A stretch of DNA of 64,000 bases from Opitutia bacterium (GTDB taxonomy: Bacteria; Verrucomicrobiota; Verrucomicrobiia; Opitutales; Opitutaceae): positions 62,001 to 126,000 of the forward strand of contig JACPIS010000009.1 of NCBI GenBank assembly GCA_016187925.1, written 5' to 3'. A program made the translations under genes and the position numbers. A model generated the notes under the pieces. That model saw only the letters and a list, made by a program, of their open reading frames with translations, was not told the origin of the DNA and did not search any database. Below are positions 1 to 64,000 of the stretch, one piece after another; positions within the stretch are counted from its first letter, which is position 1; each line of letters begins with the position of its first letter.

Positions 1-373
1 CGAGCAGGAGGACAAACTCCGTGACCGGCATCGGGGTGCGAATAAAATTCTGCGCCTCGCTCAGTTTTTTTTCTTCCTCAGCGAAGCTGTTCGAAAGCCG
101 GATGGCCTCGGCATTCTGCTTCTGATTACGCCCGATCTCGGCCTGCGCCTCATCGATCTGCTGGTTGATATCGTGCAGGTGATATTCGCGGTATCCGACC
201 CACAGCGAGAGACTCGCCGCCAGAGCAATGGCCGCGGCATTGATGAAGAAAGTCGTGCGCACGACCTTGGTGTCCGGCAACCGTTCAAAGTTGCGGAAAT
301 TAGGATGCCAAAGCGGCGCGGCGGCCGGCCCGGCGTCACTTTTTCTGGTCAGGGGCAGCTTGAGCGACAGCAT
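1..373 (-). CDS. PilN-like pilus assembly protein (partial, runs off the left edge)
   Basis: The reading frame starts at an ATG at 373 and is still open at base 1, so only about 124 N-terminal residues are seen. A short cytoplasmic N-terminus is followed by one hydrophobic segment near residues 42-60 and then a charged, Gln/Glu-rich stretch that looks like a periplasmic coiled coil. This layout fits PilN, the bitopic partner of PilM in type IV pilus or type II secretion inner-membrane platforms. The start lies inside the 3' end of the pilM-like gene (38-base overlap), as expected for a coupled pilMN pair. The assignment rests on topology and position, because no sequence signature is decisive. 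Confidence 0.7.
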   Translation of the reverse strand, partial: MLSLKLPLTRKSDAGPAAAPLWHPNFRNFERLPDTKVVRTTFFINAAAIALAASLSLWVGYREYHLHDINQQIDEAQAEIGRNQKQNAEAIRLSNSFAEEEKKLSEAQNFIRTPMPVTEFVLLL

Positions 374-1388
374 TGTTGTGGGAGGCCATCAGGGCGAACA
401 GGCCGAGCCAGCGTTCGTCCGGCGGGTTGGGCGTTACACCATCGGCAAAGCGAATCCCCAGCGACTCGAGCCAGGGCATCATCTCCATCTTAAAAGTGCT
501 TACGCCAAGCGCACCGGCCATCGTGGTGCTCAACCAACCGAGGCTGGCCGGCAATTGGGTGCAGAGCACGCCGCCGATCGACTGGCCGGTCTGCACCTCG
601 TAGAATCCGATGGAGGATTGCAGTTCCTTGAGCAGCTTCTTGATGAGCGTGCCGCCCATGCTCGTGAAATCAAAGGTGTTCGAATAAAACAGCTTCCGCG
701 CGGACTCCTCATCCTTGAGCCCCAATTCTTTTTGCACGAGCGGGATCATGGCGGCAATGCCGCTGGGAATCGGACGCGAAATATCCACCCCATCGGCGCT
801 CAGGATAAAGCTCTGGGTCGCCTCGGCTCCCATTTCCAATAGCAACAGCGGCGTCTTCGATTGCTTGAATTTCAGGTAATTGACGAGCGTACCCAGTGTG
901 GCGACCGTCCCCAACTCAAGATGCTCCGGATAGAATCCTGTTTCCAGCAGTGAATCCTGCGTCTGCACAACATCGTCAGCCGGGACGCCGCAGAAGAGCA
1001 CCTCTTTCTGGGAGCCCTTGGTCGCATCATATTCACTGCCGTCCGCCGGGTTCAGCACCAGCGTGGTGAATTTTTCCGGCTCGATGCGGAATTGCTGGGA
1101 GAGGATCTCGTTGAAATACGCCGGCTCCTTCACGCGCTTCAAATCCAGTGTCTGGCGGCGAACAACCCGGCGCGCCGGATAGATACCGCAAGTGCTGTGG
1201 GCGTAACCGGTCGGTCCTTTCCCGACGGTCGATTTAAGATAGTCTTGCAGGCCGGCGGTATCCGCCACGGCGAACTCTTTCAGTTCCTCCACCAATAGCG
1301 GAGTCTCCGCTTGCGACATACGCGCCAGCTGTACGGTTTGCTCGCCAAACTCGACGCAAAAACCCTTGGTCTTGGTCGCAAAAAACAT
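336..1388 (-). CDS. PilM-like actin-fold pilus assembly protein
   Basis: This 350-residue protein begins with MFFATKTKGFCVEFGEQTVQ, a short strand-rich opening like the phosphate-1 region of actin/FtsA-fold proteins. A second nucleotide-binding-like stretch (LLLLEMGAEATQSFIL) lies near the middle. Length and fold hints match PilM, the cytoplasmic protein that binds the N-terminal tail of PilN. It is first in a minus-strand operon with the PilN-like gene overlapping its end. Its base composition is visibly less GC-rich than the AddAB genes beyond it. The role in pilus or secretion platform assembly is inferred from family and neighbour. Confidence 0.75.
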   Translation of the reverse strand: MFFATKTKGFCVEFGEQTVQLARMSQAETPLLVEELKEFAVADTAGLQDYLKSTVGKGPTGYAHSTCGIYPARRVVRRQTLDLKRVKEPAYFNEILSQQFRIEPEKFTTLVLNPADGSEYDATKGSQKEVLFCGVPADDVVQTQDSLLETGFYPEHLELGTVATLGTLVNYLKFKQSKTPLLLLEMGAEATQSFILSADGVDISRPIPSGIAAMIPLVQKELGLKDEESARKLFYSNTFDFTSMGGTLIKKLLKELQSSIGFYEVQTGQSIGGVLCTQLPASLGWLSTTMAGALGVSTFKMEMMPWLESLGIRFADGVTPNPPDERWLGLFALMASHNNAVAQAAPDQKK

Positions 1389-1599
1389 GGTGAGTGCTTG
1401 GGGGAAGGTGACTTGGGATTAGCCGACAACTCAAGTGGCGGGAAAAAACCCTAACGGAGCCGGGACAAACTCCAAGAAGAAATCAGGTTGCAGGTGGCGA
1501 GCAAGGCGACCCTCCAGCCGAAAGACAAGATGAAAAACCACCGACCCCGTTAGGCTTCAATGATTTCTAGATAATTTACCTTGCATGGTCTCTCCCAAT

Positions 1600-1628
1600 A
1601 AAAAACCCGCCGCATTCAAGTCGGCGGG
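1600..1628 (-). terminator. Rho-independent terminator after the mini-protein gene
   Basis: Read on the minus strand, a 7-bp GC stem (CCCGCCG pairing with CGGCGGG, 9-nt loop) is followed at once by six T residues. It lies 36 bases beyond the stop codon of the 33-residue gene and would end the addB-addA-mini-protein transcript. Confidence 0.8.
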
Positions 1629-1663
1629 CTCGCAAGTGAAGACCGGGCGTGAAAATACGCCGG

Positions 1664-1765
1664 TTACTTCTGCCACGTGCGCTTTTTGTGGCGGTTCGCC
1701 TTGAGGCGCTTGCGGCGTTTGTGTTTCGCCATCTTGAGACGGCGCTTTTTCTTCAGATTGCCCAT
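1664..1765 (-). CDS. 33-residue basic protein of the AURKAIP1/COX24 (mS38, bS22-like) type
   Basis: The ATG at 1765 gives a 33-residue protein, [20 protein letters not shown] and 13 more residues, almost half Lys/Arg. The pattern M-G-x-x-K-K-K-R-R-x-K-M-x-K-H-K-x-x-K followed by a second basic patch is that of the AURKAIP1/COX24 domain. This domain is found in mitochondrial mS38 and in the mycobacterial small-subunit protein bS22, which sits near the decoding centre. An upstream in-frame ATG would add 29 residues with no family resemblance, so the short start is preferred. No Shine-Dalgarno motif precedes it on this strand. It lies 68 bases after addA and is closed by a strong terminator. A ribosomal role is inferred from the family. 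Confidence 0.75.
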
Positions 1766-1833
1766 AGTGGTGAAAGGAGAATTTGCCGCACCGTGCGGCG
1801 TAAACGCACCTCTGTAAAGCCTTTTCCCGGGCT

Positions 1834-4800
1834 TTACCAAACCACCCAACAACCCGCTCCACTCGCATGCAACGCCACCTGCAGACGGGCTCCCGGGAAA
1901 AACTGATTCAAGCAGGTGCGATACGCCTCCAACTGGGGCCGGTATTCCTCCTGCAAACGGCCCAAAAGTTGTGCGGGCGACTCTCCCGTCGCGAGGTGAT
2001 TCGTCTTCCAGTCCACTACCAGCACTTCGCGCCGCCCGGGGTCGTGCGCCACCAGATCAATCACGCCATCCACCCAAGTATCTGCGCGCAAGGGCGCGGT
2101 AACGCCTACTTCGGTCAGGATTTCCCAGCGCCCGGCGCGCAATTCGTGCCACGCTTCCGATTTCAGGAGCAAATCCAGCTCCCGGTCGCCGCGTTCACCG
2201 AATCCTCGCTCCGTCGCTGACGCGCGCGCTGCTTGCATGTGCTGTTGCACGGACGTCTCGTCGCCCCGCCAAGGCAGGAACTCCATCGTCTCGTGCCACC
2301 ACTTGCCGTAATCAAGCGGATCCGCCACATTCCGGCGTGGCGCCGGGTCGTCCACGGCACTTTCATGACGGCTTGCCCGCACGATGTCGGGCTGATGCGC
2401 CAGCTGGTGAGGCAACACCCGCTGCGGAAAGCGATATTGCCGCGTCGCCGGCACGCCATCCTCCGTGAGGGTGGGCATGGACTCGTCCGCTCGTTCGGCG
2501 GCCGGCGCTTCGAACCGGCAATCTTCCAGCCTCGGCACCTGCTTCAGATCGGCGCCCCAGAGTTCCATGAAACAACCCTTCCCCGCCGCTGCGAATTCCA
2601 CGCTCCACGGCAGGACGAGCACCTGCCGCGCGCGCGTGAGCGTGACATAGAGCAGCCGCACCAGCTCGCGCAACCGCTCGCGTTCCCGCGACTCCCGTGT
2701 CGTGTCCGGCAGACTGTCGTTGTCGAAAAAAACCTTCGTGCCGCCTGCCGGATCCGCCACCAGCCGCAGGCCGGTCTCCTCGCGTTTGCCGATGGTCCGC
2801 CATAATCCGACCGGGATGACGACCGGCCACTCCAGACCCTTGGCCGAATGCGAAGTGAGCAGATTGATCGCATCCTCACTCGGCTTGCCGGCCGGCCGGC
2901 CCTCCTCGATTTTTTCCAACAACTCACGCAGCCAGGCGCGCGGGCCTTTCCCCTCGAGGCCAAATTCCGCCGCCTGCGCCAACAATCGGGCCAATTCGCC
3001 GCTCAGTCCTCTGCTGGGGTCAACCAACCGAGCCTTGGCCTCCAAGCCGCCCGCCGCAGCCAGATCGCGCGCGAATCGCTCCAGCGGCTCGCTTTCTGCG
3101 TCCGTTCGCTCAATGAACGGCCGCAGCGTCCGCAGCGCTCCGGCCAGCGGCTCGGGGTAACGCTCCGGCTCGTCCCAGCGGAATCTCTTTTCCGTCCGCA
3201 ACTGCTCCGCGAGCAATGCGTCGCTCACCCCAAACACCTCCCGCAGCACACCGACCCACTCGAACGTGTTGTCGGGATCGCACACCGTCGCCAGCAGGCC
3301 GGTCATCCAGGCGTAAGCGGGGTTGTCGCCATTGCGGTTCTTCCGCATCTGCAGCGCCGTCTTCAGTCCGGCCGCCTCGAGCTCCTTGCGTACGGTGATC
3401 AGCCACTCGTTGCGCGGGGCGAGCACGCAGACCTCGCCCCAGTTCCGCGCGCCGACCCCGGCCGGGCCGCGCGCTCGCAGCCACGCCGCCAGTTGCCGCG
3501 CTTCCGCCGCGAGTTGCGGCTCAACATTCAACTTCGCGCCTGCCGGCGCGAGCGGCAGTAGCGCGACCGCGCCGCCGGCATTTTCCGGCCCGGCGGCCAA
3601 CGGTTCGTAATCCACCTGCAGGCGCGGCGCCGGCGCCCCTGCCGCCGGCGGCAGACCAGTGTTGTAGTCGCGCCCGTCGCCAAACGCCGCCGGCAGAGTG
3701 GCGTTGAGCAACTCGATCACCCGATGAGGCGCGCGAAAAGTCACCTCGAACGTCAGCAACTCCCCGCCGTCGCCGCGCGCGAACGCCGCGAGGTGCTTCT
3801 GAAAATTCCTGATGTCGGCCCGCGACCCATAGATCGCCTGCTGCCCGTCGCCGACCATGCAAAAGTGCCCTGGCCGCGGCCCCGGTCCATCACCCACCGG
3901 CCAGGTGCCGAGTTCCGCTTCCGGCGGCCGGGTGATCTCCACGAGCACGGCGAACTGCTGCGGATCCGTGTCCTGCGCTTCGTCGAGAATGACACGCCAG
4001 CCCTCGGCGCGAATCTTTTCCAGCGCCGCCGCGTCGTGCAGCACGGCGAGCGCGGACTCCACCTGATCGGCATAGGTCTGCACGCCGCGATCGAACCGCC
4101 ATGCGCGGTAGCGCAGCGCCAGTTCGCCCGCCAGCGCCGCCCCGGCCTCGGCGAGCCAGGCTTTCACCGGAGCAAAGAACATCGCGTAAAACTCCTCGAT
4201 GTTCGCCGCTGTCCCTTGCGGCCGGGGAATCGGCAGAAAACTGCGCTCCGCGCGGAACCGCCGCGACCATTCGGCGGCCGTTTCCTGGTTGTGCTTCAGC
4301 GCCTCGACGCTGCGACCCTTGGTTTTCGCCGCGAGAATCATCTGCAGCGCCGCCCCCGAAGGCTCGGGCGGAGCGGCCGCGATCCGTTGCGCCGCAAACC
4401 GTCGCGCCCCCGCATGATCGAGCCGGCGTGCGAGCTCGAAGATCGAATCGAGCGGCGCATGCCGCAGAAAAGCCTCCACCTGCGCCGGCGCGAGCGCGGC
4501 GAACTGCATCGCGTCCTGCTCGAGAAATTCCTCCCACAGCGCCTCGTCATCCTCCGCCACCACGGCGGGGTTCAGGTTCAGGCCGAGTGCCTGACCGTGG
4601 CGCTGCGCGAGCAACAGGCAGAAGCTGTGGATCGTGCCGAAGAACGCCCGCTCCAATTGGTCGAGCGGCGCGAGATCGATCCGGCCGGCCTCGGTCAGGC
4701 GGCGCAACAGCACGGCGCGCGCCCGCTGGCCGATCTGGGCCGCCGCTTTGTTGGTGAAGGTGACAACCGCCGTCTTGCGCAGCAGTTCGCCGCCCTCCGG

Positions 4801-4941
4801 CGTGAGCGCGATGGCGGCCAACCGCTCGGAAATCGCCGTGGTCTTGCCCGAGCCGGCGTTGGCGCGCACGGCGAAATTCCGCGTCCATTCCTCACGGAAA
4901 CGGTCGCGCGCCGCCTGATCGACGAGTCCGGGGTTACTCAT
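1834..4941 (-). CDS. addA: AddA-like UvrD-family helicase with C-terminal nuclease domain
   Basis: The 1035-residue protein starts at ATG 4941 (MSNPGLVDQ). A longer in-frame start adds only an arginine-rich tail and lies inside addB. It carries a superfamily 1 Walker A motif (ANAGSGKTT, residues 27-35), the DEAQD box at 320-324, motif III ([19 protein letters not shown]), SHSAKGLEW, and a late [11 protein letters not shown] motif. A RecB-type nuclease signature follows (VDGVIDLV, then VVDWKTN near residue 977). This is the domain order of AddA, the helicase-nuclease subunit that processes double-strand breaks for RecA. The gene overlaps addB by 8 bases, consistent with a coupled two-subunit complex. 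Specificity for Chi-like sites cannot be judged from sequence. Confidence 0.88.
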
Positions 4942-7822
4942 TGCCCGCCTCCCCTTCCGCTTCCGCCGCCGGCGCGCCGAACGTCGCGGCGAACTTCTTC
5001 TCCAGCACCGCATGCCGGATCGGCGTGCAGGCCAGTGGCCATTCGTAGCCGCGGGAAAAATCCGTGCGATCCGGCGTCAGTGCGCCGTAGCGTCCGGTCG
5101 CGAGATGCCGCGCCAGCTGCGCCAGCGGGGCCAGGGCGACGGACAGCTCGCGCATCTCCATGCTCACCGGGCGTTCATTGCCCGGCTTCAACATCCACAC
5201 CCGCCCGCCCGCCGCGCCGAGCGACTCGACGGCGGCCAGATAGACGCCGAGCTGCAGCGACGCGCCGCGCGCCATGCGTTCCGCCGAAAGTTTGGCGTCC
5301 GCTCCCGTCTTGAAATCCACAATATCGACCTGCGCGCCGCCCCACTCCGGCCGGTCGAGCAAAGCAAGGTCCATCCGGCCGATGATCTCCAGCCGCTCGC
5401 AGTCCGCGCCGAGTGGTATCGCCGTGCCCTCGGGCAGTTTCGCCTCGACCGCGACGACCCCGCCCGCACCCAGCCGGTAAACTTTCGCGAGCAAGGTCGC
5501 GGCCATGTCGCCCAGCTCCGCGTGAAACGAATCCCAATAGCGGTCGCGCGGCCAGTGCGCGCGCAACGCCGTCAGCGCCACATCGAGCCGGTCGCGCGCC
5601 GCTTCCGGAGCCGGGCGTTCCATGAACACACCCTCGATCGGCCGCCCTTGCAGCGCCACCGCCAGCAGCCGGTGCGCGAGCGAGCCGAGCGACTTCTTCC
5701 GGGCCCGCACCAACGCACCCCACTCGACACGCCGGACGCCGAGCACCGCCTCGAACCAAAGTTCGGCCGGATCCTGCACGCTGCGTTCGATGAGCCGCGC
5801 CGCCAGCCGCGTCGGCCGGACCACCGCCGGATCCGCGCTGAGAAAATAGCCGTCGAACGGCACCGCCGGGTCACGCCGCCGCCGCCAGATATCGAACCAG
5901 TCCGCCGCGGTACGGGCGTCCGCCGGCACCGCAACGCCCACCGCGCGGCGGGCGAACTCCTTTTCCAGCTGCCAGTCCGTGCCGCCGGGGGAACGCTGGG
6001 CGAGCAGCACCCGCTCCACCCAGGCGTTCGGCGCCAGCTTCAGCTCGGGCTCCTCCTCGTCGAACAACGCGGCGGTGAAGATCACTTGCTCGCGCGTGTT
6101 GCGCGCGAGATCGGCGTAGCCGGTTTTCTCGAGCGCCGAGCGGTCCTCGCTGGTGAAGAGGCCCAGCGTGAAGCGCCCGCGCTTGTTCAGCGCCATGCGC
6201 TGCTCATCGGTGAGCCAGCAACTCGACTCCGCGCGCGCCGGCCAGACGCCGGCGTTGCCTTCGACGAAGATGAGATGCGACCACGCCAGCGCAGCCGCCC
6301 GGCGACGGGTTGTCAGGGTGATCGGCGCAAACAACCCGCGCCCCGGCGCGTCGGACGCGGGTGATTTCTCCGGCAGGAACAGCGCCAGCGTGGAAAAAAT
6401 GACGCGGGCGGGCAACACGCGCACATCGCGCGCCGCGTAGGCGGCCAGCGTCGGCCGGGCCTCCGGTTCCGGCAGGTTGAATTGCGCGCAGACCTGCGCG
6501 AACCGCCCGAGTGCGTCGGCCAAGGTCAGCCGTTCCGGCCAAGCCGGCAGCAACCGGTCCGTGATGCGAAGCACCTCCCGCCACTCGGCGCGCTCGTTGG
6601 CGGCCAGCCGCGGACGGTTCGCCGCCAGCGCGTGCGTCTGCGTCTCATCGAAGACGCGCTCGCAGACATCGCGCGCAAGGCCGAGCGGCTGGGTCGTGAA
6701 ATTCAGCGCGCGCAACAACGGCCACAGCGCCAGCAGCTCCTCCAGCCGCGCTCCGCGTTCGTAGAACGCGAGCAGGGCGCGCTGCAATTGCGCGTCGACG
6801 GACAGCGCACCCGCGGTCTCCAGCAGGTCGTTGAACGGCAGTCCCCGCTCGGCCAGCAACGCGGCGAGGCGCAGGTGCGCTGCGTCGGCCCGCGGGAAGA
6901 CGACCGCGATGTTCTCCGCCCCGGTCATGAGCAATCGCTCCAACTCCGCCGCCACGAGGCGCATCTCGTCCTCGCGCGTATGGCCGACGAGGATTTGGGT
7001 CGCCGCCGTTTCGTTGGCCCCGGTCCCCGTCCACAAAGCCGCGACCGCTGCGCCGGTGCGGGCCGGCTCGCCGGCATCCAACACGCGCGGTTCGACCCCG
7101 AGCAGCGCCGACCAAAGTTCGATCCAATTCTCGTCGAGCCCGCGGCGCCCGCGCAACTCGGGTTCGGGCAGCACGACGGTCAGCGCGGTGCCGCAGCGGG
7201 CGAACGCGGCCAGCGGGAAAAATTCCGGCCAGTGCTCCGCAGTAAACCCGTAGAGGAGGAGTCGGCCGCCCAATTTCGGCGCGTCGGCCGCAGGCGTCTG
7301 CAAGGCCGCCGCTAGGCTTTGGTGCGAGGCGAAGTCGTAGCCGAGGGCGGCGACCCGCCGGGTGAGTTCCCCAAAAATCTCGCGCAGCGGCGCGAGCGGG
7401 AAATCCGCGGCGGTGAACCCCGCCTGCAGCAGCTGATCGAAATCCTCCAGCGCCCGCTCCGGGTCGCTCTGCAGGCTTTTCCACAGGCCCCAGGCGGCGT
7501 CCTCCGGCGTGAGCGGTGCGAGCTTTCCCTCGATGAGCGCGCGCAGCCCGAGCAGCAGCAGCTCGCGGCCGATGGCGGGACGGGCGGAGCCAGTCAGCGC
7601 GCGCCATTTCTGCCGGGCCAAGCCCGGCGTGAGAAACTCGACGCCGAGCAGCGGCACGCCTTCGCGGACACAGCGGAGCTTGAGCGCGTGGGCCTGTCCG
7701 CGGGTCGGCACGAGGACGTAGTCGCGCCGGAGCGCGGCCGGTCCGGCGAGCCACGGCCGCACGAGAGCGCGCCAAGCGGCGTCCCAGTCGCGGACGAGAT
7801 GCAGTTCAACAGGCGGAGGCAC
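4934..7822 (-). CDS. addB: AddB-like PD-(D/E)XK nuclease subunit
   Basis: This 962-residue protein begins at a GTG codon at 7822. Its N-terminus (VLVPTRGQAHALKLR) resembles the inactive helicase-like part of AddB-type proteins and lacks a clear GKT Walker A. The C-terminal third has a PD-(D/E)XK nuclease core: GRMDLALLDRP, then VDIVDFKTG, then a Gln/Leu/Tyr stretch (LQLGVYLAAVE). I do not see the cysteine cluster that binds iron-sulfur in classical AddB. It lies directly upstream of and overlaps addA, which supports a joint role in recombinational repair. NCBI-style naming would be 'PD-(D/E)XK nuclease family protein'. Confidence 0.82.
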   Translation of the reverse strand: MPPPVELHLVRDWDAAWRALVRPWLAGPAALRRDYVLVPTRGQAHALKLRCVREGVPLLGVEFLTPGLARQKWRALTGSARPAIGRELLLLGLRALIEGKLAPLTPEDAAWGLWKSLQSDPERALEDFDQLLQAGFTAADFPLAPLREIFGELTRRVAALGYDFASHQSLAAALQTPAADAPKLGGRLLLYGFTAEHWPEFFPLAAFARCGTALTVVLPEPELRGRRGLDENWIELWSALLGVEPRVLDAGEPARTGAAVAALWTGTGANETAATQILVGHTREDEMRLVAAELERLLMTGAENIAVVFPRADAAHLRLAALLAERGLPFNDLLETAGALSVDAQLQRALLAFYERGARLEELLALWPLLRALNFTTQPLGLARDVCERVFDETQTHALAANRPRLAANERAEWREVLRITDRLLPAWPERLTLADALGRFAQVCAQFNLPEPEARPTLAAYAARDVRVLPARVIFSTLALFLPEKSPASDAPGRGLFAPITLTTRRRAAALAWSHLIFVEGNAGVWPARAESSCWLTDEQRMALNKRGRFTLGLFTSEDRSALEKTGYADLARNTREQVIFTAALFDEEEPELKLAPNAWVERVLLAQRSPGGTDWQLEKEFARRAVGVAVPADARTAADWFDIWRRRRDPAVPFDGYFLSADPAVVRPTRLAARLIERSVQDPAELWFEAVLGVRRVEWGALVRARKKSLGSLAHRLLAVALQGRPIEGVFMERPAPEAARDRLDVALTALRAHWPRDRYWDSFHAELGDMAATLLAKVYRLGAGGVVAVEAKLPEGTAIPLGADCERLEIIGRMDLALLDRPEWGGAQVDIVDFKTGADAKLSAERMARGASLQLGVYLAAVESLGAAGGRVWMLKPGNERPVSMEMRELSVALAPLAQLARHLATGRYGALTPDRTDFSRGYEWPLACTPIRHAVLEKKFAATFGAPAAEAEGEAGNE

Positions 7823-7879
7823 GACGGCCCATGAACGCGGATTGGCGGCGCGAATTCAACTCCGCAGAAACCGCCGCCG

Positions 7880-7915
7880 AAAAACAAAAACTCCGCGAGG
7901 CGTGGGCCCGCGGAG
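7880..7915 (-). terminator. Rho-independent terminator of rpsT
   Basis: On the minus strand a CTCCGCG/CGCGGAG stem with an 11-nt loop is followed by TTTTTGTTTTT. It sits 27 bases after the rpsT stop and separates that gene from addB. Confidence 0.85.
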
Positions 7916-7942
7916 CTTACGCGTGTGCAGACTGGAAGGCGC

Positions 7943-8203
7943 TTACTTCTTGGCGCCGAAGATGAACTTCGCGACCTGCGACTTGTGGTGCGAGGCGGTG
8001 TTGCGGTGAATGACGTTGCTCTTCACGGCCTTGTCCAGCGCGGACGAGAACGCGATGGCGGCGGCGCGGGACTTCTCCGGATCGTTGGCGGCGGCCTTCA
8101 CGGCCTTGGCCAGCGTCTTGAGGCGGGTTTTGATGGTCTGATTGCGCGCGGCATTGCGGGTGGCTTTGCGGGCGGCTTTGATTGCGGACTTGGTGTTGGC
8201 CAT
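7943..8203 (-). CDS. rpsT: 30S ribosomal protein S20 (bS20)
   Basis: The 86-residue Lys/Arg/Ala-rich protein has the family opening MANTKSAIKAARKATRNAAR and the late motif VIHRNTASHHKSQVAKF, which is diagnostic for bS20. It binds 16S rRNA early in small-subunit assembly. The ATG at 8203 is the standard start. It appears monocistronic, with a strong terminator 27 bases after the stop and a divergent prepilin operon upstream. Confidence 0.98.
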   Translation of the reverse strand: MANTKSAIKAARKATRNAARNQTIKTRLKTLAKAVKAAANDPEKSRAAAIAFSSALDKAVKSNVIHRNTASHHKSQVAKFIFGAKK

Positions 8204-8528
8204 GGCGGTTGGAAATTAAGGAAGGGCGAAAGACCCAAAAAGCCTCCGGTGAGTCAAGCGCTTTCTCCCCGCGGCAGGGCGGGTTACGTCTCGCGGGACA
8301 GGCAGCCGACGAGCAGATCCCGCCCAAGTGCCAACGACCCGCCTCAAAGTGTCCTCGCCCACCATGCACGAATCGCCGTTGAGGCAGGGTGGAAAAGCGT
8401 AGTTGTAAATAATAGGTTAATTCAGGCCTAGCAACTCTAGGTGGTTGAGTGCCTATGTCGCTGAGCCTGAAAGCTGTTTGCTAAAGACTCTACCGGGTTT
8501 GGCCGATTATCGGTATTACTAATGCCGC
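8204..8528. other. Divergent intergenic region, rpsT / prepilin operon
   Basis: No convincing gene lies in these 325 bases. The part nearest the prepilin genes (about 8395-8528) is markedly AT-richer and probably carries their promoter. It contains a short palindrome, CCTAG-CAACT-CTAGG, at 8427-8441. No clear -35/-10 pair could be fixed with confidence. Confidence 0.5.
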
Positions 8529-9041
8529 GTGAATCACCGACCTTCAGCCATACATCAAGCCGGCCGCCAGCCCGCGCACTGTAGCGCCGGCCAGAGCGGT
8601 AGTTGCGCCGCGTTCACTATCCTCGAAGTCATGTTTGCTGCGATCATTCTGGTGCTGGCCATCACCACCTCTATCACGACGATGCAGCGGTCCTTTCAGT
8701 CGGTGGATACGGCCCGCAGCATGACTTTGGCCGGGCAAATCATGCAGAGCGAGATCGAGCGGGTCCGGCTCCGGGACTGGAGTACGGTCCTGGGTTACAG
8801 CACGACGGAGACACCGCTGACGATTGATTCCTCGTTTTCGAGCAACGGCTACGTGGCGAACCTCATCGCCAATCGTGGCTTGGCCCTTACCCGGACCGTC
8901 TCCGACCCCGAGACCGACCTGCGCCAGATCACCATGAAAGTCACCTGGCGCAATATCGACGGCCGGACCATGTCGCGTAGCTACACGACCTATTACGGGC
9001 GCTACGGGATCTACGACTATTTCTATAACACTTCGCCGTGA
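8529..9041 (+). CDS. PilV/GspI-type minor prepilin
   Basis: The 170-residue product starts at GTG 8529 and has a class III signal: a short hydrophilic leader, then A|FTILEVMFAAIILVLAITT near residues 28-48, with the essential Glu at +5. The -1 residue is Ala, not the usual Gly. The rest is a small Ser/Thr/Tyr-rich globular domain. It is first in a three-gene plus-strand operon (PilV/PilW/PilX pattern) and its stop overlaps the next start. It probably encodes a minor pilin that primes pilus assembly. Placement in type IV pili rather than secretion is inferred from the operon order. Confidence 0.8.
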   Translation: MNHRPSAIHQAGRQPAHCSAGQSGSCAAFTILEVMFAAIILVLAITTSITTMQRSFQSVDTARSMTLAGQIMQSEIERVRLRDWSTVLGYSTTETPLTIDSSFSSNGYVANLIANRGLALTRTVSDPETDLRQITMKVTWRNIDGRTMSRSYTTYYGRYGIYDYFYNTSP

Positions 9042-9634
9042 CCATGCTCCCTTCCCGCTCTTCCGTTTCATCCGGCACGCGCCGTGTCCGTCGTGCATTC
9101 ACGCTCGTCGAAGTGATGATCGCGTCCACCATCGGGGCCGGCGTCCTCGCCGGCGTGCTGTCCTCCTTTCTGTTTCTGACCCGTACGGGAGTCCGGGCGG
9201 CGCAATACAACGACATGCAGGCCCAAGTCCGCCTCGGACTGGAAAAATTCAGCGAGGACGCGCGCATGGCCAGCGCCATCACCTGGAACGGCAATCTCTC
9301 CGTCACGCTCACGGTGCCGAACAACTATCCGCCCAACAACCTCGTCACCTACGCCTTCGATCCGGATACGCCCTCCGCCAGTTCCACCGGGAAATGCTTC
9401 TACTACAAGACCGGGGACGTCAGCTCCACCGAGACACGCACCGTCCTCGTCCGCAACATCAACGACTTCCTTTTCTATCGGTACGACCGGCTCGACAACC
9501 AGGCGCTGTCCAACACGAGCACGAAGCGCCTGCAGGTCACGTTCACGGCGCGCAGCACCGGGGTCACCCTGGCCGACAGCACCGAGACCGCCATCTCCTC
9601 CTCTTTCATTCTCCGCAACAAGCCCGTCAATTGA
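9038..9634 (+). CDS. PilW-type minor prepilin
   Basis: The 198-residue protein has the prepilin signature RRA|FTLVEVMIASTIGAGVLA followed by a soluble domain with alternating Ser/Thr strands. The GTG at 9038 overlaps the previous stop (GTGA); an ATG two codons later is an alternative start. It is longer than PilV-like proteins and matches PilW in order and size. As with the previous gene, Ala is at -1. It is likely co-assembled with its neighbours at the pilus tip, judged by family knowledge. Confidence 0.8.
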   Translation: MTMLPSRSSVSSGTRRVRRAFTLVEVMIASTIGAGVLAGVLSSFLFLTRTGVRAAQYNDMQAQVRLGLEKFSEDARMASAITWNGNLSVTLTVPNNYPPNNLVTYAFDPDTPSASSTGKCFYYKTGDVSSTETRTVLVRNINDFLFYRYDRLDNQALSNTSTKRLQVTFTARSTGVTLADSTETAISSSFILRNKPVN

Positions 9635-9653
9635 ACCCACCCTCCGCCTCCTT

Positions 9654-11507
9654 ATGAGAACACACCCTGCCTCCTCTCCATTCCGCCAGAATAACACGCG
9701 TGGCTCCGTGCTGATCGTCGCCATGCTCCTGGCGGCGCTCATCAGCGTGGCGCTCGTCAGCTACCTGAAGCTGAGTAACAACTCCCTGAAGGTCTCGCAG
9801 CGCGTCTTCCTGCAGAACTCCGCGATGAACCTGGCCGAGATGGGCATCGAGCGGGCGCTCACGAGCTTCAACCACTCCGTCAACGGCGAGGCGAACGCCT
9901 GGGCCGGCTGGACGATCAACGGCACCGCCGCCACGCGGACCATCTCGGGCTTCGTGCCCGCCCCCGGCGCCACCGGCGTGATCAAGCTTTACGTCCAGAA
10001 CCAGAACTCCGGCTCCACCACCACCATCGCCCCCGATGACCACAGCTGGGACGACCACAGTTCTGACCACGAGTCGGAGCACGAGGAAAGCGGCCACTCC
10101 GAAGTCGCCAGCATTGATTTCGCCTCTCCGGCTCTGGGCGCCATCGACCGGCTCGCCTATCAGACCCGCACGATCCGCCATCTCGCGACCTTCGCGGCGG
10201 GCGGTGTCCGCGCCGTCTGGCACCAACCCGTGCTCATCAGCCTGGCCGCCGGCATCCGTCCGGTCGCCAGCCTGGCTTGGGCCGGTGGACTCCCTGTCCT
10301 CGCCACCCTCGGTGGCACAGGCGACTCCGACGACGATCACAGCTACAGCGACGACCACCTGAGCGACAACCATGGCGCCGACAATCATTCCGACGACGAT
10401 CATGACACTCCCTCGCCCACGGTGAGCACGCCCGTGACTTCCAGCACCATCCTCATCGTCGCCAAGGCCATCATCACGCCCAACGACGGCAGCAGCCCCT
10501 TCGTCAAAATGATCGAGGTGCAGGTCGCCCAGCGCTCCACCTGGGGCTACGGTTTGGTCGGCCGCTCCTCCGTCTCCCTCGACAGCAACGCCACCGCCGA
10601 CAGCTGGAGCTCCGACCCCGACAACGATCCCGCCACCGCCGTCGTGCCCTACTCCTCCACTGTCCGCCGCGACAACGGCACCGTCGGCGTCGTCAGCGCA
10701 GCCAACGACGCCCTCTCGCTCGGCTCGAATGCCTCCATCTACGGCACGGTCAACACCGGCGGCGGCACGATCACCTACGACAGCAACGTCCGCGTTTACA
10801 GCGCCACCAGCCCGGCCAGCCCCAAGGTCGATCCCTCCCGCGTGCACCGCGACTTCAAGTTCACCTTCCCGGCCATCAGCGAGCCCACCCCCACCGTGAC
10901 CAACCCCATCACCGTCTCGGTCACGAACAACCGCACCTTCCCCGACACGGCGACCGACCACCCGAATCCCGCCGACGGGAAATACTATTACGTCTTCGCT
11001 GACGGCACGGAGATCAACCTCGACAGCAACAAGAACCTGACCATCGCCGACAAGGTCGTCTGGATTTTCCGGAATCACAACGGCGCCTACACCATCCAGA
11101 CCAGCTCGAACGCCGACTTCCTCTTCTCCGGCACCACCAGCACCCTGGACATCTACACCAACGGCAACATCAAGCTCGACAGCAACTGCGACATCAACTC
11201 CGGCGGCCAGCCCAGCCGTTTCAAGATCTACGGCACCAATCCGAGCACCCAGTCGCTCGTCATGTCCAGCAACGCCACCATCAGCGGCGTGCTCTACTCG
11301 CCGAACGCCAGCTACAGCATCGACAGCAACTGCCGCCTTTACGGTTCCGTCGTCGCCAACAGCATCCACATGGATAGCCAGGCCGCCTTCCACTACGACG
11401 AGGCCCTCGGTCTCTTCGGCAGCGGCAATCCCTTCCGCGTCAGCAGCTGGCGCGAACTCAAATCCGCCGCCGAGCGCGACGCCTACGCCACCCAATTCAA
11501 CTTCTGA
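9654..11507 (+). CDS. PilX-like pilus assembly protein with His/Asp-rich inserts and DSN repeats
   Basis: This 617-residue protein opens like PilX: a hydrophilic start, then GSVLIVAMLLAALISVALVSY (about 17-37) without a canonical FTxxE cleavage motif, followed by an amphipathic helix (SAMNLAEMGIERAL). Two acidic His-rich stretches lie at 127-150 and 222-251, built from DDH, SDH and DDDH units. From about residue 308 a D-S-N motif recurs (SLDSNA, YDSNV, LDSNK, LDSNC, IDSNC), spaced as in a beta-helix or solenoid. The N-terminus supports inner-membrane anchoring in a pilus tip complex. The metal-binding idea for the inserts is inference. The gene ends the operon and is followed by a terminator. 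Confidence 0.75.
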   Translation: MRTHPASSPFRQNNTRGSVLIVAMLLAALISVALVSYLKLSNNSLKVSQRVFLQNSAMNLAEMGIERALTSFNHSVNGEANAWAGWTINGTAATRTISGFVPAPGATGVIKLYVQNQNSGSTTTIAPDDHSWDDHSSDHESEHEESGHSEVASIDFASPALGAIDRLAYQTRTIRHLATFAAGGVRAVWHQPVLISLAAGIRPVASLAWAGGLPVLATLGGTGDSDDDHSYSDDHLSDNHGADNHSDDDHDTPSPTVSTPVTSSTILIVAKAIITPNDGSSPFVKMIEVQVAQRSTWGYGLVGRSSVSLDSNATADSWSSDPDNDPATAVVPYSSTVRRDNGTVGVVSAANDALSLGSNASIYGTVNTGGGTITYDSNVRVYSATSPASPKVDPSRVHRDFKFTFPAISEPTPTVTNPITVSVTNNRTFPDTATDHPNPADGKYYYVFADGTEINLDSNKNLTIADKVVWIFRNHNGAYTIQTSSNADFLFSGTTSTLDIYTNGNIKLDSNCDINSGGQPSRFKIYGTNPSTQSLVMSSNATISGVLYSPNASYSIDSNCRLYGSVVANSIHMDSQAAFHYDEALGLFGSGNPFRVSSWRELKSAAERDAYATQFNF

Positions 11508-11534
11508 GTACGCGGGCACGATTGCCCCCCCGCC

Positions 11535-11563
11535 AGCCCGCCCTTCCGGCGGGCTGTTTTTTT
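11535..11563 (+). terminator. Rho-independent terminator of the prepilin operon
   Basis: An 8-bp stem, AGCCCGCC with GGCGGGCT around a CTTCC loop, is followed by a G and seven T residues. It lies 28 bases after the PilX-like stop, just before the convergent membrane-protein gene. Confidence 0.88.
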
Positions 11564-11567
11564 GCCC

Positions 11568-12107
11568 TCAACGCAACTTCAGCCCGCGTCCGCCCAGCAG
11601 CAGCCCGCCGATCACCAGCGCGCCCGCCACGGGCGCCAGGGCCAGCAGCGCCCGGCCGGCGAAGACACTGCCCAGCAGCGCCAGCACCAATCCAACGACG
11701 TAGCCGTTGTTTTCATGCAGCAGGAGCAGCTTCGTCTGCGCGAAGCGCGCCGCCATATAAGGAAAGAACGCTCCCGCCAGCGCCCCGCCCACGGCCACGC
11801 CGCCCGCCACCACCGGCAGCACCGACCAGTCGTAGGGCCGCGCCGCCAGCACCCAGTAGGCGAGGTAATAGCCCAGCGGCGCCAGCGCCACCAATCGCGG
11901 GAACGTTCGCGGCGACGCCGCGTTCAGGCCCGCCAGGAAACCCACCAGCCAGCAGAACAGCACGGCGAAGAACGCCTCCGCCCGGCTCGTGAGCCGCACC
12001 TCCAGCAGGAAGAAATACGCGAACTGCAACAGCGCGAGCCACAGCCCGGTCAGGAAGGCGAGCACCGTGTCGCGCCAGCCGTGGGAAGTCTGCGCCGGCT
12101 CAGTCAT
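11568..12107 (-). CDS. Small multi-pass membrane protein, module A partner
   Basis: The 179-residue protein starts at ATG 12107 (MTEPAQTSHG), overlapping the upstream gene's stop by 8 bases. About six hydrophobic helices are visible. The motifs RPYDWSVLP and HENNGYVVGLVLALLG recur in altered form in the protein at 15317-15892 (HPYDLGMLP, VENTGFVLGLLLTVLG), so the two are paralogs. It is translationally coupled to the membrane-bound synthase-like protein, suggesting a dedicated partner. I do not recognise a named family. An alternative start 15 codons upstream adds only basic residues. Confidence 0.7.
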   Translation of the reverse strand: MTEPAQTSHGWRDTVLAFLTGLWLALLQFAYFFLLEVRLTSRAEAFFAVLFCWLVGFLAGLNAASPRTFPRLVALAPLGYYLAYWVLAARPYDWSVLPVVAGGVAVGGALAGAFFPYMAARFAQTKLLLLHENNGYVVGLVLALLGSVFAGRALLALAPVAGALVIGGLLLGGRGLKLR

Positions 12108-13551
12108 AGATGAGGTCCCCCACGTTGGCCGTCGTGATGATCTTCTCCTCACTGACCAGCTCCTTGATCATGGCCCGGGTGTAGATGCGCACCTGGCCAC
12201 GCCAGGCTGGGTCGATCGCCTGCCGCAGCTCCTCCACGCCCGGCTCCCGCAGTCCGGGCCCGCCACCGTAGAAATACGCCGCATCCCGGAGCACGAACAC
12301 GAAGTAGTGCTCGAACACCCGGTCGAGCGTCGCCAGCACCCGCCGGCCGTAGGGCGAACGCGCCGACACCGGCGTGAGCGACGAGATGGAGAAGATGCCG
12401 TCCGGCTCCAGCCGCGCCTTCGCCAGCCGGAAAAACTCCTCGGTGTAAGTCAGCGCCACCTGTCGCGAGCGCGCCGGCGGGATATCGTGCAACATGAGCC
12501 CGAATCGCTCGGGCGTGTTCGCCACCCAGTGCTTCGCGTCGTCAGGCGTGAACGTCCAGTTGTGCAGCTCGTCGAGCCGGTTGTAGTCGCCGAAATACCG
12601 GTGCGACGCCCGGAAAACCTCCGGATCGATATCCACGATCCGCACCGACGGCACGAAGCCGCCGATGCGCCCGACGGTCGACATCGAGCCGCAGCCGAGC
12701 ACCGCCGTGGCGGGCCGCCCGAGCAGGCGCGCCGGGTATTCCGCCACGAAGTACGCGTAGACGCGCCGCGGATCGCCGCCGAACTGCCGCTTGCCGTTGA
12801 GCAGCAGCCGGTGGTCCCGCCCGCTGCGCACGACCTCGATCTTGTGATAGGGCGTGTAACGCGCCAACAGCACCTCGTCGACCTGCCAGCCGTAGAAACG
12901 CGCGTCGAACCAGCCCGCGGCCGCCCGGTCCCAGGCGCCGAAATTCGCCAGATAAACACCCGCCAGCAGCGCCAGCCCGGCCGTCATCCACCGGCCCGCG
13001 CCCGCTGTCACGGCCAGCGCCAGGTAGCTGGCAAAATACGCGCCCAGCACGCACTCGTGCGCGATCGGAGCCAGCACCGGCACCAGCAGCAGGCCCAGCA
13101 ACGAGCCGGCGATCTCCACCGAATAGCTGCGGCGCAGCCCGCCGCCGGCCGCGAGCGCCCGCGGGAGAAAAACCGCCGGCACCGAGGTGACGCCCGTCGC
13201 GACCACCACCAGCACGACGGAGCCCGCCGCAAAGCCTCCCGCTGATTTTTCCACGACGTAATACAGCGCCTGCATCCCCACGAGCAGCGCCATCTGCACC
13301 ACGAGGCACACCGGCAGCGCCGCGCGCACGAAGCCCGCCGACAGCCGGTCCGAGACGAAATACCCGAGCGACACGCCGAGAAAATACGCCAGCGAGAACA
13401 CGATCACCGCGATCTCCTCGTGCCGCAGCGCCACCGTCAGGTGCTGCACGAGGATGAAATTCAGCAGCATCAGGTTCACCCCCGCCAGCAGCAGCGTCCA
13501 CTCGCCCCGGCCCGCGGGCCACCATGACTTCAGGACCGCCCGGCTGGTCAT
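12100..13551 (-). CDS. Membrane-anchored spermidine-synthase-like protein, module A
   Basis: The 483-residue protein starts at ATG 13551. Roughly residues 18-210 are hydrophobic with about seven membrane spans, including YFLGVSLGYFVSDRLS and YSVEIAGSLLGLLL. The second half resembles the spermidine synthase / SAM-binding Rossmann fold: a substrate strand (YTPYHKIEVV, LLLNGKRQFG), TAVLGCGSMSTVG, RIVDIDPEVF, LMLHDIPP and YTEEFFRLAKARLEPDGIFS. This architecture matches proteins annotated as 'fused MFS/spermidine synthase'. The GGGDG motif of true synthases is altered, so polyamine synthesis is doubtful. It pairs with the small membrane protein downstream and diverges from its own paralog at 13705. 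Confidence 0.75.
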   Translation of the reverse strand: MTSRAVLKSWWPAGRGEWTLLLAGVNLMLLNFILVQHLTVALRHEEIAVIVFSLAYFLGVSLGYFVSDRLSAGFVRAALPVCLVVQMALLVGMQALYYVVEKSAGGFAAGSVVLVVVATGVTSVPAVFLPRALAAGGGLRRSYSVEIAGSLLGLLLVPVLAPIAHECVLGAYFASYLALAVTAGAGRWMTAGLALLAGVYLANFGAWDRAAAGWFDARFYGWQVDEVLLARYTPYHKIEVVRSGRDHRLLLNGKRQFGGDPRRVYAYFVAEYPARLLGRPATAVLGCGSMSTVGRIGGFVPSVRIVDIDPEVFRASHRYFGDYNRLDELHNWTFTPDDAKHWVANTPERFGLMLHDIPPARSRQVALTYTEEFFRLAKARLEPDGIFSISSLTPVSARSPYGRRVLATLDRVFEHYFVFVLRDAAYFYGGGPGLREPGVEELRQAIDPAWRGQVRIYTRAMIKELVSEEKIITTANVGDLIYD

Positions 13552-13704
13552 GCGACAGCCGGCTTCACCGGCGCGAGAAAATGCAAATGCGGTCCTGGCA
13601 CCCGGCCAAGCTAGCGGATGCCGGCCGGGATTGTCGTGCAAAATCTTGCACGCCGCCGGCACTTCGTTGTCATGGCGGGCGCGTCCCCCGCCACCCGACA
13701 ACTG

Positions 13705-15312
13705 ATGACCGGCTCCGCCTCCCTCCCCGTCCCCGCCGCGCCCGCCGGCCGCGCCCGCCCGGCCTGGATCCTGGCCATCGCCGGCGCCAACCTGACGGTC
13801 ATCCAGTTCGTGGCCATGCGCGAGTTCGCCTCGCTGCTGGGCTCGAACGAACTGGTCACATTGCTCGTGACGGCAGGCTACTTTCTCGGGCTCTCCGCCG
13901 GCTATCTGGTCTCGGACCGGCTCTCGCGGCGCGCGCTGCTCGCCCTTGGGGCCGCCACGCTCGCGCTGCACGCCAGCCTGCCGTTCTCGGCGCGCTGGGT
14001 CGTCGGTGCGCTGGTCGAGGCGGGTTTCGGCGGCGTGGTGCCGCCGCTGGTGTTCCTGCTGGTCTTCGCGGGCATCACACCGTTCTACGCCGTGTTCCTG
14101 CCGCGGCTGGTGGCGGAGGCGGGCCCGCCGGCGGGCGACTCCTCGCCGCTCGTGCGCCTCTACGCCATCGAGCTCGCGGGCGGCGCGCTCGGCTTGCTGC
14201 TGGTCGTGCTGGTGACCCCGGCACGCATGTCGTGGTTGCTCGCGTTGCACCTGGCCGGCCTCGTCGCGCTGTTGCTGCTGTTCGCGCAACCGCGCCGCCC
14301 GGGTGCGTTTCTCCTTTGCGCACTGCCGCCGGCCTATCTGCTCGTGTGGCCGGCACTGGACCGCTCCAGCCTGGCCGGTTTCTACGCGCATGCGCTCGGC
14401 CGGCACTCGCCCGTCGTGCTCGCGTCGGAGTTCTCTCCCTACCAGCGCGTCGACCTGCTGCGGGCCGACACCCCGCGCGGCCCGGCAACCTATCTCTACC
14501 TCAACGGCAACCTGCTCTACGGCACCCGCGCGCTGCACCAGCACAACCTGATGGTCTCGATCCTGCCGCGGCTCGTGGCCGATGTCGGCCGGCCGGGCGT
14601 GCCGCTCCAGACGCTCGTGATCGCCGGCGGTTCGCTCGACAGCGCGCGCCATCTCGCGCCGCTGCCCGGCCGCGTGCGCCTCGTGGAGATCGACGAAGCC
14701 GTCGTGCGGCTGACGCGCGCGCTCATCCAGGAGCCGCGGGGCGGCTTCCCGGCGAACTGGGATCTCTCCATCGACGACGGCAAGCACTTCCTCGGCAACT
14801 GGACCGGCGCGCCGTTCGATGTCATCGCGGTCGACATCCCGGTGCCGTCGCACGTGCAGACGGCCATGCTGCATTCCGAGCGTTTCTTTTCGCTGGCGCG
14901 CTCGCGCCTGCAGCCCGGCGGCATCTTCTCCATCTCGCTGGCCGGCCGGCTCAACACCCGGTCCGACGGCGCGCCTGACGCCTCCGAACATCTCGCGCAC
15001 CGGATCGCGGCCGGCCTGCTGGCCAGTTTCCGGCACGTCGCCGTGGTGCATGCCGATTCGACGGATTTCGCCTGGGCCAGCGACGAACCCCTCGAGGGGC
15101 GCATCGCCGTAGCCCAGGAGCGTTTGGTGGACTTCCTCGACCGCGAGCCCGGCCGGCGCGAGACGTTCGGCGTGCCCGTGCTGCAATTCTTCGACGACGC
15201 CACGATCCTGCGGCGCGTCGGCGCACACAAACCGATCGGCGAGGCCGACCTGCAGATCGTGCTGCGGCTCAGCCTGAGCAAGCTCCGCCATCGCTTCTAT
15301 GCGGAGAACTGA
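13705..15312 (+). CDS. Membrane-anchored spermidine-synthase-like protein, module B
   Basis: The 535-residue protein, from ATG 13705 (MTGSASLPVP), parallels module A. Shared landmarks are YFLGLSAGYLVSDRLS, FLPRLVAEAG, YAIELAGGALGLLL, then FSPYQRVDLLRAD with YLYLNGNLLYGT. The SAM-fold half carries LVIAGGSLDSARHL, VRLVEIDEAVV, VIAVDIPVPS and SERFFSLARSRLQPGGIFS. The glycine-rich loop is further degraded (AGGSLDSA), so catalytic activity is uncertain. A longer start at 13618 is open but has no family resemblance. The gene is divergent from module A across about 150 bases and is followed 4 bases later by its small membrane partner. Confidence 0.75.
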   Translation: MTGSASLPVPAAPAGRARPAWILAIAGANLTVIQFVAMREFASLLGSNELVTLLVTAGYFLGLSAGYLVSDRLSRRALLALGAATLALHASLPFSARWVVGALVEAGFGGVVPPLVFLLVFAGITPFYAVFLPRLVAEAGPPAGDSSPLVRLYAIELAGGALGLLLVVLVTPARMSWLLALHLAGLVALLLLFAQPRRPGAFLLCALPPAYLLVWPALDRSSLAGFYAHALGRHSPVVLASEFSPYQRVDLLRADTPRGPATYLYLNGNLLYGTRALHQHNLMVSILPRLVADVGRPGVPLQTLVIAGGSLDSARHLAPLPGRVRLVEIDEAVVRLTRALIQEPRGGFPANWDLSIDDGKHFLGNWTGAPFDVIAVDIPVPSHVQTAMLHSERFFSLARSRLQPGGIFSISLAGRLNTRSDGAPDASEHLAHRIAAGLLASFRHVAVVHADSTDFAWASDEPLEGRIAVAQERLVDFLDREPGRRETFGVPVLQFFDDATILRRVGAHKPIGEADLQIVLRLSLSKLRHRFYAEN

Positions 15313-15316
15313 CCCC

Positions 15317-15892
15317 ATGGCCGCCGCCCGCCCAAGCCTCGCCTTTCTGAACATCGCCCTCTCGGGTGTGTTCTTCGGCCTGTTGCAATGGGGGGCGTTC
15401 TTCCTCCTCCAATCCTATCTCGCCTCCACCGCGCTCGTCTGGTTGCTGGCGTCGACCGTATGGCTGCTGGGCAGCCTGGGCGGGCTCGCCGCACCCGGCC
15501 GGCAAGCGGACGAGCCTTGGTGGCTGCTGGGGGCCGTCGTCGCCTACTACGGGCTGCTCTGGCTCGCGAGCGGCCATCCTTACGATCTGGGCATGCTGCC
15601 GTGGCTGCTGGTGTGCGTGGCGGGCATGGGGCTGTATGCCGGGCGGTTTTTCCGCTACCGTCGCGACGCGCTTGGCCCGGCCAAATGGCTCTTTTTCGTG
15701 GAGAACACGGGCTTCGTGCTCGGCCTGCTGCTCACCGTGCTCGGGCTCTACTGGTTCGGGCAAAAGCTGCTCGTGGTGGCGCCCGGCGTGGGTGCCGCGC
15801 TCTGTCTGCTCACCGTGCCGCGAATGGCGCCGGGAACGAAGCCGGGCGAGGATAGAGCGATCTTGCCTATCTCGGGCCATACGAAGCGGTGA
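15317..15892 (+). CDS. Small multi-pass membrane protein, module B partner
   Basis: The 191-residue protein (MAAARPSLAF) has about six hydrophobic helices and a basic, less hydrophobic tail. It aligns by eye with the protein at 11568-12107 through HPYDLGMLP, FFVENTGFVLGLL and LLVVAPGVGAAL. It starts 4 bases after the synthase-like gene, so the two are almost certainly co-transcribed. No named family is recognised. The conserved [HE]-x-[E]-N-[NT]-G motif beside a helix could be functional, but that is only a guess. Confidence 0.7.
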   Translation: MAAARPSLAFLNIALSGVFFGLLQWGAFFLLQSYLASTALVWLLASTVWLLGSLGGLAAPGRQADEPWWLLGAVVAYYGLLWLASGHPYDLGMLPWLLVCVAGMGLYAGRFFRYRRDALGPAKWLFFVENTGFVLGLLLTVLGLYWFGQKLLVVAPGVGAALCLLTVPRMAPGTKPGEDRAILPISGHTKR

Positions 15893-15930
15893 TCCACGCG
15901 TTCCTCCCCGCGGCGCCACAGGCGGCCTCC

Positions 15931-15958
15931 GTGGATTCTTCACTTCGCTCAGAATGAC
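15931..15958. repeat. Dispersed palindromic repeat, 'GGATTCTTC...GAATGAC' family
   Basis: GTGGATTCTTCACTTCGCTC followed by AGAATGAC is one arm of a dispersed repeat that recurs in this window at 24200-24225 (inverted) and twice at 59020-59106. Similar repeats are common in many bacterial genomes. Confidence 0.7.
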
Positions 15959-16094
15959 CGGGTGAAGCATGGCAAGGTTTTGGCCTGCCCACCCGAATCC
16001 GCGCCGTGTGCGCCGTCTGCCCCGGCCCGATCCCGGGGTCGGAAAATGGCGCGGGGCGTTCTGCTCTTCAGCAGAACGCCCCGCATATGATCTA

Positions 16095-16518
16095 GCATCG
16101 GAACCGGTAAGCCGGATTCTGTCCGGCCCGCTTGCGCGGGCCGTGACCTTCATTTCTCTCAACCCCCGCCGAAGCGGGGTCGTCCCTGGCTGCCCGGAGG
16201 CGCCGGGAGATGCGGCGTACCCGCGGCTATGGGACGGGCCGTCCAGCCGCCTATTCTGCCTTGCACCGGACTGGGTTTTTCGTGCCGCCGTCGTTGCCTT
16301 CGGCGCGGTGGGCTCTTACCCCACCTTTTCACCCTTACCCCTTTGAAATCTCAAATTTGAAATCTGAGATTTCAAAGCGGCGGTATGTTCTCTGTGACAC
16401 TGTCCGTCACGGCGCCTTGACGCGCCGCGCCCGCGTTTTCACGCGGAGTCCTGCCCGATGGTGTCCGGACTTTCCTCTCCGTATTCAATGAACCCGGAGC
16501 GAAGGTCTGGCTCCGAAA
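16095..16518 (-). ncRNA. rnpB: RNase P RNA (bacterial type A)
   Basis: Read on the minus strand, this stretch has the universal core: GAGGAAAGTCCGGACACC near the 5' end (about 16478-16459), ACAGAGAACATACCGCC, GGGTAAGGGTGAAAAGGTG, GGTAAGAGCCCACCGCG, and GACAGAATCCGGCTTACCGG at the 3' end (about 16124-16105). Terminal helix P1 can pair CGGAGCC (16515-16509) with GGTTCCG (16105-16099), which sets the approximate ends. The RNA is the catalytic subunit that cleaves tRNA 5' leaders. It begins directly at the stop codon of the zinc-ribbon gene, so it is probably processed from that transcript or has a promoter within it. Where P12 is expected there is an AT-rich perfect hairpin (16343-16377). Confidence 0.93.
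16343..16377. repeat. AT-rich hairpin inside RNase P RNA (P12 position)
   Basis: A perfect 12-bp inverted repeat, TTTGAAATCTCA and TGAGATTTCAAA, flanks an 11-nt loop that itself repeats part of the arm. It stands out in a GC-rich gene. By position relative to the conserved core it replaces the variable helix P12; that mapping is inferred. Confidence 0.8.
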
Positions 16519-17226
16519 CTAGGATGTCCAATAGACCACGCGACCACATTGGTCGCAAGTGGTAATATTCTCCGCCTTGCGGGCCTCGAATTCGATGTTC
16601 GAGGAGACCTTCATGTGGCAGCCGCCGCAGCGTCCGCCGTGGACGGGCACGCAGACGGGATGGCCGGGCTTCCTGGCCAGCCGGTCGTAGACGCGGAGCA
16701 AGTCCTCGGGCACGGCTTGGCGGGCCGTCTCGACGACCGTGGCCGCAGCCTGATGCTCGCCCTTGAGCTGCGTCTCGCGCTCGCGGAGCGCCTTGATGCG
16801 GGCCTCGTGGCCGGAAATATTGGCCTTCAGCACGGCCTCGGCGGCGGCGAAGCGTTTCTTCGCCTCGTCGATCGAATACATCACCTTGAGCTCGTCCTCC
16901 TCGAAGCCGCCGATGGTCGCCTCGGTGGTCTCGATCTCGTGGGTGAGGGCGCGGTATTCGTCGTTCTTGCGGACCTCGAGCTGCTGGGTGCGGTATTTGG
17001 CGGCCTTCTCCTCGGCGCTCTTGATCTCGGTCTCGAGGGTTTTCTTCTTCGCCTCGAGGCCCTGCCATTCGGCCTTGGCGCTCTCGATGGCCTGCTTCTC
17101 GGCGGCAATCCTGGCCTCGACGGCGGTGATGTCGCGCGGCACGGCGTGCAGCTGCTGCTCCAGGGCCAGCCGCTTCGAGTCGCACTCCTCCAACGCCAAC
17201 AGTTTGGACATATCGATCGCAGCCAT
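16519..17226 (-). CDS. C4-type zinc ribbon coiled-coil protein (DUF164 type)
   Basis: The 235-residue protein is a long charged coiled coil over residues 5-170, followed by a C4 zinc ribbon with Cys200-x2-Cys203 and Cys224-x2-Cys227 (GRCGGCHMKV, TTCDQCGRVVYW). This architecture is that of the widespread DUF164 / zf-RING_7 family, whose exact role is unsettled; nucleic acid binding is often suggested. Its stop codon lies immediately before RNase P RNA on the same strand, so the two share a transcription unit or processing site. gyrB is divergent upstream, 274 bases away. Confidence 0.88.
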   Translation of the reverse strand: MAAIDMSKLLALEECDSKRLALEQQLHAVPRDITAVEARIAAEKQAIESAKAEWQGLEAKKKTLETEIKSAEEKAAKYRTQQLEVRKNDEYRALTHEIETTEATIGGFEEDELKVMYSIDEAKKRFAAAEAVLKANISGHEARIKALRERETQLKGEHQAAATVVETARQAVPEDLLRVYDRLARKPGHPVCVPVHGGRCGGCHMKVSSNIEFEARKAENITTCDQCGRVVYWTS

Positions 17227-17455
17227 GCGGCGACATTGCGGCCGGCCAAAATGCGGTCAAACGAATCTTTCCCGCTGTGCCGCCGCGCGTTTTTTCGGCC
17301 AAAAATCCGGTGGTTTTTTGCCTCTGCGTGACCCTTCAATTCGGCGGGTTTTACAAGGCAAAAATGATCGGCCGCTAAGTATTTCGATACAACGAGTTAC
17401 ACAGACAGAATTGCCCGTAAAAATAACCCTGATTTTCGTGAAAAAAACGTTGTGA

Positions 17456-20038
<2,583 letters not shown>

Positions 20039-20091
20039 GATATTAGTGCCACCGCCCGGCCACAGTCATCCTCCTCCAAGCTAGCGGCCCC

Positions 20092-20337
20092 ATGCCATCC
20101 ATTCAATATACCGAAACCGCCTTGGCCGACCTGGAGAAGCTCCCTCCTCGCCTCGCCGCTCAGATCATGCGCAAGATTGACCGGCTCCAAGCCGGTCTTC
20201 ATGGCGACATCAAACGCCTCACCAATTACGACTATGACTACCGGCTGCGTGCGGGAGACTTCCGAATTCTCTTCGACGTGACCGGCCACAAGATTATCGT
20301 CCAACGCATCCGCAACCGAAAGGAAGCTTATGACTAA
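20092..20337 (+). CDS. RelE/ParE-superfamily toxin
   Basis: The 81-residue protein has the compact RelE fold signature: IQYTETALADLEKLP, an AAQIMRKIDRL helix, then YDYRLRAGDFRILFDV and IIVQRIRNRKEAYD. RelE members cleave mRNA on the ribosome, while ParE members poison gyrase; the Y-R-x-R-x-G-D-F/Y-R-I pattern and the RIRNRKEAY ending are more RelE-like. It lies 54 bases after gyrB and overlaps its likely antitoxin by 8 bases, in toxin-first order. It sits within a segment bounded by a duplicated gyrB 3' end, which suggests acquisition as a cassette. Confidence 0.85.
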   Translation: MPSIQYTETALADLEKLPPRLAAQIMRKIDRLQAGLHGDIKRLTNYDYDYRLRAGDFRILFDVTGHKIIVQRIRNRKEAYD

Positions 20338-20518
20338 AGTGCAACTCCTCACCCGCGACATCCGTCGCAAACGCCGCGAAATCACCGGCCTGCAGGAAGA
20401 CCTCACCAACATGCAGGACCACCTCGCCGTGCTGGAAGCCCGCGCCAAGAATGCCGACAAGCGCACCTATTCTTCCGCCGAAGTCCGCATCCGCCTCGGC
20501 CTCACCGGAAAGAAATGA
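20330..20518 (+). CDS. Probable cognate antitoxin (short coiled-coil protein)
   Basis: The 62-residue product is highly charged: TRDIRRKRREITGLQEDLTN, then a Leu/Ala heptad-like region (MQDHLAVLEARAK), then SSAEVRIRLGL. It overlaps the RelE-like toxin by 8 bases, the usual coupling in type II toxin-antitoxin operons. No ribbon-helix-helix or HTH motif is evident, so family assignment is open. The antitoxin role is inferred from size, charge and position. Its stop overlaps (ATGA) the start of a 21-codon frame made of the gyrB tail copy. Confidence 0.65.
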   Translation: MTKVQLLTRDIRRKRREITGLQEDLTNMQDHLAVLEARAKNADKRTYSSAEVRIRLGLTGKK

Positions 20519-20580
20519 CCGCGCCCCGCCGCCAGTTCATCGAGGACAACGCCCTCAACGTCCAATACCTCGACGTGTGA
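20515..20580 (+). pseudogene. Duplicated gyrB 3' tail, readable as a 21-codon minigene
   Basis: Starting at ATG 20515, the frame reads M-T-A then [18 protein letters not shown] and stop, i.e. the last 18 residues of GyrB. The ATG overlaps the antitoxin stop, and its own stop (TGA 20578-20580) overlaps the ATG of the HEPN-like gene. It could therefore be translated by coupling. The simplest view is that it is the displaced original gyrB end; a function for the peptide is unproven. Confidence 0.75.
20523..20561 (+). repeat. 39-bp direct repeat, copy 2
   Basis: Exact copy of 19981-20019. Beyond the repeat the two tails differ at six third-codon positions, all synonymous (V, Q, Y, L, D, V), before the shared TGA. 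Four of the six copy-2 codons end in C and fit the C-rich codon use of the gene body, so copy 2 may be the ancestral gyrB end. Confidence 0.9.
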
Positions 20581-21221
20581 TGCCCTCTTCTGCCGATATT
20601 AAAGCCAGGTTCAACACCCTTGAACAAGAAGGGATGCGTGTACCCGTTCATAGAAATGACTTCGGCAGCTCTCTGGACGATGCTGCATGGAGCAAATGGT
20701 CCACTAATGCGTTAAATCTGCTTGAAATCGTTTTCGGACCAAAGAACACAGCGTTTCAAAGCCTCGACCGCATAGCGAAAGCCCATCGCGGTGAATCCGA
20801 ATCCAAGGATAAAGGCCTTGGAATCTTTAAGGCTGCAAAAGAAGACTTCGAGCACGGCTTCTCTGGGCAGCTTGAAAAGCAAATCTCGGGAGAAATCTTC
20901 GGCAGCTTCGTTACGCTGGCTAAAACCGCTCTTGCCGAAGGCCAAAAAGATGTTGCTGCCGTTCTGGCATGCGCGGCGCTGGAGGATGCCTTGAAGCGAT
21001 ATGCAGCTCTCAATGGTCTCACTGTTGATGGGAAAACCATGGATAACGTCGTCGGCGCCTTGAAGGCCGCAGGACTTGTTCAGGGAGCGCAAAAATCCCT
21101 GCTTGATGCCATGCCACGTGTTCGCAACTGCGCCATGCATGCAGATTGGGCCAAGATCACTGAACCCGACGTCAATAGCGTCATTGGGTTCGTAGAGTCG
21201 TTCCTGCAGACCAAATTCTAA
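20580..21221 (+). CDS. HEPN-like domain protein, possible RNase
   Basis: The 213-residue protein starts at ATG 20580, overlapping the gyrB-tail stop (TGATG). Its C-terminal half resembles HEPN/DUF4145-type helical domains: an ALEDALKRYAALNG helix and then R182-N-C-A-M-H187, which fits the R-x4-H motif (polar residue after Arg) of HEPN ribonucleases. The N-terminal half (ALNLLEIVFGPKNTAFQSL) is also helical and of unknown role. Base composition is clearly lower in GC than gyrB and gyrA, suggesting acquisition. It lies 11 bases before gyrA and is likely co-transcribed. Toxin or defence activity is inference. Confidence 0.6.
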   Translation: MPSSADIKARFNTLEQEGMRVPVHRNDFGSSLDDAAWSKWSTNALNLLEIVFGPKNTAFQSLDRIAKAHRGESESKDKGLGIFKAAKEDFEHGFSGQLEKQISGEIFGSFVTLAKTALAEGQKDVAAVLACAALEDALKRYAALNGLTVDGKTMDNVVGALKAAGLVQGAQKSLLDAMPRVRNCAMHADWAKITEPDVNSVIGFVESFLQTKF

Positions 21222-21232
21222 GATTTTAATTC

Positions 21233-23725
<2,493 letters not shown>

Positions 23726-23727
23726 GT

Positions 23728-23837
23728 TGTAGGGCGGGGTCGCGACGAGTGCGATAGCCTCGGCGGCCTGACCCTGCCTTATTTTTTAGCGCAACCCGTA
23801 TCTTGTTCGCGGCAGGGTCGGGTGACCCCGCCCTACA
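23728..23837. repeat. Inverted-repeat element, GTAGGGCGGGGT family
   Basis: TGTAGGGCGGGGT at the left end is matched by its exact complement ACCCCGCCCTACA at the right end, about 85 bases apart. Related GTAGGGCG ends occur at 34822-34894 and 36411-36511. It lies 3 bases after the gyrA stop and may act as a REP-like element or transcription attenuator. Confidence 0.75.
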
Positions 23838-23873
23838 TTTCGCTCCACGCACTTTATGCCGTGCGTAGCACGC

Positions 23874-23947
23874 AGGGCCTCACCGCGCATGAGGCCTCAC
23901 GCTCACCCGACCAGTCGTAGGGCCTCACCTCGTGTGAGGCCTCACGC
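23874..23947. repeat. Two tandem palindromic units, AGGGCCTCAC...GAGGCCTCACGC
   Basis: Two near-identical 29-base units lie at 23874-23902 and 23919-23947. Each is itself palindromic (GGCCTCA with TGAGGCC). They form part of a 500-base repeat-only region. Confidence 0.75.
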
Positions 23948-24040
23948 GCGCCGCAAGGCCGCGCCCAACATCCTCAGGCGCGCCCGACCGGCGCGCTTTT
24001 CATTCGCGGTGGGTTTGATACTCTGAACCTTGGTTCGGCT

Positions 24041-24107
24041 TGTAGGAGCGATGCGAAACGGTCGTGGTCGGCGTGCGGCCGATATCGCCTGCAAGCAGGC
24101 TCCTACA
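24041..24107. repeat. Inverted repeat, TGTAGGAGC family
   Basis: TGTAGGAGC at the left and GCTCCTACA at the right enclose GATATCGCCTGCAAGCAG, a signature of a dispersed repeat seen in several bacterial groups. No transposase is adjacent. Confidence 0.75.
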
Positions 24108-24199
24108 ACAGATGGGTCGATAAACGAACATGAGGTTCTTCTGAATGCCCCGGAGCTTGCCCCGGGGATCTTTACTTCGGGACGAAATCTCCGCGTTTT

Positions 24200-24225
24200 G
24201 TCATTCTGAGCAAAGCGAAGAATCC
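24200..24225. repeat. Dispersed repeat, GTCATTCTGAGC family
   Basis: GTCATTCTGAGCAAAGCGAA and GAATCC form an inverted copy of the repeat at 15931-15958 and a relative of the pair at 59020-59106. Confidence 0.7.
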
Positions 24226-24261
24226 AACCGCCCGCGCTGCCACGCCGGCAGCCGCCGCACC

Positions 24262-24876
24262 TCACTCGAGGTGGATCGGCTTCACCTTCACGCGCTGGCG
24301 CACGTTCTCGACATCCATCCAGTAGGAGCCGAACAGGCCGGGGTATATCTTCACGCGCGGCGAGTGTTGCCGATCGCCGTAATAACTGTCGCCGCCGTTT
24401 TGTTGCCAGACCTGGCCGTTCTCCAGCTTGAAGGTCGTATTCCCGCTCCAGCCGTCGAAGTCGCCGGCGATGTGCGTCTCGAAAGCCTCCGCCTTGTCGG
24501 GTTTCTCCTCGGTCTGCTTCAAAGTGATGAGCGCCGTCAGCCAGCCGGGCTTCTTCTTGCCGGCCGGCGCGGCCGCGGTCGACTTCGCCGCGACCTCCTG
24601 CACCTTGGCCTCGGCGATAGCGGCCTTCTGTTCCGCCTCCTTCGCCTTCGCTTCCGTGACGGCGACTTTCTGCTCGGCTTGCTGCTGCACCACCGCGACT
24701 TCGCCCGACTTGTAGCGCTCGACCACGGCCTCCAGGCGCGCCAATTCCTCGGCGGTGAGTTTGTTCAGACCCGCGGCCGCCTGCTCGTCCGGCGTAAGGG
24801 TCTTGGTGAAACCACCCTCCGCCCGGGTAACAGCGGCCACCACTAGGAAGCACAGCACGGTCATCAGCTTTTTCAT
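24262..24876 (-). CDS. Secreted hypothetical protein with coiled-coil region
   Basis: The 204-residue protein starts with a signal peptide (MKKLMTVLCFLVVAAVTRA, cleavage probably after residue 19). A Glu/Ala/Gln/Lys-rich coiled coil spans about residues 40-98. The C-terminal domain is rich in Gly, Asp and aromatic residues (FETHIAGDFDGWSGNTTFKL, NGQVWQQ) and ends in a basic segment. The C-terminal pattern resembles small secreted proteins of unknown function. It diverges from the PtsN-like gene. I do not recognise a function. Confidence 0.65.
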   Translation of the reverse strand: MKKLMTVLCFLVVAAVTRAEGGFTKTLTPDEQAAAGLNKLTAEELARLEAVVERYKSGEVAVVQQQAEQKVAVTEAKAKEAEQKAAIAEAKVQEVAAKSTAAAPAGKKKPGWLTALITLKQTEEKPDKAEAFETHIAGDFDGWSGNTTFKLENGQVWQQNGGDSYYGDRQHSPRVKIYPGLFGSYWMDVENVRQRVKVKPIHLE

Positions 24877-25001
24877 GCCGCTGATTTGTCCGGCCCGCGC
24901 GGATGCGGCAACGCAATTTGCGCGCCGCGCGAGCCGCGCGTGGTTTCGGGCCTTGCCAACCTCCGCACGCAGGCGTCTCTTATCCGGGTCACCGCCTCGC
25001 C

Positions 25002-25481
25002 ATGGCCGCCCGCCTTTCTTCGCTCCTGGATCCCTCCCGCATCTCGCTCGCCTTGCAGAGCACGAAGCGCACCACCGCGCTGCACGAGATCGCCCACCTG
25101 CTCGCCACGCACCCCGACGTCTCGAACTTCGACGGGTTCTACCAGGAGCTGCTCGCGCGCGACCGGCTCGACACCACCTCGCTCGGCAACGAGGTCGCGC
25201 TCCCGCACGCGCGCACCGAGCATGTGAAGAAGATCGTCGTGGCGGTCGGCCGCAGCGACGCCGGCATCCTTTACGAGAATCCCCCGCAGGCCGTGCGCCT
25301 GATGTTCGTGCTCGGCACGCCGAAATCGAATCCCGGCGACTACCTCGCCCTCGTCGGCTCGCTCTGCCGGCTGATCAAGGACGCCGCCAACCGCGAAGCG
25401 CTTCTGAAGGCGGCGACCCCCGAAGAGTTCATCGCCACCGTCGTCGAGCTGGAGAACAAGATCCTCGTTCCGGCGAAATAA
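25002..25481 (+). CDS. PTS EIIA domain protein (PtsN / fructose type)
   Basis: The 159-residue protein (start ATG 25002, MAARLSSLLDP) has the EIIA-2 fold layout, with the phospho-acceptor His69 in NEVALPHARTEH. Typical PtsN proteins are about 150-160 residues, so this is a stand-alone domain. Such proteins take phosphate from an NPr/HPr protein and usually regulate nitrogen, potassium or carbon responses rather than move sugar. No EIIB/C genes are nearby, which supports a regulatory role. A longer upstream frame has no family resemblance. Confidence 0.82.
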   Translation: MAARLSSLLDPSRISLALQSTKRTTALHEIAHLLATHPDVSNFDGFYQELLARDRLDTTSLGNEVALPHARTEHVKKIVVAVGRSDAGILYENPPQAVRLMFVLGTPKSNPGDYLALVGSLCRLIKDAANREALLKAATPEEFIATVVELENKILVPAK

Positions 25482-25507
25482 AAAGGCGCGGCGTTTCCGC
25501 CGCGCCT
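25480..25507 (-). terminator. Terminator of the DUF4410-type lipoprotein gene
   Basis: A 10-bp stem, AGGCGCGGCG with CGCCGCGCCT around a 4-base loop, is followed on the minus strand by TTTTATTT. It overlaps the end of the convergent PtsN-like gene. Twenty-two bases of it are repeated at 26245-26266 on the other side of the lipoprotein gene. Confidence 0.8.
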
Positions 25508-25543
25508 GAATAGGTATTGCAGTATTACGAACGCGCCGACCGT

Positions 25544-26110
25544 TCAATGCGTGGCGGTGGCCGTTGGACCCGGCTTTAGTCCGGTCATTTCCTGCATCGC
25601 CTGCTTGGCAAACTCCTCGTAGAGCCAGCCCATGCGCGCTCCGTCCTGCCCGCCAGCCAAACCGCCGAGGGCATAGGTCGCGGACACATGAAAGCGGTCC
25701 AGCGTCGCCCCGGCAGCGTCCTTGATCAGGATGTCGCCGCTGATGTTATCACCACCCGCCATGAAGCCAAACGCCACCGCCGAGAAATTCGAGCGGACGC
25801 GGACACTTGTGACCAGAATCTCAACGGTTGGGAGGGATTCCTTCTGCCCGGCATCAAGCAGCGAATAGGCCGACAGGGCCCGCTCCAGATGCTTGCGCAA
25901 TTCTTCCTGATCAAACTTCAGATTGTCCTTTACCTTGTTTTGCGCCTCCGCACTGAGGGAGATTTTCACCTCCGCTGCCTTCTTCTCTGTCGACAGCTTG
26001 TAGCCGCCAACGGCGGAACCAGGGGCGCGCTCCACACTGGAAGCGCAGCCGGTGAAAAAGAGCGCACCAAGCAGTGCGCCGCTCGCTAGGATCATTCGGG
26101 GTAGTTGCAT
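25544..26110 (-). CDS. DUF4410-type lipoprotein
   Basis: The 188-residue protein has a lipoprotein signal: MQLPRMILASGALLGALFFT followed by G-C-A-S, with Cys22 as the lipidated residue. The mature part (VKISLSAEAQNKVKDNLKF, PTVEILVTSVRVRSNF, then a Gly-rich hydrophobic segment and GDILIKDAAG) follows the DUF4410 pattern of envelope lipoproteins with unknown role. A short palindrome, GTGATT-GTGTT-AATCAC at 26127-26143, sits upstream of its ATG and could be an operator. The gene is bracketed by near-identical terminator hairpins. Confidence 0.72.
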   Translation of the reverse strand: MQLPRMILASGALLGALFFTGCASSVERAPGSAVGGYKLSTEKKAAEVKISLSAEAQNKVKDNLKFDQEELRKHLERALSAYSLLDAGQKESLPTVEILVTSVRVRSNFSAVAFGFMAGGDNISGDILIKDAAGATLDRFHVSATYALGGLAGGQDGARMGWLYEEFAKQAMQEMTGLKPGPTATATH

Positions 26111-26242
26111 AGTTTGTTATCTGGCCCGTGATTGTGTTAATCACGCACGGTGAAATGCGCGGGCCTGCGTTCGGCGGCAAGGCTAATTGAGCCGACCTGC
26201 TCGCCTGGTTTGCGATCCACCCGCGCCGTCGGATGGCTGTGC

Positions 26243-26271
26243 AAAAAAAGGCGCGGCGTTTCCGCCCCGCC
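26243..26271 (-). terminator. Terminator of the S46 peptidase gene
   Basis: On the minus strand a 9-bp GC stem with one G-G mismatch and a GAAA loop is followed by seven T residues, about 55 bases past the peptidase stop. It shares 22 consecutive bases with the terminator at 25480. Confidence 0.78.
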
Positions 26272-26326
26272 GAAGGTCTCGGGGCCGGCCTGCTCGCCGG
26301 CTGCACGGCCGGCTGTCACGTCGGTT

Positions 26327-28435
26327 TCACTGCCCGCCGAGCAGCTCTTGCACGAGCGCGTCGGCGCCGTAGACTTTGCGCATCGTCTCGATGATGGCGC
26401 GCACGTCGGTGGAAAGTGCACGGGCCTGCGTGTCGGTGTAGGCGTAGTTCCAGATGAGCGACTGGATATTGCCGTCGAACACGATGCCGATGAACTCGCC
26501 GGCGCGGTTGATCGTGGGGCTGCCGGAGTTGCCACCGATACAGTAGCAGGTGCTGACGAAATCGTAGGGCGTGTCGAGGTTCAGCTTCGCCTTGGCGCCC
26601 GGCCAGCTCGGAGGCAGGTCGAACGGCGGCGCATCGTGATGCTCGGCCGCGCGCCGGTAGGTTCCGGCGAGCGTCGTGTAGGGCGCGATGTGCTGGCCGC
26701 CCTGCGCGTAGCCTTTCACCGTGCCATAGGAGAGGCGGAGCGTGAAGGTGGCATCGGGGGCGGTGCGGTCGCCGTCCTTGGCAAAGCGGACCTGCGCGAT
26801 GCGGGTATGCGCCTGCGTCTTCACCTCGAGCTGCTGTTCGATGGCGCCACGGGCGCGGCGTGACTCGGCGTCGAGCACCCGCACGAAGGCGATCAGCGGA
26901 TCGTCGACCTGCGCCACCTGCGCGGGGGTCATCGCCCACAACTGGCGGCGGAAGGCGATGTCCTTGAGCCGGGTGCCGTGCACGAGCGCGGCGGCGCGGA
27001 CCGACGGGGCCTGTCCGCCGAGCGCAGCGAGCACCACGGGATCGCTGGCGCCCAGCTCCATCGCGAGCGCGGTCAGGTAGTTGGTCAGCACGACCGTCTC
27101 GTAGTCGTCGTAGATCGGCTTGGCGGAGAACACACCCAGTTCGAGCGCGGTGCGGCCGGCCTCGTGAAATTCCTCGAACCGCTCGCGGTCGGGCTTGGCG
27201 AATTCCGTCGGGGCGCGGAAGAGCGTGCGGGCGAGACCGAGCAGGCTGCCGGGCGTGAAGGCGGCGGAATTGAAGCCTTTGTTGTAGTTGTAGCCGGCAA
27301 GCAGCTGTGCGCGCACGGCGTGCTGCGCGATGATCTGCTGGGCGTCGGCGATCTGCCGCCAGGCGTCGGTGGCGGCGAGCTCGGGGTGGTCGGCGGCGAA
27401 TTTCCGCAGCGCATCCTCCTCGGCGCGCTTGGCGCCGATGACCGCGGGATCGAGCAGGCCGTCGATGTAGCCGTCGAACACCTTGCGGTAGTTCTCGAGC
27501 CGGAGCAGGTCGGCATGGGCGCGGCGGGCGTTTTCCTCGGCGCGCCGGCCGTAGACGTTGAAGAGCACCTCGCGGCTCTTGTACCAGCGCAGCATCGCCG
27601 GCAGCTGGGTGTCGCGGGCATACTCCATCTCGGCGAGCGTGATGAGCCGCTGCGTCGTGCCCGGGTGGCCGGCGAGGAACACGAGGTCGCCCTCCTGCGT
27701 GCCGGCGGGATTCCATTTCAGGAAATGCTCCACGTGCACCGGCCGGTCGTGCTCGTAGACGCGGAAGATGGCGATATCGAGGTTGAAGCGGGGAAACTCG
27801 AAGTTGTCCGGGTCGCCGCCGAAAAACGCCGCCTGTTGCTCGGGCGCGAACACGAGACGTACGTCGGTGTAGCGCTTGTAGCGGTACAGGTGGTATTGCG
27901 CGCCCTGAAAGAGCGTGACGATGTCGCTGCGCAGGCCGGTTTTCCCCAGCGACTCCTGCTCGAGGGCGGCCTTGGCGCCGTTGCGCGCCTCGGCCGCCTC
28001 CGCGGCGGACATGCCGGGCCGCACCGCGGCGTTCACTTGCGCCGTCACGTCCTCCGCATCCATGAGCACGTTGAGCTCCAGGTCGACGCACTTGATCTCC
28101 TCGGCGCGGGTCTTCGCGTAGAAGCCGTCGCGCAGGTAATTGTGCTCCGCCGTGCTGAACTTGAAGAGCGCATCCGCGGCGACGTGGTGGTTGGTGATGA
28201 CGAGGCCGTCGGCCGACGCGAACGAGCCCGAGCCGCCGCTGTTGAAGCGCACGGCGGATTTTTGCACATGCTCGAGCCAGGCGGGCGCCGGCTCGAAACC
28301 GTATTTCTGCTTCAGGTCGGCCAGCGGCGCGCGGTTGAGCAGCCACATGCCGTCATCGGCGCGGGCGGCGTGAACGGCCAGCAGGCCGGCAACAAGGACG
28401 GGAAGCGCCAAGGCGGCGCGGCGGGCGGATTTCAT
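26327..28435 (-). CDS. S46-family dipeptidyl peptidase (DPP7-like)
   Basis: The 702-residue protein starts at ATG 28435 with a signal peptide (MKSARRAALALPVLVAGLLA...AARA). It has the S46 landmarks DDGMWLLNR, GSGSFASADGLVITNHH (His83/84), an NLDIAIFRVY Asp region, and the nucleophile Ser637 in GGNSGSP. S46 enzymes release dipeptides from peptide N-termini in the periplasm. The residue 18 after the serine (in FDGN) is Gly655; in this family Gly marks DPP7-like preference for hydrophobic residues, whereas Arg marks acid-specific DPP11. Longer upstream extension of the frame runs antisense to corA and is not coding. Confidence 0.9.
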   Translation of the reverse strand: MKSARRAALALPVLVAGLLAVHAARADDGMWLLNRAPLADLKQKYGFEPAPAWLEHVQKSAVRFNSGGSGSFASADGLVITNHHVAADALFKFSTAEHNYLRDGFYAKTRAEEIKCVDLELNVLMDAEDVTAQVNAAVRPGMSAAEAAEARNGAKAALEQESLGKTGLRSDIVTLFQGAQYHLYRYKRYTDVRLVFAPEQQAAFFGGDPDNFEFPRFNLDIAIFRVYEHDRPVHVEHFLKWNPAGTQEGDLVFLAGHPGTTQRLITLAEMEYARDTQLPAMLRWYKSREVLFNVYGRRAEENARRAHADLLRLENYRKVFDGYIDGLLDPAVIGAKRAEEDALRKFAADHPELAATDAWRQIADAQQIIAQHAVRAQLLAGYNYNKGFNSAAFTPGSLLGLARTLFRAPTEFAKPDRERFEEFHEAGRTALELGVFSAKPIYDDYETVVLTNYLTALAMELGASDPVVLAALGGQAPSVRAAALVHGTRLKDIAFRRQLWAMTPAQVAQVDDPLIAFVRVLDAESRRARGAIEQQLEVKTQAHTRIAQVRFAKDGDRTAPDATFTLRLSYGTVKGYAQGGQHIAPYTTLAGTYRRAAEHHDAPPFDLPPSWPGAKAKLNLDTPYDFVSTCYCIGGNSGSPTINRAGEFIGIVFDGNIQSLIWNYAYTDTQARALSTDVRAIIETMRKVYGADALVQELLGGQ

Positions 28436-28588
28436 GGGGAGGATGTAGCTCGGATGAGTGCGGTGACTAACACGCATGTTTCCCGCCGCCTCAACCTCAT
28501 TCCGGCCGGTCGCGCCGGCCGTGCGGCCGGCTGCCTCCGGCACGCGGGGCTTGCCTAGCTTTCGGGAGCGACCAGCATCGGGCGAGGC

Positions 28589-29560
28589 ATGATTCATTCC
28601 TTCATCTTCAGCGACGGCCGGCTGGCCGGCCGCGACCTCGAGCTCGAGGCCTTGCGCCTCGTCCGTGCCGACAAGGGGCTCATCGTCTGGGTCGACCTCG
28701 ACAACCCGACCGACGAGGAGATCAAGGCCGTGCTCGAGGGCGTGTTCCAGTTCCACCCGCTGGCCATCGAGGACTGCGTCGCCCCGAGCGACCTGCCCAA
28801 GGTGGAGGACTACGAGGACTACCTCTTCATGGTCACCCACGCCGTCGACTACTCGCAGAAGGAGAAGTTCGCCACGACCGAACTCGATATGTTCCTCGGC
28901 AAGGACTACATCGTCACCTTCCACCGCCAGCCGCTGCGCTCGGTCACGACGCTGCGGGACCGCGCCGTCAAGAACACCAACTTCGTGCCGCGCGGCCCCG
29001 ACCGCATCGCCCACTCGGTGCTCGATCTCCTGATCGACAACTACGCGCCGGTGATGGACACCCTCCGCACCAAGCTCGAGGAGACCGAGGAGATCGTGAT
29101 CACCAAGGCTTCCGACGAGAAATTCGCCACCGAGCTGCTGCACGCCCGGCGCGACTTCTCCAAGCTCCGCCAGATCGTCCGCCCGCAGCGCGACGTGATC
29201 GAGCGGCTCGCCCGCGGCGACTCGAAGATGATCCGCGCGAAGCTGCTCCCCTACTTCCGCGATCTGCGCGACAACCTCGCCCGCCTCGAGGACACCGTGA
29301 TGGCCTACAGCGACCGCCTGATGATGGCGTTCGACATCTACCTCAACAAGGCCGCCTTCGAGGCCAACGAAGGCATCAAGTTCCTCACCGCGCTCACCGC
29401 CATCACGCTGCCCGCCGTGCTCGTCGGCGGCTGGTACGGCATGAACTTCGACCACATGCCCGAGCTGCGCTCCCCGCACGGCTACCTCTACGCGTCGATC
29501 TTCACGCTCGTGAGCACCCTCGTGATGGCGATCTATCTGAAGAAGAAGAAGTGGTTCTGA
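28589..29560 (+). CDS. corA: CorA-family magnesium/cobalt transporter
   Basis: The 323-residue protein has a long acidic and helical cytoplasmic part and two C-terminal membrane segments (about 264-282 and 300-316). The signature YGMNF lies at 283-287 and a basic tail (KKKKWF) follows. This is the standard CorA layout; the pentameric channel imports Mg2+. The signature's MPEL loop is present as DHMPELRS. The gene is followed 13 bases later by a membrane glycosyltransferase-like gene, so the two may be co-transcribed without being functionally linked. Confidence 0.93.
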   Translation: MIHSFIFSDGRLAGRDLELEALRLVRADKGLIVWVDLDNPTDEEIKAVLEGVFQFHPLAIEDCVAPSDLPKVEDYEDYLFMVTHAVDYSQKEKFATTELDMFLGKDYIVTFHRQPLRSVTTLRDRAVKNTNFVPRGPDRIAHSVLDLLIDNYAPVMDTLRTKLEETEEIVITKASDEKFATELLHARRDFSKLRQIVRPQRDVIERLARGDSKMIRAKLLPYFRDLRDNLARLEDTVMAYSDRLMMAFDIYLNKAAFEANEGIKFLTALTAITLPAVLVGGWYGMNFDHMPELRSPHGYLYASIFTLVSTLVMAIYLKKKKWF

Positions 29561-29573
29561 AACCCTTGACCGA

Positions 29574-31226
29574 ATGAATGCGGATTACGTCGGCCTGCTC
29601 GGCTTCGGTACGTCCGCCGCGGTCAGCCTTGCCCTTTACGTCCGGCCCGCGTTGCACCGCTGGTGGACCGCCCGCTGGTGCTTCACTTTGTTGCTCACGC
29701 TCAGCCTGTTCATTTTTCAGCGTTCCGCCATCGGTGCGAACTTCCAGCTCTGGAATCCCGACGAAAGTCAGATGCTGGCCGGTGCGCTGACGCTGCAGCA
29801 GCGCCCGGTTTTCTGGCTTGATGTAGACGGCACCACGCACGGTCCGTTCAACCAATGGCCCTTGGTGCTGCCGGCCTTATTCGGTGCCCGCATCGACTAT
29901 ACCTCGGCCCGGGTGGTCGCCACTGTTTTGGCCGTGCTCATGCTGGCGTGTCTGCAAACCGCCCTCGCGCGCCGGCTGCGCGAGGGCACCGCCCGGTTGC
30001 TCGTCCTGCCGGCGTGGACACTGTTTATTTTCAATCAGGATCCTGAAACTGCCCAATATACCAGCGAACTCATGCCCAGCCTGTTGCTGGCGCTGGCCGT
30101 GGCGCTGTGGCCGCGCGCGACGGATCCCGCCGCCTCCAGCGCCTGGTGCTGGGCCGCGGGGGCCGCGGCCGGCGCCACCCCGCTGGCCAAACTCCAGGCG
30201 GCCCCGCTCGCCGCGTGGTTCCTGCTGTTCACCCTCCTTATGATTTGGCGCGCGCCGTCGGCTACCGCCGGACGCGCGCGGAAAACGGGCCTGCTGGCGC
30301 TGGGAGCCCTGTCTCCCGTGCTCGGCTTCGCCGGACATGCCGCAGCGCACGGGGCCTTTCAGGATTTTCGCATCCGCTACCTCGAATCCAACCTGTTCGG
30401 TTACGCTGCCGCCGGGGAGCAATTCTTCAACAACGCCCGGCCGACACCGGACATGATCTTCGGCTTTAGCAAATTTCTGTGGCCGGTCGTCGTTGCCATC
30501 CTGCTCGGCGCGACGCTGGCGGCGCTTCGCCGTCTCCGTCCGGCCTGGCCCGATCTCGTGCTCGCCCTGGGGCTGGTCGCTGCCGCCGTGTGCGCGATCT
30601 ACTCCCCGCAGAAACCCTTCGCCCATTACTTCCTGCTGTTGGTCGGCCCGCTGACGCTGCTGCTCGGCGCGCTGGTCGGGCCGGTGCTGGAGCCTCGGCC
30701 CGCCGCGCGCCCGACACATTGGCGGACGCTCGCGGCGGGCGCGCTGCTGGTCGCCTCCTGCGGTTTTACGCTCGGGCACCATTTCCGCCATCCGGATTAT
30801 TTCCGCCTCATCCTGCGCACGCGGCCGCCGGTCGCCCGCGACTTGGTGGAAGCCGTGCAGCACCGCGTGGCGCCCGGCGGAACGCTCGCGGTCTGGGGCT
30901 GGCAGCCCGCGCTGTATGTCATGACCCAGGCCGTCGCCGCCACCCCCGACCTGATCATCTTCTGGCAGATCGTGCCATCCCGCTGGCAGGAGTTCTATCA
31001 GGCGCGCTATCTCCGCGACATCACGCAGCGCCCCCCGGAAGTGTTCGTCGACACGATGGGGCCGGCGGACTTTTTCTTTTTCCGGAACCCGGGAGCGACG
31101 CGCCATGAGAACTTCCCCGCGCTCGCCGAATTCATCCGCACGCGCTATGTGCTGGCCGAGACCGTACACGGCGCCCGCATCTACCTGCGGCGCGACCGGG
31201 CCGCACCGGACGTGGCTGCGCGCTGA
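29574..31226 (+). CDS. Membrane protein of the GT-C glycosyltransferase type
   Basis: The 550-residue protein has about ten to twelve hydrophobic segments. After the first membrane helices comes a loop with NPDES (Asp63-Glu64), the usual place of the catalytic acid pair in GT-C / family 39-like enzymes that use polyprenyl-phosphate sugars. The C-terminal 120 residues form a soluble domain (GTLAVWGWQPALYVMTQ). It sits 13 bases after corA. Substrate is unknown; a role in envelope glycan or lipid modification is inferred from the fold only. Confidence 0.65.
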   Translation: MNADYVGLLGFGTSAAVSLALYVRPALHRWWTARWCFTLLLTLSLFIFQRSAIGANFQLWNPDESQMLAGALTLQQRPVFWLDVDGTTHGPFNQWPLVLPALFGARIDYTSARVVATVLAVLMLACLQTALARRLREGTARLLVLPAWTLFIFNQDPETAQYTSELMPSLLLALAVALWPRATDPAASSAWCWAAGAAAGATPLAKLQAAPLAAWFLLFTLLMIWRAPSATAGRARKTGLLALGALSPVLGFAGHAAAHGAFQDFRIRYLESNLFGYAAAGEQFFNNARPTPDMIFGFSKFLWPVVVAILLGATLAALRRLRPAWPDLVLALGLVAAAVCAIYSPQKPFAHYFLLLVGPLTLLLGALVGPVLEPRPAARPTHWRTLAAGALLVASCGFTLGHHFRHPDYFRLILRTRPPVARDLVEAVQHRVAPGGTLAVWGWQPALYVMTQAVAATPDLIIFWQIVPSRWQEFYQARYLRDITQRPPEVFVDTMGPADFFFFRNPGATRHENFPALAEFIRTRYVLAETVHGARIYLRRDRAAPDVAAR

Positions 31227-31322
31227 ATGCCCGCCGGCGTGCTCGTCGGAATTGCACATCACTGCACCGCCCCGTGGCAACCTGTGCTTGCCAGCCGGCG
31301 CGGCCCGGCAACTCTCTGCCGG

Positions 31323-32732
31323 ATGCGCCCGATTCCTGCCTTTGTCCGCGCCGCCCTTGCCGTGGCGCTTTTCGCCGCCCCGCTCGCCGCCCAGGAGCAA
31401 AAACCCGTCGCTGCACCCGATCCCGACGCCGTGATGCTGCGCAAGCTCTACGACGCCGCGCTGGTCGACAGTCCCGTCTACGAGCAACTGCGCGAACTCA
31501 CGGAGAAATTTCCCGGCCGCCTCGCCGGCTCGCACAACCTCGAGGGCGCCGTGCAGTGGACCCACGCCCTGCTCGAAAAACAGGGCGCCGACCGCACCGA
31601 ACTCCAACCCGTGATGGTGCCGCACTGGGAGCGCGGCCCGAAGGAGAGCGTCAGCCTCCTGCCGCCCGCCGGCGTCAAGGGCGAGGCCGTCGCCCTCACC
31701 GCCGTCGCGCTCGGCGGCTCCGTGCCCACGCCCGCCGACGGCCTGCGCGCCGGCGTGGTGGAGCTCCGCTCGCTCGACGAGCTCAAGACCGCCGACGTGC
31801 GGGGCAAGATCGTGTTCTTCAACCGGCCGATGAAACAACACCACGCCTCGGCCGGCCCGGCCTACGGCGAGGCGGGCGACGCCCGCAACCGCGGCCCCGC
31901 CGAGGCCGCCAAGCACGGCGCCGTCGGCGTCGTCATCCACTCCGTCACCCACGCGCATGATGACGTCCCGCACACCGGCGCCACCACCTACCTGCCCGAT
32001 GTCCCGCGCATTCCCGCCGCCGCGCTCAGCGCCCTGGCCTCCGAACGTCTCAGCGCCGCCCTCGCCCGCGAGCCCGCGCTCCAGCTCGAGTTGCGCATCC
32101 ACTCGCAGTGGTTCGACGACGCCCCGTCCCACAACGTCATCGCCGAACTCCGCGGCTCCGAGCATCCCGAGCAGGTCATCCTCGTCGGCGGCCACCTCGA
32201 CTCGTGGGATATCGCACCCGGCGCGCACGACGACGGCGCCGGCGTCATCGAGTCGATCGATGTTCTGCGCATCCTCAAGGCCGTCGGCTACCAGCCGAAG
32301 CACACCATCCGCTGCGTGCTCTTCACCAACGAGGAGAACGGCACCCGCGGCGCCGTCGCCTACTCGACCGCCGTGCGGGAACGGAAGGAGCAGCACCTGC
32401 TCGCCCTTGAGACCGACAGCGGCGGCTACCAGGCCCACGGCTTCAACCTCGGCAATCCCGCCGGCGACGCGCACCTCAAGGCCGCGCGCTGGCTCGAACT
32501 GTTCCGCCCCTATGGCATCTACTTCTTCGTCGCCGGCCGCGGCGGGGTCGACGTCAACCCGCTCCTCGTCCAAGGCACGACCGTCGCCGGCCTGATGCCG
32601 GATTCGCAGCGCTACTTCGACATCCACCACACCGCCGAGGACAGCATCGACAAGGTGAACCCGCGCGAACTCCGGCTGAGCGCCGGCGCCCTCGCCGCGC
32701 TCGTCTACCTCGTCGACCAGCACGGACTGTGA
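31323..32732 (+). CDS. Secreted M28-family metallopeptidase with PA domain
   Basis: The 469-residue protein starts at ATG 31323, giving a clean signal peptide (MRPIPAFVRAALAVALFAAP to ALAAQ). A protease-associated insert lies around residues 120-250. The zinc ligands of M28 are visible: His291 (GGHLDSWD), Asp303 (AHDDGAG), Glu337/Glu338 (TNEENG), Asp365 (ETDSGG) and His435/436 (HHTAEDSID). Such enzymes are co-catalytic zinc aminopeptidases or carboxypeptidases; which one cannot be told here. A longer frame from 31227 lacks a signal. The gene ends 13 bases before an MFS gene. Confidence 0.9.
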   Translation: MRPIPAFVRAALAVALFAAPLAAQEQKPVAAPDPDAVMLRKLYDAALVDSPVYEQLRELTEKFPGRLAGSHNLEGAVQWTHALLEKQGADRTELQPVMVPHWERGPKESVSLLPPAGVKGEAVALTAVALGGSVPTPADGLRAGVVELRSLDELKTADVRGKIVFFNRPMKQHHASAGPAYGEAGDARNRGPAEAAKHGAVGVVIHSVTHAHDDVPHTGATTYLPDVPRIPAAALSALASERLSAALAREPALQLELRIHSQWFDDAPSHNVIAELRGSEHPEQVILVGGHLDSWDIAPGAHDDGAGVIESIDVLRILKAVGYQPKHTIRCVLFTNEENGTRGAVAYSTAVRERKEQHLLALETDSGGYQAHGFNLGNPAGDAHLKAARWLELFRPYGIYFFVAGRGGVDVNPLLVQGTTVAGLMPDSQRYFDIHHTAEDSIDKVNPRELRLSAGALAALVYLVDQHGL

Positions 32733-32745
32733 CCCGTTCGGCGCA

Positions 32746-33981
32746 ATGAAGGCGTTGCTCAAGGACACCCGCGTCCAACGCCTGTTGCTGGCCAACATCA
32801 CGGGCTCCATCGGCTCGGGCGTCACCATCATCGCCGTGCCGTGGCTGCTGGTGCACCGGTCCAACGGCGACGCGCTCTACGGCTACGCCACCATCGGCAC
32901 CACGGTCGCACTGTTCCTGTTCATGCCCTACTACGGCGCGTGGCTCGACCGGCATTCGCGGAAAACCATGCTGCTGGCGGGCGAGTTGTTCGGGTTCATC
33001 GCGACACTCGCCATGGCGCTCTGGGCGCTCGGCTCCGGCCACGTCGCGACCTGGCAGCTCATCGCGAGTTACTTCTGCGGCATGCTGTACTACACGCTGC
33101 ACTATCCGGCAAAATACGCGTTCCTCCAGCAGACCATCGACCGGCAGCACTATCAGTCGCTCACCGGCCTGATGGAGATCCAGGGCCAGACCGCCTCGAT
33201 GCTCGCCGGCGGGCTCGCCGGCATCCTGATCGACCGCGTGCCATTGTGGGCCATCCTGCTGGCCGACGCCTCGACTTATCTCTTCAGCTTTGCGATCCAA
33301 TCCACGCTGCCCTACCAAGCCACGCACCTGCAGCACGCCGGGCCCCCGGCGGCGAGCGCATGGCACGCCATGGCCGAGGGCTGGCGCTGGCTGCATGAGC
33401 GCGCCCGGCTTTCCCTCTTCTTCGGGTGCACGCTCGTGCCGTTCATTCTCGTGATGGTGAGCAATTATCTTTTCCCCGTCTATGTCTCCGGCGTGCTCGG
33501 CGCTCCGGCGGCGGTCTTCGGCAACGGCGAGATCGTCTTCGCCACCGGCGCGCTGCTCGCCGGCATCTTCATCCCCCGGATCGCCACCGAGCGCGGCGCC
33601 GACCGGACCATCACGGCGGCGATGTTTCTCTGCCTCATCGCGCTCACGCTCCTCATGCTCTGGCACACGCCCGCCAGCTACTACGCGGCGCTCGGGCTGT
33701 TCGGCCTCGGCAACGCCGGCTCCCGCGTGGCGCGCAACGCCCTCATCCTGCACGTCGTGCCCAACCGCGTCATGGGCCGTGTCGGCATGTTCTTCAACGC
33801 CGCCGACCGCCTGCTGCGCACCGCGCTCACGTCGCTCTGCACCTTCATCGTCGCCCGCGGCAGCGCCGCCCACGGCTTCACCGCGCTGTGGCTCGTGCTG
33901 CTCGCCGCGCTCCTCGGCGCCCTCGCCACCCGCTCCGCGGTGCGTGCCGTGGCGGCTGCCGCCGCGCCGGCCATCGTGTGA
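32746..33981 (+). CDS. MFS transporter
   Basis: The 411-residue protein has about twelve hydrophobic helices with the MFS loop 2-3 motif (GAWLDRHSRKTML) after the second helix and a related basic motif (ERGADRTI) in the second half. Helix rhythm and length are typical of the major facilitator superfamily, close to 'enterobactin exporter / MFS_3' types. Substrate cannot be predicted. It follows the M28 peptidase by 13 bases and may export or import products of the same unit. Confidence 0.82.
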   Translation: MKALLKDTRVQRLLLANITGSIGSGVTIIAVPWLLVHRSNGDALYGYATIGTTVALFLFMPYYGAWLDRHSRKTMLLAGELFGFIATLAMALWALGSGHVATWQLIASYFCGMLYYTLHYPAKYAFLQQTIDRQHYQSLTGLMEIQGQTASMLAGGLAGILIDRVPLWAILLADASTYLFSFAIQSTLPYQATHLQHAGPPAASAWHAMAEGWRWLHERARLSLFFGCTLVPFILVMVSNYLFPVYVSGVLGAPAAVFGNGEIVFATGALLAGIFIPRIATERGADRTITAAMFLCLIALTLLMLWHTPASYYAALGLFGLGNAGSRVARNALILHVVPNRVMGRVGMFFNAADRLLRTALTSLCTFIVARGSAAHGFTALWLVLLAALLGALATRSAVRAVAAAAAPAIV

Positions 33982-34024
33982 TCGCGGGTTGCGCGAAGTC
34001 ATTTTTGCCGGCAACGTCGCGCGC

Positions 34025-34825
34025 GTGGATCACCCCGCCCCGCATTTGCCGCCGAGTGGCCCCGCGCGCTTCAATGTCCAGGGCGTCGGTATCTCCGCCT
34101 TGTCGCTCGACCAGGCGCGCGATCTTGTGCTGGCGGCGCGCGGCCAGCGGCGACTGGGCTATATCTGCGTCTGCACCACGCACAGCATCGGCGAGGCGCG
34201 GCGCGATCCCGCGCTGCGCGGGATTTTCCACCGCTCCAACCTCAACACGCCCGACGGCATGCCGCTCGTCTGGCTCGGCCGCGCCGCCGGACACCGGGCC
34301 ATCACGCGCGTCTACGGGCCGGACCTGATGCTGGCTGTGTGCGATGCCGGCCGCGCCATCGGACTGAAGCATTATTTTTTCGGCGGCCTGCCGGGCGTGG
34401 CGGAAAAACTCCGCATGAGTCTGACCGCGCGCTTTCCCGGTCTGCAGGTCGTCGGCACGCACACGCCGCCGTTCCGCGAGCTGACGCCCGGCGAGTTTGC
34501 CCGGCTGCAGGCGGAGATCGTAGAGAAGAAGCCCGACATCGTCTGGGTGGGCCTGAGCACGCCCAAGCAGGAGCGTTTCATGGCCGGGGCGTGGGAACGA
34601 CTCGATGCCGGCCTGCTGATCGGCGTCGGCGCCGCGTTCGATTTTCACTCCGGGCGCATCGCACAAGCTCCGCGCTGGATGCAGCGCAGCGGACTCGAAT
34701 GGTTTTTCCGGCTCTGCGCCGAACCGCGGCGGCTCTGGAAGCGTTACTTCATCAACAACCCGTTGTTTGTGCTGCGCGCCTTCGCCCAATGGACCGGGCT
34801 GCGCCGATACCCCTTGGATCGGTAG
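34025..34825 (+). CDS. WecG/TagA/CpsF-family glycosyltransferase
   Basis: About 266 residues with the family order FNVQGVGISALSLDQARDLV, then TTHSIGEARRD, NTPDGMPLVW (catalytic Asp region), HYFFGGLPGVAEKL, VWVGLSTPKQE and GVGAAFDFHSGRIAQAP. These enzymes add an N-acetyl-aminosugar or glucose to a lipid-linked precursor in capsule, teichoic acid or ECA synthesis. No ATG is available near the conserved start; GTG 34025 is used, with TTG 33989 as alternative. The TAG stop is provided by the end of an inverted repeat (34822-34894). Confidence 0.85.
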   Translation: MDHPAPHLPPSGPARFNVQGVGISALSLDQARDLVLAARGQRRLGYICVCTTHSIGEARRDPALRGIFHRSNLNTPDGMPLVWLGRAAGHRAITRVYGPDLMLAVCDAGRAIGLKHYFFGGLPGVAEKLRMSLTARFPGLQVVGTHTPPFRELTPGEFARLQAEIVEKKPDIVWVGLSTPKQERFMAGAWERLDAGLLIGVGAAFDFHSGRIAQAPRWMQRSGLEWFFRLCAEPRRLWKRYFINNPLFVLRAFAQWTGLRRYPLDR

Positions 34826-34894
34826 GGCGAATTCTCCGAACGCGCCGCTGCGCGCAAGAAGCCAGCCGCGGTTCGTTCGGAGAACTCGCCCTAC
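34822..34894. repeat. Inverted repeat with GTAGGGCGA ends between convergent genes
   Basis: A 21-base left arm (GTAGGGCGAATTCTCCGAAC and G) has an almost perfect inverted match at 34874-34894, separated by 31 bases. Both convergent genes end at the TAG within the arm. It may terminate both transcripts or represent a REP/MITE-like unit. Confidence 0.82.
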
Positions 34895-35559
34895 CCGAAC
34901 AAACCGCCCTGCTGCATCGCGCCACGCTTCTGCGGATCGAGTGTGCTCATTTGCAGCAGCCACGGAATCGTGGCCTGGCCGAATTCCGCCCGGCGCAGCA
35001 GCGCCAGCAACAACAGCGCGCCGCCGAGTGCATCGTAGAGCGCCGCGTGGTAGCGCCGGCGGTCGGCCGGGCAGTGCTGCGCAGCCGCAGCATCGAGTTC
35101 GCCCTGCAGGCCGCTTGTCCCGACCAATTGTTCGAGCTGGTTGCTGCCGAGCTGCGGAAAGATTTGCGGATAGAGCCGGCCGGTGTCGATCCACGGCCCC
35201 CACTCGGTCGCACTGCGGCCCGGTTGGGCAAAATCCGGCGCGACCCGCGGGTAGGCCCACACCGACTTGAGCAGGGAGTTTTCCGCGTTGGCAAAATGCG
35301 CCGCCAGCGGACCGCTCTCGCGCAATCCGGCGAAATACTCCCACTCCGCGCTGAACGGCGCCTCGCCCGCCAACGCCTCGGCGTGCAGCCCGTGCACGGC
35401 CACATCCTCGGGCGGGATGCGGCCAATGGCCGCGCAACGCTGCGTGCGCACGCCGGTGATCGTGCCACCGCGCAGCGTCACAACCCCGAACTCGAGGATG
35501 CCCGACGTGCGGCTGCCCTCGAAATCGATGAAGTGGATCGGCGTGTCGGCCCAGTGCAT
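34891..35559 (-). CDS. DnaQ-like 3'-5' exonuclease
   Basis: The 222-residue protein starts at ATG 35559 (MHWADTPIHF). It shows the DEDD pattern of RNase T / DNA polymerase III epsilon: HFIDFEGSRTSG (Asp and Glu, motif I), AAHFANAENSLL (motif II position), and RYHAALYDALGG (His then Asp, motif III, DEDDh). It therefore probably degrades DNA or RNA from the 3' end in repair or turnover. The stop TAG lies in the end of an inverted repeat shared with the convergent WecG-type gene. A longer frame upstream is antisense to the inositol-phosphatase-type gene. Confidence 0.8.
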   Translation of the reverse strand: MHWADTPIHFIDFEGSRTSGILEFGVVTLRGGTITGVRTQRCAAIGRIPPEDVAVHGLHAEALAGEAPFSAEWEYFAGLRESGPLAAHFANAENSLLKSVWAYPRVAPDFAQPGRSATEWGPWIDTGRLYPQIFPQLGSNQLEQLVGTSGLQGELDAAAAQHCPADRRRYHAALYDALGGALLLLALLRRAEFGQATIPWLLQMSTLDPQKRGAMQQGGLFG

Positions 35560-35646
35560 GCCAAACCACAGAACACCCAGAACACACGGAAATCGACCCG
35601 GAAAAATCCTGTGTATTCCGCGTGTTTCGTGGTTACTCCTTTCTGC

Positions 35647-36414
35647 ATGGATGTCTCGCCCTACCGCGCCTTCGCCCTCGAGCTCGCCCGCGCCAGCGGC
35701 GATTTCATCCTGCCGCTCTTCGGCCGGCGCGACATCGCGGTCGAGTTGAAGCCCGACCAGTCGCCCGTGACGCAAGCCGACCGCGGCGCCGAGGAGCTGA
35801 TGCGCGGGCTGATCCGAGAAAAATTCCCGACGCACGGCATCATCGGCGAGGAGCACGGCTCGGAGCGGCCCGACGCGGAGTTCGTGTGGGTGCTCGATCC
35901 GGTCGACGGCACCAAGTCGTTCGTCACCGGCGTGCCGCTCTGGGGCACGCTCATCGCGCTGCTGCACCGCGGCCAGCCCGTGCTCGGCGTCATCCACCAG
36001 CCGGTGCTCCGGCAGCTCATCATCGGCGACAACCGGACCACCGAACTCAACGGCGCGCCCGTCCGCTGTCGCGCCACGACGCAACTCGCCGCCGCCACGT
36101 TGCTCACGTGCGACTGGACCTCACCCGCCGTTTACCAGGAGGGCGACGGGTTCGACCGGCTGTCGCGCGCCGTGCGGCTCGCCCGCACTTGGGGCGATTG
36201 CTACGGTTATCTGCTGCTCGCTTCCGGTTGGGCGGATGTCGTCGTCGATCCGGTGATGAACGCATGGGACATCGCCGCGCTCGTGCCGGTGATCCGTGGC
36301 GCCGGTGGTGTGATCACGGACTGGCAGGGTGGCCCGGCCTATCCGGCCAAATCCACCGTCGCCGCCGCCACGCCGGCATTGCATGCCGCAACCCTCGCCC
36401 TGCTCCAGCGGTAG
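35647..36414 (+). CDS. Inositol-monophosphatase-family phosphatase (possibly HisN-type)
   Basis: The 255-residue protein has the metal-binding motifs GIIGEEHG, VWVLDPVDGTKSFVTGVPLWGT and MNAWDIAALVPVIRGAGG of the IMPase superfamily, a Mg2+-dependent phosphatase. Members of this length include histidinol-phosphate phosphatases (HisN), inositol monophosphatases and CysQ-like enzymes. The 'TGVPLWGT' wording is closest to HisN-type proteins, but substrate is uncertain. ATG 35647 gives the usual N-terminus. The TAG stop again coincides with a GTAGGGCGA repeat end. Confidence 0.85.
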   Translation: MDVSPYRAFALELARASGDFILPLFGRRDIAVELKPDQSPVTQADRGAEELMRGLIREKFPTHGIIGEEHGSERPDAEFVWVLDPVDGTKSFVTGVPLWGTLIALLHRGQPVLGVIHQPVLRQLIIGDNRTTELNGAPVRCRATTQLAAATLLTCDWTSPAVYQEGDGFDRLSRAVRLARTWGDCYGYLLLASGWADVVVDPVMNAWDIAALVPVIRGAGGVITDWQGGPAYPAKSTVAAATPALHAATLALLQR

Positions 36415-36511
36415 GGCGAGCCGTCCCGACGAGCCGCGGAGGACACATGTCGTGGGGCCCGACCTGGCGTCAGGCCGGGGAGCGCGGCTCGACACAAGGT
36501 CGGGCCCTACA
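36411..36511. repeat. GTAGGGCGA-type repeat element after the IMPase gene
   Basis: GTAGGGCGAGCCGTCC at the left is matched by GGGCCCTAC at the right end, with an inner inverted pair (GGCCCGACCT and AGGTCGGGCC, 36465-36505). The left end contributes the TAG stop of the phosphatase gene. Confidence 0.7.
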
Positions 36512-36615
36512 TGCCGCCCGAGGCGCGCCGCAAGATCGCGGCCACTGCGAAATCACGCGGCGCAACACCCGGTGCGCCACGCCCAGCCCCGTCACCTGCA
36601 GGAGGAAGCCTGACG

Positions 36616-36646
36616 GAAAGCGTCATATAATAGATGACACTTTCCG
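36616..36646. repeat. 12-bp hairpin downstream of the puuD-like gene
   Basis: GGAAAGCGTCAT and ATGACACTTTCC pair with one wobble around a 7-base AT loop. It lies 20 bases past the PuuD-like stop. Lack of a T tract makes it a possible mRNA-end stabiliser or Rho-linked hairpin rather than a classical terminator. Confidence 0.6.
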
Positions 36647-36665
36647 CAGGGCACGGCGGTCGCGG

Positions 36666-37868
36666 TCACGGCGTCATCTGCGCGCCGGACTTCACCCAGG
36701 CGGCGATGACGGCGCGCTCCTCGTCGGTGATGTTGGTCACGTTGCCGAGCGGCATGATGCGGGTCACCACGACCTGCTGATACATGCGCTGGGCGCTTTG
36801 CACGATGCCGTCGGGCGTGTGCAGCAGCACGCCGGCCTGCGGCGCGGTGATGCCGGGAAACGTCGGCTGCGGCGAGTGGCATTGCACGCAGCGCTGGCCG
36901 ACGATGGCGCGCACGCGGTTGAACGTCACCTCGCCCTGCACCGGTGGCAGCGGCTGGATGCGCGGCGCCGTCCACCACGCGGTGATGCCGAGCAGCACGG
37001 CGCCGAGCGCGGGGTATTGCCAGGCATGGACGCCCTTGTGCTTGCGGTTGAAGAAATGCCGGATGCTGACGCCCGCCGCGGCGATGAGCACGAGCACCGC
37101 CCAGTTGTGCGGGTGCGCGTAGGTGTAGGCGTAGTGGTTGCTCACCATGATGAACAGCACCGGGAGCGTGAAGTAGTTGTTGTGCACGCTGCGCTGCTTG
37201 CCGCGCTTGCCGTCCATCGGATCCGGCGTCTGGCCGGCGCGCATCGCCGCGACCATGCGCTTCTGGCCGGGGATGATGACGTAGTAGACGTTCCCCGCCA
37301 TGATGGAGCCGATGGCCGCACCGACATGGATGAACGCCGCGCGGCCGCCGAGTGTGCGCGACAGTCCCCACGCCAGCAGCGAGAGCAGCACGAAGATCAC
37401 GAGCCCGAGCAGGCCGTCGCGTTTCCCGAGCGGGGATTTGCAGAGCAGATCGTAGATCGCCCACGAGCCGACCATGCTCGCCGCGCCGATGGCCACCGCC
37501 TGCCACGGGGCGAGCGGCATGACGTTCGGATCGATCATCAGCGCCTGCGCGCGCAGCCAGTAGACGAGCACGAGCAGCGCCGTGCCGCTGAGCCACGTCG
37601 TGTAGGCCTCCCACTTGAACCAGTGCAGGCGCTCCGGCAGGGTCGCGGGAGCGACGGCGTATTTCTGCGGGTTGTAGAAACCGCCGCCGTGCACGGCCCA
37701 GAGTTCGCCGAACACGCCCTTCTTCGCGGCATCGGAGCCGGGCGGCGGCGGCTCGAGGGAGTTGTCGAGCCAGATGAAGTAGAACGACGAGCCGATCCAA
37801 GCGATGCCGGCAATAACGTGCAGCCAGCGCACAAGCAGGCCGGCGAATTCGATCAGGTGGGTATCCAT
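36666..37868 (-). CDS. puuD: PuuD-like membrane-bound urate oxidase with cytochrome c domain
   Basis: The 400-residue protein has about eight to nine membrane segments in the first 300 residues (RWLHVIAGIAWIGSSFYFIW, NNYFTLPVLFIMVSNHYAYTY), matching the urate hydroxylase PuuD / DUF989 region. A C-terminal cytochrome c domain carries CVQCH (Cys327, Cys330, His331) and RIMPLGNVTNIT, with Met372 as likely axial ligand. PuuD oxidises urate to 5-hydroxyisourate and passes electrons to the respiratory chain. Partner genes for the next steps (hydroxyisourate hydrolase, OHCU decarboxylase) are not in the window, so the pathway context is missing. Confidence 0.85.
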   Translation of the reverse strand: MDTHLIEFAGLLVRWLHVIAGIAWIGSSFYFIWLDNSLEPPPPGSDAAKKGVFGELWAVHGGGFYNPQKYAVAPATLPERLHWFKWEAYTTWLSGTALLVLVYWLRAQALMIDPNVMPLAPWQAVAIGAASMVGSWAIYDLLCKSPLGKRDGLLGLVIFVLLSLLAWGLSRTLGGRAAFIHVGAAIGSIMAGNVYYVIIPGQKRMVAAMRAGQTPDPMDGKRGKQRSVHNNYFTLPVLFIMVSNHYAYTYAHPHNWAVLVLIAAAGVSIRHFFNRKHKGVHAWQYPALGAVLLGITAWWTAPRIQPLPPVQGEVTFNRVRAIVGQRCVQCHSPQPTFPGITAPQAGVLLHTPDGIVQSAQRMYQQVVVTRIMPLGNVTNITDEERAVIAAWVKSGAQMTP

Positions 37869-37928
37869 GGACAGGCCCGGCTGAAAGCCGGTTGCGTGCC
37901 ACGGACGATGCCAGCGCGCTGCGGTTTG

Positions 37929-38285
37929 TCAGCGTTTCTTTTTCCGCCACTCCGCCGTGATGCGCGAGGTGAAGCCGCCGCGCGCCTTCCAGTCGGCGAT
38001 GATCGTGAGGCTGCGCGGCTGGAGCGCGGCGCCAAGGTCGTCGCAAATCCTGTTGGTCGCCGCCTCGAAGAAAATGCCCTCGTTGCGATAGGCGTGAAAA
38101 TAGAGCTTCAGCGACTTCAGCTCGACGCACTTCTTGTCCGCCACGTAGCGCACGGTGATGTCGGCGAAATCCGGATGCCCCGTCATCGGGCACAGCGAGG
38201 TGAACTCATGATGCGTGTGCTCGATGAGAAAGTCGCGGTGCGGGGCGGGATTCGGGAAAGTCTCGAGGATTTTCGGGTCGGCCAT
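37929..38285 (-). CDS. queF: preQ0 reductase QueF (NADPH-dependent 7-cyano-7-deazaguanine reductase)
   Basis: The 118-residue protein is the short, single-domain QueF type. Cys32 in SLCPMTGHPDF forms the thioimide with the substrate and Asp39 is the proton donor; CVELKSLKLYFHAYRNEGIF is the second signature. It converts preQ0 to preQ1 in queuosine tRNA modification. No preQ1 riboswitch fold is apparent in the short leader. Downstream lies the PuuD-like gene, upstream the exosortase gene on the same strand with a 49-base gap. Confidence 0.95.
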   Translation of the reverse strand: MADPKILETFPNPAPHRDFLIEHTHHEFTSLCPMTGHPDFADITVRYVADKKCVELKSLKLYFHAYRNEGIFFEAATNRICDDLGAALQPRSLTIIADWKARGGFTSRITAEWRKKKR

Positions 38286-38304
38286 GGGGGTAGCTGTAAG
38301 CCTT

Positions 38305-38331
38305 CAGCTTTAAGCTTAAAGCCTAAAGCTG
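38305..38331. repeat. AT-rich palindrome between exosortase and queF
   Basis: A perfect 14-bp palindrome, CTTTAAGCTTAAAG (38308-38321), is nested in a larger inverted repeat, CAGCTTTA and TAAAGCTG. It fills most of the 49-base gap between the exosortase stop and the queF start. Confidence 0.6.
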
Positions 38332-38334
38332 CGC

Positions 38335-40092
38335 TCAACGCACCGCCGCGGGCGGCTGGAAAACCGGCAGCGTCCGGTCCAGCACTTCCTGCATCCGGGC
38401 GAGCGCCGCCGCCTCGCCGTCGAGCGCGTGCGTCTGCACGAGCACATAGGCCCAGCGGCTGCCCTGCAGGTGCGTGAGCCGGTCGGTGGCGGTGTAGAGC
38501 ACGCGCTCCCAGTTCGACGCGACCACCCGGTCCGCCCCGACAAACCAGTACGCGAGCAACGCGGGGATCTTCACCCGCTCGCCGCGCGCCGTGGTCATCT
38601 CGCGCTCGATCCGCAGCACGGTCGCCGGCACGTCCGCGCCAGCTGCCCGCGTGAACCCACGCAAGGCGCGCCCGGTGATCGTCCAGCCCTGGCCGACGAG
38701 ACACAACTCGGGCCGGTGGATCGACGTCCGGTCGCGTCCACTCAGCACGACGGAGAGAAAAACCGTCTGCCGGCGGTCGCGGGCCGATGCGTAGAGCATG
38801 CGCGAGAATCCGGTGTCGGGCGGCAGCACCTGCCGCTCGATGGCGGTGACTTCCGCCGGCTCGCCGATCCACTGGACGCCCAGGAAATCCGGCAACGCGA
38901 CCGGATTCACACCGTCGGCCGCCAGCCGCACGCCCACGCGCGGACTGACTTGGAGCACGTCGACCCGGTGAGCCGCCAGCGCCACCAGCCCCGCCGCCAG
39001 CACCACCGCGCCCGCGGCGCCCCAGGCGAATTTGTCATCCAATGGATTCCTTGCCGGCTCGGCTGCTCCCGGCGCCGGACCCGCCGCAGCAGGCTCCGGA
39101 CGCCACCTCTGCAACAGCGATACCGTGGCCTGCACGAGACCCAGCACGATGAGGAAGACGAGGAAACCAAACCACTCGTGCACGACCGTGCCGGCACGCT
39201 GGCCCTGCCATGCCGCCGCCACGATGATCGAGAAGATGCGGACGACATTGCCGAGGAAGGCGTACGGGAAGCACAGCAGGCCGATGGCGGCGCGCCGCGG
39301 CCACGAGCGAAAATTCAGATATCCCACCAGCAGTGCCAGCGCCGCCAGCGCCATGAGCGAGCGCATGCCCGAGCACGCCGCGGCCACGTCGTAGGAGTAG
39401 CCGCCGTCGGGCGAGAGCAACTGCGTGCCGTTGCGCAGAACGTCGATGCCCACGAGATGCGCGAGACGATAGGCCACCTCGATGACACCGAGCCGCAGAT
39501 AAAACCCGGCCGTATCGAGCACGTTGAGCGGAATCGCGAACACCATGAACGCCACCGGAAACGCCGCCGCCCGCGCCCAACGCCGCCCGCCTCCGAGCGC
39601 CAGCACGCCCCAGGTGAAGAGCAGCAGTCCCGCAATGGAAATGCGCGCCTGCTGCATCACATAGCCGAGCAGATGCAACGCGAGCCCGCCGAGCAGGGCG
39701 AGCAGCGGAGCTGCCATTGGCTGAACGCTGTATGCTGAGTGCGGAGCGCCGGAACCACTCGCCGATGTGTCCATTCTCACCGTGTGCGGCAGGCTTTCAT
39801 CCCCTGTTCCGGTTTTCTGGCCCTCCGCCCTTAGCGTTCCGCGCTCCGCGTTCTTGAGCCCCCGCCACAGCAGCCAGACGCTCAGCCCGAGGATCAGCCA
39901 ACCGTGCTCGCTCTCGGAGCCCGGGTCGGTCCACTGAAAGCCCCACCAATAGAACAGCGAACGCGAACCGATGTAACCCAGCGTCGAGTTGCCAAAAAAC
40001 TGGAAGACCCCGAACCCCGCCAGCGCGCAAACGGCCGCCGCCACGAGGGGCGAACGGTTCGGGCGGACGGGCTCGGCTACGGGGCTTGCCAT
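38335..40092 (-). CDS. Exosortase fused to an EpsI-type domain
   Basis: About 585 residues from ATG 40092. The membrane half carries the exosortase triad: Cys240 in [10 protein letters not shown], Arg285 in [10 protein letters not shown] and His305 in VVHEWFGF. After a Pro/Ala-rich linker and one more membrane segment near 355-375, the C-terminal half is an EpsI/DUF3485 domain ([28 protein letters not shown]). Exosortases sort PEP-CTERM-like proteins and are tied to exopolysaccharide export. Residues about 82-126 form an odd Ser/Thr/Gly-rich insert whose DNA looks like a non-coding repeat. It may head the polysaccharide block. A longer start at 40197 overlaps the divergent gene. Confidence 0.85.
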
Positions 40093-40195
40093 GCGCGCCA
40101 CAAAAACAGGATAAATCCCCCAGGCAAAACTTCTCGCGACCCAATCTACGGCACAGATCGCAATATCTACGCCTCCAGCCGTCCTTCTTCGACTC

Positions 40196-40903
40196 ATGAT
40201 GCACCGATCCCGCTTCTATAACGGACTACGACTTCATCTCGGGTTGAAGCGCTGGTTTCTACCCCATCCGGTCGTCAGTGCGATGCTCGCCATGCTTGCC
40301 CCCCGGCGCTTACGGCTGCCGACCGTGACATTGGGCGAGTTCCTAGGGACTCCACCACCGACCATCTCTTTCCGCGCGCTATACGAACCGGAAATCAACA
40401 CCCCGCCCACCGACTTCATCCCGCTCTGTACGCTTGCACGGGGAATCGACGCGCGCCGTATTCTGGAAGTCGGAACCTACAATGGCGCCAGCGCCATCAA
40501 CTTCGCCCTCGCCTGCCCGGAAGCCAAAGTGACAACCTATGACATCCGGCCTGAATCCGGGGAATTGCTCGCCACGGCTGAGACGGAAGTCCGAAGCCAG
40601 ATCGATCGTCGGATCGCAAACTTCGCGACTGAAGACAACCGACTGGCTGTCGAACCACCCTATGATTTCATCTTCATTGACGGCGACCACAGGCTCGAAT
40701 CGGTCCGGCGCGACAGCGCCCTAGCGCTTCGGTGTATTCGCCCTGGCGGTATCATCGCTTGGCACGATTATCGCCATGTCGGTTCTGAGTGGCTGCAGGG
40801 CCTGAACGAGGTTCCTGAGGCCTTGAACGAATTGGCTAAACACCATCCTCTCCGATTGCTGTGTGGTACAACAGTGGCTGTACTCCGCATTCCAACCAAT
40901 TGA
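40196..40903 (+). CDS. Class I SAM-dependent methyltransferase
   Basis: The 235-residue protein has motif I as [16 protein letters not shown], a TYDIRPES acidic strand end, and [18 protein letters not shown], which is the Methyltransf_24 signature. It then has [15 protein letters not shown]. Substrate is unknown; the position at the edge of a glycan cluster suggests modification of a sugar or aminosugar. Its base composition is less GC-rich than that of its neighbours, hinting at separate acquisition. A second ATG at 40199 is an equally good start. Confidence 0.82.
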
Positions 40904-40966
40904 GTCATTCCGTGGTCGACGGACCCGGGCTTGCCATGGTTGCTCCAAAAGCAGGATAACGCCGGC

Positions 40967-41899
40967 ATGCAAAGCAACTCGACGCCCGCCGCTTGCCGCC
41001 GCCCGCGGCTGCTGGTCGTCGAGCTGTGGGGCGTCGGCGACCTCGCGCTCGCGGTGCCGTTTCTGCGCGAAGCATCGCGGCACGCCCAGGTCACGTTGCT
41101 CGCGAAACCGCACGCCGCGCCGCTCGTGCGTCGCTTTTGCCCGGAAGTCGAACTGCTGCCGCTCACCGCGCCGTGGACGGCGTTTCGCGGCAAATACCGG
41201 CTGCCCGCGTGGCCGTGGAGCGAACTCGGCGCCGTCGTGCAAGGCCTGCGCTCGCGCCGCTTCGCCGCCGCCGTGTCGGCGCGCCGCGATCCGCGCGACC
41301 ACCTCCTGATGGCGCTCAGTGGAGCGGCGCTGCGCGCCGGGTTCCCGCGCCTGGGTTCGCGCGGCTTGCTCACCGATTCCCCACCCCGTCCCGCCCGCCC
41401 GCATCGCGCCGAGCATTGGCGCGCGCTGGCGGCGCATTTTGGTTGGGAGCTGCCCGAGCCTGCACCGGCGCCGCGCACCGGCCGGCATGTGATCATCCAC
41501 ACCGGCGCGGGGCAGCCCGTGCGCGAGTGGCCCCGCGAACGTTTCGCCGAGATCGCCGCGCGGCTGCGCGCCGACGGCTGGCGCGTGACGCTGCTCGACG
41601 ACTCGCTGCGCGACCTCGACCAACTGCTCGACCTGCTCGCGACCGCCGACCGCTTCATCGGCAACGACTCCGGCCCGGGCCATCTCGCCCCGCTGCTCGG
41701 CGTGCCGACGTTCACGATCTTCGGCCCGCAGCTGCCGGAACTTTTCGCCCCGACACACCCGCAGTCCGCCTGGATCGACGGCGCGCCGTGCCCACACAAA
41801 CCCTGCTTCGACTCCTGCCACTTCGCCACCCCGCATTGCATCCAGAGACTCGATGTGGACGCCGTTTGGCTGCGAACCACCGCATGGCTCAAGTCGTGA
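40967..41899 (+). CDS. Glycosyltransferase family 9 (heptosyltransferase-like)
   Basis: About 310 residues with a GT-B layout: RLLVVELWGVGDLALAVPFL at the N-terminus, and the family motifs VIIHTGAG and FIGNDSGPGHLAPLLGVPTFTIFGP in the C-terminal half. Family 9 enzymes add heptose or related sugars to the LPS core. Four cysteines near the C-terminus (PCPHKPCFDSCHFATPHC) are typical of ADP-heptose transferases. It converges with the GT4 gene, overlapping by 11 bases. The start at 40967 is chosen over 40931 because it begins nearer the first conserved strand. Confidence 0.85.
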   Translation: MQSNSTPAACRRPRLLVVELWGVGDLALAVPFLREASRHAQVTLLAKPHAAPLVRRFCPEVELLPLTAPWTAFRGKYRLPAWPWSELGAVVQGLRSRRFAAAVSARRDPRDHLLMALSGAALRAGFPRLGSRGLLTDSPPRPARPHRAEHWRALAAHFGWELPEPAPAPRTGRHVIIHTGAGQPVREWPRERFAEIAARLRADGWRVTLLDDSLRDLDQLLDLLATADRFIGNDSGPGHLAPLLGVPTFTIFGPQLPELFAPTHPQSAWIDGAPCPHKPCFDSCHFATPHCIQRLDVDAVWLRTTAWLKS

Positions 41900-42932
41900 C
41901 GAGGGCCGCGTAGACCATCGCGGTCTCCCGACCGCAACGCTCCCACGAAAACTGTCCGCCCCGCTCCCGGCCGGCCACGGTGAGTTGTTCACGCCACGCC
42001 GTGTCGGTCACGAGTCGGCGCATCGCGCGACCGTATGCGTCGGGATTCAGTTCCGCGTAAGCCACCGCATCACCGCCCACCTCGGGCAGGCTCGCCACCG
42101 GACCGCACAAAACCGGACAGCCGAGTTGCATCGCTTCCACCAGAGGCAGGCCGAACCCTTCGTAGCGGCTCGGGAACAGGAGCGCGCGCGCCCGGCGATA
42201 CAAACCATGCAGACGGGCATCATCCACCGCTCCGAGAAAGTACCAGCCGGATGGCGGCGCGCCTTCGTGGGCCACTCCTTCCCAGCGCGCACCGGCTACC
42301 ACCAGCGGCGGCAGCGGCTCTGTGGCCGCACGATAGATGTCACGCAGCAAGGCGAGATTCTTGCCCGGCTCCAACGAACCCACGAACAGGAAATAGTCTT
42401 CCGGTAAATCCGCCAACGGTTCCACCGACGGCACACCGGCGAGCAGCCCGCCGTGATGGATTACCTCGAGGCGCGCGGCCGGCAGGCCCAGCCCGCGCAT
42501 CGCCTCGTCGGCCGTGAAGCGGCTGACGCAGATGACGCGATCGGCTCGTACAACACGGCGCAGACGGCGCAAGCCGGACTGGCGCTGCCACGGACGAAAC
42601 CTCTCCGGATGGCGCACGACGGCGAGGTCGTGCAAGGTGACGACATGCCGCACGGGCTTCACGAACGGGATCACCGGCAGGGCGGTGTGATGCAATACCT
42701 GAACGCCGCCTAGGCGGCGTGGCGCCACCCATTTCGCCCAACCCCATTCGCGGGCCAGCGTGCGCAACGCGCGCGCCGGTTGCGCGTAGCCGAGGTTTTC
42801 CACCTCCCAGGCCAAGCGGCTCACTTCCAAACCACCGCCCGGGCCAGCCAGGCCCTGCAAGAGCCCCTGCACATAACGCGCGACACCGCCGCGGCCCGTG
42901 TAGAGCGGATTGGTATCGAGCGCGATCTTCAT
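41889..42932 (-). CDS. Glycosyltransferase family 4
   Basis: The 347-residue protein starts at ATG 42932 with the GT-B opening KIALDTNPLYTGRGGVARYV. It then shows VTLHDLAVVRHPE, VICVSRFTADEAMR, a FVGSLEPGKN donor-binding loop, and FPSRYEGFGLPLVEAM with the E-x7-E catalytic pattern. This is a retaining transferase of the type found in LPS and exopolysaccharide loci. It overlaps the GT2 gene by ATGA, so the two are translationally coupled. Confidence 0.9.
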   Translation of the reverse strand: MKIALDTNPLYTGRGGVARYVQGLLQGLAGPGGGLEVSRLAWEVENLGYAQPARALRTLAREWGWAKWVAPRRLGGVQVLHHTALPVIPFVKPVRHVVTLHDLAVVRHPERFRPWQRQSGLRRLRRVVRADRVICVSRFTADEAMRGLGLPAARLEVIHHGGLLAGVPSVEPLADLPEDYFLFVGSLEPGKNLALLRDIYRAATEPLPPLVVAGARWEGVAHEGAPPSGWYFLGAVDDARLHGLYRRARALLFPSRYEGFGLPLVEAMQLGCPVLCGPVASLPEVGGDAVAYAELNPDAYGRAMRRLVTDTAWREQLTVAGRERGGQFSWERCGRETAMVYAALVTT

Positions 42933-43852
42933 GTGCGCTGCCGCTCCCACTGCTGCAGAAAGTAATTGTAGCCATCCGCCCCCTGTGGCTTCGCGCGAAC
43001 CGCGCCCCACCAGAACGCCCGCAAGACATCGGCCAACACCCGCGGCCAGTATCCCCACAGACGGAGAAACCGCCAGACGTTGCCGGGCAGATGGCGCAAT
43101 GCGCGACGGCCATGCGGCAGCCGGATGAACACATAGAAACTGTTCTGCAGCCCGGCGCACTCGCGGAGATAATGCCTCCGGTCGGCGGTGATGGGCGGCG
43201 GCAGGTGCGCGGCGCGGGCCGTGGGCACGAGATAGCCGGCGAACCGCGTAGTCTGCCGCAGTGTATACTCGAGGTCGACGCCTTGGTAGAAAAGCTCCGC
43301 CAAGGGCAGGCCTCCCTCCACGATTGCACGGCGCGACAACATTAGGATCGGCCAAGCTGCCCAGGTGAATCGCACGGGTCCGGCTCCGCAGATCCGCACG
43401 TAGTCGTCCGGTGTCAGGCCGGGCTGCTTGACGACGCGCCATTTCTTCCGGTCGCAAAGCCCCGGGAACCAGCCGATGCGGCCGGCGGCATCAGACACCA
43501 AGGGGACGGCGAGCCCTCCGCCCGTCTGCTCCAGTGTCTCCCGCAGCCGGCCCGGAGCTTCCGGGGCCACCCACGCGTCGTCATCAAGCACCAGCACGTG
43601 CTGCACCTCGGGCCGCGCACAGGCGGTCGAGATCGCCAACGCCACTCCCCCGGCGCAGCCGAGGTTGCGCCCGGGCATGACGACAACCGCATCGGGCCAG
43701 CCCGTTTCGCGCGCGACCGTGGCGACATCGCCGGTGCCGTTGTTCACGATTACGATCAAGCCGTCGCGCAGTGCCGGACATTCGCGCAAGCTGCCGAGCA
43801 GGCGCCGCAGCAGCGGCTCACGTTCATAGCTGGCAATCGCAGCGGCGATCAT
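42929..43852 (-). CDS. Glycosyltransferase family 2 (rhamnosyl/galactofuranosyl-type)
   Basis: About 307 residues from ATG 43852 (MIAAAIASYEREPLL). The GT-A fold is marked by IVIVNNGTG, NLGCAGGVALAI and LVLDDDAWV (DxD metal site), followed by FYQGVDLEYTLR. Such N-x-G-x-[AS]-G-G patterns are common in rhamnosyl- and galactofuranosyl-transferases. It is paired with the downstream GT4 gene and is divergent from the flippase gene, about 80 bases away. Donor and acceptor are unknown. Confidence 0.88.
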   Translation of the reverse strand: MIAAAIASYEREPLLRRLLGSLRECPALRDGLIVIVNNGTGDVATVARETGWPDAVVVMPGRNLGCAGGVALAISTACARPEVQHVLVLDDDAWVAPEAPGRLRETLEQTGGGLAVPLVSDAAGRIGWFPGLCDRKKWRVVKQPGLTPDDYVRICGAGPVRFTWAAWPILMLSRRAIVEGGLPLAELFYQGVDLEYTLRQTTRFAGYLVPTARAAHLPPPITADRRHYLRECAGLQNSFYVFIRLPHGRRALRHLPGNVWRFLRLWGYWPRVLADVLRAFWWGAVRAKPQGADGYNYFLQQWERQRT

Positions 43853-43935
43853 GGCGGCGATTTGGCCGGTGATGCCGGATCGGTGCAATCACACAGTTGG
43901 GTTGCCTTGCCGTGGGCAGAATCGCAGCGTCGGAT

Positions 43936-45195
43936 ATGCCCGCACGCCATGCCATGTTTTCGCGTGATTGGCTGCCGATCGCAGCCAGCCAGATCGTCGC
44001 CGTGGTGTGCGGACTCGCCGGTGTCCACCTGACCACGCGCTGGGTGCGACCCGAGGAGGCGGGCACCTACGGATTGTTCCTCTCGCTCACGCCGCTGGGC
44101 GCGATGCTCACGCATGCGGGCCTGATCAAGCATTTCTCCCGCCATTGGGTGGGCGCACCGGATCGCCGCAGCTATCTTCGTGTCTGGTTGCGGGCCTCGC
44201 TCTGGGCCAGTGCCGTGCTGCTCGCCGGCGTGCTGCTCGCCGGCGCGGCCAGACTCATCCAGCCGCGCACCGGCTGGGCGGTGGCCGCCCTTTTCATCGC
44301 CACCTCAGCCGGAGCCTATGCCCAAAGCTTCCAGCTCGGCGTGCAAAGCGCGGCACGCTATTGGACGGACTTCGGACTCACATTCTTCGGGTCAACCACC
44401 CGGACATTCGTGCCGCTGCTGGCGATCTGGGGCACGGGCGCAGGCGTAGCGGCACTGGCGGGCGGATATGCCCTGCACGCCGTCGGGTTCGCCGGGCTCG
44501 CCGGTGTCGTCGTGCTGCGGCTGAGCCGCAACCCCGTCTCCGGGTCGGCCGCCGGAGAACAACCGGCTTCGCTCCGTGCCTACCAGATGGTGTTCCTTTT
44601 TCACGGGGCACTCGTGCTGGTCAACCAAGGCGTGGTGCGCTGGAGCGCCAGCTTCGCCTTCGACGATGCCACGTTGGGATACATCACCTTGGCGGCAAAC
44701 CTCGCCGCGGTCGGACCGAGCCTGGCGAGCGGCGCCCTGTGGCAGTTCAGTTACCCGCGGCTGCTTGCACAGAAACGCGACGCCGGCATGGGGCCGATGC
44801 AACGCCTCGCCGACCTTACCCTCGCCCTCTATGTGCTGGCCTGCCTCGGGGGCGGGCTCCTGCTCGCCGGGCTGCTGCCCCTGCTGCCGGGTACGTTGGT
44901 GGCCAACGCCTACCTGCCGGCGCTGCGTTTCGTGCTGCCGTTGTTCTCGTTCTACGCCGGCTTGTGCGGCCTGACCTTGCTGCAAGGCGAACTGCTCGTA
45001 CTGGACCGGCCGCGCGCTGCGCTGCGCTTCGCCGCGCTCGGCACCGCGTTGCTCGCCGGCGGCACGCTGGCTTTCGCCCTGCTCTCACCGGCGCGGCTGA
45101 TTGCCTGGTGGTGGTACTCCTTCGCCGCGGCGTTGCTGCCACTCTGGATCGCCCTGCGGCGCGGCTGGTGGATCGACCGGGAGGAACGGACGTGA
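43936..45195 (+). CDS. Polysaccharide flippase-like (Wzx/MATE-fold) membrane protein
   Basis: The 419-residue protein has about twelve hydrophobic helices. The first region, IAASQIVAVVCGLAGVHLTTRWVRPEEAGTYG, resembles the opening of Wzx-type flippases. Its place between glycosyltransferases and an O-antigen ligase supports export of lipid-linked oligosaccharide units. Starts at 43897, 43936 and 43954 are possible. The gene overlaps the ligase gene by four bases. Confidence 0.75.
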   Translation: MPARHAMFSRDWLPIAASQIVAVVCGLAGVHLTTRWVRPEEAGTYGLFLSLTPLGAMLTHAGLIKHFSRHWVGAPDRRSYLRVWLRASLWASAVLLAGVLLAGAARLIQPRTGWAVAALFIATSAGAYAQSFQLGVQSAARYWTDFGLTFFGSTTRTFVPLLAIWGTGAGVAALAGGYALHAVGFAGLAGVVVLRLSRNPVSGSAAGEQPASLRAYQMVFLFHGALVLVNQGVVRWSASFAFDDATLGYITLAANLAAVGPSLASGALWQFSYPRLLAQKRDAGMGPMQRLADLTLALYVLACLGGGLLLAGLLPLLPGTLVANAYLPALRFVLPLFSFYAGLCGLTLLQGELLVLDRPRAALRFAALGTALLAGGTLAFALLSPARLIAWWWYSFAAALLPLWIALRRGWWIDREERT

Positions 45196-46661
45196 ACCCG
45201 CGGCTGCGCAACGGACTGGTCATCGGCGCAGCCATCGTGGTCGCGGTGGCCGCGGGCATCGATGTGGCCAACGAGAACTACGGCTGGATCGGACTGCTCT
45301 CTTTCGCGGCAATCGCCGCCGCCCTGACGCGCACCCTCGCCCTGCCGGTCGACGTGATCGTACTCGGCTTGGTGATGCTCGGCTATCTGGTCGGCAACCG
45401 CGGGTTCGCCCAGCTCATGCCGATGCGAACCGTGCCGTTGCTGCCGGCGGAGGGCGCACTGCTGGTCGCGGGCGGCTGGGCGTTCATCGCCTGCGCCTAT
45501 GAGAAGCGCCTGCCGTTCCGCCGCAATCTGCTGAACTGGCTGGTGCTGGCATGGCTCGCGCTCGGCTGCGCACGCGTGCTGTTCGATGTGCGCCAATTCG
45601 GATTCCTGGCCCTGCGTGACTTCGCCATGTGCTATTATGCGGCGTTCTTTTTTCTGGCCCAAAGGGCGGGCGAACATCCGGGAGCGCGCCGTTACCTCAT
45701 CGCTTGCGCACTTCTGGGGTGCGCCCTGCTGCCAACGCTGGCCGCACTTTACGAGGTGGTCCCGAGGATATTCTACGAACTGCGCATTCACGGCACGCCG
45801 GTACTGCTCTATAAGGGCGATCTCGCCCTGATGTTCACCGCCTGCGCGGCGGTGCTGCTCTTTCACTGGGCGCTGCGCTCCGGGCGGACGTGGCTGCTGC
45901 TCTATCCGGTGGCCCTCGGAGTGTTCGTCTTCGCGCGCGAGAGCCGCGCGTCGATTCTCGGCTTGGCGCTCGTGCTCGGTCTGCTGGCGCTGCACCGCCG
46001 GTGGGCCTTCCCTGCGGTCATGGCGGGCACGCTGGCCGCCGGTGCCGCCATCATCCTGATCCTCGCGACAGTGACCAACAACGACTGGGCGGAACAGCGT
46101 ATCGACACTGTCTCGGCACACCTGGATTCGATCGTCAACCCCCTGCGCAGTGTCGGTGCCGTAAGCGACGAGAGCGCCTACAAGTGGGATAACAACCGCT
46201 TCCGTCTCGTGTGGTGGAAGTCCGTGATGCAGGAGACACTCAAGCGCAGTCCGGTCATCGGACTCGGTTTCGGCTACGATCTGGCGCAGGGATTCCTGCA
46301 GGCCTACAACCCCGAGATGGCCGACGACTTCACTGCCCGCAGCCCGCACAATGTAGCTCTGACCGCGCTCGGACGGCTCGGCCTCGCCGGGCTGGCCGTC
46401 TGGTTGGGCATCGTGGGCTGCGTACTTGGGGAGACATGGCGTTCCCTGCACCTTGACCCGGTTCCGCTGCATTGGGGCGTCTGGGGCATGATCACGATCA
46501 TTCTCATCACGGCGCACCTGCAGGTCGTGCTGGAAGGTCCGATGGGCGCGGTGCCCTTCTGGATCATGCTTGGCATCGCCAGCGGCTCGATGCGGAGCTT
46601 CCGCCCAGCACAAGACGCATCGCCCGGCTCCGGCACGACTGCGACGCAAAGCGCGCCATGA
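45192..46661 (+). CDS. O-antigen ligase-family protein (Wzy_C type)
   Basis: About 489 residues from GTG 45192, which overlaps the flippase stop (GTGA). Ten or more membrane helices flank a large periplasmic loop, with FARESRASILGLAL and the conserved late region SPVIGLGFGYD and FTARSPHNVALTALGRLGLAG. This is the O-antigen ligase / polymerase family, which joins glycan to lipid A-core or polymerises units. Its stop overlaps the next start by four bases, so flippase, ligase and methyltransferase form one operon. Confidence 0.85.
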   Translation: MNPRLRNGLVIGAAIVVAVAAGIDVANENYGWIGLLSFAAIAAALTRTLALPVDVIVLGLVMLGYLVGNRGFAQLMPMRTVPLLPAEGALLVAGGWAFIACAYEKRLPFRRNLLNWLVLAWLALGCARVLFDVRQFGFLALRDFAMCYYAAFFFLAQRAGEHPGARRYLIACALLGCALLPTLAALYEVVPRIFYELRIHGTPVLLYKGDLALMFTACAAVLLFHWALRSGRTWLLLYPVALGVFVFARESRASILGLALVLGLLALHRRWAFPAVMAGTLAAGAAIILILATVTNNDWAEQRIDTVSAHLDSIVNPLRSVGAVSDESAYKWDNNRFRLVWWKSVMQETLKRSPVIGLGFGYDLAQGFLQAYNPEMADDFTARSPHNVALTALGRLGLAGLAVWLGIVGCVLGETWRSLHLDPVPLHWGVWGMITIILITAHLQVVLEGPMGAVPFWIMLGIASGSMRSFRPAQDASPGSGTTATQSAP

Positions 46662-47548
46662 ACCTGAGCCGCCTAACCCGCGCGGAGTACGTCTGCCGGC
46701 CCGGACAACTTTTCCGGCGCGCCGGGCGGATTCTCCGGCGCCCGTTCCACCCCGACCGCCTGACCGTCGGCCTTCCCTGGGGATTGCCCATCACAGTGGA
46801 TCCCCGCGAATCGATCGGCCGGTCGATCGTGGCGCTGAGCGCGCTGGACCTGCCGGTGACGGAGACCATCTGGCGCCTGGTCGACGATGGCGAAACGTGC
46901 GCCGACATCGGCGCGAACATCGGCTACATGACTTCCGTGATGGCGGCCCGCCTGCCCTCGGGCGGCACGATCTGGAGCTTCGAGCCCGTGCCGGAAATTG
47001 CCGCCACCTTGCGAGAAAACCTCGCGGCATGGACCCCGCGCTGTCGAACGGAGTTCCGGTTCCGGCCCGAGGCGCTCGCCGACGAAGACGGCGAACGGGC
47101 AATCCATTTGTCAGCGGAATTCCCGGAGAATCGCGGCACGGCGTCGTTCCGGGCCGATCGCAGCGAAACCGCGCGCACTTTTCAGGTGCAAACGCGGCGG
47201 CTCGATTCGCTTTGCGATGCCTCAGTCCGGTTTGGCCTGATCAAGCTCGACGTCGAGGGTGCGGAGGAGCTGGTGCTCCGCGGCGCGGATGCATTGCTGC
47301 GCACAGGCCGGATCCGCGACATCGTCTTCGAGGAACACCACCCGTGGCCGGCAGCCTCAATGCGCCTCCTGCTCCAGCATGGCTATCAACTCTGGCGCGT
47401 GACGCGCGGTAGACGCGGCCCAGCGTTACTGTCACCAGACGCTCAACCCGGCATGGAACTCGACCCGCCGACCTATCTCGCCACCCGCGATACCGCACGG
47501 ACGCAACAACGCTTCGCCGCGAGCGGCTGGCAATGCTTGGGCGGATGA
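46658..47548 (+). CDS. FkbM-family methyltransferase
   Basis: The 296-residue protein starts at ATG 46658, overlapping the ligase stop (ATGA). It has motif I DIGANIGYMTSVMAARLP, SFEPVPEIAATLREN, and FGLIKLDVEGAEELVLRGA, the FkbM signature. It probably O-methylates a sugar of the glycan made by this cluster; the exact acceptor is unknown. It closes the operon, and rodA follows after 60 bases. Confidence 0.88.
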   Translation: MNLSRLTRAEYVCRPGQLFRRAGRILRRPFHPDRLTVGLPWGLPITVDPRESIGRSIVALSALDLPVTETIWRLVDDGETCADIGANIGYMTSVMAARLPSGGTIWSFEPVPEIAATLRENLAAWTPRCRTEFRFRPEALADEDGERAIHLSAEFPENRGTASFRADRSETARTFQVQTRRLDSLCDASVRFGLIKLDVEGAEELVLRGADALLRTGRIRDIVFEEHHPWPAASMRLLLQHGYQLWRVTRGRRGPALLSPDAQPGMELDPPTYLATRDTARTQQRFAASGWQCLGG

Positions 47549-47609
47549 GGCTACGAATGCGCGGTTGCGCAGTGGTGCGGGAGGTGTTTAGTGGGCGGCT
47601 CCCACCACC

Positions 47610-48839
47610 GTGAAAATCAGCCCCGGCCTCGACCTCAGCCAGTTCTTCAAGGTCTCCACCCGCGAGCGCCTGGACTGGATCACGCCCGTGTGCCTGGTGC
47701 TGCTGGCGACCTTCGGGGTGTTCTTCATCTACAGCGCGCAACTGGCGACGGGGCGGGAGCAGTGGGCGCAGCAACTGGTGTGGCTGGGGACCGGCGCGGT
47801 CGTTTATACGGCCGTCTCGCTGGTGGACTACCGGCTGTGGCTGAAATACTCCCACTGGGTCTACCTCGCGAGCCTGGTGCTGCTGGCGCTGGTGCTGGTG
47901 CCCTTCATCGGCAGCGCGCGGATGGGGGCGCGGCGCTGGATCGACTTCGGCCCGGCGTCGTTCCAACCCTCGGAGAGCGCGAAGCTGGCCGTGCTGATCA
48001 TGTCGGCCTCGATCCTCACCGGCGCGAAGATCGGGAGCGTGCGCGACTCGCTGCAGACGCTCATCAAATTGGCTCTTGCTGCAGGTATACCCATGTTGTT
48101 GATAGTCGCCCAACCTGACCTCGGCTCGGCGCTCGTCATCGCGCCCATGGTCTTCGCCATGCTTTACGTTTCCAACCTCTCGCTGCGCTTTTTCGCCGGG
48201 GCCGTGGGCGTGTTCGCCCTGCTCGTGGGCGTGGTCGCGCTCGATACATGGCGCTATGCGAAGTTTCTGGAGGAAAACAATCTGTCGCCGACGACCGACC
48301 GCGGCGCGTTCGAGGAGCACTCGTTCCTGCCGCTGCACGATTACCAGCGCAACCGCATCCTGGCCTTCGTCGCGCCCGACAAGATCGACCCCATGGGCAT
48401 CGGCTGGAACCAGCGCCAGTCGCTCATCTCCGTCGGCTCCGGCGGCCTCACCGGCAAGGGCTGGACCGAGGGCACGCAGGCCAAGCTCGGCTACCTGCCG
48501 CGCGGCATCGCGCACAACGACTTCATCTTCTCCGTCATCGCGGAGGAAAAAGGATTTTTGGGAAGCATCACCGTCATCGGACTCTTTGGCGTGGTGTTGT
48601 GGAATGGAATACGCATCGCCGGTCTCGCCCGCGACCGCTTCGGCCAGCTCCTGGCTCTCGGCGTCTCGGTGCTCACCGGGGTGCACGTATTCGTCAACAT
48701 CGCCATGACCATCGGCCTGGTGCCAGTGACCGGTATACCGCTTCCCTTCATCAGCTACGGCGGCACCTTCGTGCTCAGCTGCTGCTTGCTGCAAGGACTG
48801 GTCCAAAGCGTCTATCGTTTCCGGAGGGACTTCTCATGA
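47610..48839 (+). CDS. rodA: Rod shape-determining SEDS protein RodA
   Basis: The 409-residue protein has about ten membrane helices and SEDS motifs: GARRWIDFGPASFQPSESAKL, AQPDLGSALV, NQRQSLISVGSGGLTGKGW, HNDFIFSVIAEEKGFLG and PLPFISYGGTF. These identify a lipid II glycosyltransferase; the GSGGL and DFIFS details and the isolated position favour RodA over FtsW. A partner PBP2 is not in the window. It starts at GTG 47610, downstream of GGGAGGTG, and is followed by the RNase E/G gene. Confidence 0.85.
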   Translation: MKISPGLDLSQFFKVSTRERLDWITPVCLVLLATFGVFFIYSAQLATGREQWAQQLVWLGTGAVVYTAVSLVDYRLWLKYSHWVYLASLVLLALVLVPFIGSARMGARRWIDFGPASFQPSESAKLAVLIMSASILTGAKIGSVRDSLQTLIKLALAAGIPMLLIVAQPDLGSALVIAPMVFAMLYVSNLSLRFFAGAVGVFALLVGVVALDTWRYAKFLEENNLSPTTDRGAFEEHSFLPLHDYQRNRILAFVAPDKIDPMGIGWNQRQSLISVGSGGLTGKGWTEGTQAKLGYLPRGIAHNDFIFSVIAEEKGFLGSITVIGLFGVVLWNGIRIAGLARDRFGQLLALGVSVLTGVHVFVNIAMTIGLVPVTGIPLPFISYGGTFVLSCCLLQGLVQSVYRFRRDFS

Positions 48840-48941
48840 AGCCCCCCTCCCGCGATACTGACCGCTCTGCCGGAATCTCCTGCGCACAGCCGGCCCGCAC
48901 CGGGGCGCCCGCCGACCACACCCAACGGGACCACCCCCACC

Positions 48942-50690
48942 ATGAACGATCAGAACGACAACCCCGGCTCCGCCTCGCAGGACGCCGCCCCCAACTATGA
49001 GCAGGAACTCGCCACCCCTCCGCCCGCGCGGAACGCCGAGCCGCTCTCCCCTGACCAGCTAAAAGCCGGAGCCAAGGAGCGCGCGGCCGACCGGCCGATC
49101 CTCCAGAAGATCCTCAATCTCTTCCGCAAGGAAAAGGGCTCCTTCCGCGAACTCGTCATCAACTCCGAGCCCCTCGAGAAGCGCGTCGCGCTGCTCGTCG
49201 ACGGCGTCCTCGACCGCTTCGAGATCGAGCGCGAGTCCGACAACCGCATGGTCGGCGGCATCTACAAGGGCAAGATCAAGAACCTCGACCCGGGCCTCAA
49301 GGCCGCCTTCGTCGACATCGGTTACTCCAAAAACGCCTTCCTCCACTACTGGGACATGCTCCCCGCCGCCGCCGACTCCTCCGTCGAGGTCGTGCGCGTG
49401 AACAAGAAGAAGGACGCCGGCCCGCGCAAGCAGGAGCCCACCGTCAAGGACATCCCCGGCCTCTACCCGCCCGGCACCGACATCGTCATCCAGGTCACCA
49501 AGGGCCCCATCGGCACCAAGGGCCCGCGCACCACGACCAACCTCTCCATCCCCGGCCGCTACCTCATCCTCACGCCGTTCTCCGACGGCTGCGGCATTTC
49601 CCGCAAGATCGAGGACCCGCAGGAACGCAAGCGCCTCAAGACCCTCATCAACGAGCTCACCATCCCCGAGGGCATGGGCGTCATCGTCCGCACCGCCGGC
49701 GAGGGCAAGAAGGCCCGTTACTTCGTCCGCGACCTGCACCTCCTGCTCAAGAAGTGGGAGGAGATCCAGCGCAAGATGGACAGCGACCGCGCCCCCGCCT
49801 GCCTCTACCAGGAGCCCGACATCGTCGAGCGCACCGTCCGCGACTTCCTCACCGAGGACATCGACCGCGTGCTCATCGACAACGAAGCCGACTTCCGGCG
49901 CACGCAGGACCTCGTCTCGCTCATCTCGTCCCGCTCCCGCGGCAAGATCGCCTACTACAAGGACAGCATCCCGGTCTTCGAGCGCTACAACATCGAGCGC
50001 CAGATCGAGCAGACCTTCCAGCGCAAGGTCACCCTGCCCTCCGGCGGCCAGATCGTCATCGACGAGACCGAGGCCCTCATCGCCATCGACGTCAACACCG
50101 GCTCCCACAAGTCCCGGTCCGGCGACGAGAAGAACACCATCTTCCAGGTCAACATGGAGGCCGCCACCGAGATGGCCCGCCAGATCCGCCTGCGCAACAT
50201 CGGCGGCCTCGTCATCATGGACTTCATCGACATGAAGGAGCGCCGCCACCGCCAGTCCGTCTACGACCGCATGGTCGAGCTCATGGCGGAGGACAAGGCC
50301 AAGACCCACATCCTGCCCATCTCGCAGCTCGGCATCATGCAGATGACGCGCCAGCGCCAGTCCGAGTCGCTCTCGAGCAACCTTTACACCGGCTGCCCGT
50401 ATTGCCACGGCCGCGGCTCGGTGAAGAGCGCCACCACGATGTCCGTCGAGCTCCAGCGCCGCCTCTCGTCCGTCGCCCGCCGCCTCCAGGCCCGCAAGGA
50501 CAACAAGGAATACTCCCTCCGCGTCCACGTGCACCCCAGCATCCTCGAACGCCTCCGCGCCGAGGACGCCGACCTGCTCGTCCGCATGGAGAAGACCTAC
50601 GGCGTCAAGCTGGCCTTCCGCGCCGACCCGAACTACCACGTCGAGAATTTCAAAATCATCAACGCGAACACGAACGAAGAGTATCGGTGA
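48942..50690 (+). CDS. rng: RNase E/G family endoribonuclease
   Basis: The 582-residue protein has an N-terminal unstructured extension to about residue 60, an S1-like domain ([36 protein letters not shown]), and the catalytic motifs IAIDVNTGS and [11 protein letters not shown]. The zinc link CPYCHGRGS is also present. It lacks the long degradosome scaffold of RNase E, so RNase G is the closer match. It processes rRNA and mRNA. Adjacency to rodA is common in many genomes. A clear terminator follows. Confidence 0.92.
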
Positions 50691-50737
50691 TTCGGTAGGG
50701 GCGGTTGCCCCCAACCGCCCTTCTGACCCTGCAATCC

Positions 50738-50766
50738 AACGCCGGCCCTCGGGCCGGCGTTTTCTT
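50738..50766 (+). terminator. Rho-independent terminator of the rodA-rng unit
   Basis: A 10-bp stem, AACGCCGGCC with GGCCGGCGTT and a 4-base loop, is followed by TTCTTT. A smaller hairpin (GGCGGTTG/CAACCGCC, about 50700-50718) precedes it. Confidence 0.85.
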
Positions 50767-50856
50767 TGGAGGGTCGTCCATACCGGCCGCTTCCGAATGC
50801 AGGAGGGCTTGCTTGTCGCGCCATAGGTTCAGCGGCGGCGGAACGCCCCGATATGA

Positions 50857-51981
<1,125 letters not shown>

Positions 51982-52199
51982 CCGCTGTAGTCGCTCCCAG
52001 ATTCTTTGCCTCGGTTTCGCGACGAATGACGCGCGAGAACCGAGGGCAAACATCGGGCCGACAGCAGTCGGCAAACGGCGCAACCTCCAAGCTTCGTCAC
52101 TACGGCTGCGCCTTTTCTTTTCTGGGCAACTCCTACAGATGGGGCGCCCCACCTCTGGGATTACGCTATTATCTATTTTTCAAATGCTTGAGCCATCTT

Positions 52200-52260
52200 G
52201 CGGCGAATAATTGCCCTATTCGCCGCATATCATGCGGTGAATAAGCCTTGTATTCGCCGT
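52200..52260. promoter_or_regulatory. Four alternating 10-base half-sites, each 7 bases apart
   Basis: GCGGCGAATA, TATTCGCCGC, GCGGTGAATA and TATTCGCCGT follow one another with exactly 7 bases between each, giving a 17-base period over 61 bases. The outer and inner pairs both form inverted repeats. It ends 22 bases before the fic start. It can be read as a multi-site operator or as two tandem RNA hairpins in the leader. Confidence 0.82.
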
Positions 52261-52282
52261 ATACTCGCGCAATCACCTTCCC

Positions 52283-53422
52283 GTGCGATATATCCACCAA
52301 CGTCCGGAATGGCCTCATTTCACCTGGAATGACGCCATCCTGATGCCGACGCTCTTGGAGGTCCGGCATCGCCAAGGGCGCCTTCTTGGCCGGATGGAAG
52401 GGCTTGGGTTTCGTTTCCGCTCCGAGGCCGCATGGGAAAATCTCACTGCCGAGGTCATCAAATCCAGCGCCATTGAAGGCACGCTTTTCGACCCCGCAGC
52501 GGTGCGCTCTTCCGTCGCCCGGCGCATGGGCATCTCAGCCTCCGACCACGCCGCCTCGGATCGCCACGTCGAGGGCGCCGTCGACCTGATGCTCGACGCC
52601 ACGCAGAAATACGCCGAGCCATTGACCGTCGAGCGCCTGCTCGGCTGGCAATCCTCGCTTTTCCCGGGCGGGCGCAGCGGCATGAAGTCCGTTTTGACCG
52701 GCCAATGGCGCACGCCGGAGATGGATCCCATGCAGGTCGTCTCCGGGCCGATCGATCGGGGAACAGTCCGCCGGAAGAACATCCATTTCGAGGCTCCGAC
52801 CGCGGACCGACTGCCGGCGGAGGTGGCTGGTTTCCTTCAATGGTTCGAAGGCGCCGACCGGACCGATCCCGTGCTGCGCGCCGGCCTGGCCCATCTTTGG
52901 TTCGTGACGATCCATCCGTTCGATGACGGCAACGGCCGCGTCAGCCGCGCCATCACCGACCTGGCCCTCGCCCGGGCGGACGGCTCGGCCCTGCGCTTCT
53001 ACAGCATGTCGACCCAGATCGAGTCCGAGAAAAAGCAATACTACCAGACCTTGGAAAAGACCCAGAAGGGAACGTTGGACGTCACCGGCTGGCTCTCGTG
53101 GTTCCTCGACTGCCTCGCCCGCGCCTTGCAGGGGGCGGAAGCCTCGCTCGCCCGCATCATCCAGAAGTCGGCCACCTGGGAGTGGATCAACCACACCGCG
53201 ACGATCAACGAGCGGCACCGACTCGTCATCAACGCGCTCCTCGACGGCAACCACCGCGAATTGTCCACCTCGCGCTACGCCAAGCTTGCGTCGTGCTCGC
53301 TCGATACCGCCCTGCGCGACATCAAACTTTTGCTCGATGCCGGTGTCCTGGCATCCAGCCCGAGCGGCGGCCGCAGCACGAAATACGAGTTGCAGTCTCC
53401 TCCACCCCACGGGACCGCCTGA
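52283..53422 (+). CDS. Fic-family AMP-transferase with N-terminal inhibitory motif and C-terminal winged helix
   Basis: The 379-residue protein starts at GTG 52283 (MRYIHQRPEWPHFTWND), typical of Fic proteins with a DUF4172 domain. The inhibitory motif SSAIEG (61-66, Glu65) lies N-terminal, i.e. class II. The Fic core HPFDDGNGR at 211-219 has all residues needed for AMP transfer. The last 75 residues (RLVINALLDGNHRELSTSRY to KYEL) look like a winged-helix DNA-binding domain. Such proteins may act as a toxin-like modifier with built-in self-inhibition. The regular half-site array just upstream suggests self-regulation through the C-terminal domain; this is inference. Confidence 0.9.
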   Translation: MRYIHQRPEWPHFTWNDAILMPTLLEVRHRQGRLLGRMEGLGFRFRSEAAWENLTAEVIKSSAIEGTLFDPAAVRSSVARRMGISASDHAASDRHVEGAVDLMLDATQKYAEPLTVERLLGWQSSLFPGGRSGMKSVLTGQWRTPEMDPMQVVSGPIDRGTVRRKNIHFEAPTADRLPAEVAGFLQWFEGADRTDPVLRAGLAHLWFVTIHPFDDGNGRVSRAITDLALARADGSALRFYSMSTQIESEKKQYYQTLEKTQKGTLDVTGWLSWFLDCLARALQGAEASLARIIQKSATWEWINHTATINERHRLVINALLDGNHRELSTSRYAKLASCSLDTALRDIKLLLDAGVLASSPSGGRSTKYELQSPPPHGTA

Positions 53423-53774
53423 ACCCGATCCACGCCTTCTGTTCTCGGTCCTCCGCTTTAACCCCGCGCACGGCCTCACTACCGGGCACTTTTTTACCGG
53501 GGAAATTCAACGAGGCCGCTTGTGGCGTTCACGCCCTGTTTCTCCGCTGCACCCGGCGCGAGGCGATGCGGCGAATCGTCTGGTCGTGTTTTACGTCTCT
53601 TTTCTTCGCCGGTGCGCTCCGGGTCTCTGACTACGCGCTTTTTATGCCTCCAGTCGAGGCCGGGGCGCGAAGTGCTCTCTTGCAGAAACCCGCCTGTTGG
53701 TGTCAGCGTCTGCCCTGAACCTCCGACGTCACCCGGAACCACTTCTCTCCTCCCACTGTCCGGCTCCCTCGTCC
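53423..53774. other. Intergenic region before gspD
   Basis: No conserved gene or strong hairpin is recognised in these 352 bases. Short open frames here overlap in several phases without family resemblance. The gspD promoter is expected here but no confident -35/-10 pair was found. Confidence 0.5.
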
Positions 53775-55937
53775 ATGTTGATTCCTTTTCGTCGCTCCGC
53801 CTCCTTCCTCCGTTGCGTCAGTCTTGCTCTCGCCCTGCCCGGTCTCGCCTGGGCGCAGGCCGCGGCGCCGGGCGGCGCTCCCGCCCCCGTTGCCCCGGCG
53901 ACCGCCGCTCTCGCCGCCGACCCCGAGGGCACCATCGGCCCGATCAAGTTCGGTGATCTCACCGTCGATGCCGCCCTCGACATGCTCGAGCGCTGGTCCG
54001 GCCGCTCCGTGCTGCGCCCCAACGCCCTGCCGGCCACCAGCCTGACCTTCAACCTCGACCAGAAGATCACCAAGGCCGAGGCCCAGCGCGCGCTCGAAAC
54101 TTTGCTCACGCTCAACGGCATCGCCGTCACTCCGCTCGGCCAGAAGTTCCTCAAGGTCACCCCGCTCGCCACCGCCAAGGGTGAGTCGCCCGATTTCATC
54201 GAGGGCTCGGCCCTCGATCTGCCCGCCAGCGGCCGCATCGCCAGCAAGCTCTTCCAACTGAAATTCCTCCGCGTGGGCGAATTCATGCCGCAGATCGCCG
54301 GCGTGCTCAACCCCGCCGCCGGCAGCGCGCCCGTGGTCTTCGAAAAATCCAACTCCGCGCTCATCACCGACAGCGTGAGCAACCTCCAGCGCGTCGAGAT
54401 GCTCGCCGCCAAGCTCGACCAGCCTTCCCTCGAGGGCCTCGTGCCGAAGTTCTACAAACTCCGGCACACCTCCGCGAGCGAGGTCGTCACCAAGCTCCAG
54501 GCGCTCCTCTCCGGCGCCGCCGCCACGCAGATCGGCACCGGCACCACTTTCCAAGCCGACGACCGCACCAACCAGATCCTTCTGCTCGGCGACCCGCGCC
54601 AGCACGTGTTCTTCGACGAGATCATCGCGAAGCTCGACGGCGACAGCGAGGCCAACACCCGCCAGGAAGTCATCCCGCTCAAGCACGCCAATGCCCCCGA
54701 CGTCGCCACGTTGCTCAGCCAGCTCGTCTCCGGCCAGACCGGCGGCGGTGGCGGCGGCAGCGGCGCGGCCAGCCGTCCCCCCGGCGGGCAATACGCAGCC
54801 CGCACGGGCGGCGCCGCCAACTTCGGTTTCAACAACAACAGCAACACCGGCGGAGCCGGCGGCGCGAATCGCCCCGCGGCGCCCGGCGCCGCACCCGCCC
54901 CGGCCCCCGCCGCCAACACGGCGCCCACGGCGTTCAACCTCTCTCTCGCCTCGCTCCAGTCCGGCCAGCAGCAGTTCAGCAGCGTCCTCACCGTCGTCGC
55001 CGACACGCGCAGCAACTCCCTCGTCGTCTCCGGCACCGCCGACGACATCAAGCTGATCAAGGGCATCGTCGACCAGCTCGACGTGCTGCTCGCGCAGGTG
55101 CGCATCGAGGTCGTCATCGCCGAGATCACCCTCGACAACCAGACCTCGACCGGCATCGACGCCCTCGGTCTCGTCGTCTCGGGCAACAAGCTCGTCGGCT
55201 TCAACGGCAGCGGCCCGGGCTTCGGTATCGCCGGCCCGCCCGGGGCCGACGGCAAGGCCACGCCCTTCGCCACGCTCTTCGACGCCGCCGGCAAATCCAG
55301 CCTCTCCGCGCTCATCAGCCTCGGCACGCAGCCGCGCAAGTCGAACACCAACATTCTCTCCGTCCCCAACATCGTCACCACGCACAACAAGCAGGCCTCC
55401 ATCTTCGTCGGCGAGTCGCGCCCCGTCATCTCCAGCTACCTCAACAACGGCGTCAACACGGGCAACGTCGGCAGCGGCTACTCGAGCACCGTCACCTACA
55501 AGAACATCGGCATCCAGCTCACCGTCACGCCGCTCATCGGCAACGACGGCTCCGTCCAGCTCGACATCCAGCAGCAGGTCGACGACGTGCTCAACACCGT
55601 CACCATCGACGGCAATTCCCAGCCGGTCATCGGCAGCCGGAGCACCCAGTCCTTCGTCAGCGTCAGCAGCGGCGACATCATCGTGCTCGGCGGCCTGCAG
55701 CGGCATTTCAAGAGCAACTCCACCACGCGCCTCGGCGGCATCCCCCTCATCGGCGACATCCTCGGCAACCGCAAAAAGGAGGACACCCGCACCGACCTCG
55801 TCTTCTTCCTCCGCCCCTACGTGCTGACCAACACGCCCGCCGACAACGCCGAGGCGCTCGACCGGCTCCAGCACAGCCCGCAGAAGGACGACGTGAACGC
55901 CGCCCTGCAAGGCAAGTCCGCCCCGGCCAAGCACTGA
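53775..55937 (+). CDS. gspD: Type II secretion system secretin GspD
   Basis: The 720-residue protein starts at ATG 53775 with a signal peptide (to about residue 28, AWAQA). N-domains follow: IKFGDLTVDAALDML, KFYKLRHTSASEVV, and EVIPLKHANAPDVATLL. The secretin channel domain has NTNILSVPNIVTTHNKQASI, GIQLTVTPLIG, DIIVLGGLQ and GIPLIGDILGNRKKEDTRTDLVFFLRP. An unusual Gly/Asn/Ala/Pro-rich stretch of about 70 residues (320-390) is inserted before the last N-domain completes. It forms the outer-membrane pore. It opens the plus-strand operon gspDEF. Confidence 0.92.
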   Translation: MLIPFRRSASFLRCVSLALALPGLAWAQAAAPGGAPAPVAPATAALAADPEGTIGPIKFGDLTVDAALDMLERWSGRSVLRPNALPATSLTFNLDQKITKAEAQRALETLLTLNGIAVTPLGQKFLKVTPLATAKGESPDFIEGSALDLPASGRIASKLFQLKFLRVGEFMPQIAGVLNPAAGSAPVVFEKSNSALITDSVSNLQRVEMLAAKLDQPSLEGLVPKFYKLRHTSASEVVTKLQALLSGAAATQIGTGTTFQADDRTNQILLLGDPRQHVFFDEIIAKLDGDSEANTRQEVIPLKHANAPDVATLLSQLVSGQTGGGGGGSGAASRPPGGQYAARTGGAANFGFNNNSNTGGAGGANRPAAPGAAPAPAPAANTAPTAFNLSLASLQSGQQQFSSVLTVVADTRSNSLVVSGTADDIKLIKGIVDQLDVLLAQVRIEVVIAEITLDNQTSTGIDALGLVVSGNKLVGFNGSGPGFGIAGPPGADGKATPFATLFDAAGKSSLSALISLGTQPRKSNTNILSVPNIVTTHNKQASIFVGESRPVISSYLNNGVNTGNVGSGYSSTVTYKNIGIQLTVTPLIGNDGSVQLDIQQQVDDVLNTVTIDGNSQPVIGSRSTQSFVSVSSGDIIVLGGLQRHFKSNSTTRLGGIPLIGDILGNRKKEDTRTDLVFFLRPYVLTNTPADNAEALDRLQHSPQKDDVNAALQGKSAPAKH

Positions 55938-55955
55938 ACCGTCGGGAGCATTCCG

Positions 55956-57659
55956 GTGACGACTGACACTTTCCTGCCCGCCGCCCTGGCCGCCAGCCTG
56001 CCCGAGGCCGCGCAAAAACTCCTCGGCGAATCCCCGCGCGAGAAACGCCTCGCCGTGCTTGCCACCGCGCTGGGAGCCGACGAGGCCGCGGCCCTCGCGC
56101 AGCTCGCCCGCGCCACCGGCCTGCCGTTGCTCGACGCACCGCGCATCGACGCCGCCTCGCTCGGCGCCTTCCCCGCCCGGCTCGCCCACGAATACCAGAT
56201 CGTGCCCGTCGCCCCCGTCGCCTCCGCCTCCGACTCCTCGGCCCTCGACGCTCAACCCCTCCTCCTCGCCACCTCCTGGCCACCCGATACCGACATCATC
56301 GACTGGCTCGCCACCTTCACGCCGCGCCGCCCCGTCTGGCACCTCGCGCCGCCCGACCGCGTGCAGGAGCTCATCAACGCCAACTACGGCGTCGGCTCCG
56401 GCAGCCTTGACGAAGCCGACGCGGGCGACGCCGCCCCGGTCAACGCCGCCTCCGACCTCGAAGCCGACGCCGACGCCGCCGTCGTGCGCTTCGTCACCGA
56501 TGTCATTTCGCAGGCCGTGCAGGAGAACGCCACGGACATCCACTTCGAGCCGCAGGAAGGCCAGCTCTGTATCCGCTACCGCGTCGACGGCCTGCTCGTG
56601 CCCGTGCCCCTGCCGGAAAACCTCCTGCGTTTCCAGGACGCCATCATCTCGCGCCTCAAGATCATGGCGCGCCTCAACATCTCGGAAAAACGCCTGCCGC
56701 AGGACGGCCGCATCAACTTCCGCGCCGGCGGCGCCGTGCTCGACATCCGCGTCTCCACCATCCCCACCATCTACGCCGAGAGCGTCAGCCTCCGCCTGCT
56801 CAACCAGAAGAAGCAGGCGTTCACCATGGATAGCATCGGCCTCGACGCCTCCGAGCAGACGCAGATCAAGCGCGTGCTCGACTACCCGCACGGCATCATC
56901 CTCGTCACCGGCCCCACCGGCTCCGGCAAATCCACCTCGCTCAACGCGTTTCTGCGCCAGATCAACTCGCCCGAGCTGCGCATCGTCACCATCGAGGACC
57001 CGATCGAATACGAGCTGCCGGGCGCCAACCAGATCCAGACCCGCGCCGAGATCGGCCTCAACTTCGCCAGCGCCCTGCGCCACGTGCTCCGCCAGGACCC
57101 CGACGTCATCATGGTCGGTGAAATCCGCGACATCGAGACGGCCGAGATCGCCATCCGCGCCTCGCTCACCGGCCATCTCGTCTTTTCCACGCTGCACACC
57201 AACGACGCTCCCGGCGCCCTCACGCGCCTCGTCGACATGGGCGTCGAGCCGTTCCTCGTCGCCTCCGCCGTCGAGCTTGTCATCGCCCAGCGCCTCGTGC
57301 GCCGCCTCTGCCCCGAGTGCGCCAAGCGCGTGCCGTGCGACCCGGTGCGGCTCCGCTCCTCCCTCGAAATCCTCGGCCTGTCACCCGCCGAAGCCGACGG
57401 CATCCACGAACTCGGCGCACCCGTCGGCTGCCGCAGTTGCCGCCAGACCGGCTACCGCGGGCGCATCGGCCTCTTCGAAATCCTTTCGCCCAAGCCGCTG
57501 CACGACCTCATCGTCCGCCGCGAGTCGAGCAAGTCCCTCGCCACCCTCGCCCGCGCGCAGGGCATGCGCACGCTCGCCCAGTCCGGCTGGGAGCGCGTGA
57601 AGTCCGGCCAGACCTCGCTCGACGAGCTCGTGCGCACGATCAGCTCCGACGACACCTGA
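55956..57659 (+). CDS. gspE: Type II secretion ATPase GspE
   Basis: The 567-residue protein starts at GTG 55956. The N-terminal half contains the T2SSE-N domain; the ATPase half has Walker A GPTGSGKS (319-326), the Asp box IEDPIEYEL, Walker B DPDVIMVGEIRD and the His box STLHTNDAP. The zinc tetracysteine is Cys452, Cys455, Cys492 and Cys495. It is the hexameric motor for pseudopilus assembly, bound to GspL and GspF. Its stop overlaps the gspF start (TGATG). Confidence 0.94.
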   Translation: MTTDTFLPAALAASLPEAAQKLLGESPREKRLAVLATALGADEAAALAQLARATGLPLLDAPRIDAASLGAFPARLAHEYQIVPVAPVASASDSSALDAQPLLLATSWPPDTDIIDWLATFTPRRPVWHLAPPDRVQELINANYGVGSGSLDEADAGDAAPVNAASDLEADADAAVVRFVTDVISQAVQENATDIHFEPQEGQLCIRYRVDGLLVPVPLPENLLRFQDAIISRLKIMARLNISEKRLPQDGRINFRAGGAVLDIRVSTIPTIYAESVSLRLLNQKKQAFTMDSIGLDASEQTQIKRVLDYPHGIILVTGPTGSGKSTSLNAFLRQINSPELRIVTIEDPIEYELPGANQIQTRAEIGLNFASALRHVLRQDPDVIMVGEIRDIETAEIAIRASLTGHLVFSTLHTNDAPGALTRLVDMGVEPFLVASAVELVIAQRLVRRLCPECAKRVPCDPVRLRSSLEILGLSPAEADGIHELGAPVGCRSCRQTGYRGRIGLFEILSPKPLHDLIVRRESSKSLATLARAQGMRTLAQSGWERVKSGQTSLDELVRTISSDDT

Positions 57660-58921
57660 TGCCCCGCTTCAGCTACAGCGCCCGCGCCGGCTCGGGCTCC
57701 GCCGAGACGGGAACCCTCGAGGCTCCCGCGCGCCGCGATGTCGTGCGCCAGCTGCAGGCCCGCGGCCTGCAGGTGTTGCGCGTCGAGGAGGAAGGCGGCG
57801 CCCCGGCCCGCACCGCGGCGGCCGCACCCGCCGACTTGCTGTCCGATGCCGGCGACGCCCTTCCGGCGGCGCCCGATCCCGCGCGCTTCACCGCGCGATT
57901 GCGCCTGCCGTTCCTCGAGGCCCTCTCCGAACTCGTCCACTCCGGCATGTCCGCCGGCGAGGCCGTGCGCCTGCTCGCGCTGCGCCTGCAGGAGCCGCGG
58001 CTGCGTGCGCTCAGCGCCGCGCTCTGGGCCCGGCTGGGCGAGGGCCGCACGCTCAGCGCCGCGCTGGCCGAGCACCCGCACGTGTTCGACCGCCAGACCG
58101 TCAACCTCGTCGCCGCCGGCGAGGCCACCGGCAACCTGCGCGAGGTGCTCGCGCGGCTCATCCAGCACTTCACCCAGCAGCGCGAGTTGCGCTCCCAGTT
58201 CCTCGCCACCCTCGCCTACCCGGCGTTCATCTGCTGCCTCGGCTTCGGCGTCGTGCTGTTCCTGCTCTTCTTCCTGATGCCGCGACTGCAGACGCTGCTC
58301 GACTCGCTCGGCGGCCGGCTGCCCTTCGCCACGCGCCTGCTCGTCGGCGGCTCGCACTTCCTGCTCGTGTACGGACCTTTTCTCGGCGTGGGCCTCGCGC
58401 TCGCGATTGCCGCGCTCTGGCGCTGGCGCCGCACGCCCGAGGGCCAGCGGCAATACGACGCCTGGCTCCTGCGCGTGCCGGTGGTGAAGGACTTCGTCGT
58501 GTGCGCCGCCGTGCTCAACTTCACCCACACGCTCGCCGTGCTGCTGGAGAACGGCGTCACCGCCGCCGAGGCGCTGCGCCTCACCGAGCGCGCCGTCGGC
58601 AACCTCGCCGTGCAGGCCAGCCTGCACGAGGTGACCGACCGCGTCATCGAGGGCTCCAGCCTCAGCGCCGCGCTCGCGCGCACCGGGCTCATGCCCGCGC
58701 TGTTTCTCGACCGCCTCGCCGTCGGGGAGCAGACGGGCAACCTCGCGCCCAGCCTGCGCCAGATCGCCGGCACCGCCCAGCGCGAGCTGACACGCCGGCT
58801 GCAGCTCACCACCCGCCTCATCTCTGGCACGGTGCTCTTCCTGACGTTCAGCTTCGTGGCCTTCCTCGCCTACGCCATCGTCACCGCGCTCTTCCAAGTC
58901 AGCGCCAGCATCCGGCTCTGA
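57659..58921 (+). CDS. gspF: Type II secretion inner-membrane platform protein GspF
   Basis: The 420-residue protein starts at ATG 57659. It has the twin T2SSF repeats, each with a L-x-x-L-V-x-x-G-x-x-x-x-E-A motif (LSELVHSGMSAGEAVRLL and LAVLLENGVTAAEALRLT), and GEATGNLREVL / GEQTGNLAPSL. Three membrane segments lie near 180-200, 235-260 and the C-terminus. It is the membrane platform driven by GspE. It ends the plus-strand operon. Confidence 0.93.
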   Translation: MPRFSYSARAGSGSAETGTLEAPARRDVVRQLQARGLQVLRVEEEGGAPARTAAAAPADLLSDAGDALPAAPDPARFTARLRLPFLEALSELVHSGMSAGEAVRLLALRLQEPRLRALSAALWARLGEGRTLSAALAEHPHVFDRQTVNLVAAGEATGNLREVLARLIQHFTQQRELRSQFLATLAYPAFICCLGFGVVLFLLFFLMPRLQTLLDSLGGRLPFATRLLVGGSHFLLVYGPFLGVGLALAIAALWRWRRTPEGQRQYDAWLLRVPVVKDFVVCAAVLNFTHTLAVLLENGVTAAEALRLTERAVGNLAVQASLHEVTDRVIEGSSLSAALARTGLMPALFLDRLAVGEQTGNLAPSLRQIAGTAQRELTRRLQLTTRLISGTVLFLTFSFVAFLAYAIVTALFQVSASIRL

Positions 58922-59019
58922 CCCGCGGTGCTCCGCAGGGCCGCGCTCTGCTGACCAGCCGAGCGTGCGGAGAGCATATACCAAGGCGTGTCTTCAAACC
59001 CCGCCCATCCACTCAACCC

Positions 59020-59106
59020 GTCATTCTGAACGAAGTGAAGAATCCATCCTTTCACTCGCGATCTGGTCTTCGATGCCGTGGATCCTTCGCTTCGCTCAGG
59101 ATGACA
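59020..59106. repeat. Inverted pair of GTCATTCTGA / GAATCC repeats between convergent gsp operons
   Basis: GTCATTCTGAACGAAGTGAA with GAATCC (59020-59045) is matched in inverse by GTGGATCCTTCGCTTCGCTC with AGGATGAC (59079-59106). Same family as 15931-15958 and 24200-24225. Confidence 0.75.
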
Positions 59107-59150
59107 AACCGGGTTGGAATACACGCCCTGGCATCCCTTTGCTTTTGGAC

Positions 59151-59226
59151 TGTCATTGCGAGGAGCGCAGTGACGAAGCAATCCAGCTGGATCGCCACGG
59201 CGCGCTACGCACGCCTCGCGATGACA
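59151..59226. repeat. Inverted repeat, TGTCATTGCGAGG family
   Basis: TGTCATTGCGAGG at the left pairs with CCTCGCGATGACA at the right (one mismatch), with GACGAAGCAATCC inside. Together with the previous repeat it fills most of the 333-base gap between gspF and gspM. Confidence 0.78.
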
Positions 59227-59254
59227 ATGGTCCCAATGCTGCGGGCGATTGGTA

Positions 59255-59776
59255 CTACTTCCCGATCTGCGTGGCGGAGACCTGCAGCGTGGCGTTGAGG
59301 AAGCCCGGGGCGGTGCGGTCGGTCTGGAGCGCGATCTGCTCGAGGTTCAGATAAGGCGCCTGCTTGGCGAGCTCGTCGTAGAACGAGAGCAGCGCGTTCA
59401 GGTTGGCCCGGCGGAAGTTGACCTTGATGGTGTGGTAGGCGAATTGCGGCGTCTGTTTGGTCTGCGGCGAGTCGATGCTCGGTTGCAGGCCCGCCTGCGA
59501 GGCGAGCGCGGTGACGGCGGTCACGAGCCGCGTGGCATCGTAGGTGCGGGCGGGATCGAGGTTGCGCACGGCGGCCGCGGAGCGCTCCTCCACCTCGGTA
59601 CGGCGGTCGAGCCAGAGCTGCTGGCCGGCCAGCTCGGCGCTGACGGAGCGCCAGTCCTGCCAGCGCGTGCGGACGCGCACCAGCGCGCTCACGGCCCAGG
59701 TCAGGCCCAGCATCAGGGCGAAGGCCACCAGCAGCGTCTGCTCACGGCGGCTGCGTTTCTGGAAATAGTCTCTCAT
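59255..59776 (-). CDS. Type II secretion protein GspM-like
   Basis: The 173-residue protein has a short basic N-terminus (MRDYFQKRSRREQTLL), one membrane segment at about 14-33, then a coiled coil and a ferredoxin-like periplasmic domain (KVNFRRANLNALLSFYDELA). This fits GspM, the partner of GspL in the platform. It overlaps the GspL-like gene by four bases and is last in the minus-strand operon. Confidence 0.78.
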   Translation of the reverse strand: MRDYFQKRSRREQTLLVAFALMLGLTWAVSALVRVRTRWQDWRSVSAELAGQQLWLDRRTEVEERSAAAVRNLDPARTYDATRLVTAVTALASQAGLQPSIDSPQTKQTPQFAYHTIKVNFRRANLNALLSFYDELAKQAPYLNLEQIALQTDRTAPGFLNATLQVSATQIGK

Positions 59777-60747
59777 GTGCCGCCTCCGTTTCCGGCGGTG
59801 GGCGCGGCCTTGAACACCACGCTGAGCGTGAACGTCGTCACGCCGTCACGCGCCCGCAGGTCGCGCACGTCGGCTTTTTCCAGCTCGGCGAGCTTGCGCA
59901 GGGCGGCCTGAAACGCATCGACGTCGTCCGAACTCGAGGTCTGGGCCTCGATCTCGAGGGTGTTGCGCCCGCCGCTGCCGGAGCGGGTGAACTGGATGGA
60001 GTGCGGCCGCGCGGCGTTGACCGTCGCCAGCATCTCGAAGAAGCGCAGCCGGCGGTGCGTGAGGTCGTCGACGCGGCTCGCGAGCGTCTGCGCGGTTTCC
60101 AGTTTTTGCACGACGACCGCCTGGGCGGTGGCGCGCAGGCGCTGGGCGCGCGCCAGCAGGCTGAACGTCAGGCCGGCCACCTCGAGAACCACGGCGGCCG
60201 CGACGAGGCCTCCGGCGACGAGGAGCAACCGCCACGCCAGCTCGCGCTGCCGACGGTCGCGCCGGCGCTGCTGCTGGAAGGCGCGATCGCGCACGTCGAG
60301 CGCATCGAGATCGGCCCGCACGGAGATGGCGGTGGCGATGCTCACTCCGGCTGCGTCCGCGAGTTCAAAGTGCAATTGATCGCCCTTGCGCCGGGCGCGC
60401 GGCGTACCGGCCGGCGGGGGCTGAGCGGCGAGACGGCGGCGCGTTTCCTCGTCGGGCGCGGCGGCGAGCAGCGGCAGTGTGTCCGGCACCACGAGGTCGG
60501 CCTGCTCCCACGCCACGGTCTCCTCCGGCGCGAACCGGCGGCGGTGCGCGGCGTAGACGAGCGCACGGCTGCGGTCGGGCGCGATCCAGCAGCCCCAGAA
60601 AAGCTGCGCGAGGGGGAACGGCGCGTGGCCCTCCAGCGCCAGCTCGGCCTGGGCCAGCGGCGGCGCGTCGGGCGCGAGCGGGACGGTGCGCATGAAGAAC
60701 CGCTCCGAGGGAGCGAAGATCACGGCAAGTTTGGAACGGAATTTCAC
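59773..60747 (-). CDS. Type II secretion protein GspL-like
   Basis: The 324-residue protein has a cytoplasmic N-terminal part of about 170 residues, one membrane segment at 172-195 (LLLVAGGLVAAAVVLEVAGL), a coiled coil (RATAQAVVVQKLETAQTLAS) and a C-terminal ferredoxin-like domain (IEAQTSSSDDVDAFQAALRK). This is the GspL/PilN layout. The N-terminal part is shorter than the actin-like domain of classical GspL, so it may be reduced. It would recruit GspE. Confidence 0.75.
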   Translation of the reverse strand: MKFRSKLAVIFAPSERFFMRTVPLAPDAPPLAQAELALEGHAPFPLAQLFWGCWIAPDRSRALVYAAHRRRFAPEETVAWEQADLVVPDTLPLLAAAPDEETRRRLAAQPPPAGTPRARRKGDQLHFELADAAGVSIATAISVRADLDALDVRDRAFQQQRRRDRRQRELAWRLLLVAGGLVAAAVVLEVAGLTFSLLARAQRLRATAQAVVVQKLETAQTLASRVDDLTHRRLRFFEMLATVNAARPHSIQFTRSGSGGRNTLEIEAQTSSSDDVDAFQAALRKLAELEKADVRDLRARDGVTTFTLSVVFKAAPTAGNGGGT

Positions 60748-60755
60748 GCGGTGGT

Positions 60756-61919
60756 TCAGGAGGAGGCGGGCGGCGGCGGAGGAGTGCTCTCGGAAATCTC
60801 AAGCACGGCGAAGGGATACCGCAAGGAATTCGTCTCGGCATTATTTCCACCCGGACGGCCGGGGGTCGCGCCGGGGCCGGCGGGCTGGGCCGCGCGGGCA
60901 TCCGGCGTGGCGCGCGCCGGCGACGCGAGGCCGCGCGCGGTGTTGGCCGGGTTGGCCGGATCCGCGACGAGCCCGCTCGGGAGCCGCGCCGCGCTGGGCG
61001 GCGCCACCAGTGCCGTGAGCCGCATCGACGCCGCGCCCTCCCGCGCCGTCACGATGATGCGCAGGCAGGAGATCTGGGTGTTGAAACCGTTCAGCGCCAC
61101 CTTGCCGAGCTGGCGGCGCGCATCGGCCGTCGAACGGAAGAAAGGCGGGGCGTTCGTCCCGGCGGCCACGGCGCCGAGGTGCTTCTGCAGCGCATCGACC
61201 TGTGTCTGGTCCCAGCCCGCCGCGAGCAGCACGGCCGCGCCGGCGGTGTTGAGGTTGGTGCCGGCGAACTGGTAGAGCGACACGCGCTCCGTGAAGTCGC
61301 GCCAGAGCTGCGTGGGCTGGCCGTCGGCGTCGTAGAAATAGTCCCGCGCGACATTGATGGCCGCCAGCTCGTCGAACGAACGCAGCGGCCGGTAAGGCGG
61401 CTGGGCCGGCGGGTCGTTGCGCTGGTAGGCGTCCGGGCTCACGTCGCCCGATGTGGCGTTGTAGCCCGGCTGCATCCAGGCCAGCAGGGCATCGGCCACG
61501 CGCGCGGCGTCGTTGGGGCCCAGGCCGAGTTGGACGAACAGCGGTGGCAGCGTATCGGGCCGCAGCGTGGGCAGGGAGAGTTTGGCGCTCTCGTCCTCGA
61601 AGGTGATCTCCAGCTTGACCCCCGGCCGCGGGACATAGCCTGCGTAGTCCAGCGGATCGCCCCAGCCCTGCGCGGGTGCGTACAAGGCGCCGTCGATGGC
61701 GCGGAAATCCGCCAGCGCCGCGAGCGTCGTCTCGAGCGCGGAGTAGGCGTCGGCCCGCAGGCGCTCCCGGTCCGCCGTGCGCATGGTGATGAGCAGGTCG
61801 GTGCTGCTGGCCTCCACCAGCCGCGTGAGCAGCAGCGCCGCGAACACGAGCGTGATCAGCAGCACGATCAGCACGGAGCCGCGCCGCGAACGGAGGAACT
61901 GAGGGCGAAACGCGCGCAT
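60756..61919 (-). CDS. gspK: Type II secretion minor pseudopilin GspK
   Basis: The 387-residue protein starts at ATG 61919. The N-terminal helix RGSVLIVLLITLVFAALLLT lacks the Glu at +5, as is usual for GspK. The body contains the helix-hairpin-helix-like segment LNTAGAAVLLAAGWDQTQVDAL and the conserved DESAKLSL region. A Pro/Ala-rich tail ends it. GspK caps the pseudopilus tip with GspI and GspJ. The gene sits between gspJ and gspL in the standard order. Confidence 0.87.
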   Translation of the reverse strand: MRAFRPQFLRSRRGSVLIVLLITLVFAALLLTRLVEASSTDLLITMRTADRERLRADAYSALETTLAALADFRAIDGALYAPAQGWGDPLDYAGYVPRPGVKLEITFEDESAKLSLPTLRPDTLPPLFVQLGLGPNDAARVADALLAWMQPGYNATSGDVSPDAYQRNDPPAQPPYRPLRSFDELAAINVARDYFYDADGQPTQLWRDFTERVSLYQFAGTNLNTAGAAVLLAAGWDQTQVDALQKHLGAVAAGTNAPPFFRSTADARRQLGKVALNGFNTQISCLRIIVTAREGAASMRLTALVAPPSAARLPSGLVADPANPANTARGLASPARATPDARAAQPAGPGATPGRPGGNNAETNSLRYPFAVLEISESTPPPPPASS

Positions 61920-61921
61920 GG

Positions 61922-62590
61922 TCAGTAGGCGGGCACGCCCTCCTCCGCGGAATCGGGCAGCGTGATGATCTCCTCGGTCTCCTCCTTGCCGTGACGGAAA
62001 CGCAGCCGCAGGCGGCTCGGCGCGAGATAGGTGCCGTTCGGGCCCGGCTGCAGGTCGGCCTTGGTCTGCCAGGAGCCGGCGATGTCGTCGTAATAATCGT
62101 AGCTCAGCGCCGTGACATAGGGCGAGAGCACGGCCTTGCGCAGCGGCGCCGACGCGAAGTCGAGTTCGAGCCGCGATTTCCAATAGAGCACGAGGCCGTC
62201 CTCGCCGGTCCAACCGAGCGCGCATTGCACCTCGGGCAGCGGCTGCCCGGTCCAGCCCATGACACGGTCCCCCGCGGGCAGGTCGAACTGCAACAGCGTC
62301 GCGCGGCCCTGCGGCAACGGGCACTCGGCGGGCACGGCGGCGCCGAGCGTCGTGCCGCTCCGGCGCGCAGCGACCGCGGCCGTTTGCACCAATTCCTCCA
62401 CGTGGCGGGCGACTGCGCGCGTGTGCTGGATGAACACGAAATGCTCCTGCCGCCGCGTCCAGACCTCCGTGATGGAGAACACGAACTGGTTGAGCGCGGT
62501 CAGCAGCGCCGCCAGCAGCACCAGCGCGAGCAGCACCTCGACGAGCGTGAAGCCGCGCACCCGGCGCGATGAGGTGGAGCGGCGGTTCAT
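61922..62590 (-). CDS. gspJ: Type II secretion minor pseudopilin GspJ
   Basis: The 222-residue protein, from ATG 62590, has the prepilin motif RVRG|FTLVEVLLALVLLAALLTAL. This is the only complete pseudopilin in the window with Gly at -1. The globular part with LYWKSRLELD and LSYDYYDDIAGSW fits GspJ. It overlaps gspI by four bases and is followed by gspK after 2 bases. Confidence 0.85.
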   Translation of the reverse strand: MNRRSTSSRRVRGFTLVEVLLALVLLAALLTALNQFVFSITEVWTRRQEHFVFIQHTRAVARHVEELVQTAAVAARRSGTTLGAAVPAECPLPQGRATLLQFDLPAGDRVMGWTGQPLPEVQCALGWTGEDGLVLYWKSRLELDFASAPLRKAVLSPYVTALSYDYYDDIAGSWQTKADLQPGPNGTYLAPSRLRLRFRHGKEETEEIITLPDSAEEGVPAY

Positions 62591-63075
62591 TGGTTCGTGC
62601 GCTGCGCCAGCCGGTCGCGGGCGGCCGCGCGCAGGGCCTCCCGGTCGGCGGGCTGCGACCACGTGGGCCGCAGCAGCCGGAAATCCTCGGTGATGGCCGG
62701 CAACGCGCCGCCGTCGGGCGACGTCAGCTCGATCTGCAGGGTGACGTCGAACAGGTCCGCGACGTCGGTGGGTGTGACCGCCGCCTGCCAGCGGGCGCGG
62801 TAGCGGTCGGGAAGCTCGAGGTCGTTCCACTCCTCGACCTTCGCCAGATCGGGCTGCGACCACAGCGCCGTGTGCACGAGCCGCCGGACCGACGCGAGAT
62901 TGTCGCGCTGCAGCGCGGCCTGCTGGGCGTTGAGCACATTGACGAAGGCGCCGATCAGCACCACGCCCGCGAAGGCAAAGATCGCGAGCGCAACCAGCAC
63001 CTCGATGAGCGTGAACGCCCGCCGGCCGCGCACGCGGAGGGACGAAACGAGAGCGTTGGAGGGCGGCAAGCGCAT
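62587..63075 (-). CDS. gspI: Type II secretion minor pseudopilin GspI
   Basis: The 162-residue protein has RRA|FTLIEVLVALAIFAFAGVVL and a short body with ALWSQPDLAK. The E-V-L-V-A-L-A-I-F motif is characteristic of GspI. Ala is at -1. It initiates the pseudopilus tip with GspJ and GspK. Overlap with gspJ and a 1-base gap to gspH indicate tight coupling. Confidence 0.83.
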   Translation of the reverse strand: MRLPPSNALVSSLRVRGRRAFTLIEVLVALAIFAFAGVVLIGAFVNVLNAQQAALQRDNLASVRRLVHTALWSQPDLAKVEEWNDLELPDRYRARWQAAVTPTDVADLFDVTLQIELTSPDGGALPAITEDFRLLRPTWSQPADREALRAAARDRLAQRTNQ

Positions 63076-63076
63076 G

Positions 63077-63601
63077 TCAGGGCCGGCTGGCCGCGGAGGT
63101 CAGCGCCGTGCAGGTCCACGGGTCGATGTTCAGGATGAGGCTCCGGTTGTCGTGCACGAGCTCGAGCCGGAACGGATCGCAGGTGCCGTCGGGATAGAAG
63201 CGCACGGAGGCGATGGTGTTCTCGACCAGCCGGCCGCCGATGAGCACGGACGAGGAAGTCATGCCCAGCAGGCGCGCGGCGCCCTCGCCCTTGAGGTCGG
63301 CGCCGTGGCCGCCCCACTCGAGACGCCGGCCGTCCGCGGCGCCGCGCAGCCGGAGCGTCTGGTTGGTGGTCACCGCCTCGCGCCGGGCGGCGGCGAGCGC
63401 CGTGAGCGCGCTGTTTTCCAGATCGTCGCGCTGGGCCGCGCGGAGCAGCGACTCGCTGCCGATAAAGAGCACGGTCGCGATGAGCCCCCCGATGGCGAGC
63501 ACCATGAGCATTTCCAGCAGGGTGAAGGCGCGGCGGCCGGCGGGCGGCCGGGCGGGCCCGGCGGGAAAACGCAGAGCGGCGGCCGGGCGGCGCATCGTCA
63601 C
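63077..63601 (-). CDS. gspH: Type II secretion minor pseudopilin GspH-like
   Basis: The 174-residue protein has a long basic leader and RRA|FTLLEMLMVLAIGGLIATVLF. The body (ALAAARREAVTTNQTLRL) shows the helix plus beta pattern of GspH/FimT proteins. Ala is at -1. It lies between gspG and gspI and overlaps gspG by four bases. Confidence 0.82.
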   Translation of the reverse strand: MTMRRPAAALRFPAGPARPPAGRRAFTLLEMLMVLAIGGLIATVLFIGSESLLRAAQRDDLENSALTALAAARREAVTTNQTLRLRGAADGRRLEWGGHGADLKGEGAARLLGMTSSSVLIGGRLVENTIASVRFYPDGTCDPFRLELVHDNRSLILNIDPWTCTALTSAASRP

Positions 63602-64000
63602 CAGTTGCCGATGTCGTCGGCCGTATCCGGCGTCTTGTCCGGTCCGCGGGAAAACAGATCGTAGCTGCCGGTGTTCTTCGTGCCGGGATAACGGTATTCG
63701 TAGGGCGAGCCCCAGGGATCGACGGGGAGCTTGTTGCCCGGCGTGTCGAGGTAGGGGCCGCGCCAGCGGTCCGCACCATTCTGCGGTGCCGCGAGCAGCA
63801 CGGCCAAACCCTCGGCGGTCGAGGGATAGTCGCCGAGATCGATGCGATAGCGCGTGAGCGGCGTCTTCATCGAGTCGCGCACGAAGATGCGGGCGACGGC
63901 CTCCTGGCTCTGGCCGAAAATCTTGTCGGTGTTGCTCACGACGAGGCCGACGAGCAGGCCGATGATGGCGAGCACGACCAGAATTTCCAAAAGCGTGAAG
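63598..64000 (-). CDS. gspG: Type II secretion major pseudopilin GspG (partial, runs off the right edge)
   Basis: The first bases seen encode FTLLEILVVLAIIGLLVGLV, so only the leader is missing. The body has YRIDLGDYPSTAEGLAVLLA, WRGPYLDT, LPVDPWGSPYEYRYPG and a PDKTPDTADDIGNW end, which includes the calcium-binding Asp-rich loop of GspG. It is the main pseudopilus subunit. It is the first visible gene of the minus-strand operon. Confidence 0.93.
   Translation of the reverse strand, partial: FTLLEILVVLAIIGLLVGLVVSNTDKIFGQSQEAVARIFVRDSMKTPLTRYRIDLGDYPSTAEGLAVLLAAPQNGADRWRGPYLDTPGNKLPVDPWGSPYEYRYPGTKNTGSYDLFSRGPDKTPDTADDIGNW

Follow-up and report, generated by a model that had tools for sequence, protein, structure and literature searches.

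Paired membrane proteins with a predicted spermidine-synthase-like domain, and their repeat-protein neighbours, in an Opitutia genome

Four neighbouring genes in a 64,000-nucleotide stretch of an Opitutia bacterium genome (GCA_016187925.1, contig JACPIS010000009.1, positions 62,001 to 126,000; hereafter the window) encode two matched pairs of membrane proteins, each of which looks like a transporter cut in two and fused to a spermidine-synthase-like domain (Table 1). Relatives of this cassette in other bacteria lie beside secreted proteins with unusual aspartate-lysine or aspartate-histidine repeats, and this suggests an undescribed system that chemically modifies such proteins. The (DK)n association is well supported and the Asp/His association less so, while the chemistry is inferred. 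In what follows, G numbers denote genomes (G000 is that of the window) and L numbers denote loci in the genomes compared.

Table 1. Positions in the window of the four cassette genes and of the neighbouring features.
Positions	Strand	Feature	Remarks
11568..12107	-	gene a: small six-helix membrane protein, predicted half-MFS fold, partner of A	179 aa
12100..13551	-	gene A: membrane domain + spermidine-synthase-like domain	overlaps a by 8 bases
13635..13652	.	inverted repeat CGTGCAA-AATC-TTGCACG upstream of B; possible operator	only perfect copy in the window; within B's ORF if 13618 is its start; not found in L001
13705..15312	+	gene B: seven predicted membrane helices + spermidine-synthase-like domain	alternative ATG starts 13618, 13675; 13705 fits L001
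15299..15892	+	gene b: small membrane protein, partner of B	197 aa; overlaps B by 14 bases if ATG 15299 is its start
8529..9041	+	minor-pilin-like protein	pilin-type N-terminus by eye; no Pfam hit; counterpart in L001 has N_methyl 17.7 bits (cut-off 21.2)
9038..9634	+	minor-pilin-like protein with N_methyl motif	PF07963, 23.6 bits
9654..11507	+	DUF7305 (PilX-like by eye) protein carrying the Asp/His repeats; candidate substrate	PF23981, E 4.8e-20
10035..10088	+	first Asp/His-rich stretch	DDHSWDDHSSDHESEHEE
10332..10409	+	second Asp/His-rich stretch	DDHSYSDDHLSDNHGADNHSDDDHDT

The first-pass annotation had described this block as two divergent two-gene units of the same content in inverted order, sharing three sequence motifs, and this observation is confirmed: the coordinates are right and the motifs are there. 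A and B are paralogues (33% identity over 403 aa, E 6e-34), as are a and b (38% over 146 aa, E 1e-15). The Pfam Spermine_synth profile scores 23.9 bits for A and 44.2 bits for B, against a cut-off of 22.9, whereas a and b match nothing in Pfam or NCBIfam. The two proteins folded with AlphaFold2 were B, which gave seven N-terminal helices plus a synthase fold (pLDDT 89.4), and a, which gave six helices (pLDDT 93.6). The palindrome exists at the level of gene order and protein; at the DNA level only short arms (20-65 bases, 71-85% complementary) remain. In one detail our analysis differs: A and B do have different glycine-loop letters, but both carry Ser at the column equivalent to Asp104 and both keep the same other key acids.

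The mirror image as the key feature is rejected. The block is one arrangement of a rare cassette: it is the same in G006, of the same genus, but the genes are co-oriented as A-a-B-b in L003 and as C-c-A-a in L118, single pairs occur in Myxococcota, and in L159 a small protein is fused to A. The trees of the large and the small proteins show matching clades a/A, b/B, c/C and d/D, although some of the deep forks are weak; they leave out L129 and L130, whose large genes are in pieces, and the A of G427 (L070), and L131 has no large gene on its contig. An A-type protein was found in six genomes. Five of them (G000, G006, G426, G979 and G1092) carry a second large/small module in the same locus; in G427, where the protein was called A-type from its motifs, A lies at a contig end that could join, though this is not shown, the contig with a-B-b. 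Whether the modules would be scattered independently in related genomes had been named beforehand as a test of the pairing, and the outcome is divided: A-a was never found alone (G427 resting on contig ends), but single modules of types C and D were.

With respect to function, the interpretation in the first-pass annotation is only partly supported. Its suggestion of a hetero-oligomer is supported by the recurrent second module, the matching trees and the fusion, although the complex itself remains inferred. Its alternative, one active and one regulatory subunit deduced from the glycine loops, is not supported, nor is the idea that A is a pseudoenzyme, since A and B retain and lose the same catalytic residues; moreover, type-D single modules have no A in the regions read. 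A membrane (lipid) substrate is less well supported than a secreted repeat protein; nothing in the neighbours that were scanned points to lipids. The paired paralogues, the matching trees, the fusion and the fact that A was never found without a second module (G427 resting on contig ends) speak for the reading of one active and one regulatory subunit acting on a membrane (lipid) substrate, but as a whole we regard it as very unlikely.

Structural comparison places the synthase domain of B within the spermidine-synthase fold (VIA Z 23.6, rmsd 3.4, 266 aa to 6bq6; profile E 3e-24 to 1uir). Nevertheless, these are not ordinary spermidine synthases. In the 22 large proteins aligned, the SAM-site acids and the first catalytic Asp are kept: positions 330, 358 and 377 are Asp in 22 of 22 and position 328 is acidic in 22 of 22, Asp377 of B being the equivalent of Asp173 (human numbering; residue set from PMC10968388). 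In contrast, the Asp104 equivalent, in a column chosen by hand from the alignment with 1uir, is Ser or Thr in 22 of 22, and the second Asp of the DxxDP motif, present in 1uir, is replaced by Val, Pro, Ile, Ser or Ala in 22 of 22. At the column taken as equivalent to Tyr79, where the alignment is uncertain, there is Tyr in 4 of 22, His in 5, Leu in 10 and Phe in 3. The best scores against NCBIfam equivalogs fall far below their cut-offs (57.2 for A and 60.6 for B against 472; 52.2 and 45.1 against 260). AdoMet decarboxylase (PF02675, the only decarboxylase type searched for) was not detected in 15 of 23 cassette genomes, including the 100%-complete G000, and was detected in 8.

The small protein matches one half of a major-facilitator transporter (VIA Z 16.1, rmsd 3.5, 174 aa; the 50 entries listed are transporters of MFS type by title), but the Foldseek result is not significant (best E 0.098) and hhalign of the small protein against the large membrane domain is only suggestive (probability 2%, P 0.023). 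Each large-plus-small pair thus looks like a split MFS-type unit. The mean number of K+R per loop alternates 2.45/0.18/2.95/1.00/3.18/0.73/1.68 before helix 7, predicting, from loop charges only, a synthase domain outside the cytoplasm. It should be noted that SAM is a cytoplasmic cofactor, which is awkward for an outer active site, and that helix 7 is weakly hydrophobic in some members.

The unexpected part is the neighbours. A (DK)n-tailed lipoprotein abuts the pair in 11 loci (plus one truncated). In a strict repeat scan, (DK)n was present in 11 of 24 cassette loci (430 kb) as against 0 of 20 control regions placed by hand in 10 of these genomes (400 kb) and 0 of 14 other regions (218 kb), giving Fisher p 1.1e-5 for 11/24 versus 0/34 and 3e-4 against the 20 alone, neither corrected for relatedness. 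The 24 loci count G427 twice (L004, L070) and leave out G425 (L002, where B is frame-shifted and a second B-like fragment lies on another contig); the near-relatives L123 and L126-L130 are not independent. The other regions came from weak hits of one set of searches (L076-L082), weak hits of a later one (L085-L087), the DDH pattern (L073-L075) and L161, a spurious small-protein hit in G1117 that by eye falls in an outer-membrane efflux-type lipoprotein; L083 and L084 were dropped because they are the L003 contig and hold its cassette (p is 7e-6 with them included). The tails are carried by two unrelated lipoprotein types on opposite sides of the pair: type 1 starts with a 4-base overlap with the small gene in L094, L119, L120 and L121, whereas type 2 overlaps or lies within about 35 bases of the large gene.

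A pilus-type or pilus-linked protein with Asp/His repeats lies beside three A-containing quartets in two phyla (the window and L001; L004, where the quartet rests on the G427 contig ends and the PilY1-like nature of the repeat protein is by eye, unconfirmed by Pfam and NCBIfam). Of 35 DUF7305 matches in the genus, 30 loci were scanned with automatic frame choice; the two beside quartets have 7 and 12 DDH-type motifs, and the other 28 have 0 or 1. Genome-wide, 5 of 13 genomes of the genus match the DDH pattern, but pilin hits occur only in the same two: those in G001 and G007 are by eye in the wrong reading frame and that in G005 is a metal-ATPase N-terminus. However, the Asp/His genes converge on the quartet in the window, L001 and L004, so they are not in its operon, and the strict scan itself does not support this link. 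The repeats of the window missed its threshold, while it gave Asp/His-type hits in 3 of 20 control regions (L134, L142, L150; weak coding signal) and in one other region, a metal-ATPase. The D/H hits in L126, L127 and L130 lie out of the likely gene frame, L003 has only a D/H-rich tail on B itself, below the scan threshold, and L118 has Gly-His-Trp rather than Asp/His.

Could the repeats simply be there by chance or by hitch-hiking, low-complexity Asp/Lys tails being common in these GC-rich genomes and the pair having an unrelated job? The (DK)n-type DNA pattern occurs in 82 of 317 genomes and in 69 of 299 class members without a detected cassette, and 20 such regions, picked by hand, held no large or small gene; such runs therefore do not need the cassette. 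Furthermore, the (DK)n loci are phylogenetically clustered and related genomes share locus structure by descent, and no repeat was found near the pair in five loci (L098, L124, L131, L159 and L160); L125 and L002 are short contigs (4.4 and 4.8 kb). Against this view stand the controls without (DK)n, the two lipoprotein scaffolds, one with its constant gene overlap, the Asp/His repeats beside quartets in two phyla and the DUF7305 comparison, and we consider it unlikely.

The explanation that we tentatively favor is that A-a and B-b are two paired modules of one inner-membrane complex. In each, the small protein would supply one half and the large protein the other half of an MFS-like membrane body, and the seventh helix of the large protein would carry a SAM-binding domain to the outer face of the membrane. 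The complex would transfer a SAM-derived group onto the basic side chains (His here, Lys in the Myxococcota single modules) of Asp-rich repeats in an exported neighbour, here the DDH-repeat pilin-type protein and elsewhere the lipoproteins with (DK)n tails. The computations establish the paralogy, the predicted folds, the matching trees, the fusion, the retained and lost catalytic residues and the recurrent neighbours; the outer location, the complex, any transport by the membrane part and the transfer reaction, with the covalent change of the repeats that it implies, are inferences. Of the possible groups, 3-amino-3-carboxypropyl from SAM fits better than aminopropyl, because the Asp104 equivalent is lost and AdoMet decarboxylase was not detected in most cassette genomes, but this is a guess at the chemistry. 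A more far-reaching possibility, which we regard as unlikely on present evidence, is a new class of post-translational modification system in which such groups (3-amino-3-carboxypropyl or aminopropyl) turn the repeats of exported pilus proteins and lipoproteins into polymeric metal- or electron-handling tails.

Alternatively, the modules might make and export a small SAM-derived compound, polyamine-like or a nicotianamine/opine-like metallophore, built by the synthase domain and exported by the MFS-like halves, with the repeat protein binding its metal complex or being only co-regulated. The half-MFS match and the retained SAM-site residues are compatible with this, as are the redox or metal neighbours of some (DK)n loci: DUF3570 in L096, L119, L122 and L123, thioredoxin-like proteins in L096, L122 and L126, imelysin in L094, and CxxCH-containing parts. 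But it does not explain why two unrelated lipoprotein types and a pilin-type protein all carry acid/base repeats next to the genes, or why the repeat chemistry (His or Lys) tends to follow the large-protein clade, and no receptor or second biosynthetic gene was seen among the neighbours, which were not scanned fully. We consider it unlikely.

Fusion of an MFS-like or 7TM membrane domain to a spermidine-synthase fold is already known (NCBIfam NF037959, fused MFS/spermidine synthase; PRK03612 type). Against NF037959, with its curated cut-off of 40, A scores 22.7, B 23.7, L094 37.1 and L096 41.7 bits. What differs here is that one half of the membrane body appears to be a separate small protein without Pfam or NCBIfam hits, that the modules are doubled in A-type loci and that the recurrent neighbours are repeat proteins. 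The same fused architecture is described in PspA-linked operons that also contain an uncharacterized lipoprotein (PMC11237479), for which the authors suggest polyamine monitoring or aminopropylation of other substrates; we found no statement of what these proteins act on, and no small half-MFS partner or repeats, in the text consulted. An analogous role here in envelope-stress or polyamine sensing seems very unlikely: no PspA, CesT/Tir, DUF350 or DUF4178 protein occurred among the neighbours scanned with Pfam, a partial sample, and AdoMet decarboxylase is mostly undetected. Literature searches linking spermidine synthase with prepilins, DUF3570, lipoproteins and repeats, or MFS proteins returned no paper that describes the present cassette, judging by titles and the beginnings of abstracts, with only PMC11237479 and PMC10407285 consulted beyond these. 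The cassette ties one branch of these fused proteins to a candidate substrate and makes the substrate question testable with two or three genes in a laboratory host; if the repeats are modified, this would be a new protein modification in the bacterial envelope, and the His/Lys difference between loci would provide a built-in specificity experiment.

Other origins and affinities were also examined. B had no tblastn match in the plasmid collection and no relative in viral contigs, and PADLOC gave only a partial match over the synthase domain (24.5 and 42 bits to mad2), so neither a plasmid or viral origin nor a defence system was retained. The long C-terminal part in L124/L131 looks kinase-like, without Pfam support. 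The DUF3570 and thioredoxin-like proteins that flank several (DK)n cassettes recall the DUF3570/thioredoxin/ApbE extracytosolic redox clusters (PMC8238504), but no ApbE or DUF4266 protein was among those scanned, and a (DK)n lipoprotein and the synthase pair are present instead. By analogy only, the silaffin-type modification of diatoms places SAM-derived polyamine groups on lysines of charged repeat proteins, although it is eukaryotic, involves different proteins and has no shown homology to this cassette. Finally, the His-Xaa-Ser repeat (Hxs) systems likewise have a His-containing repeat protein beside SAM-dependent enzymes, and the L004 repeat protein scores 21.7 bits to HxsA4 (cut-off 55); Hxs uses radical-SAM enzymes, whereas the large enzyme here has a predicted spermidine-synthase fold.

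The block, which the first-pass annotation had described as a mirror-image pair of paralogous modules, is real and was correctly placed. The large genes A and B encode paralogues (33% identity over 403 aa, E 6e-34), and so do the small genes a and b (38% over 146 aa, E 1e-15). In each pair the large and small genes overlap, by 8 bases for A/a and by 14 bases for B/b, an arrangement consistent with translational coupling. The spermidine-synthase domain of B scores well above the Pfam cut-off and that of A just above it, while the two small proteins match nothing in either Pfam or NCBIfam.

In what follows, genomes are designated G and loci L. The window belongs to genome G000, whose close relative G006 is the Opitutia MAG that carries locus L001. 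Of 57 relatives, 12 match B and 15 match A at E 0.001, but only G000 and G006 have strong matches to both (the next best are E 6e-12 and 4e-13), and both have the mirror-image block. A phylum-wide draw, which did not include G006, found the small protein in 1 of 387 genomes. Elsewhere the gene order varies: L003, from a Verrucomicrobiales MAG, has A-a-B-b all on one strand; the Myxococcales MAG of L004 has a-B-b, with an A-type gene at the end of another contig; and L002 has B-b, with B frame-shifted and no A on its 4.8-kb contig. In the phylum of the Myxococcales MAG 4 of 377 genomes matched, in the class of a further genome, G774, 18 of 317, in the order of G791 8 of 29 (an overlapping sample), and in the order of G426, one of the A-containing genomes, 5 of 293, one of them spurious. 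Most of the Myxococcota hits are single modules, with one large gene followed by one small gene. However, L118 (genome G979) has two modules in tandem, and L159 (genome G1092) has B, then a small protein fused to A in a single 652-aa frame, then a.

Trees of the large proteins give four clades: A, B, C (the first copy of L118, together with L098 and L124) and D (single modules, nearly all of them with lipoproteins carrying Asp-Lys repeats, (DK)n). The small proteins form matching groups, although several deep forks in their tree are weak, and the fused small protein of L159 and that of L125 are not placed. Each of the six genomes in which an A protein was found also has another module; A therefore looks like a dedicated second subunit rather than an independent unit, and in L159 the fusion links a small protein and A physically. 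The interpretation offered by the first-pass annotation is, on the whole, partly supported.

The structural model of the small protein (pLDDT 93.6) matches one half of MFS transporters over its whole length (Z 16.1), although the Foldseek search itself was not significant. The model of B (pLDDT 89.4) has seven helices and a domain closest to the thermospermine and spermidine synthases (Z 23.6). Thus a large protein together with its small partner looks like an MFS-type body that has been cut between its halves. The loop charges alternate as expected for an N-inside seven-helix protein, which would put the synthase domain outside the cytoplasm, but this is a prediction from composition, and helix 7 is weak in some members.

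With respect to the active site, the set Tyr79, Asp104 and Asp173 is taken from PMC10968388. Across 22 large proteins the SAM-site acids (positions 328, 330 and 358) and the first catalytic Asp (377) are kept in all; in contrast, the equivalent of Asp104 is Ser or Thr in all, and the second Asp of DxxD is lost in all. AdoMet decarboxylase (PF02675) is not detected in the window's genome (100% complete) or in 14 of the 22 other genomes that carry the cassette; it is present in 8. So these proteins are probably not makers of spermidine, and SAM itself is a likelier donor than decarboxylated SAM.

In the D clade a lipoprotein ending in an Asp-Lys repeat adjoins the pair. On one scaffold (L094, L119, L120, and L121, where the contig ends just as the acidic tail begins) it starts with a constant 4-base overlap with the small gene, whereas on a different scaffold (L096, L122, L123, L126-L130) it lies upstream and overlaps or nearly touches the large gene. 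L160, which joins clade D in the tree, has no (DK)n. Counted mechanically, (DK)n occurs in 11 of 24 cassette loci, in 0 of 20 control regions of 20 kb from ten of these genomes and in 0 of 14 other regions (Fisher p 1.1e-5 against the 34 and 3e-4 against the 20, relatedness being ignored). Several (DK)n loci also carry DUF3570, thioredoxin-like or CxxCH proteins, a context that has been described for extracytosolic redox (PMC8238504).

In the A-containing loci, on the other hand, the repeats hold His. There are DDH repeats in the DUF7305 pilin-type protein beside the block in both the window and L001, DHG repeats in a protein beside a PilV-like gene in L004 (the PilV score of 27 bits is below the cut-off of 52), a GHGHW tail in L118, and a D/H tail on B itself in L003; L159 has none. 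Among the DUF7305 loci of the genus, 2 of 30 scanned have DDH repeats (7 and 12 motifs; the rest have 0 or 1), and both are beside quartets.

Nevertheless, some results speak against the association. L098, L124, L131, L159 and L160 have no detected repeat near the pair. The window's own repeat failed the strict threshold and is seen only with a relaxed one. The strict scan gives Asp/His-type hits in 3 of 20 control regions, in frames with a weak coding signal (GC3-GC2 0.01-0.09), and in a metal-ATPase in one other region, so the Asp/His link rests on the DUF7305 comparison and on its recurrence in a second phylum, not on the scan. Moreover, a (DK)n-type DNA pattern exists in 82 of the 317 class genomes, in 13 of 18 with and 69 of 299 without a detected cassette. 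Twenty regions taken from genomes without the cassette held no large or small gene, and by eye several of the runs sit in unrelated proteins. L192, L193 and L198, from cassette-less Myxococcota genomes, carry a protein (SEGSGLIDIR...LPSFGG, with one membrane helix by eye) that has a long (DK)n run unlinked to the cassette. So (DK)n runs do not need the cassette; it is the adjacency and the lipoprotein setting that is special.

Taken tentatively, the best reading is an envelope complex that would use SAM to modify His or Lys in the Asp-rich repeats of an exported neighbour. The paralogy, the pairing, the predicted folds, the residue pattern and the adjacency are all shown by computation, but the location, the complex, any transport of a donor or product by the MFS-like part, the modification itself and the group transferred are only inferred. 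The main rival is metallophore synthesis, with the repeat protein binding metal. A seven-helix transporter-like domain fused to a spermidine-synthase domain is already known from PspA-linked operons (PMC11237479) and as NF037959; what differs here is the separate half-MFS partner, the doubled module and the repeat-protein neighbours, none of which we found in the literature consulted.

The coordinates of additional features at these loci are collected below.

Additional features of the window and of related loci
Locus	Coordinates	Feature
Window	13635-13652	Perfect inverted repeat CGTGCAA-AATC-TTGCACG in the A-B spacer; the only perfect copy in the window, with no close copy in L001
L001	13103-15655	Second pilin-type cluster, beyond the quartet, with a DUF7305 protein but no Asp/His repeats
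L094	7343-7699	Second small lipoprotein, about 4.3 kb from the pair, carrying CSDDDHDHDDHDHDAHG just after its signal-like N-terminus
L096	14693-15151	Separate gene for a protein similar to the CxxCH-containing extension of L122, L123 and L126
L098	1-1346	Small partner fused to a long C-terminal region, cut by the contig end
L122	9805-10800	Small partner followed in the same reading frame by a lipobox-like cysteine and a single CxxCH-containing domain
L123	9412-10335	As L122
L124	7230-10364	Small partner fused to a long C-terminal region of about 850 aa
L126	9763-10692	As L122
L127		Frame of similar length to those of L122, L123 and L126
L128		Frame of similar length to those of L122, L123 and L126
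L129	7531-9521	Large gene in frame-shifted pieces
L130	10574-12444	Large gene in frame-shifted pieces
L131	6848-10045	Small partner fused to a long C-terminal region of about 850 aa
L160	17-2164	Long fused MFS/spermidine-synthase protein (NF037959, 79 bits) directly downstream of a D-type large+small pair without a (DK)n protein

The long C-terminal region fused to the small partner in L098, L124 and L131 has further hydrophobic stretches and an HGDANYADNF...SIDNGRS motif that looks kinase-like by eye, but it gave no Pfam hit. In L129 and L130 the (DK)n lipoprotein frame is open despite the broken large gene, which could reflect either sequencing error or decay. Finally, both pilin-type clusters of L001 follow, by eye, a sensor-kinase and response-regulator pair.
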